Shown here piece by piece: positions 1 to 23,449 of a DNA stretch of 23,449 nt (the stretch's first letter is position 1; each line of letters starts with the position of its first letter). The stretch is from the NCBI GenBank assembly GCA_002825515.1, contig PJET01000041.1, positions 1 through 23,449 of the forward strand, read 5' to 3'. The DNA comes from Candidatus Thorarchaeota archaeon MP11T_1 (GTDB lineage: Archaea > Asgardarchaeota > Thorarchaeia > Thorarchaeales > Thorarchaeaceae). The position numbers were made by a program, and so were the translations under genes. Below the pieces are notes generated by a model. That model saw only the letters and a program-made list of their open reading frames with translations. It searched no databases and was not told the origin of the DNA.

Positions 1-590
1 TCTTCGTATATCAGACGAACCCAAGAAACCCAGACAGTGATCAAGATGGCCTTGATGACTATACAGAGGTCATGGTTCTAGGAACAGACCCAAACAATAG
101 AGACAGTGATGGGGATGGCTTGCTTGACGGACAGGACTTTCTACCTCGCATCCATTGGATATTCCCAATTGCGGGTTTCATTTTACTCGCTTTCGTGGCG
201 GCTGTAGGTATAAAACGGTACAGAGAAACTCATATTGTGGAGGAGTACGTGACCAGAGCAGAGCCTGCGAGCCTTGGGCTTGAGCCGGGCATGGACATTG
301 CAGTAGAATACAAGATCCGTGATGGACGCGTCATCTTTGGCGTGGTTGTGCGGAACGGTGCAAAGAATGCCATGCACAATGTGCAGGTGATACTTGGTGT
401 GCCAGATTTGACCGACCAAATCAAGACACAGAACCTTGGCACAGTGGAGCCGGACACTGTTTCAATTGTTCAGATCGAGTTCGAGCTGCAACCTGGAGCT
501 GAGGGCGAGCTTGTGGGCATGGTCGAGTACGACAGTGTCGAGGATGAGCATAGAATCGTGAACCTGAAACCAGTCAGGATTGTGGCATAG
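1..590 (+). CDS. C-terminal part of a surface protein with calcium-binding (thrombospondin type 3-like) repeats and a membrane anchor
   Basis: The reading frame is open from base 3 at the window edge, so the gene starts upstream and only its last ~195 codons are visible. The first ~40 residues carry Asp-rich repeats of the form NPxxxDSDxDGLxD (two copies, the second reading DSDGDGLLDGQD), typical of thrombospondin type 3-like calcium-binding repeats in secreted archaeal proteins. A hydrophobic helix follows (FPIAGFILLAFVAAVGI), then a basic KRYR stop-transfer, so the repeats should face outward. The last ~110 residues form a predicted cytoplasmic beta-rich domain of no family I recognise. The repeat and anchor reading is seen in sequence. 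The function of the protein, and whether the missing N-terminus carries an enzyme or binding domain, cannot be told from here. Confidence 0.75.
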   Translation, partial: FVYQTNPRNPDSDQDGLDDYTEVMVLGTDPNNRDSDGDGLLDGQDFLPRIHWIFPIAGFILLAFVAAVGIKRYRETHIVEEYVTRAEPASLGLEPGMDIAVEYKIRDGRVIFGVVVRNGAKNAMHNVQVILGVPDLTDQIKTQNLGTVEPDTVSIVQIEFELQPGAEGELVGMVEYDSVEDEHRIVNLKPVRIVA

Positions 591-605
591 TCAACACACA
601 CTCGC

Positions 606-1004
606 TCAGTCTGCATCAGCTGTCCATGACTCAGCTTGGCTCTTCAGAAGGTCATAGCTAATCTTGAGAACTACAAGTATCTCAATCATACAGAGTATGA
701 GAATCACAATGAGCCCACCAATAAGAGGGCCGCTACCAGAATATGAAAACACAATGAATAACAAACCTAGACTCATTAGAACACTCCATCCGTATCCTAC
801 TTGTTGCCACCTTTCCCTTGGAATCCAGAGAAAGAGGAGTCCTATAAGATCTATGAGCCATATCAAGAAAGATAATGTTTCAAGTGCACCTAGGTACCAG
901 TAGGCAGGAAAGAAGAAACCAAACACGCTGAATAAGACAGCATCTCGAGCGAGATGTGTACTTCGTACTATTGTTAGTGGTGTATTATGAATCCCTTTTG
1001 ACAT
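606..1004 (-). CDS. Small polytopic membrane protein, function unknown
   Basis: This is a 132-residue protein with about four hydrophobic helices (near residues 22-40, 43-60, 71-87 and 93-113) and short polar ends. The loop after helix 2 carries the basic stretch PRERWQQ. I do not recognise the family. ATG at 1004 is supported by a GGGAG element about ten bases upstream and by a TATA-like element further out. It follows the 360-residue membrane protein gene (which ends at 1095) on the same strand with a gap of about 90 bases, so it may be co-transcribed with it or use its own promoter. Being a real gene is likely from length, hydrophobic pattern and start signals. Nothing indicates a specific job. 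Confidence 0.6.
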   Translation of the reverse strand: MSKGIHNTPLTIVRSTHLARDAVLFSVFGFFFPAYWYLGALETLSFLIWLIDLIGLLFLWIPRERWQQVGYGWSVLMSLGLLFIVFSYSGSGPLIGGLIVILILCMIEILVVLKISYDLLKSQAESWTADAD

Positions 1005-1042
1005 GCGGTGAAATCTCCCTCACGTTCTCACTATTCTTGAAG

Positions 1043-1050
1043 GATAAAAA
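1043..1050 (-). promoter_or_regulatory. Possible TATA box for the small membrane protein gene
   Basis: On the minus strand this reads TTTTTATC, about 40 bases upstream of the ATG at 1004. That places a transcription start near 1018 with a short leader containing the GGGAG ribosome-binding site. It is position- and composition-based only. Confidence 0.3.
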
Positions 1051-1094
1051 AGATAATGCACATTTTTGGCGTTCAGGATTGTTGTATAGTCAAA

Positions 1095-2177
1095 TTATTG
1101 AATAGAGTCATCCGACTTCTGAGTCTCAGTCGTCTGAGGAAAAATGAGAATGGCTACAAATAATGCTAGTCCTAAAGTAGCAGCTAGATAGTAAGGCGTT
1201 GGTTCAATCCAGGGTGCCCACACATCTCGCACAGTTTCTACTGTCAGATCGATTGTGGCATCTTCAGCAATCCGATTGAATTGAACCGTAAAGCCTGTCA
1301 AGTTCTCTCTAGGGAGTTCGAATTGCAAAGGGTTTGAGGGTAGTTCGGTAACAGTATGAAGTTCTACACCCTCAGTATCCCCCTCATGGATAACAGTGAT
1401 GCCCACAATAACACTATTGGTTGAGAGATTCGCAATCCTGACGAATGAGTCTGAGTCCTCTAATTCTAGTGACTCAGTGAATTCTAGGATTGGAGTTGAT
1501 GCATTCAACTTGAACTGGTAGTTCCGAACATCTTGAACCTCATCATGTCGTATAGGCACATCACCATGATTGTATGTGTAAACCACTAGAGGGGTAAGAA
1601 GAACTGCACTGATGATGATGAGGAAGATTATTGCATAACCTCTCAGATTTGGCCTCTTACCCCTATTCTTGTACACAGAATAATAAAGAGGAAGAGCAAG
1701 TACCAACAAGATACTTGGTCCCATAACTAGGTAGTCAGTTGAGGGATAAGTTCCCCAGTATTTGAGTTTTATAGACATCTGGACTGACTGATTACCATAT
1801 CGTGTTACACGAAAAATGGGATCGATTGAATCCTCCGATCTTGTACCCACCAAAAAGACATCCCGAATCTCAGTCACGTTCTGAATGATTGCACTGGGGT
1901 TTTCAGAGTCGTATGTCGAATATAGATTGATGATCACTGGAGATTCATTCGTTGTGAGTTCTTCAATTACTATCTTATCAGCAGAAGGAAACATGAATTC
2001 AAAAGTGGAAAAGTCATCATTCAAGACTAGGTCGTCATCAAACACAAAAACATGATATACTGGGTACACAGCAACGTACATTTGAGTAAACAGAGAGGCA
2101 GCCATTCCAATAAGACCGATGAGAATGACTAGTGATAACCCCCTAGTTAGGACTAGGGGATGGTTAGAACCCTCCAT
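1095..2177 (-). CDS. Membrane protein with two large extracytoplasmic beta domains, function unknown
   Basis: A 360-residue protein with four predicted membrane helices (about residues 12-34, 149-166, 179-202 and 331-350). The only strongly basic loop, YKNRGKRPNLRG between helices 2 and 3, fixes the topology: N-terminus inside, and two outside domains of roughly 115 and 125 residues. Both are Ser/Thr/Asn-rich and beta-strand-like, with several N-x-S/T sequons (for example NQS, NAS, NLS, NLT). The arrangement helix-beta domain-helix repeated twice suggests an internal duplication, though the halves are not obviously similar by eye. I recognise no enzyme motif. ATG at 2177 is the only good start. 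A TATA-like AATATATT at 2188-2195 is too close for a normal leader, so either the promoter lies further upstream or the start is mis-set. Confidence 0.65.
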   Translation of the reverse strand: MEGSNHPLVLTRGLSLVILIGLIGMAASLFTQMYVAVYPVYHVFVFDDDLVLNDDFSTFEFMFPSADKIVIEELTTNESPVIINLYSTYDSENPSAIIQNVTEIRDVFLVGTRSEDSIDPIFRVTRYGNQSVQMSIKLKYWGTYPSTDYLVMGPSILLVLALPLYYSVYKNRGKRPNLRGYAIIFLIIISAVLLTPLVVYTYNHGDVPIRHDEVQDVRNYQFKLNASTPILEFTESLELEDSDSFVRIANLSTNSVIVGITVIHEGDTEGVELHTVTELPSNPLQFELPRENLTGFTVQFNRIAEDATIDLTVETVRDVWAPWIEPTPYYLAATLGLALFVAILIFPQTTETQKSDDSIQ

Positions 2178-2308
2178 ATTTAACCGTAATATATTGGTAG
2201 CCTACTCCAATGAAGATTTCTATCAATGATGAGAGCCTTAAGATATCACACTAGCAGTCATCTATTACCCACATTACTTAAGGGGCGGAACAGTTTCTAG
2301 AATGGACC

Positions 2309-2995
2309 ATGTCGCTAGAGATTTACACAGCGGTCTTTTGGGTCTTTGCCATAGTTTCAACTTACCTAAAAGACAAAGCCTCAGTTGGTCAGAAGAAGGT
2401 CGCGTCGTTGACCACTCTTGTAAAAGTTGTTCCAGCATTGAGTGCAGTAATCTTTGTGATTCTCTTTCGGCTGCCTACTCTATTCACCATCCTGTTAGCT
2501 GTTGCGTTGGTGTTCTGTATGTTTGGAGATGTTGGAATGGAAGCAGACCTCATCCCAGGGATAGGTATGTTTCTAATAGCTCACATTCTCTATACGACCA
2601 ACTTCCTGTGGCAAACAAGCACACTAGGTTTCGATGTACTACAAACAGTAATTGCTGCCGCTTGTATGGCTGTCATGGTTTTGTATGTCTTTTTATTAAT
2701 CAGGTATCTTCGCGCCTCAGGTCCTGAGGTCCCGCCATTCATACTTAGAGCTGGAACACTGTATTTCCTCTTGGTTTCCGCAACACTAAGCACCTCCCTA
2801 CTTCTCTGGTTGACGTCAGATAGCTTTTTCGGATTCCTTCCAGTGTTTGGTGCATTCATCTTCATTGTTTCAGATTCATTGATTGCAATTAACGAGTTTC
2901 GTCGGAAAATATCGCACCATGAGTTTTACATCATGCCCACATACTACCTAGCTATCTATTTCCTTTCTATAGGTGTGTTCGTATTTGCATTCTGA
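2309..2995 (+). CDS. YhhN/TMEM86 family integral membrane protein (lysoplasmalogenase-like)
   Basis: 228 residues, about eight hydrophobic helices. Family members such as human TMEM86B hydrolyse the vinyl-ether bond of lysoplasmalogens. Signature positions are visible: the conserved Gly-Asp pair at residues 73-74 (CMFGDVGMEAD), His92 and Tyr95 in AHILYTTNF, Ser188-Asp189 in GAFIFIVSDSLIAI, and the terminal PTYYLAIYFLSIG that matches the usual tYxxAQ region. Length matches the family. The ATG at 2309 is taken because the protein begins directly with the first helix. An alternative ATG at 2302 is in another frame. The gene is divergent from the 360-residue membrane protein. Family call is firm. 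True substrate in an archaeon, whose lipids are isoprenoid ethers, is open. Confidence 0.82.
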   Translation: MSLEIYTAVFWVFAIVSTYLKDKASVGQKKVASLTTLVKVVPALSAVIFVILFRLPTLFTILLAVALVFCMFGDVGMEADLIPGIGMFLIAHILYTTNFLWQTSTLGFDVLQTVIAAACMAVMVLYVFLLIRYLRASGPEVPPFILRAGTLYFLLVSATLSTSLLLWLTSDSFFGFLPVFGAFIFIVSDSLIAINEFRRKISHHEFYIMPTYYLAIYFLSIGVFVFAF

Positions 2996-3065
2996 AAGAA
3001 TCAAGACTAATATCAGTTCCAAAGTTTGATAAGACAAGATACCCTCACGGGCTGAGGGAACAGTT

Positions 3066-4328
3066 TTGAACAAAGACGAGCTGCTGGAAGCACTAAATGC
3101 CAAACTGAAACAGCTGAATCCTGAACAGCTGATCAGTCCAGAAGGCATGCATCCAATTGCCATTATGACACGCGAAAGAAGGCAGCTCGGAGAACTTGAG
3201 AGAGAATTACTACAGACTCTAGAGGAGATAAAGTCAGACGAGAGAGTTCCAGGAATCATCACGAAGTTAGCCAATATCTATCTTAAAGAAGCCTCATTTG
3301 GTCGAGCAATTGTTCTTTACGAGCTGACTTTAGGACTTGATAGTAAACAGGTAAACGCGTGGATAAACATGGGTCTGGCTTATCTGAAAGTATCAAGCCC
3401 GAAAGAAGCCATTAGCTGTTTGGGTAGTGCATTGGCAATAGATCAGAGAAATGCACTAGCTATGGTATATTTAGCTACGGGACAGTTGAAGTTGGGAGAA
3501 CTGGAGGAGGCAAATAAGAACCTAGACCGTGCTATATTCATTAATTCAAATATGCCCCGAGCTTTACTTGGAAAAGGTGAATACTTTCGGGCGAAAGGCG
3601 AGCTTGATGTAGCTGTGACTTGGTTGCGGCGTGCTCTATCCATGGACCCCAATTTTCTACCAGCACTAATGGAACTTGGCAGTGTTTACCTTGCGCTAGA
3701 AAGGTATGATGAGGCAATTGAGGTTCTGAATAAAGCTCTCAAGATAGATCCTAATCAACCATTCGCGCTTTCTACGATGGGGGATGTCTATATTGAGCAA
3801 CACGAGCTTGAGTCAGCCCTTCAGTATTATGATAAAGCTGTAAGCATCAAGTTTGATGACCCCAATCTGTGGATTAAGAAAGGGGATATCCACAAGGCTC
3901 TGAAGTCATATCAGCAGGCTTCCAATGCTTATCAAAAAGCAATCAATGCGGATCCCGAACATGTAGAATCTTGGGTCAAAAATGGGGCGGTAATGCTTCT
4001 TCTAGATGATGAGGGAACAGCCTTGGAATACTTGAACACAGCTTTTGCTCTTGACCCCAAGAATGCAGAAATTGCACACCAGAGAGGGCTCATTTACTAT
4101 TCTCTGGAAAGATACGAAGAAGCATTTTCTGATTTTGACACTGCTTTTTCACTTGATCCAGGAAATCCAGAGAACCTCTACTATCGAGCAATGATGTTAG
4201 AAATGCTGGATAGAAAACCTGAAGCTAAGAGAACATGGATTGTTGCGCAGCGGCTTTATGAAGAGATTGGGGATGTAATAAAAGTAGCTGAATGCAAAGT
4301 AAGAATTCGACGTCTAGGTCAGACCTAG
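3066..4328 (+). CDS. TPR-repeat scaffold protein
   Basis: 420 residues dominated by about ten consecutive 34-residue tetratricopeptide repeats from residue ~60 to ~400. Canonical spacing is clear, for example in LERYDEAIEVLNKALKIDP and the parallel YSLERYEEAFSDFDTAFSLDP, each followed by a helix-breaking Pro and Asn. The N-terminal ~60 residues are charged and helical, with a coiled-coil-like run (RERRQLGELERELLQTLEEI). No signal peptide or catalytic domain is present, so it should be a cytoplasmic protein-protein interaction platform. Translation starts at TTG 3066, favoured by a GAGGGA element a few bases upstream and the absence of a closer ATG. The partner cannot be inferred from neighbours: the next gene is 82 bases away and has its own promoter-like sequences. 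Confidence 0.9.
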   Translation: MNKDELLEALNAKLKQLNPEQLISPEGMHPIAIMTRERRQLGELERELLQTLEEIKSDERVPGIITKLANIYLKEASFGRAIVLYELTLGLDSKQVNAWINMGLAYLKVSSPKEAISCLGSALAIDQRNALAMVYLATGQLKLGELEEANKNLDRAIFINSNMPRALLGKGEYFRAKGELDVAVTWLRRALSMDPNFLPALMELGSVYLALERYDEAIEVLNKALKIDPNQPFALSTMGDVYIEQHELESALQYYDKAVSIKFDDPNLWIKKGDIHKALKSYQQASNAYQKAINADPEHVESWVKNGAVMLLLDDEGTALEYLNTAFALDPKNAEIAHQRGLIYYSLERYEEAFSDFDTAFSLDPGNPENLYYRAMMLEMLDRKPEAKRTWIVAQRLYEEIGDVIKVAECKVRIRRLGQT

Positions 4329-4358
4329 GGAAAATAACTTATGTTGAGAAATAAATCA

Positions 4359-4398
4359 CCATCAGGGTTATTAATACAGAGTGAACAAAATCTGATGG
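4359..4398 (+). promoter_or_regulatory. Promoter with flanking inverted repeat upstream of the PLP enzyme gene
   Basis: A TATA-like element GTTATTAATAC (4367-4377) sits 34-44 bases before the ATG at 4411. It is enclosed by a perfect 7-base inverted repeat, CCATCAG (4359-4365) and CTGATGG (4392-4398), whose second arm falls near the expected transcription start. This could be an operator. Seven-base arms 26 bases apart can also arise by chance. Confidence 0.3.
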
Positions 4399-4410
4399 CA
4401 TTGAGGAAAA

Positions 4411-5412
4411 ATGACAGAGGACTTTGAAAGATTAGTTAAGAGAAATGGTCGCAAAGTGAAGTGGAGCGAGTTCGTCGGCTCTACAACATTTATTGAGTCA
4501 AAGAATCTTGCTAGACAGGTTGGTTGTGAGAGATTATATCTAAAATTCGAGGGAGGCAATCCGACAGGTACACAGAAAGACCGCATTGCTCTTGCTATCA
4601 TGGACTCGGCCAAACAGAAAAATGCTAGTGCCGTTACTACAGCGACTTGTGGCAACTTTGGAGCTGCGCTAGCATGGGCTGCGAGGGTATTCGATATCCC
4701 AGCTCACATCTTTATCCCAGAGGGATATCATGTACCTAAAGATCGAATGAAGCGTATCAGGGAAACTGGGGCGGAACTTCACTTCGCACCTGGTCAGTAT
4801 GAAGATCTTGTTGAACTATCCAAAAAAACTGCAAAAGAGAAAGGCTGGTTTGATGCAAATCCAGGAGTAGACGGTGTCAAGGAGATTTCTATAGAAGCAT
4901 ATGCTGATGTTTCACAGGAGATATACCGAGATATTCGAAGAGCTCCTAATTTTGTATTCGTGCCTGTCGGGAATGGAACAACGATAGCAGGAATTCACTT
5001 AGGCTTCAAACGGTTATTTGAAACCGGTAAGATTCAGTTTCTACCAAGAATGGTCGCTACAAGCACGCGACGAGGCAATCCGATTGTAAAGTCATTCAAG
5101 ATGAATAGTCGAACTATTCAAGACCTTCGTAGAGATGAAATCAAAGAAACAAAGTTCAATGAACCTCTAACCAATTGGCATGCATATGATGGTCAAGAGG
5201 CACTAGATGCCATCTATGCGTCAAACGGATTTGCGGATTACGCATCGGAAAGCAAGATGGTCGAATTTTCCAAACTACTTCGACAGGAAGAGGGCCTCTA
5301 TGTCCTTCCTGCAGCAGCAAGCACACTTGCTGTCATGCATGATCTTGCTGATGATAAAGTCACAATGAAAGGAACCTTTGTTGCAGTACTCACAGGTAGA
5401 GATTTTGAATAG
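4411..5412 (+). CDS. Threonine-synthase-like PLP-dependent enzyme (fold type II)
   Basis: 333 residues. The PLP lysine is Lys56 in GGNPTGTQKDRIA. The cofactor phosphate loop is GNGTTIAG (187-194), and the C-terminal VLTGRDFE matches the end of threonine synthases (LTGxxxKD type), which places the Ser/Thr that contacts the pyridine ring. Threonine synthase converts O-phosphohomoserine to threonine. Here the enzyme is shorter than the usual archaeal form and lacks the N-terminal zinc-ribbon CxxC pairs. The substrate loop, usually S-x-G-N, reads TCGNFG (79-84) with a Cys. A paralog with another amino-acid substrate is therefore as likely as a true ThrC. The start ATG has GAGG just upstream. The gene converges on the GNAT gene with a gap of only 7 bases. 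Confidence 0.8.
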   Translation: MTEDFERLVKRNGRKVKWSEFVGSTTFIESKNLARQVGCERLYLKFEGGNPTGTQKDRIALAIMDSAKQKNASAVTTATCGNFGAALAWAARVFDIPAHIFIPEGYHVPKDRMKRIRETGAELHFAPGQYEDLVELSKKTAKEKGWFDANPGVDGVKEISIEAYADVSQEIYRDIRRAPNFVFVPVGNGTTIAGIHLGFKRLFETGKIQFLPRMVATSTRRGNPIVKSFKMNSRTIQDLRRDEIKETKFNEPLTNWHAYDGQEALDAIYASNGFADYASESKMVEFSKLLRQEEGLYVLPAAASTLAVMHDLADDKVTMKGTFVAVLTGRDFE

Positions 5413-5419
5413 AAGAGAG

Positions 5420-5935
5420 CTAGAGTGTAAGACTCATGGTGATGTTACCATCATCTTCAATGCGTAGAACCTTAAAGCCAAAGGTTTCATAGAATCTCTG
5501 TAATGGAATTCCCACCTCATTCTCAGCCTCAGTGTCAAGCTCTATGGTATCATACCGGTTTAATTTCGCCCATTGGATTATTGAACTTAGAATGATTCTA
5601 CCACTCCCTTTCCCTCTTGTTCTGATAGCGAAGGTATCCAAATAGAAAGTGTTTCCTTCCTTTCGTTCAACAGGATAACCCAAAACTACTCCTTCAGGGC
5701 GATCCTTGAGAATTACAAAGAGAAAAAGAACATTTTCTTCGTCCAGTCTTGTTTGGAGTTCTTCAGTATTATAGCGAAGAGACTCTCTAAATGACTGTGT
5801 TTCAATATCTTTGAACCATCTTTCATATTGATCAGACCATGACTCTGGTATGATGATGTGCAAATCATCTCCCAAGAATGGGACAAGTTGGTCTTTCATC
5901 TTCTCCCAAACATTTTGGGGGAACGAGGAGTTCAT
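5420..5935 (-). CDS. GNAT family N-acetyltransferase
   Basis: 171 residues. The acetyl-CoA pyrophosphate loop is RTRGKGSGRIIL, matching the R/Q-x-x-G-x-G/A motif after the beta strand TFYLDTFAI. It is followed by the usual helix and the beta strand IELDTEAEN, then a FYETFGFKVL motif characteristic of GNAT C-termini. The N-terminal ~60 residues are helical and variable, where the acceptor would bind, so the substrate is unknown. ATG 5935 has a GAGGT ribosome-binding site eight bases upstream. It lies 23 bases downstream of the ATP-grasp gene on the same strand and is very probably co-transcribed, which suggests that the two act on the same small molecule or peptide. Confidence 0.85.
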   Translation of the reverse strand: MNSSFPQNVWEKMKDQLVPFLGDDLHIIIPESWSDQYERWFKDIETQSFRESLRYNTEELQTRLDEENVLFLFVILKDRPEGVVLGYPVERKEGNTFYLDTFAIRTRGKGSGRIILSSIIQWAKLNRYDTIELDTEAENEVGIPLQRFYETFGFKVLRIEDDGNITMSLTL

Positions 5936-5958
5936 AGAGTGGTACCTCGCTTAGATTC

Positions 5959-6954
5959 CTATTTCTTCAAATCATATCTATGGGCGGCAGAGTCCATGAG
6001 TTTCTGGATTAACTGGTCATAGGTATAACCAGACTTCATTGCCATATATGGATAGAAGGATATGTCTTGGTTATCAGGATCGAAGTCCATTCCTGGTAAC
6101 GGATTGATTTCCAAGAAGTAAAGTTGTTCGTCTTCATCCATTCTATAATCGATTCGTGCAAAATCTGGAACTTCGAGTAATTCACAAATTTCAATGGATG
6201 TCTTCTCGATTTTTCTTTTCAGGTCTTTTCGGATTTTTGCAGGACATACGTAATGGTCAAGCCCTTCATAGATTGTCTTGGCTTTCTGTCCATAAACTCC
6301 AGCGATCTCTGAAGGAAACTTCGAGAAATCTATCTCCAATATGGCAAGAACTTCAGGTTTGGGACCTAGACTACCCAAGACACCCACACTGAACTCGCGT
6401 CCATGAATGAATTGTTCTGCTAGAATTGGTTGCTTATACTCCTTCAGCATTGATCCTAGTTTCTTGACCAGATGCTTCCTTTCAGAAACAACATTATCCT
6501 CATTGATACCCACTGAAGAACCTTCTTCATTTGGCTTTAGGATGACCGGATATTTGAATTCAAGTTTGTTGACTTGCCTGACGCTGGACAGAATGTTAAA
6601 CTGTGGAGTCAATATATTGTGGAATGATAAGAACTTCTTAGTCCAGCCCTTATTCAAACAAACTGCTGTAGAGAGAACATTTGCGCCAACATAGGGAATG
6701 CCAAGCATCTCCAAGATAGCAGGAATGTGAGATTCTCGGCTCTCTCCACGAACACCCTCAGCTCGATTGAAGACAAGATCTGGCTTGACTTTCTTTAATG
6801 TGTCAAGAATGTTCTCATCTGCCTCGATGAAAACGTAGTCATGACCTCCTGATTCTATTCCATGCTTAATCATCTCAATAGTGTGAGGTGGGTCATATTC
6901 TACTTCGAACTCTGATTCATCTTTTCGCGTGTTTAATACAAGTGCAACTTTCAT
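5959..6954 (-). CDS. D-alanine-D-alanine-ligase-like ATP-grasp enzyme
   Basis: 331 residues, the usual length of Ddl. ATP-grasp hallmarks are present in order: VILKPNEEGSSVGI (137-150, nucleotide Lys and Gly/Ser loop), AEQFIHGREFSVGVL (179-193), an omega-loop-like AGVYGQKAKTIYEG (218-231), and the metal ligands Asp269, Glu282 and Asn284 in ARIDYR...YFLEINPLPGM with the same spacing as in E. coli DdlB. Such enzymes join an acyl phosphate to an amine using ATP. Archaea of this kind are not expected to make peptidoglycan, and the omega loop differs from bacterial Ddl, so the product is probably another dipeptide or amide. A TATA element lies ~35 bases upstream. The gene follows the PP-loop gene (75 bases) and precedes the GNAT gene. 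Confidence 0.85.
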   Translation of the reverse strand: MKVALVLNTRKDESEFEVEYDPPHTIEMIKHGIESGGHDYVFIEADENILDTLKKVKPDLVFNRAEGVRGESRESHIPAILEMLGIPYVGANVLSTAVCLNKGWTKKFLSFHNILTPQFNILSSVRQVNKLEFKYPVILKPNEEGSSVGINEDNVVSERKHLVKKLGSMLKEYKQPILAEQFIHGREFSVGVLGSLGPKPEVLAILEIDFSKFPSEIAGVYGQKAKTIYEGLDHYVCPAKIRKDLKRKIEKTSIEICELLEVPDFARIDYRMDEDEQLYFLEINPLPGMDFDPDNQDISFYPYMAMKSGYTYDQLIQKLMDSAAHRYDLKK

Positions 6955-6987
6955 ATATTATCATCACAGAAAACGTGTACATTTTCG

Positions 6988-6995
6988 TATAAATT
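6988..6995 (-). promoter_or_regulatory. TATA box for the ATP-grasp/GNAT genes
   Basis: The minus strand reads AATTTATA here, part of the AT-rich run CATAAATTTATACG, 35-40 bases before the ATG at 6954. That gives a predicted transcription start near 6967 and a short leader. It allows the ATP-grasp and GNAT genes to be expressed apart from the PP-loop gene. Confidence 0.45.
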
Positions 6996-7029
6996 TATGA
7001 TACATTGTCAAATTTGCCATTTTAGTGGT

Positions 7030-8397
7030 CTATAGCTCAAAAGAATCAATCTCTTCCTTGAAAATTGACATAACTCTATCCTTCAGATCAGCAGGGATAC
7101 TGATAGGATCATACAAGGTGATGAATTTCTTGAAGAGTTCATCCTCTCGCGCCTGTGCTTCCTCATACAGTTTAGATGCTTTGAAATCTTCGACCAAATC
7201 GCCTTTTGCATTCTTTTTGACTGCAGAGTAGAATGCGAATAATTGCTCATCCATTGCAGTTTCTGAGAGAAGGTAGGTCAGTGTTGTTTTCCCACCAAAT
7301 AATGTGAAACGTTCTTTGTGCTCCCTGTTGAGCATGTTTTCACGGAATCCTATTTCACTAGGATCAATCCCACCACCGGCACAGAGGAGATACATCTTAG
7401 CACAAATTGTGCAATGGTGACACCACCTATAGTCTCGGCCGGCTTCGGTTTCAGTGAAGCAGCTCATTTGGTATTTCGCTATGTCAGGATATCGATGAGC
7501 AAGAGTTCGTTGTACCATCATATCCATCAAGGGTTCAATCAGACTTCCAGTATCTACAGACCGACCAGAGAACATCTTTGTCATTTGATCAATGTGTACG
7601 GTCCAATTATGTGTCTGGTCCCAACATGGATTCACAAGCCACCCATACTTGTCCATATCTGTTGCAGAAGTAGTCTGTTCGTTTCCAAACAAAATATACT
7701 TCCCTTGAAGTGCATATGCTAGTGGGATACATTCCAATGCATATTCAGTTGATTGAAGTGCCCAACCAAACTCAGAGAACGGAAGACCTAGATAGGGATA
7801 ATCTCGGAGTTTTCCTGTTTCATGTTTTATTATATGAAGGTCCTTATCGAACTCTTTCTTGAACTGTTCAGCTAATGCTGTTTTGTGTTTCTCCTCGTAT
7901 GTCATGCTATGTTCGACAAAGTAGGCCATCTCCGGATCAAGTTCTAATTCTCTAGCAACTGCATATGTGAGAAGACTATCCTTTCCAAAACTCATCCCAA
8001 CGATTGCACGGTAGCCATCCTCTACTGGTTCATTAGATGGGATCTTAATGACAGGGTCTAGGAATCGATATTGCGTGTTAAAGAACCTGCGAACAAATTC
8101 CACTGTGTCTGTTCCGTCGACCTCGGTACATGAGGGGATATCCCGAAAGAAATTCTCTACAAAGTAGGATTCTAAAAGTGGGCGTCCTGAGTGGTAGACA
8201 ATCTCAGGAAGGTCAAAAACTATGGGAAGATGCATTGTTGTTGCGAGTGCAAGATTGTCTACAAGAGCGAGTCTTGTTTGTTCTGGTGTTTTCTCCCAGT
8301 AGTTACTTGGATACGTTACTGGTAGGGCGTCATTTTTGTATTCAACAGCGAACCCGTTTTTGATTGATTTTGAACGAATCTCGAGCATGACAAGCAC
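7030..8397 (-). CDS. PP-loop ATP-pyrophosphatase superfamily protein, possibly MurL-like
   Basis: 455 residues. The PP-loop is GMSFGKDS (134-141), a variant of SGGKDS that binds ATP in enzymes that adenylate a substrate and release pyrophosphate. A cysteine cluster C326-x2-C329-x2-C332-x6-C339 (WCHHCTICAKMYLLC) follows, as in QueC-like and MurL-like proteins, where it may bind zinc. The overall length and the order PP-loop, FGNE motif (237-240), then Cys cluster recall MurL, which epimerises the terminal L-Glu of a muropeptide precursor through ATP. That match is from memory and is tentative. A GTG at 8397 and an ATG at 8388 are both possible starts. I slightly prefer ATG on codon grounds, but neither has a ribosome-binding site. 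The neighbouring Ddl-like gene makes a peptide-like substrate attractive. Confidence 0.6.
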   Translation of the reverse strand: MLVMLEIRSKSIKNGFAVEYKNDALPVTYPSNYWEKTPEQTRLALVDNLALATTMHLPIVFDLPEIVYHSGRPLLESYFVENFFRDIPSCTEVDGTDTVEFVRRFFNTQYRFLDPVIKIPSNEPVEDGYRAIVGMSFGKDSLLTYAVARELELDPEMAYFVEHSMTYEEKHKTALAEQFKKEFDKDLHIIKHETGKLRDYPYLGLPFSEFGWALQSTEYALECIPLAYALQGKYILFGNEQTTSATDMDKYGWLVNPCWDQTHNWTVHIDQMTKMFSGRSVDTGSLIEPLMDMMVQRTLAHRYPDIAKYQMSCFTETEAGRDYRWCHHCTICAKMYLLCAGGGIDPSEIGFRENMLNREHKERFTLFGGKTTLTYLLSETAMDEQLFAFYSAVKKNAKGDLVEDFKASKLYEEAQAREDELFKKFITLYDPISIPADLKDRVMSIFKEEIDSFEL

Positions 8398-8656
8398 AAA
8401 CTGATTTGGCGATTTACGAATAACTGTTGTTGTATTGAATTAAACGCATCCATGTGAACTCATTCTTAGTTCAGATTATGCATTCGCTCGGTCTTTTGAT
8501 GTCTCCGCTTCTTTCTTTAAGGAACAAAATCAGGTCCTTCATGGTCAATTGGTTTCTCATTATGTGATGAGTCCATATTGTACCGTCCAATGATGCATGT
8601 AAAGATTAGAAGCTCAATCCATTGACTAATTGACTACATCTAAAAATAGAAGGAAA
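8398..8656. other. Intergenic region without a recognisable gene
   Basis: About 260 bases between the PP-loop gene and the terminator of the toastrack operon. A minus-strand TTTAATTC near 8438-8445 could be the TATA box of the PP-loop gene. A 29-codon frame from the ATG at 8478 has no ribosome-binding site or recognisable content. I see no tRNA-like or structured RNA. Confidence 0.4.
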
Positions 8657-8672
8657 AGGGGCTTACGCCCCT
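8657..8672 (-). terminator. Hairpin terminator of the membrane-protein/toastrack operon
   Basis: A perfect 6-base-pair GC-rich stem, AGGGGC/GCCCCT, with a 4-base loop starts about ten bases after the stop codon at 8683. On the minus strand it is followed directly by a T-rich run (TTTTCCTTCTATTTTTAG). It has the form of an intrinsic terminator at the end of the operon. Confidence 0.65.
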
Positions 8673-8682
8673 CTCTGAAGTA

Positions 8683-9435
8683 TTATGTAAAAATCGCTGA
8701 GATTCCACCGACATTCGTTTCGATAATAACAGTTAATGTTTGAGATGCAGTATCATAGTCAGATGTTTCATAATGATTCAAGGTTATCTGCGTCCACCCA
8801 GGAGCAATGATACTAACACCGCCAGTTCCAGCAGCGCACTCAACACTACCACCCAAACCAGTTGGGAGATCTATGAGGACATTTACGCCGCCAGTTTCGG
8901 CATGTAAATCAAACGTAGCATTTCCAACCAAGATAGCATCGTCAGTCATCGCTAGGTCGATTCCGCCTGTTGTAGCTGTGAGCGAAATGTCACCAACATG
9001 CGCTCCTTCAGCCAAGCTGACATCAATGCCTCCTGTTTGAGTGTTAACATCTATTGTATAATTAACTCCACTACCTAGTGTAACGTTCACACCAGCATAA
9101 GTATAATCGAGAGTTATAGTGTTACTCGCAAATGTCACTGAAGGAGCACCATCCCTCTCAAGGGTGGTATTCTGGACCTCGATAGCGATCTCGTACAATA
9201 GTGTTGCATTATCAACGAATGTTATTGAAACAGCACCTGCATCTAGATCAATATCTAGGGTAACCATACCAGTGGTGGCTCCGACTTCTGCATCAAAAGA
9301 GAAGTCAGTAGTAGCTGTATTCCAACTAAACCAATTAGTGCCAAAATAGGATAAAGCTCCCACACCAATAGCACCTATGATTATTACTGCAAATATACAC
9401 ACAACCATACTTGTATTTCTTTGATAGTTACTCAT
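8683..9435 (-). CDS. Membrane-anchored toastrack (DUF4097-like) beta-repeat protein
   Basis: 250 residues. One N-terminal membrane helix (about 11-31, VVCIFAVIIIGAIGVGAL) is followed by a Gly/Thr/Asp-rich region. In it TGGI/TGGV-type motifs recur at the ends of short beta strands: TQTGGIDVSL, TATTGGIDLAM, AETGGVNVLI, GTGGVSII and finally NVGGISAIF. This periodic single-stranded right-handed beta pattern is that of DUF4097/DUF2807 'putative adhesin' or toastrack domains, which in bacteria accompany LiaF/PspC-type envelope-stress regulators. The domain should face outside. It lies three bases after the ArsR-like regulator gene and is the last gene of the operon, just before a hairpin terminator. 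The domain class is good. The role as a stress or surface sensor is inferred from context. Confidence 0.78.
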   Translation of the reverse strand: MSNYQRNTSMVVCIFAVIIIGAIGVGALSYFGTNWFSWNTATTDFSFDAEVGATTGMVTLDIDLDAGAVSITFVDNATLLYEIAIEVQNTTLERDGAPSVTFASNTITLDYTYAGVNVTLGSGVNYTIDVNTQTGGIDVSLAEGAHVGDISLTATTGGIDLAMTDDAILVGNATFDLHAETGGVNVLIDLPTGLGGSVECAAGTGGVSIIAPGWTQITLNHYETSDYDTASQTLTVIIETNVGGISAIFT

Positions 9436-9438
9436 TGT

Positions 9439-10065
9439 TTATTCACCTTGTCTGTGAGACTGCAGGAAAGCGTGCCAATTCTTCCTCAAGTCTCTATATT
9501 GCGAATCTTCTTCCAGAGCAAAGCGACGCATGATTCGCGACGCATCGCCTCGTATTGAGGATGCTAGTTTATCTCTGCGTTCCTCATTCACGATAAGATT
9601 GCGAGAAGTTATCTCATTCTCACGATTTATCAGCGCCGTCAGTAATTCCACAGCCTCGCCAATCTGATCCTCTGGAATATCTATGCCATAGACTGAGAGG
9701 CTTTTGATTATGGACTTCAGACGCTTAGTAGTATCATCTCCAGTGGCCTGTATCATTTCACTGATACCCATCCTATACTCTCGTGCCGACGCACGATAGT
9801 ATCTCTGAACTATGCCTGTCTGGGTCTGTTCTGTTCTTTCTTCGAAAACAAGACCAGCCTCCTTCAACTTTTGAATGTGATGAAGGATAGTACCAGGATT
9901 CTTGCCTGTTACTTCTGAAAGCTGTTTTACTGTCATCGAGTCTTTCACAAGATAGTCAAACACTATCTTTGCTCGGGTTGGCTCCATAAGTAGCTTGATC
10001 AGGTTCTTGTCATCTATGACCTCGACATCATTGATTCGTCGTTTTTGCTTCTTGGAGCCATTCAT
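9439..10065 (-). CDS. ArsR-like winged-helix transcriptional regulator
   Basis: 208 residues. Residues ~18-95 form a winged helix of ArsR type: EPTRAKIVFDYLV, then MTVKQLSEVTGKNPGTILHHIQKLKEAGLV as the helix-turn-helix, and a wing ending in GIVQRYYRASA. The remainder is a helical dimerisation region rich in Arg/Glu with no cysteine metal site, so it is not a metal sensor of the classical kind. It begins two bases after the stop of the upstream membrane protein and ends three bases before the toastrack gene. It is thus embedded in the operon and is a natural candidate for its autoregulator, possibly acting at the palindromes near 12053-12111. This assignment competes with the Lrp-like gene upstream. 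The family call is secure, the target is inferred. Confidence 0.85.
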   Translation of the reverse strand: MNGSKKQKRRINDVEVIDDKNLIKLLMEPTRAKIVFDYLVKDSMTVKQLSEVTGKNPGTILHHIQKLKEAGLVFEERTEQTQTGIVQRYYRASAREYRMGISEMIQATGDDTTKRLKSIIKSLSVYGIDIPEDQIGEAVELLTALINRENEITSRNLIVNEERRDKLASSIRGDASRIMRRFALEEDSQYRDLRKNWHAFLQSHRQGE

Positions 10066-10067
10066 TA

Positions 10068-11015
10068 CTATAATCCTCCTATGAAGCTTGGCCCATCAAC
10101 ATCATCACTCTCTGACGGAATCAAGTCCTCGTCATCAGCAGAGAGTATCATATACACTCTTGTGAGACCGATAGATACCGCAGGTAGTAGAATGAATGCT
10201 ATGAAAAGAGCCATTGGAACTGCATAGACTGCCATCCCTATCATAGCTGGTCCTATAGTCCCCAATGTGAGTGGGACTATTATTACAGGCACAAGCAGAA
10301 CCAATATGAGTAGGATATACGAAATCCATATCCCAAAGATCCGGTCGAAATAATGGATACCCATTCTGATTGATTTCTTTGTTGCTTCAACCACACTATA
10401 TCCATCAATAATTGCAGGAAACAACATTGTCATCAATCCAGAACTTACCACGAACCAAATCACGCCGAGAGCTGATATGAGCGGGTTCATTATCGTTGAG
10501 GATCCAACACCAATGAAAGCAACATTGAGAATCTGATCTCCAAAAAGAGCAATTGTTCCCAATATTACCAAGAAAACAGGACCCAGAATAAAGATGAACA
10601 GTATAATCCCTCCACCAGCCAGTGAAAAGAACCTCTTCTTGTACCAAGTGAAGACACCCTCTGCGGAGGTTCCTTCACTTTCTACAATTTCACGACTCAT
10701 TCCAAAAAGTGCACCAGTTGCGACGAAGAACGGAGCCACGAAGGGTAGAGCAATAAGGAAGATACCAGTAGCTATCGTCATACCACCAGATAGCGACAAT
10801 TGATTGAATGACTCAGCCCAAAGTATGAAAGATTCCAAGGCTATTGGTGATAGTAGTATTGGTATAAAGACGAAAGCCGCGACTATACCTATCAAGATGA
10901 TTGTTACTAGAGAGACTCCAATTATTGCCAGCACATAGGAGATCGCGTTCTTGACTGCAAACCTGATGCTGATCTTGAGGTCTTCAAGAATTGTTTGAAA
11001 GCTCGCGTTTTTCAT
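10068..11015 (-). CDS. Polytopic membrane protein, paralog B of a tandem pair
   Basis: 315 residues with about six membrane helices. It shares its whole plan with the upstream gene ending at 11093: an N-terminal amphipathic segment FQTILEDLKISIRFAVKNAISY (counterpart FGTILDDMKTSLKLAWKSMLSY), a long cytoplasmic loop before helix 4 (YKKRFFSLAGGG against FRHRFLSFAGAG), and the segment ATKKSIRMGIHYFDRIFGI (counterpart SVKESFSLSTRYFDRVFGV). This resembles YciC/DUF4013-type membrane domains of unknown function. The C-terminal ~25 residues are acidic and specific to this copy (SADDEDLIPSESDDVDG). Start ATG 11015 has an AGGTG element about 11 bases upstream. The gene runs without a gap into the ArsR-like regulator. 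Duplication is clear from the sequence. No transport motif is visible. Confidence 0.8.
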   Translation of the reverse strand: MKNASFQTILEDLKISIRFAVKNAISYVLAIIGVSLVTIILIGIVAAFVFIPILLSPIALESFILWAESFNQLSLSGGMTIATGIFLIALPFVAPFFVATGALFGMSREIVESEGTSAEGVFTWYKKRFFSLAGGGIILFIFILGPVFLVILGTIALFGDQILNVAFIGVGSSTIMNPLISALGVIWFVVSSGLMTMLFPAIIDGYSVVEATKKSIRMGIHYFDRIFGIWISYILLILVLLVPVIIVPLTLGTIGPAMIGMAVYAVPMALFIAFILLPAVSIGLTRVYMILSADDEDLIPSESDDVDGPSFIGGL

Positions 11016-11042
11016 TGTTTTTCACACCTAGAAATATTAAGA

Positions 11043-11078
11043 GAGAGTGACTTGAAAGTTGCCCTCCAAATCACTCTC
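11043..11078 (-). terminator. Hairpin between the two paralogous membrane-protein genes
   Basis: GAGAGTGA (11043-11050) and TCACTCTC (11071-11078) pair perfectly, extended inward by TTG/CAA after one mismatch. On the minus strand the stem follows the stop codon at 11093 and is followed by TCTCTTAATATTT. It could be a partial terminator or a processing site that lowers expression of the downstream genes. No separate promoter is evident for them. Confidence 0.35.
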
Positions 11079-11092
11079 ATTGTTCATCGCAC

Positions 11093-12013
11093 CTACACAA
11101 TGGGCATATTGACAACACTCTGTGTTGCAATCTGACCACCAGTGAGTTCCTGGTAGACCTTGACCCAAGCTATCCTCACCATTGGCAAGAATAGTAGAAG
11201 CCAGAGGAACACCATGATCACAGTATAGAGGGCAATGCCAGCCATGGCTGGGATAAGAGTCAATGAGATCGCTGGAATAAGCTCAGCCATAGCAAGAGCT
11301 GTTATGATGAGGGGACCGAAGGTGGCAGCCAGTAAAAGGACAATGGCAGTCAAGACTCCAAAGACACGATCAAAGTACCGGGTGGATAGAGAGAATGACT
11401 CCTTGACAGATTCTTGGACACCCTTACCACTAGCTACAGCAGGCCAGACCATTGAGGTCAATCCTGCAGTCAGGTAGAGCCATACAAATGTGAATCCAGT
11501 GAGGAGATAGGAAACTGGCGCGGTTATGGTATAACCCATCGCGTAAGAAGTGAGTCCCCAGGCGAGTGTAGGAGGTAGCAAGACTATAATTGTCAGAATT
11601 GCACCAGCACCTGCGAAGGATAGAAACCTGTGACGGAAATAGGAGAAGGCAAGCTCAGCCTTGGTCTCACCCTTGGTGACTAGGTCATGACTCATACCAT
11701 AGATAGAACCGCTCACGACCATGAATAGCGAAACAACTGGAATCAGCACCAGAATTGCAATGCCACCTAAGAGGAGAGGATTAGCAACAGCCCAGTTAGC
11801 CAGAGCTGTCATCGTGGCTTGAGAGAGTGGCGCGAAAACTACCCATGCTACGATAAGCACAGGGATTGCAATGACCCCAAGAAGGATCACCATGACAATC
11901 AACATCCCTAAGTTGGCTAGGAAGTAGCTCAACATGCTCTTCCAAGCGAGCTTGAGGCTCGTCTTCATGTCATCGAGAATTGTACCGAAAGTTGTTGACA
12001 TTGTATACACCAT
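11093..12013 (-). CDS. Polytopic membrane protein, paralog A, first gene of the operon
   Basis: 306 residues, about six membrane helices, with the same architecture as its neighbour at 10068-11015 but without the acidic tail. No signal peptide beyond the first helix and no catalytic motif were seen. The listed start is ATG 12013, yet ATG 12001 (Met5) looks better. It begins MSTTFGTILDD, which aligns with the paralog's MKNASFQTILED, and the GGTG formed by the upstream ATG-GTG lies seven bases before it as a ribosome-binding site. The promoter upstream has a TATA box and paired GTTTGA palindromes, so the operon is probably tightly regulated. The family is unknown to me beyond a resemblance to YciC/DUF4013-like membrane domains. 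Confidence 0.8.
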   Translation of the reverse strand: MVYTMSTTFGTILDDMKTSLKLAWKSMLSYFLANLGMLIVMVILLGVIAIPVLIVAWVVFAPLSQATMTALANWAVANPLLLGGIAILVLIPVVSLFMVVSGSIYGMSHDLVTKGETKAELAFSYFRHRFLSFAGAGAILTIIVLLPPTLAWGLTSYAMGYTITAPVSYLLTGFTFVWLYLTAGLTSMVWPAVASGKGVQESVKESFSLSTRYFDRVFGVLTAIVLLLAATFGPLIITALAMAELIPAISLTLIPAMAGIALYTVIMVFLWLLLFLPMVRIAWVKVYQELTGGQIATQSVVNMPIV

Positions 12014-12052
12014 ATTATTGTTGGCAAACGCTTAGCTTGTTACTTACCAAAC

Positions 12053-12070
12053 GTTTGACACATATCAAAC
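12053..12070. promoter_or_regulatory. Operator-like palindrome 1 (GTTTGA-N6-TCAAAC)
   Basis: A perfect inverted repeat with 6-base arms, GTTTGA CACATA TCAAAC. It overlaps the predicted transcription start region of the operon that begins with the membrane protein at 12013. It also abuts a second palindrome, CAAACGTTTG (12048-12057). Confidence 0.6.
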
Positions 12071-12083
12071 AATAACTCATACC

Positions 12084-12091
12084 CTTATAAA
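12084..12091 (-). promoter_or_regulatory. TATA box of the membrane-protein/ArsR/toastrack operon
   Basis: The minus strand reads TTTATAAG with an A-rich BRE-like stretch before it, predicting a start site near 12060 and a leader of about 50-60 bases. It lies between the two palindromes, so a bound regulator would block TBP/TFB access or the start site. A second AT-rich candidate, TATTATAA, lies at 12113-12120. Confidence 0.55.
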
Positions 12092-12093
12092 GT

Positions 12094-12111
12094 GTTTGAT
12101 ATACGCCAAAC
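12094..12111. promoter_or_regulatory. Operator-like palindrome 2 (GTTTGA-N6-CCAAAC)
   Basis: The arms match in five of six positions and have the same 6-base spacing as palindrome 1, with starts 41 bases apart (about four helical turns, so on the same DNA face). It overlaps the BRE position of the promoter. Further half-sites CAAACG occur at 12025-12030 and 12126-12130. Confidence 0.55.
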
Positions 12112-12144
12112 GTTATAATATCATCAAACGTTCAGGTCGAAATT

Positions 12145-13065
12145 CTACTTCTTGCCTGAATTGACCAGTTGGATGAGTTTCTCGTGTCTATAACTTGAGA
12201 AGTACTGATGATACCCGCTGATCAAGGCTTTCACACTTGTGACATGCTCATTCTTCCTTATAGAGCGAACAATTTCAACTAACTGGGTAATATTATCAGC
12301 TACGAGGAGAGAGTAAATGACTGGTTCAGAAGCAGAAATGTAGGTCTCCCTATGATTGATTGGATATTCCGTTTGTAGCAATTCAGTGATTGTGGAATAC
12401 TTTGCGGTCTTCTCATTCCAGAGTATCCTCACAATAAACGGCAAACTCCTATCAGCCCCTAGTTCAATCAAGGTCACAAAACGAAGAGCGTCATTCTCTT
12501 CAAGTTCTCCAAGTAATCTTCTGACACGTCTTGCTGTCAGTCCGGTCTTCTGAGCAACATCAACTATTGGGAGTCTTGGGTCGTCCAAAAGAGGTTCCAA
12601 GATACGGAGGTGCGTTTTGGTGAGGTTCATCTTTGCCCCCCAAGTACCAATGATGGTATGCAATTCAGCACCGATAACACTGTCAAGAGTCCGAAGAAAC
12701 GAACCAAGTTCTTGCAGTTCTTGAGGGCCATGGTACTCAGCTACAAGAGCGTAGAGTCCATCTGTATAGGATGACGCCGCCATAACATACTTGCTCGACC
12801 CAATCTCTTCAACCATCTCAACTTCATCTCTCGAGCCATCAGTTGAAAGGAGACCAAAGAGAAACCCAGTACCAGTCATTGCAGGAGACATGAAAATGGA
12901 ATATCCTGAGATCACTCCAGTTTCTTCCATATTCAAGATACGACGACGAATTGCATTCGCGGAAATACCATACTTGCGTGAGAGTTCCTGATAGCTAAGT
13001 CTGCAGTTGCGTTGTAGGTCGGTCAGTATGTTCTTGTCCATTTCATCCAAGGTCTGCACATCCAA
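12145..13065 (-). CDS. Lrp/AsnC-like regulator with two DNA-binding units in one chain
   Basis: 306 residues, about twice a normal Lrp. Residues ~6-52 are a classic Lrp helix-turn-helix (LDEMDKNILTDLQRNCRLSY...SANAIRRRI), followed by a RAM-like alpha/beta domain. A second winged helix occupies ~148-195 (THLRILEPLLDDPRLPIVDVAQ...TARRVRRLL), followed by a second RAM-like stretch ending near YHQYF. The protein is thus a tandem fusion of two Lrp-type protomers that have diverged. Starts: TTG 13065, GTG 13059 or ATG 13041 (Met9, MDKNIL), the last being typical for Lrp. A TATA-like element lies at 13124-13131. It sits directly upstream of the operon headed by the 12013 gene, whose promoter carries repeated palindromes it may bind. 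Confidence 0.82.
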   Translation of the reverse strand: MDVQTLDEMDKNILTDLQRNCRLSYQELSRKYGISANAIRRRILNMEETGVISGYSIFMSPAMTGTGFLFGLLSTDGSRDEVEMVEEIGSSKYVMAASSYTDGLYALVAEYHGPQELQELGSFLRTLDSVIGAELHTIIGTWGAKMNLTKTHLRILEPLLDDPRLPIVDVAQKTGLTARRVRRLLGELEENDALRFVTLIELGADRSLPFIVRILWNEKTAKYSTITELLQTEYPINHRETYISASEPVIYSLLVADNITQLVEIVRSIRKNEHVTSVKALISGYHQYFSSYRHEKLIQLVNSGKK

Positions 13066-13104
13066 GCTTTCTCAGCAGCCGATTTTGGGTAGTGATGCTA
13101 ATCC

Positions 13105-13131
13105 AAAAAAAATGGACGGCGAGATTTATGC
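13105..13131 (-). promoter_or_regulatory. Promoter of the tandem Lrp gene and T-tract after the LRR gene
   Basis: On the minus strand a TATA-like GCATAAAT (13124-13131) is followed by eight T (13112-13105) just before the predicted transcription start. The T8 run lies about 50 bases after the LRR gene's stop codon and may also act as its archaeal-type U-tract terminator. Confidence 0.4.
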
Positions 13132-13159
13132 ATTGCTAACTGATGATAGAGACTAAGTA

Positions 13160-14425
13160 TCAAGAGCCAACTGTCTGTCGGATATGACTCAAAATGACCT
13201 CTCCTGTATTGAATTTCTGAGTCTTATCGGTTCTAGCATCATAGACTACCTTCTCTATTGTTAGATTATGGTCTATATCATTCAACGCTCGGTCAATTTC
13301 AGTCAGTCGAGAGCCAGATACATATCGTTTGAACCCCAATACCTTGAGGATTTTGTTTCCATAGCTAGTCAGCCATAGAGGAAATAGATCAACCTTCCCA
13401 GACCTCTCCAGTAGAACTACCTCAAACATCTCAGCGTTTCTCCTTGCCAAGACAGAGGGTAGTAAGACACTGCCTGGAGTCGTGGAGAGAGAGTCAAGGT
13501 CAAAGTAGAGTGTGCTTCCACACCTTGCTAGTTGGTCCTCAAGAAGTTTCACTATCTTGGAGTATAATTGCATGACACCTTCATCATAGTTGCCAGAGTT
13601 TGGTAATAGCTTCACGATTTCGCGAACTCTCCCATCATAGCATGCAAGCTCAGGCATACCAAAGGCATCAAGGAGAGTTCTTTGGGCTGCAAACTCCATC
13701 CCAATCTTCAATTTGTTTGATAACGCCTCAAGGTGTCTCTTCACTCCAGCCCATCCAAATTCAGCAACAAGCTCCCTATATGACCTAGGGGAATATTCAA
13801 TCTGTGTGTCTTTATCATAGAGCCAGTCTGGAGTAATACCAGCTCGACCTTCCGTGACAAAGGAAAACAGCATATCATTGAGATTTGGTGGGAAGTTACT
13901 CATGTAGGAATCGATGACGATTTTTGGTCTTGAGCACCGATGTGTGAGTTGGATTACGGCAGTTGTCAGCTGCTCTAGTTGTATTAGAGGGGCGATATTG
14001 ACCTTGCTGAACATATTTTCTTGTAGGTAGAGATACACTAAGTCCTTGCACTCAGCAAGTGGTGTGAGATCAATTTCCTTCAATCTGTTATGAGATAGAT
14101 CTAGATGTCTAAGACGTTTGCTTTCTTGAAGCGGCGCAAGATCAATCCTTTCCAATTTATTAGTAGCTAGACTCAGATACTCAAGATTCCTACATGCAGC
14201 TATTGGTTTCAAATCCACCTCAACCAGCGAGTTTGAACTGATATCTATCCGGACTGGCTGGTCAATGTCATCAACCCATGCCAAGTTTGATTTTAATTGG
14301 TTGCACGTACTCCCATCGTCTGCAGGAGTTGTGAAAATAAAGTGGTAGTTCTTTGCTGGTGCTTTTGCACAGCGCACAACGAGCAATAGTCTATCTGACA
14401 ATTCACCCACCGCTCCTAAATACAA
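13160..14425 (-). CDS. Leucine-rich-repeat protein with a C-terminal helical domain
   Basis: 421 residues. Residues ~58-155 contain four leucine-rich repeats of about 24 residues with the consensus LxxLxLxxNxLxxIDLxPLxxxxx (for example LRHLDLSHNRLKEIDLTPL). The IDLxPL form is frequent in Asgard archaeal LRR proteins. The remaining ~260 residues are soluble, helical and unfamiliar to me. They contain no transmembrane helix. LRR proteins bind other proteins, so this is likely a cytoplasmic adaptor. The upstream TATA at 14440-14447 predicts a transcript start near 14417, which is downstream of the TTG at 14425. The real start is therefore probably GTG 14410 or TTG 14401, shortening the protein by 5-8 residues. 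It is divergent from the PHP gene. Confidence 0.82.
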   Translation of the reverse strand: MYLGAVGELSDRLLLVVRCAKAPAKNYHFIFTTPADDGSTCNQLKSNLAWVDDIDQPVRIDISSNSLVEVDLKPIAACRNLEYLSLATNKLERIDLAPLQESKRLRHLDLSHNRLKEIDLTPLAECKDLVYLYLQENMFSKVNIAPLIQLEQLTTAVIQLTHRCSRPKIVIDSYMSNFPPNLNDMLFSFVTEGRAGITPDWLYDKDTQIEYSPRSYRELVAEFGWAGVKRHLEALSNKLKIGMEFAAQRTLLDAFGMPELACYDGRVREIVKLLPNSGNYDEGVMQLYSKIVKLLEDQLARCGSTLYFDLDSLSTTPGSVLLPSVLARRNAEMFEVVLLERSGKVDLFPLWLTSYGNKILKVLGFKRYVSGSRLTEIDRALNDIDHNLTIEKVVYDARTDKTQKFNTGEVILSHIRQTVGS

Positions 14426-14439
14426 GTCTAGTTGCTCTC

Positions 14440-14447
14440 TATATTAA
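14440..14447 (-). promoter_or_regulatory. TATA box of the LRR gene
   Basis: The minus strand reads TTAATATA. It predicts initiation about 26 bases downstream (near 14417), which is the main reason to doubt the upstream TTG as start codon. The ~200-base divergent region to the PHP gene shows nothing else I can name. Confidence 0.45.
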
Positions 14448-14627
14448 GCACCCCCGAATGTCTAAAGAGGCAAAGGTAGAATACTTAGGAAGTCATGATA
14501 CTCAAATACAGATCCAGAACCATCACAGAAGCAACGAAGTTTGGACGGAGTTCATATCCAACAAAAAAGAGCTGGTCTGGGGATGAGAGGTTGATTTAAT
14601 TTGGAAAATTAGAATCTGAAGTGTGAT

Positions 14628-15284
14628 ATGACTCGCAATCTCGAAGATCTGCATATACACTCCAACTACTCCGATGGAGTTTCTAGTGTTGAAGAGATTA
14701 CTAAACGAGCTGCATTTCTCAAACTCAAGACGATTGCTATTGCTGATCATTTTTGGCCATCATTGGGGTCTCGAAAGGGTGGAATCAATCTCATAGAACA
14801 GAGACGTCATGAAATTGAAACTTGCAGAAACGACTATCCAGAACTGAAGATTCTTGACGTTGCTGAAGTTGACATTCAGTCAAACGGAGTGTTAGCACCT
14901 GTTGCTGGTGGACTTGAGCAGTTTGACCTAATAATAGGGTCATTTCACTGGTTCACTGACTCCACAAGATGGGCATCTGCTCTAGTTCAGGCATTAAGAA
15001 GAAAGGAGTTTCAGATTCTCGGACATTGGGACGGATATCTCTCTTCCTATAGAGAGGAGGACGGGAGAATTGCTGCAGAGGCGCTCGCTGAAGCAGATGT
15101 CGCAATTGAGCTGAACGGCAGATACTCAGTTGAGCATATTGGATTTCTCGAACTAGCCAAAACATATGGGTGCCACTTTACACTTGGAAGTGATTCGCAT
15201 CATGTAAGCACGGTTGGAGATCTTGCCTTCCAAGAGAAACTTGCAACGAGCATGAATCTTGATCTAATGAAGGTCAACCCATAA
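14628..15284 (+). CDS. PHP-domain metal-dependent phosphoesterase
   Basis: 218 residues, a full-length single PHP domain. All motif groups are present: His9-x-His11 with Asp16 (HIHSNYSDG), Asp40-His41 (IADHF), Glu79 (VAEVDI), His106 (GSFHW), His132 and Asp134 (GHWDG), Glu160 and Asn162 (IELNGR), and Asp188-x-His190 (LGSDSHH). These bind a trinuclear metal centre that hydrolyses phosphate monoesters or diesters. Relatives include histidinol phosphatases, nucleoside phosphatases and the PHP part of PolX. The substrate cannot be read from the sequence and no his genes are nearby. A TATA-like TTTAATTT 25-35 bases before the ATG suggests a nearly leaderless transcript. Confidence 0.88.
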   Translation: MTRNLEDLHIHSNYSDGVSSVEEITKRAAFLKLKTIAIADHFWPSLGSRKGGINLIEQRRHEIETCRNDYPELKILDVAEVDIQSNGVLAPVAGGLEQFDLIIGSFHWFTDSTRWASALVQALRRKEFQILGHWDGYLSSYREEDGRIAAEALAEADVAIELNGRYSVEHIGFLELAKTYGCHFTLGSDSHHVSTVGDLAFQEKLATSMNLDLMKVNP

Positions 15285-15367
15285 GGCGAATGAGGTTGGG
15301 AAATTGATAAATCCAGAAGCCTTTTCATTTGCGAAGTACAGAGTCAAATTATTGGAGATGATTAATC

Positions 15368-15784
15368 ATGGGTGACGAACTCGTTTTTCCATCGGATGAA
15401 TGGATAGAGATGTACATGGACCTCTTGAACAAGAATGACCGATACGAGGACGCAGCAAAGACTTGGGAGGGAGATTTCGTCTTTGAGATCACTGCGGACG
15501 GAGAGGTTGTGACGGAAGCAATTAGGTTCTATATGGACCTTTGGCATGGTAAGTGTCGGGCTGCAAGAATGGCGGGTCCAGATGACACTGCAGAGTTTAC
15601 ATATTCGGGACCCTACCAGAACTGGAGAGCTCTGTTCGATGGCAAGATTGACCCAATCAAAGGAATAATGGCCCGCAAGTTCAAGCTGGATGGCGATATG
15701 GGTAAGGTCATGCGCTATACAAAGGCAGCTCTCGAGCTTGTAGCCACAACAAGACTAGTCCCCACAAAATACCTAGATGAGTAG
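15368..15784 (+). CDS. SCP2 sterol-carrier-like lipid-binding protein
   Basis: 138 residues, the size of a stand-alone SCP2 domain. The pattern matches archaeal SCP2-like proteins: N-terminal FPSDEWIEMYMDLLNKN and AAKTWEGDFVF, a central YMDLWHGKCRAARM strand region, SGPYQNWRALFDGKIDP and MARKFKLDGDMGKVMRYTKAA, the last being the helix that lines the hydrophobic tunnel in the family. Such domains bind lipids or acyl chains in the cytoplasm. A GGAG element about nine bases before the ATG supports the start. The radical SAM gene begins 46 bases downstream, so the two are probably co-transcribed. Whether the protein supplies a lipid to the neighbouring modification enzymes is unknown. Confidence 0.75.
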   Translation: MGDELVFPSDEWIEMYMDLLNKNDRYEDAAKTWEGDFVFEITADGEVVTEAIRFYMDLWHGKCRAARMAGPDDTAEFTYSGPYQNWRALFDGKIDPIKGIMARKFKLDGDMGKVMRYTKAALELVATTRLVPTKYLDE

Positions 15785-15830
15785 CAATAAGACCTAATCA
15801 ATCTCAGATACAAACAGGAGCCACACAAAG

Positions 15831-16880
15831 ATGTGGTGGAAAAAGAGTGGTTCAAAGAAAAGATCAGGACCTGGTTGCGCAGTCTGGGAGATCACTCTTG
15901 CCTGCAATTTGAATTGTATTCATTGTGGCTCCGCAGCAGGGAAAGCGCGTTCAGATGAATTGTCCACAGAGGAAGCACTTCAACTGTGCGACGATCTCAA
16001 AAGAATCGGATGTAAAGGAGTAGCACTCATGGGCGGCGAACCCTTGCTCAGACATGATTGGGTCACCATTTCGGAGAAGGTTCATGATTTGGACATGGAG
16101 CTCTCAATAATAACAAATGGATGGCTTGGTCAGAATGATGTCATCACTCAGAAAATAGTTGATCTTTCACCAGAGTGTGTGACTGTGAGTCTAGATGGAG
16201 GAGAATCATCCATCCATGATATGATTAGGGGTGTTGAAGGGTCTTTTGAACGTGCAACGAAAGCTATTGACAGATATGCAGGTCTTGGACTACCAACCTC
16301 CGTAATAACCACCGTACATAAGTTGAATCTTAAGGAACTAACAAAGATACGAGATTTCTTGATGGGAAAGGGGGTAGCATGGCAAATTCAAATGGCCACG
16401 CCACATGGAAGACTAAAGCGCGAGCATGTGTTATCCAAAGATGATTTCTACTCAGTCGCATTGTTCATTGCAGCAACTAGAAAATTGTATTCTAAGGAAC
16501 TTATGGTGGCAGGGGCTCATGATATGGGATATTTCTCCACAATTCTTGATGAGTTGCAGGTCCGGTCATGGCAAGGTTGTCAAGCTGGAATTGGTACACT
16601 AGGAATACAGAGCAATGGGAATATCACTGGATGCCTAGCTCTGCCTGAGCAGTTCATTGAGGGGAATGTAAGGGAACGGTCTCTGAGTGAGATATGGTAC
16701 GATGATGAGTCATTCAAGTACTCACGTTACGTCAAAATGTCAGATATGAAAGCGCACTGCGCAAGTTGTGAATTCAGAGGAATCTGTAGGGGAGGGTGTT
16801 CTGCAGTTTCTGTAACTGTGGGGAAAGGACTCCATCAAGATCCATTCTGTGTGCGTCATATTGAACAATCGATGCAGTAA
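15831..16880 (+). CDS. Radical SAM enzyme with SPASM domain (peptide/protein-modifying type)
   Basis: 349 residues. The SAM cluster is Cys25-x3-Cys29-x2-Cys32 (CNLNCIHC), with GGEP at 68-71 for SAM binding and a TIM-barrel body. The C-terminus has a complete seven-cysteine SPASM set for two auxiliary clusters: Cys250, then GNITG-Cys268, then Cys310-x2-Cys313-x5-Cys319-x3-Cys323, and Cys340. SPASM enzymes such as PqqE, AlbA and anSME modify peptides or proteins, while others act on heme (AhbC/NirJ). There are no other heme genes here. A GGAG ribosome-binding site lies ten bases before the ATG. The next genes encode two small paralogous membrane proteins and a methyltransferase, which makes a peptide substrate plausible. 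T6 at 16913-16918 may separate the transcripts. Confidence 0.88.
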   Translation: MWWKKSGSKKRSGPGCAVWEITLACNLNCIHCGSAAGKARSDELSTEEALQLCDDLKRIGCKGVALMGGEPLLRHDWVTISEKVHDLDMELSIITNGWLGQNDVITQKIVDLSPECVTVSLDGGESSIHDMIRGVEGSFERATKAIDRYAGLGLPTSVITTVHKLNLKELTKIRDFLMGKGVAWQIQMATPHGRLKREHVLSKDDFYSVALFIAATRKLYSKELMVAGAHDMGYFSTILDELQVRSWQGCQAGIGTLGIQSNGNITGCLALPEQFIEGNVRERSLSEIWYDDESFKYSRYVKMSDMKAHCASCEFRGICRGGCSAVSVTVGKGLHQDPFCVRHIEQSMQ

Positions 16881-16932
16881 TCTCAAGCAGGAATCAAAGA
16901 GCTTATTGCTGATTTTTTCTAATTATTTATGA

Positions 16933-17325
16933 GTGAAGGAGTTGAGATGGAGTGGAAGAGGAACAATTGGATTTGCATATCTCAAATTCCGCCATTTTCT
17001 ACCCACTATTATGAAGATGGTGGCAGACGAATTTATTCAAATTCAAACTCCTACAAGAACGCAGTTCGCAGAGATTGAAGTTCTTGGCAAACGCATGGGC
17101 TTAGATAGAAAGGAAATCCATGCGGCTACTAATTTTCCCATCAACAACGAATATTCACGAAAACGTAGATTGACTCCATTATCAGTTTTTATAATGGTTT
17201 TAGTCATCATAATCATAGCTTTTGTAATCCTTGTGCTCGCGGGGTATTTTCCTAGACCTCCGGAAGTTTATAGTGCGGGTCCGCGCTATGGTAGCATAAA
17301 ACCTAAAGATTTCATATTGGACTGA
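16933..17325 (+). CDS. Small single-pass membrane protein with Y-x-S-I-x-PKDF tail, copy 1
   Basis: 130 residues. A soluble helical N-terminal part (~1-75) with QFAEIEVLGKRMGLDRKEI is followed by a basic patch SRKRR, one membrane helix (~83-105) and a 25-residue Pro-rich tail that should face outside. The tail has the motif YGSIKPKDF at residues 119-127. The following gene encodes a clear paralog with the same layout and the same motif. I do not recognise the family. The start GTG 16933 is uncertain: TTG 16942 in the same frame has a better GGAG position, and the match to the paralog begins only around residue 12. A TATA-like TTATTTAT lies just upstream. Paralogy strongly supports this frame. 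The function is unknown, with substrate or partner of the SPASM enzyme as one idea. Confidence 0.7.
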   Translation: MKELRWSGRGTIGFAYLKFRHFLPTIMKMVADEFIQIQTPTRTQFAEIEVLGKRMGLDRKEIHAATNFPINNEYSRKRRLTPLSVFIMVLVIIIIAFVILVLAGYFPRPPEVYSAGPRYGSIKPKDFILD

Positions 17326-17345
17326 TTCACTCGGGGTGACAAGAC

Positions 17346-17750
17346 TTGAATGAAATAAACATCCAGATGATCTGGGTTGGCGTAAAACGACTGGAACGCC
17401 ACCTTCCCAATAGGCTTTACGATATAATGTGGCGGCTATCAGGCAAGGTTGGACCTAGCAGACAGCAGCTAATCAGGATTGAATTGCTAGGAGAAGATGT
17501 TGGGCTTAGTAAATCAGAAGTCTTTGCTGCACTAGATCCACGTTTGAGCACTCCAGGTATCGAGAGTAAATTCAGGCTTTCTCTCTTTATGTCCATAATT
17601 GTCATGATTGTGATTGCAATATTAAGTGTCCTTGTTACTTGGTTTGTTGTAGATCCTGAAAGTTTTCCTGTGCCAACATACATTCCAGGCTCACTTTATG
17701 CAACCATATCTCCAAAGGATTTCAGTGCCTTTGGCTCAGCAGCAGTGTAG
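17346..17750 (+). CDS. Small single-pass membrane protein with Y-x-T-I-x-PKDF tail, copy 2
   Basis: 134 residues, paralog of the preceding gene. Aligned segments include RQQLIRIELLGEDVGLSKSEV (in copy 1 TQFAEIEVLGKRMGLDRKEI), a Lys/Arg-bearing border KFR, a membrane helix (~78-101) and the tail motif YATISPKDF at 118-126. This copy carries a longer small-residue end (SAFGSAAV). TTG 17346 is preceded by GGGGTGA seven bases upstream, a convincing ribosome-binding site. An internal ATG lies at 17367. Twenty bases separate it from copy 1 and four from the methyltransferase gene, so the three form an operon. The N-terminal domain, about 75 residues, should be cytoplasmic. The function is unknown. 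Confidence 0.75.
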   Translation: MNEINIQMIWVGVKRLERHLPNRLYDIMWRLSGKVGPSRQQLIRIELLGEDVGLSKSEVFAALDPRLSTPGIESKFRLSLFMSIIVMIVIAILSVLVTWFVVDPESFPVPTYIPGSLYATISPKDFSAFGSAAV

Positions 17751-17753
17751 TTT

Positions 17754-19058
17754 GTGGTGAATGAATTATTGAAACTCAATATTGGTTGTGGTCTCGAATA
17801 CAAGAAGGGTTATGTCAATATTGATGCGTTCAATAGTTCAATTGCAGACCAAATAATGTCAGCTCTAGATCTTGAGTTTGATGATGATTCATTTACTAGG
17901 GTTGAATGTGTACAAGTACTCGAACACCTTGGAGCTGCAAAGTCAATCTATGCCTTGGCAGAAGTCTACCGTGTTCTCAAGCGGGATGGGATTTTTGTCA
18001 TAGAAACTCCAGACTTATTGAATTCATTCAAAATCTTTCTCAAAGGAAATGAGGAACAAAGGAAACTTGTAATGAACTGGATATACGGATTGGACATGCC
18101 AGGCATGTCACACAAGTATGGTTTTCCAGAGGAACTCTTAGAGAGGATGTTACAGGAAACAGGATTTGTTGATATTGATATCAAACGGATTAATACCAAA
18201 TCAGCACATCCCTCGCTTCAAGCTGTTTGCAAGAAACCATTTTCAAGATGGCATCAATTTTTTGCACGTTTTAGGAAGAAACTAGTACAAGCGGACTTGG
18301 TGGACCTACAAAATCAGGTTGATGTGATTGATAAAGAAATCCTACTACAGGATCTATTTACTGCTGTTCTAAAGACTAATTCCGCAAAAAAGGTTCTAGT
18401 AATAACTTCAACAAGAAGTCCCAAGATTGGCCAGTTATTCATTGAGGAATGTGTTGCAGAAAATCTAGTATCTGAGGAGTATGCTCAAGTACATCTCAGA
18501 GTACTAGAGAAACTAGTTCTTCTAGAATTTCCAAAAATAATGACGTATCTATTTCGGGAAATGCCAGTGATACCAGGAAGTCAATCTGAAACATTTGAAA
18601 CTGTCAAATCGATGTGTGCAAAGTCGGTCAAGAAAATCCTCTCTGGAGAAACAAAAGTCACAGACGAATTAAGAAATGCATCAAAAAAGATGGATATCGA
18701 AGTCCAGACCGTTATTTTCTCCAAGACTGTGTTGAATTCCATCTCTCAGAATCAACTCGCATTAGGGGCTAAAGCATTTGCGCAAAATCAGTTTACTGAG
18801 GCGATGATTCGTTATGAGAATGCAGTCCGATTTAATCGCGACAATATATTGGCGTACTGGAATCTTGCTCGATTACACATTTTGAATAATATGCAGGAAA
18901 AAGCTAGACAGCGTTACGGTGTAACAAAAAGTCTGGTTTCATTGATGCATCCCAAGGTTCAGAAAACTCTGCTTAGAAGGATAGAAACTGAAATTGAACA
19001 AACAATGAAGGGAACTCGGAAAAACATTGACCAACCAGTGTTGTCACTATTGAGTTGA
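17754..19058 (+). CDS. Class I SAM-dependent methyltransferase fused to a TPR-containing C-terminal region
   Basis: 434 residues. Residues ~1-160 are a Rossmann methyltransferase: motif I is LNIGCGLEYKKGYVNIDAF, followed by VECVQVLEHL and AEVYRVLKRDGIFVIETPD. Residues ~170-340 are a helical, unfamiliar region. Near 341-400 a TPR-like pair reads AFAQNQFTEAMIRYENAVRFNRDN and AYWNLARLHILNNMQEKARQ. The combination suggests a methyltransferase that docks on a protein partner. GTG 17754 starts four bases after copy 2's stop codon. GTG 17757 is equally possible. Tight coupling to the two small membrane proteins makes them or their products candidate substrates or partners. The enzyme class is certain. 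What is methylated is not known. Confidence 0.85.
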   Translation: MVNELLKLNIGCGLEYKKGYVNIDAFNSSIADQIMSALDLEFDDDSFTRVECVQVLEHLGAAKSIYALAEVYRVLKRDGIFVIETPDLLNSFKIFLKGNEEQRKLVMNWIYGLDMPGMSHKYGFPEELLERMLQETGFVDIDIKRINTKSAHPSLQAVCKKPFSRWHQFFARFRKKLVQADLVDLQNQVDVIDKEILLQDLFTAVLKTNSAKKVLVITSTRSPKIGQLFIEECVAENLVSEEYAQVHLRVLEKLVLLEFPKIMTYLFREMPVIPGSQSETFETVKSMCAKSVKKILSGETKVTDELRNASKKMDIEVQTVIFSKTVLNSISQNQLALGAKAFAQNQFTEAMIRYENAVRFNRDNILAYWNLARLHILNNMQEKARQRYGVTKSLVSLMHPKVQKTLLRRIETEIEQTMKGTRKNIDQPVLSLLS

Positions 19059-19071
19059 TTCAGGACGGAAA

Positions 19072-19078
19072 CTTATAT
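19072..19078 (+). promoter_or_regulatory. TATA box of the nitronate-monooxygenase-like gene
   Basis: CTTATAT lies about 27 bases before the ATG at 19103, so the predicted start site is almost at the start codon and the mRNA would be leaderless. It marks the beginning of a new transcription unit after the methyltransferase gene. Confidence 0.5.
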
Positions 19079-19102
19079 CGCACGTTGTGAGTTTGAGAAT
19101 CT

Positions 19103-20194
19103 ATGACTCTCCTTCATACTGAACTCTGCGATATAATTGGAATCAAACACCCAATACTTCAAGGAGGCATGGGACCGTATAAGACTGAGGCATTAGCAAT
19201 TGCAGTGGCTAACGCTGGTGCTTTAGGCGTAATTAGTTGCATTGGTATGGCTGCGACACTAATTCCAGAAGCAGCTCCAATTGATGCACAGAGATTATTT
19301 GGATCAGACCCTCCAGCCATTATCTTACAAAAATCGATTGAGAAAGTCACAAAGGAGACTCGTTCATCGGGCGGAGTTTTTGGAGTAAATGTACCGGTAG
19401 CCGCTGAATTCATTTTGGCATCAAAGATGTTTGTTGAACAGACAATTGAGTCATGTAAGGCGGATTCAGACACGGAACGTTCATTGAGAGTAGTTATCAC
19501 ATCAGCAGGAAACCCAAAGCCATGGTCAGTCCTTAAAGATGAGGGGTTCATTTGGATACATGTGGTACCTTCTGTGTATCACGCAAATAAAGCCGAAACG
19601 GCAGGTGCTGACATTATTGTAGCATCTGGACACGAGGGAGGAGCGCATGTTTCTTGGGATCCAGTCCATTCAATGGTGCTCGTTCCAGCAGTTGCAAAGG
19701 CTGTGAAGACTCCAGTAGTTGGAGCAGGCGGCTTTTGTGATGGAGCAACACTTGCTGCAGCTCTATGCATGGGAGCTGTTGGAATCCAAATGGGTACTCG
19801 TTTCATAGCAACCAAGGAGAGTGATTTTGAGCCAATGTGGAAACAGGCGATATTAAAGAGAGAGGAGCGTCAGACTCTCGTTGGACGAGGTCTCTTTGGA
19901 CCAATGCGATTCTTGCGTAACAAGAGAGCAGAAGAGATTGTGGAGCAAACATTAGAGGATTTGCCAAACTTCTACTTAGGTGAGCCTCTAGACTCAAATG
20001 AGATGATTCTGAAACTTGAACAGACAGGATTCGATGACCTTCTTGATGCGAAAGAGGATACTGCTCTAATGTTTGGGGGAGAAGTATCAGGTCGAATTCA
20101 AGACCTACCCACTACAGCCGAGCTCATCGGGAACATAGTTAGAGAAGCTTCGGAGGTGCTTAGTAGAGCACCAAAATTCCTGGTTGGCGAATAA
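19103..20194 (+). CDS. Nitronate monooxygenase / 2-nitropropane dioxygenase-like flavoprotein
   Basis: 363 residues, the usual length. It is an FMN-binding TIM barrel: N-terminal IGIKHPILQGGMGP, then NAGALGVISC, the central DIIVASGHEGGAHVS (catalytic region), and the phosphate-binding VVGAGGFCDGATLAAALCMGAVGIQMGTRF. In characterised relatives these enzymes oxidise nitronates, and the fold is shared with FabK enoyl reductases, which cannot be excluded. There is no ribosome-binding site but the promoter position favours a leaderless message from this ATG. It precedes the iron alcohol dehydrogenase gene by 70 bases, so co-transcription is possible but not required. Confidence 0.85.
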   Translation: MTLLHTELCDIIGIKHPILQGGMGPYKTEALAIAVANAGALGVISCIGMAATLIPEAAPIDAQRLFGSDPPAIILQKSIEKVTKETRSSGGVFGVNVPVAAEFILASKMFVEQTIESCKADSDTERSLRVVITSAGNPKPWSVLKDEGFIWIHVVPSVYHANKAETAGADIIVASGHEGGAHVSWDPVHSMVLVPAVAKAVKTPVVGAGGFCDGATLAAALCMGAVGIQMGTRFIATKESDFEPMWKQAILKREERQTLVGRGLFGPMRFLRNKRAEEIVEQTLEDLPNFYLGEPLDSNEMILKLEQTGFDDLLDAKEDTALMFGGEVSGRIQDLPTTAELIGNIVREASEVLSRAPKFLVGE

Positions 20195-20264
20195 AAGAAG
20201 TCAGTGCAAGGAAATAAAGGGGCGAGATTCCTTGATATGATAGCATATTATGCTCTGAGGAGAG

Positions 20265-21452
20265 ATGGGAATGGTCTGGTGGTTTTATGTTCCTAACATC
20301 ACGTTTGGGGAAGATGCTCTGAGTGAGCTTGAAACTATTCAAGGAAAGAAAGCATTCATCGTTACGGACAAAGTAATCAATAGCCTTGGCCTGGCTGAGA
20401 AAGTCTGTCGAATTCTGACAGAGAGGCAATGGGAGGCGGCGATCTGGGATGGTGTGGAGTCAGACCCAAAAGTTTCCACAGTCAAATCAGCCGCAGAAGG
20501 TATCAAGATGTTTGGTGCGGACTGGATTATTGCTGTGGGTGGAGGAAGTGTCATGGATACTGCTAAAGCTGCATGGATATTGTATGAGAAACCTGATGTT
20601 GAACTCCATGCGTTGACACCATTTGATGTGCTTGGCCTTCGGACGAAGGCAAAGCTTGCATGCATACCAACAACTACTGGTACTGGTTCAGAGGCTACAA
20701 AAGCAATCGTCATTCGAGATGATGAAACTGGTAGAAAATTTGCGACTATCAATCCCGAATTGACACCCGATATTGCGATTCTTGATCCTGAATTTGTGGT
20801 AGGGTTGCCAAAGAATCTCACAGCTTTTACGGGTATGGATGCATTGACACATGCAGTGGAGGGATATGTTTCTGTTTGGAAGAATGACTTCTCGGATGGT
20901 TGTTCACTTCAAGCAGTGAAGATGATTTTCGAGTGGCTCCCTAAGTCTGTTGATAATCTAGCAGATTTAGAGAGTAGGGAAAAAATGCTAATCGCAGCAT
21001 GTCTTGCAGGGATGTCATTTGGAAATTCACAAGCTGCACTTGCTCACTCTCTCGGTCATAGCATGGGCTCGGTACTTCGAACTCATCATGGAATGTCTGT
21101 AGGAATGGCACTACCATACACTATTGAGTTCAATTGTAGAGGTGAAGAGAACGAGGCGGCTGCAAAACTATACACAGAGCTAGCCAGATTGATTGGGATT
21201 ACAGGGAAAAAACCTGAAACTGTAGCTCTGAAATTTGCAGGAGCTATCAGAGAATTGATGACGAAGATTGGTAATCCACAGAGTTTCAAGGAAGCCAAAA
21301 TAAAGAAGAAAGACTTCAATGCAGGACTAGAGAACATGGTTGAATTTGCCATGATGGATACAAGCTTGACAATGAATCCGCGAAACATCGACAGTGCAGA
21401 GATTCGGAAGATATACAGATACATGTATGATGGAACAATTATCGATTTCTAG
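20265..21452 (+). CDS. Iron-dependent (group III) alcohol dehydrogenase
   Basis: 395 residues. It reduces aldehydes or oxidises alcohols with NAD(P)H and an active-site Fe2+. The nucleotide-binding motif is GGGSVMDTAKA (~residues 90-100). The four metal ligands are all present with the expected spacing: Asp192 and His196 in GMDALTHAVEGY, His261 in ALAHSLGH, and His275 in RTHHG. The start is set by GAGGAGAG before the ATG at 20265, with an in-frame ATG at 20271 as an alternative. The aldehyde:ferredoxin oxidoreductase gene follows 15 bases later, so the pair probably interconverts an alcohol, aldehyde and carboxylate with ferredoxin as electron carrier. The substrate chain length is not visible. 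Confidence 0.92.
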   Translation: MGMVWWFYVPNITFGEDALSELETIQGKKAFIVTDKVINSLGLAEKVCRILTERQWEAAIWDGVESDPKVSTVKSAAEGIKMFGADWIIAVGGGSVMDTAKAAWILYEKPDVELHALTPFDVLGLRTKAKLACIPTTTGTGSEATKAIVIRDDETGRKFATINPELTPDIAILDPEFVVGLPKNLTAFTGMDALTHAVEGYVSVWKNDFSDGCSLQAVKMIFEWLPKSVDNLADLESREKMLIAACLAGMSFGNSQAALAHSLGHSMGSVLRTHHGMSVGMALPYTIEFNCRGEENEAAAKLYTELARLIGITGKKPETVALKFAGAIRELMTKIGNPQSFKEAKIKKKDFNAGLENMVEFAMMDTSLTMNPRNIDSAEIRKIYRYMYDGTIIDF

Positions 21453-21467
21453 GGAATGGTGTGAGAG

Positions 21468-23288
21468 ATGGGTGGTTATCGCGGGAAAATACTCAGAGTT
21501 GACCTAAATGCTCGTTCGACATCTGTCACGTCAATCGATGATACAATCTTGAGAGAATTCATTGGAGGAGCTGGATGGGGTGCTCGTTTACTCTATGAAA
21601 TGATTGACAAAGACACGGACCCACTTAGCCCGGAGAATCCATTATTGTATCTTACAGGTCCATTATGTGGAACAATGGCACCCACCGGTAGTAAGTCAAC
21701 GTTCTGCTCGAGGTCTCCAAAGACGGGGCTCTTTGGATATAGCACCGTTGGGGGACACCTGGGTGCAGATCTGAAATTTGCAGGTTATGATGGAATCATC
21801 TTCAGCGGAGCTGCAAAGGAGCCATCATATCTCCTTGTTGACAATTCGGATGTTGAAATTAGAAACGCCAAACATTTGTGGGGCATGGATACAATACAAG
21901 TATGGGAGGAGTTGAAGAAAGAAACTGGTTTCAAGAATGCAGGCATCGCTAGAATTGGTATTGCGGGTGAGAATCTTGTAAAGTATGCAAGTATCATTGT
22001 GGATCATCACAGAGCTGCTGGAAGAACCGGCCAAGGCGCAGTTATGGGATCCAAGAAGCTAAAAGCAATAGTGATCAATGGAACTGATCGTAAAGTGCCT
22101 GTTGCGGATGATGATGGTCTTAGAGAATATGCTAGTGCACTTAATGAAGATAAGAAAGAAGACCCTACATTCCGGATGTACTCTGACCTTGGAACAGCAG
22201 GCTTTACAGATATGGCTAGCATGATGTGGGGGTCATTGCCCGCTGGATACTACACGGTTCCAGATTTTGACACATACAATCTAAGTGGCACAACTGTCAG
22301 AGAAACTATCTTGGTAGGTAAATCAGCATGCTATCGGTGTCCTATTGCTTGCGGAAGAGTGATAGAGATACCAGAGGGCAAGTACAAGATGGATAAGTAT
22401 GCAGGACCTGAGTTAGAGGTGACTGGGACAATGGGCTCACTTATTCTCAACAATAATGTCGAGTCGGTGGCATATGCAAACAAGAAACTCAACATGCTTG
22501 GGATTGATACGATTTCTGGAGGAAATACTATCGCGTTTGCATATTATCTCTTCAAGGAGGGAAAGATAACTGCAGAGGACCTTGATGGGATTACTCCAGA
22601 ATGGGGTGATGTTAATCCCGGAATTGCTTTAGCGGAGAAGATAGCAAAACGGGATGGTATTGGAGACCTGTTGGCTGAAGGATCCTTTGAGTTTGGAGAG
22701 AAGTTTGGAGTTTCTGACTTGGCTGTTCAAGTAAATGGTCTTGAGCTACCGCAACACGACCCACGAGGTTTCTCAGGTCATGCTATTGGCTATGCAACAT
22801 CACCGCGGGGAGCATGTCATATGAGTGCGGACATGTATAATGTTCAGATGGGACAGCCAAACGAAGCGTTCAGGATTGAGAGTGAAGATAGATTCGCTAA
22901 TGAGGCAGAGCTGGTTGCAAGACTCCAGAACTTTCGTGCTCTTACAAACTCCGTAGTGATGTGCAATTTCTATCCTGCAGACGGAGACCAATTATTGAAG
23001 CTACTAAGATTAGTAACTGGATGGGATATGGATATTGAAGAGTTAGTGCAAACAGGTGAGAGAATCTTCACAATGATGAGGTTGCTTAACCTCAAACTTG
23101 GTTATGACACAAAAAATGAGAGGCTTCCCTTGCTTGTGTTGAAACCACTTGAGGGAGCTACAGAGGGTCATGTTCCAGACATAGAAGCGCAATTGCAGAC
23201 ATGGTACAAATACAGAGGCTGGGATAGAAAGACAGGAAGACCACCCAAGGATAAGCTTGAGAAATTAGGTCTGGAAGACCTCACCTGA
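21468..23288 (+). CDS. aor: Tungsten-containing aldehyde:ferredoxin oxidoreductase
   Basis: 606 residues, family length. N-terminal GKILRVDLN and GGAGWGARLL belong to the AOR N domain that binds the bis-pterin tungsten cofactor. The [4Fe-4S] ligands are Cys288-x2-Cys291-x3-Cys295 (CYRCPIAC) and Cys499 (VMCNFYPAD), with numbering close to that of the Pyrococcus furiosus enzyme (288, 291, 295 and 494). The enzyme oxidises aldehydes to acids and reduces ferredoxin, or runs in reverse. The start ATG is preceded by GGTGTGAGAG. It is co-transcribed with the iron alcohol dehydrogenase (15-base gap). The last eight bases overlap the convergent peptidase gene. Which AOR subfamily (AOR, FOR, GAPOR or WOR5) cannot be settled by eye. 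Confidence 0.93.
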   Translation: MGGYRGKILRVDLNARSTSVTSIDDTILREFIGGAGWGARLLYEMIDKDTDPLSPENPLLYLTGPLCGTMAPTGSKSTFCSRSPKTGLFGYSTVGGHLGADLKFAGYDGIIFSGAAKEPSYLLVDNSDVEIRNAKHLWGMDTIQVWEELKKETGFKNAGIARIGIAGENLVKYASIIVDHHRAAGRTGQGAVMGSKKLKAIVINGTDRKVPVADDDGLREYASALNEDKKEDPTFRMYSDLGTAGFTDMASMMWGSLPAGYYTVPDFDTYNLSGTTVRETILVGKSACYRCPIACGRVIEIPEGKYKMDKYAGPELEVTGTMGSLILNNNVESVAYANKKLNMLGIDTISGGNTIAFAYYLFKEGKITAEDLDGITPEWGDVNPGIALAEKIAKRDGIGDLLAEGSFEFGEKFGVSDLAVQVNGLELPQHDPRGFSGHAIGYATSPRGACHMSADMYNVQMGQPNEAFRIESEDRFANEAELVARLQNFRALTNSVVMCNFYPADGDQLLKLLRLVTGWDMDIEELVQTGERIFTMMRLLNLKLGYDTKNERLPLLVLKPLEGATEGHVPDIEAQLQTWYKYRGWDRKTGRPPKDKLEKLGLEDLT

Positions 23289-23449
23289 GCACGAGCCTTT
23301 TCATATTGGGAAGATTCTCAACAATATCTTTCAGGACTTTGTATAGAATCTCAACATCAATTATCTTGAGACGCTCATCAGGTGTATGAGGATTCTCCAA
23401 GCTTGGTCCTATTGAAACCATTTGCATACCGGGTATCTTTGATCCAATT
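23281..23449 (-). CDS. C-terminal end of an M20 family (PepD-like) peptidase, partial
   Basis: Only the last 55 codons are inside the window, and the frame is open to the right edge. They read IPGMQMVSIGPSLENPHTPDERLKI followed by a helix and the stop codon at 23281-23283. The G-P-x-x-x-x-P-H-(S/T)-P-D-E segment with its metal-ligand histidine is the C-terminal signature of M20 dipeptidases such as PepD and PepT. The gene overlaps the aldehyde oxidoreductase by eight bases in opposite orientation. Substrate range and the N-terminal domain lie outside the window. Confidence 0.72.
   Translation of the reverse strand, partial: IGSKIPGMQMVSIGPSLENPHTPDERLKIIDVEILYKVLKDIVENLPNMKRLVLR

Follow-up and report, generated by a model that had tools for sequence, protein, structure and literature searches.

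A cassette of four genes in Candidatus Thorarchaeota archaeon MP11T_1 is interpreted here, with a probability of roughly 0.55, as a post-translational modification system acting on an X-Tyr-(Gly/Ser/Ala) site in the tails of small membrane proteins, likely by splicing. The window, meaning the whole 23,449-nucleotide stretch of contig PJET01000041.1 that was analysed, contains one such cassette, and the same layout reaches across Asgard lineages, far beyond the window. Comparison of sequences shows the linkage of the genes, a common tyrosine site on different scaffolds, the kinship of the enzyme and the diversification of the residue X. If the interpretation is true, protein-backbone editing extends to the Asgard archaea, the lineage nearest to eukaryotes, and is common there; it also takes place on membrane proteins, beyond released peptides. 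A literature search by title and abstract opening returned no description of an archaeal system of this kind; the survey of Scott et al. 2022 (Chem), outside the scope of that search, may mention archaeal homologs.

Organization of the cassette

As proposed in the earlier note, the four open reading frames lie on one strand, the forward strand, with gaps of 52, 20 and 3 bases. The first (15831..16880) encodes a radical SAM/SPASM enzyme of 349 aa, described as splicease-like on the basis of Radical_SAM and SPASM matches, NCBIfam models, a tree and a WQIQ motif. Two tail proteins follow. SM1 (130 aa, GTG start, 16933..17325) is composed of N-terminal helices, one membrane helix and a C-terminal tail, and the AlphaFold2 prediction of the membrane helix at residues 82-102 (17176..17238; pLDDT mostly about 88-97) agrees with its description as a single-pass protein. 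According to the alignment of single-pass tail proteins, the tail motif of SM1 extends from Y113 to F127, YSAGPRYGSIKPKDF (17269..17313), and includes the predicted reaction site R118-Y119-G120 (R-Y-G, 17284..17292). The start of SM1 may lie three codons downstream, where a 94% homolog, P0001, begins. SM2 (134 aa, TTG start, 17346..17750) is indeed a paralog of SM1, each protein also matching the orthologs of the other; its tail motif, from Y112 to F126, is YIPGSLYATISPKDF (17679..17723), with L117-Y118-A119 as the likely reaction site.

The last gene (17754..19058) encodes a methyltransferase-TPR protein of 434 aa, with a class I methyltransferase (residues 1-163), a helical domain and a TPR tail. 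The methyltransferase claimed earlier was matched by Methyltransf_11 at 32.5 bits, while its TPR tail stands just short of recognition, TPR_11 scoring 26.3 bits, slightly below the cut-off of 26.8. A fold search returned only generic class I methyltransferases over residues 2-163 and barely covered the middle helical domain. Using this protein as the query, a plasmid search gave no match.

Distribution in Asgard archaea

The enzyme was found in 56 of 227 Asgard genomes (E<=1e-65), and 58 Asgard loci carrying it were examined. Tail proteins are encoded beside it on the same strand at 52 of these 58 places. Elsewhere, the tail gene runs off the contig edge (L068), the tail genes are divergent, on the strand opposite to the enzyme (L088, L090), or the contig ends at most 3 bases away from the enzyme match (L059, L074, L099); for L074, another contig of the genome carries the end of the enzyme with tails and methyltransferase. 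The methyltransferase-TPR gene is also beside the enzyme at 52 of 58 places, and all six places without it end within 1.1 kb. Six motif matches were removed by eye as spurious ahead of the count (L064 446, L068 1973, L069 7467, L076 2499, L079 1655 and L087 810); all of these places except L068 still have further tails on the strand of the enzyme. Among opposite-strand open reading frames, the loose motif matched 14/161 as background, real divergent tail genes included.

According to a profile search, 44 of the 227 genomes encode single-pass tail proteins, and 41 of these 44 also have the enzyme. Among the three genomes without it, the enzyme gene is broken in the assembly in one, and contig ends account for two. 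In one genome having both, a tail protein (L175) and the enzyme gene are on different contigs. The neighbours in the cassette are conserved across the Thor-type, Loki-like and Heimdall-like groups, which are working labels of this analysis. Enzyme orthologs mostly without the small proteins had been named beforehand as an outcome speaking against the proposal; the opposite, co-occurrence in Asgard archaea, was found.

Tail proteins and the tyrosine site

Only four positions, Y113, G116, Y119 and F127 in SM1 numbering, are invariant in all 38 aligned single-pass tail proteins. X is free in this alignment, and Tyr is always followed by G, S or A. Among 132 tail proteins, Tyr is followed by G in 60, S in 55, A in 13, N in 3 and D in 1; the tallies of this position and of X use strict motif patterns. 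X-Tyr-Gly in its exact form is present in SM1 (RYG), SM2 has LYA, not LYG, and relaxed forms occur elsewhere, the Loki-like tails being mostly XYS rather than XYG. The multi-pass and short soluble proteins of another Asgard group have only XY[GSND][VT][YFH] in common, and the single-pass, multi-pass and few soluble tail proteins taken together have only a C-terminal X-Tyr-(mostly Gly/Ser/Ala). Y113 at its spacing is missing from most multi-pass and soluble tails, as well as from bacterial XYG precursors. Since tail proteins of different scaffolds share the C-terminal motif only, their role as substrates modified on the tail is well supported, albeit indirectly. The earlier note had taken the shared tail, labelled PKDF, as the modified site. 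The tail as such gains support from the presence of one motif on different scaffolds, and the label is apt for the window and for most tails of the Thor type; however, the universal part is the tyrosine before PKDF, and the likely site would be X-Tyr-(Gly/Ser/Ala), not PKDF.

No Pfam or NCBIfam match at E<=1 indicated a leader of the Nif11/NHLP type on SM1 or SM2. RRE/PqqD likewise gave no match at E<=1 in the cassette proteins, a search that a truncated RRE could escape, and the fold search with SM1 brought up nothing informative (best E 6.2). In the sorting signals of sortases and archaeosortases, a motif stands first, followed by a C-terminal membrane helix whose end is basic. Such a signal was ruled out, as the membrane helix precedes the motif here. 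A positive-inside signal was seen in 84 of 102 single-segment tail proteins, and is not unanimous.

Cassettes hold up to five copies of tail proteins, some of them soluble. Of 21 tail positions, X alone clearly differs more among paralogs within a cassette than after shuffling. This over-dispersion, seen in 44 of 44 multi-copy cassettes, was reached in 0 of 500 shuffles, and in 0 of 1000 once the set had been dereplicated at enzyme identities of 70, 80 and 90%; the dereplicated test omits multi-copy cassettes L011 and L055, whose enzyme is absent from the alignment. The diversity of X among cassette paralogs suggests a panel of tails that differ in the side chain of X, and such variation next to the predicted reaction site is a direct hint at function that can be tested.

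The radical SAM/SPASM enzyme and its relatives

The window enzyme matches Radical_SAM at 87.5 bits and SPASM at 33.1 bits (Pfam). All seven SPASM cysteines reported before are present (C250, C268, C310, C313, C319, C323 and C340) together with CX3CX2C (C25/C29/C32), the combination that characterizes the peptide-modifying class of radical SAM/SPASM enzymes; both are kept in 53/53 aligned Asgard orthologs. The best NCBIfam models are TIGR04103 (204 bits, cut-off 725) and TIGR03913 (200 bits, cut-off 592). Membership in the PlpX family (TIGR04103) as defined is ruled out by this score and by the lack of a Nif11 leader, and membership among the GDL-motif maturases (TIGR03913) by the score and by the lack of a DUF1843 match in SM1 and SM2. 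Lower matches are AhbD (155 bits), NirJ2 (154), WgkB (135), AhbC (133) and StsB (126), where WgkB and StsB are presumably enzymes making cross-links or thioethers.

A quick tree of 43 hand-chosen rows contains a 38-row group joining window-type enzymes with PlpX-type, GDL-type and MYGVF-repeat-associated enzymes; a branch with SH-aLRT 99 separates this group from AhbD, AhbC/NirJ1, MftC and TIGR04053-like enzymes. The window enzyme is on the same side of the tree as the PlpX-type, yet outside the tight PlpX/GDL clade. WQ[IVL]Q occurs in 42 of 43 sampled relatives vs 0 of 8 outside enzymes (some not rows of the tree), and takes the form WQIQ in the window enzyme. The splicease group is the nearest kind to the enzyme, at a distance. 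Identity to eight plasmid-borne relatives, six of whose neighbourhoods were inspected (H5 and H6 left out), is 31-37%, and it is from this distant kinship, with family scores below cut-off, that the splicing chemistry is derived. Enzymes roughly 50% identical to that of the window are encoded in Thermoplasmatales and Elusimicrobia.

PlpX is described as excising tyramine at XYG (PMC11002830, PMC10533398), in a reaction stated to work without a RiPP leader and to be placeable at protein C-termini (PMC10533398); a review describes splicing as broad across bacteria (PMC10373908). Points in common with PlpX/PlpY are the deep group to which the radical SAM/SPASM enzyme belongs (a Nostoc TIGR04103 protein also has WQ[IV]Q), an X-Tyr-Gly target with free X, multiple sites or substrates per cluster and possible C-terminal action. 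In contrast to PlpX/PlpY, the Asgard cassette is without a Nif11 leader, a PlpY-like partner was not seen, membrane proteins make up most of the putative substrates, Tyr is in most cases followed by G, S or A, X varies between paralogs, and the methyltransferase-TPR gene accompanies the enzyme wherever the contig extends further. In the GDL-type system, tandem paralogous XYG/XYA peptides adjoin the enzyme, and at the Aureibacter locus a class I methyltransferase follows it; however, these DUF1843 peptides are soluble, with an N-terminal site and no membrane anchor. Precursors adjoining relatives carry LYG (Nostoc, Nif11), PYG (Azospirillum, DUF1843, one of two) and LYA/MYA/PYG (Aureibacter, DUF1843).

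Three Bacillota loci (L127, L128, L131) encode enzymes about 37-41% identical to that of the window and precursors repeating MYGVF/MYGI. In these precursors XYG precedes a hydrophobic or aromatic residue, a close likeness to the XYG[VT][YF] tails found in one of the Asgard groups, whereas they have several sites per precursor, no anchor was noticed and X is nearly always Met. No methyltransferase-TPR homolog was found at E<1e-25 in these loci of roughly 4 kb. Inspection by eye of 29 places with bacterial relatives revealed an adjacent XY[GA] precursor at 5, an XY[M/I/Y] variant at 3 and none within about 1.5 kb at 21. A 48-aa open reading frame with QYGIR, which adjoins the enzyme at L115, is not among the precursors counted and could be real.

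Proposed mechanism and alternatives

The action of the enzyme on the tails, the splicing chemistry, the target of methylation, the topology and the function of the panel are steps that we infer, and they would proceed as follows. The radical SAM/SPASM enzyme would act at the conserved X-Tyr-(Gly/Ser/Ala) of the C-terminal tails, most likely as in spliceases such as PlpX: the tyramine part of Tyr would be excised (loss of C8H9NO) and the backbone rejoined, leaving an electrophilic alpha-keto-beta-amino residue bearing the side chain of X. The methyltransferase-TPR protein, the constant second gene, may dock on the substrate, methylate it, or both. The anchor would then probably display the modified tail outside the membrane, a location which implies that modification must precede membrane crossing. 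With several anchors of differing X in most cassettes, the cell would make a small panel of tails that differ in side chain, suited to inhibiting or capturing several proteases, or other partners that act as nucleophiles, in a covalent manner. That the panel is an array of anchored alpha-ketoamide tails on the outer membrane face, with X (basic, aliphatic, aromatic or acidic) matched to P1 as covalent protease inhibitors or baits, is a speculative and rather doubtful extension; if true, it would represent an archaeal cell-surface defence or regulation of multiple specificities, built from backbone-edited beta-amino residues. Counted against splicing are XYS in Loki-like tails, the lack of a visible PlpY-like partner, the non-universal pairing in bacteria, WgkB and StsB among the lower matches, the incomplete positive-inside signal and the invariant Y113 of Thor and Loki tails, which has no role in the splicing model.

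An alternative keeps the same substrate with a different chemistry, in which a cross-link would be formed at the conserved Tyr, for instance as a three-residue cyclophane (Y-x-x) or between Y113 and Y119, and capped by the methyltransferase. Cross-linking is frequent in SPASM enzymes as a class, the two invariant tyrosines of single-pass tails are six residues apart with G116 and F127 also invariant, Y-[GSA]-[STV] is compatible with a three-residue ring, and WgkB is a named peptide maturase with a WgK link. However, the scarcity of Y113 in other tails and in bacterial precursors speaks against it, as do the two top models, nif11-class 3 and GDL-associated maturases; we know of no cyclophane-forming family by name among the best 25 of 84 NCBIfam models, and a cross-link alone leaves the diversification of X unexplained. 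A cross-link is possible but considered unlikely. Still less weight is given to the enzyme and methyltransferase making a small-molecule cofactor or modifying another target, with the tail proteins as anchors or chaperones and the tail as a docking motif. Invariant tail motifs can serve docking, TPR is a common peptide-binding fold, and the tail protein of L175 stands apart from the enzyme gene. This is nevertheless improbable: one anchor would be enough where up to five copies exist, some of them soluble; the diversity of X within cassettes beside conserved flanks is given no reason; and several relatives are partnered with precursor peptides that carry an XY[GA] site.

A heme-biosynthesis enzyme of the AhbC/AhbD/NirJ type, adjoined by unrelated genes through chance, is extremely improbable and is ruled out by family scores and the tree. 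The radical SAM/SPASM scaffold is shared, and AhbD and NirJ2 are matched, as with many SPASM enzymes, yet below TIGR04103 and TIGR03913 and far under the cut-offs (500 bits for AhbD and NirJ2, 650 for AhbC). Clustering with AhbC/AhbD had been listed in the earlier note as contrary evidence, and the tree has the reverse, the branch of support 99 separating the window enzyme from them; sampled AhbD and AhbC/NirJ1-like enzymes are without WQxQ. The conservation of the neighbours from Thor-type to Loki-like and Heimdall-like groups also argues against chance, and besides its cassette enzyme genome G001 encodes L101, a separate paralog that is AhbD/TIGR04053-like.

Conservation of the cassette in Asgard archaea

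The four ORFs of the earlier note are borne out on the + strand of the window, spaced by 52, 20 and 3 bases. Domain matches identify a radical SAM/SPASM enzyme (15831-16880), followed by the paralogous small proteins SM1 (16933-17325) and SM2 (17346-17750) and by a class I methyltransferase with a TPR tail (17754-19058), the two parts being separated by a helical domain. SM2 can be aligned along SM1, which is predicted to start with helices, to cross the membrane with a single helix and to have its tail in coil form. Judged by closest named relatives, the host is a Thorarchaeota/Sifarchaeia-type Asgard archaeon; the enzyme is nearest to Thorarchaeota SMTZ1-45 (90%) and SM1 to a Sifarchaeia MAG (94%).

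A search of 227 Asgard genomes detects the enzyme in 56, at 57 places (E<=1e-65), and the DNA around all of these was read together with the window (58 places). The earlier note had asked whether the small proteins and the methyltransferase accompany the enzyme's orthologs, and such co-occurrence is found: same-strand SM1/SM2-like tail proteins lie within 3.2 kb of the enzyme at 52/58 places, after removal by eye of six spurious motif matches, and the methyltransferase-TPR gene is linked at 52/58. Orthologs are thus not mostly devoid of the small proteins. At all 6 places without the methyltransferase, the contig ends within 1.1 kb downstream. Of the 6 places outside the count for same-strand tail proteins, L068 has a tail gene that runs off the contig edge, L088 and L090 have theirs on the opposite strand, and at L059, L074 and L099 the contig stops no more than 3 bases from the enzyme match. 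Since another contig of the L074 genome (L177) contains the enzyme's end, two tail genes and the methyltransferase, the neighbourhood is unreadable only at L059 and L099.

In the reverse direction, a profile (A1) built from 38 single-pass tail proteins detected this family in 44 of the 227 genomes, 41 with the enzyme. Among the others, the enzyme gene of G006 is broken in the assembly, and in G147 and G153 the tail gene lies at a contig end. The co-occurrence (Fisher p = 7e-29) is no exact probability because the genomes share kinship. Run against the protein database, A1 matched 24 entries, and all 4 with an organism name were Asgard; this search visibly recovers Thor-type tails and, being based on shared five-residue words, says little on distant relatives. 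An additional tail protein, TYIPGTRYGALSPKDFSE, occurs in a 'Hermod' MAG (G005, the genome of L014) on a contig without the enzyme (L175:3510-3869), beside an ORF that we read as acyl-CoA dehydrogenase-like; it is possibly a substrate in trans.

In close Thorarchaeota relatives (L001-L006; compare window 14628-23288), PHP and SCP2 genes are kept upstream of the cassette, and nitronate monooxygenase, Fe-alcohol dehydrogenase and aldehyde ferredoxin oxidoreductase genes downstream. None of these was matched in the examined stretches of L007-L014, so they look like mere synteny. In L003 (5788-11598), PHP and SCP2 genes stand on both sides, as if a segment had been duplicated around the cassette.

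The tail site and its diversification

Invariance across the 38 single-pass tail proteins is limited to Y113, G116, Y119 and F127 (SM1 numbering), and pairwise identity is 54% in the tail versus 23% before it. Position X, directly before Y119, is free, and the position directly after Y119 holds only G, S or A. Enzyme and methyltransferase are the same in a second Asgard group (L078, L080, L088-L098), but the tail proteins (33 counted) are different. By a simple hydrophobic scan, 24 of these have two or three segments, 5 have one and 4 none, the last being three short proline-rich peptides (L089) and one piece (L078). Only the C-terminal XY[GSND][VT][YFH] is common to both groups. The best argument for the conserved tyrosine as the probable target is that, next to one and the same enzyme, a single tyrosine site is kept on different scaffolds. 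The earlier reading of the small proteins as tail-modified substrates is therefore supported, with the site moved from the PKDF motif to X-Tyr-small.

The L089 peptides (5021-5534; 46-65 aa) are soluble and combine a GYP[FY] motif close to the N-terminus with a C-terminal XYGVY. Many multi-pass tail proteins also contain YP[FYW]-like motifs.

The window's SM1 has Arg at X, and its SM2 has Leu. Paralogs differ at X in all 44 cassettes with at least two tail proteins (shuffle mean 37.8; 0/2000 as high), and basic and non-basic X are combined in 33 of them (mean 24.9; 0/2000). Clear over-dispersion within cassettes is confined to X among the 21 positions tested around the tyrosine (0/500 shuffles; single-pass type alone 0/500, other type 6/500); the rest are neutral or under-dispersed, apart from +7, where the single-pass type shows a small excess (13/500). 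After dereplication by enzyme identity to 36 (90%), 24 (80%) and 19 (70%) cassettes, X alone remained over-dispersed (0/1000 each), the cassettes even so being related by descent, which the shuffles leave in place. By analogy with spliceases, X would be exactly the residue whose side chain is left on the keto-beta-amino residue.

Kinship of the enzyme

Among the matches listed (25 of 84 NCBIfam models), the enzyme scores best with TIGR04103 (nif11-class peptide maturase 3; 204 bits), which we take to be IPR026482, and TIGR03913 (GDL-motif maturase; 200 bits); TIGR04053 (162), AhbD (155) and NirJ2 (154) follow, and all five are below cut-off. A heme enzyme of AhbC/AhbD type, which the earlier note had weighed against its own reading, is rejected by this ranking and by a quick tree of 43 rows of our choosing. 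There, a 38-row side (Asgard enzymes, a Nostoc TIGR04103 protein, GDL-type proteins of Azospirillum and Aureibacter, and relatives from Bacillota and other bacteria) is split from AhbD, AhbC/NirJ1, MftC and TIGR04053-like enzymes (SH-aLRT 99). A WQ[IVL]Q motif is present in 42 of 43 sampled relatives (exception L102) and in 0/8 outside enzymes, a sample in which three outside enzymes and some relatives are not tree rows.

The Nostoc enzyme adjoins a Nif11 precursor ending ...IALYGLPPELF. The Azospirillum enzyme adjoins a DUF1843 peptide with PYG and a second DUF1843 ORF without it, and the Aureibacter enzyme three DUF1843 peptides (LYA, MYA, PYG); like the Asgard cassette, the Aureibacter locus has a class I methyltransferase after the enzyme. 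By eye, an adjacent XY[GA] precursor is visible at 5/29 bacterial places (L112, L121, L127, L128, L131), the Bacillota loci L127, L128 and L131 having repeated MYGI or MYGVF. Three places of one bacterial group (L113, L114, L117) have an XY[M/I/Y] variant, in proteins ending AKYMVV or CYYIIAP or with repeated YILPP, and at 21/29 no such precursor is visible within ~1.5 kb. Five non-mycofactocin plasmid loci were opened, and in two of them, L018 and L022, no XY[GA] precursor was found among the translated ORFs.

Proposed function

Linkage, site conservation, enzyme kinship and X diversification are results read from sequence, and the cassette most likely works like a splicease system, yet it lies outside the PlpX and GDL families as defined. 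PlpX, a member of IPR026482, is described in PMC11002830 as excising tyramine from Xaa-Tyr-Gly. According to PMC10533398, splicing does not depend on a RiPP leader and can be installed at the C-termini of proteins. The radical SAM/SPASM enzyme would act on the tails and the methyltransferase on the same substrate; that the chemistry is tyramine excision has about an even chance. The tail would end up outside; K/R are more numerous before than after the helix in 84/102 single-segment proteins. In that case, modification by a cytosolic enzyme would have to precede passage of the tail through the membrane, a genuine problem for this reading. Protease inhibition is reported for spliceotide products (PMC11117315, PMC10373908); that the panel of tails serves to bind proteases or other nucleophiles has a low probability. 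No description of the Asgard cassette was found in the literature searched, to which the main splicease survey (Scott et al. 2022) did not belong.

Elsewhere in the window, a D-Ala-D-Ala-ligase-like ATP-grasp gene (5959-6954, -) adjoins a weakly MurL-like protein (7030-8397, -; 25.6 bits against 700), in an archaeon.
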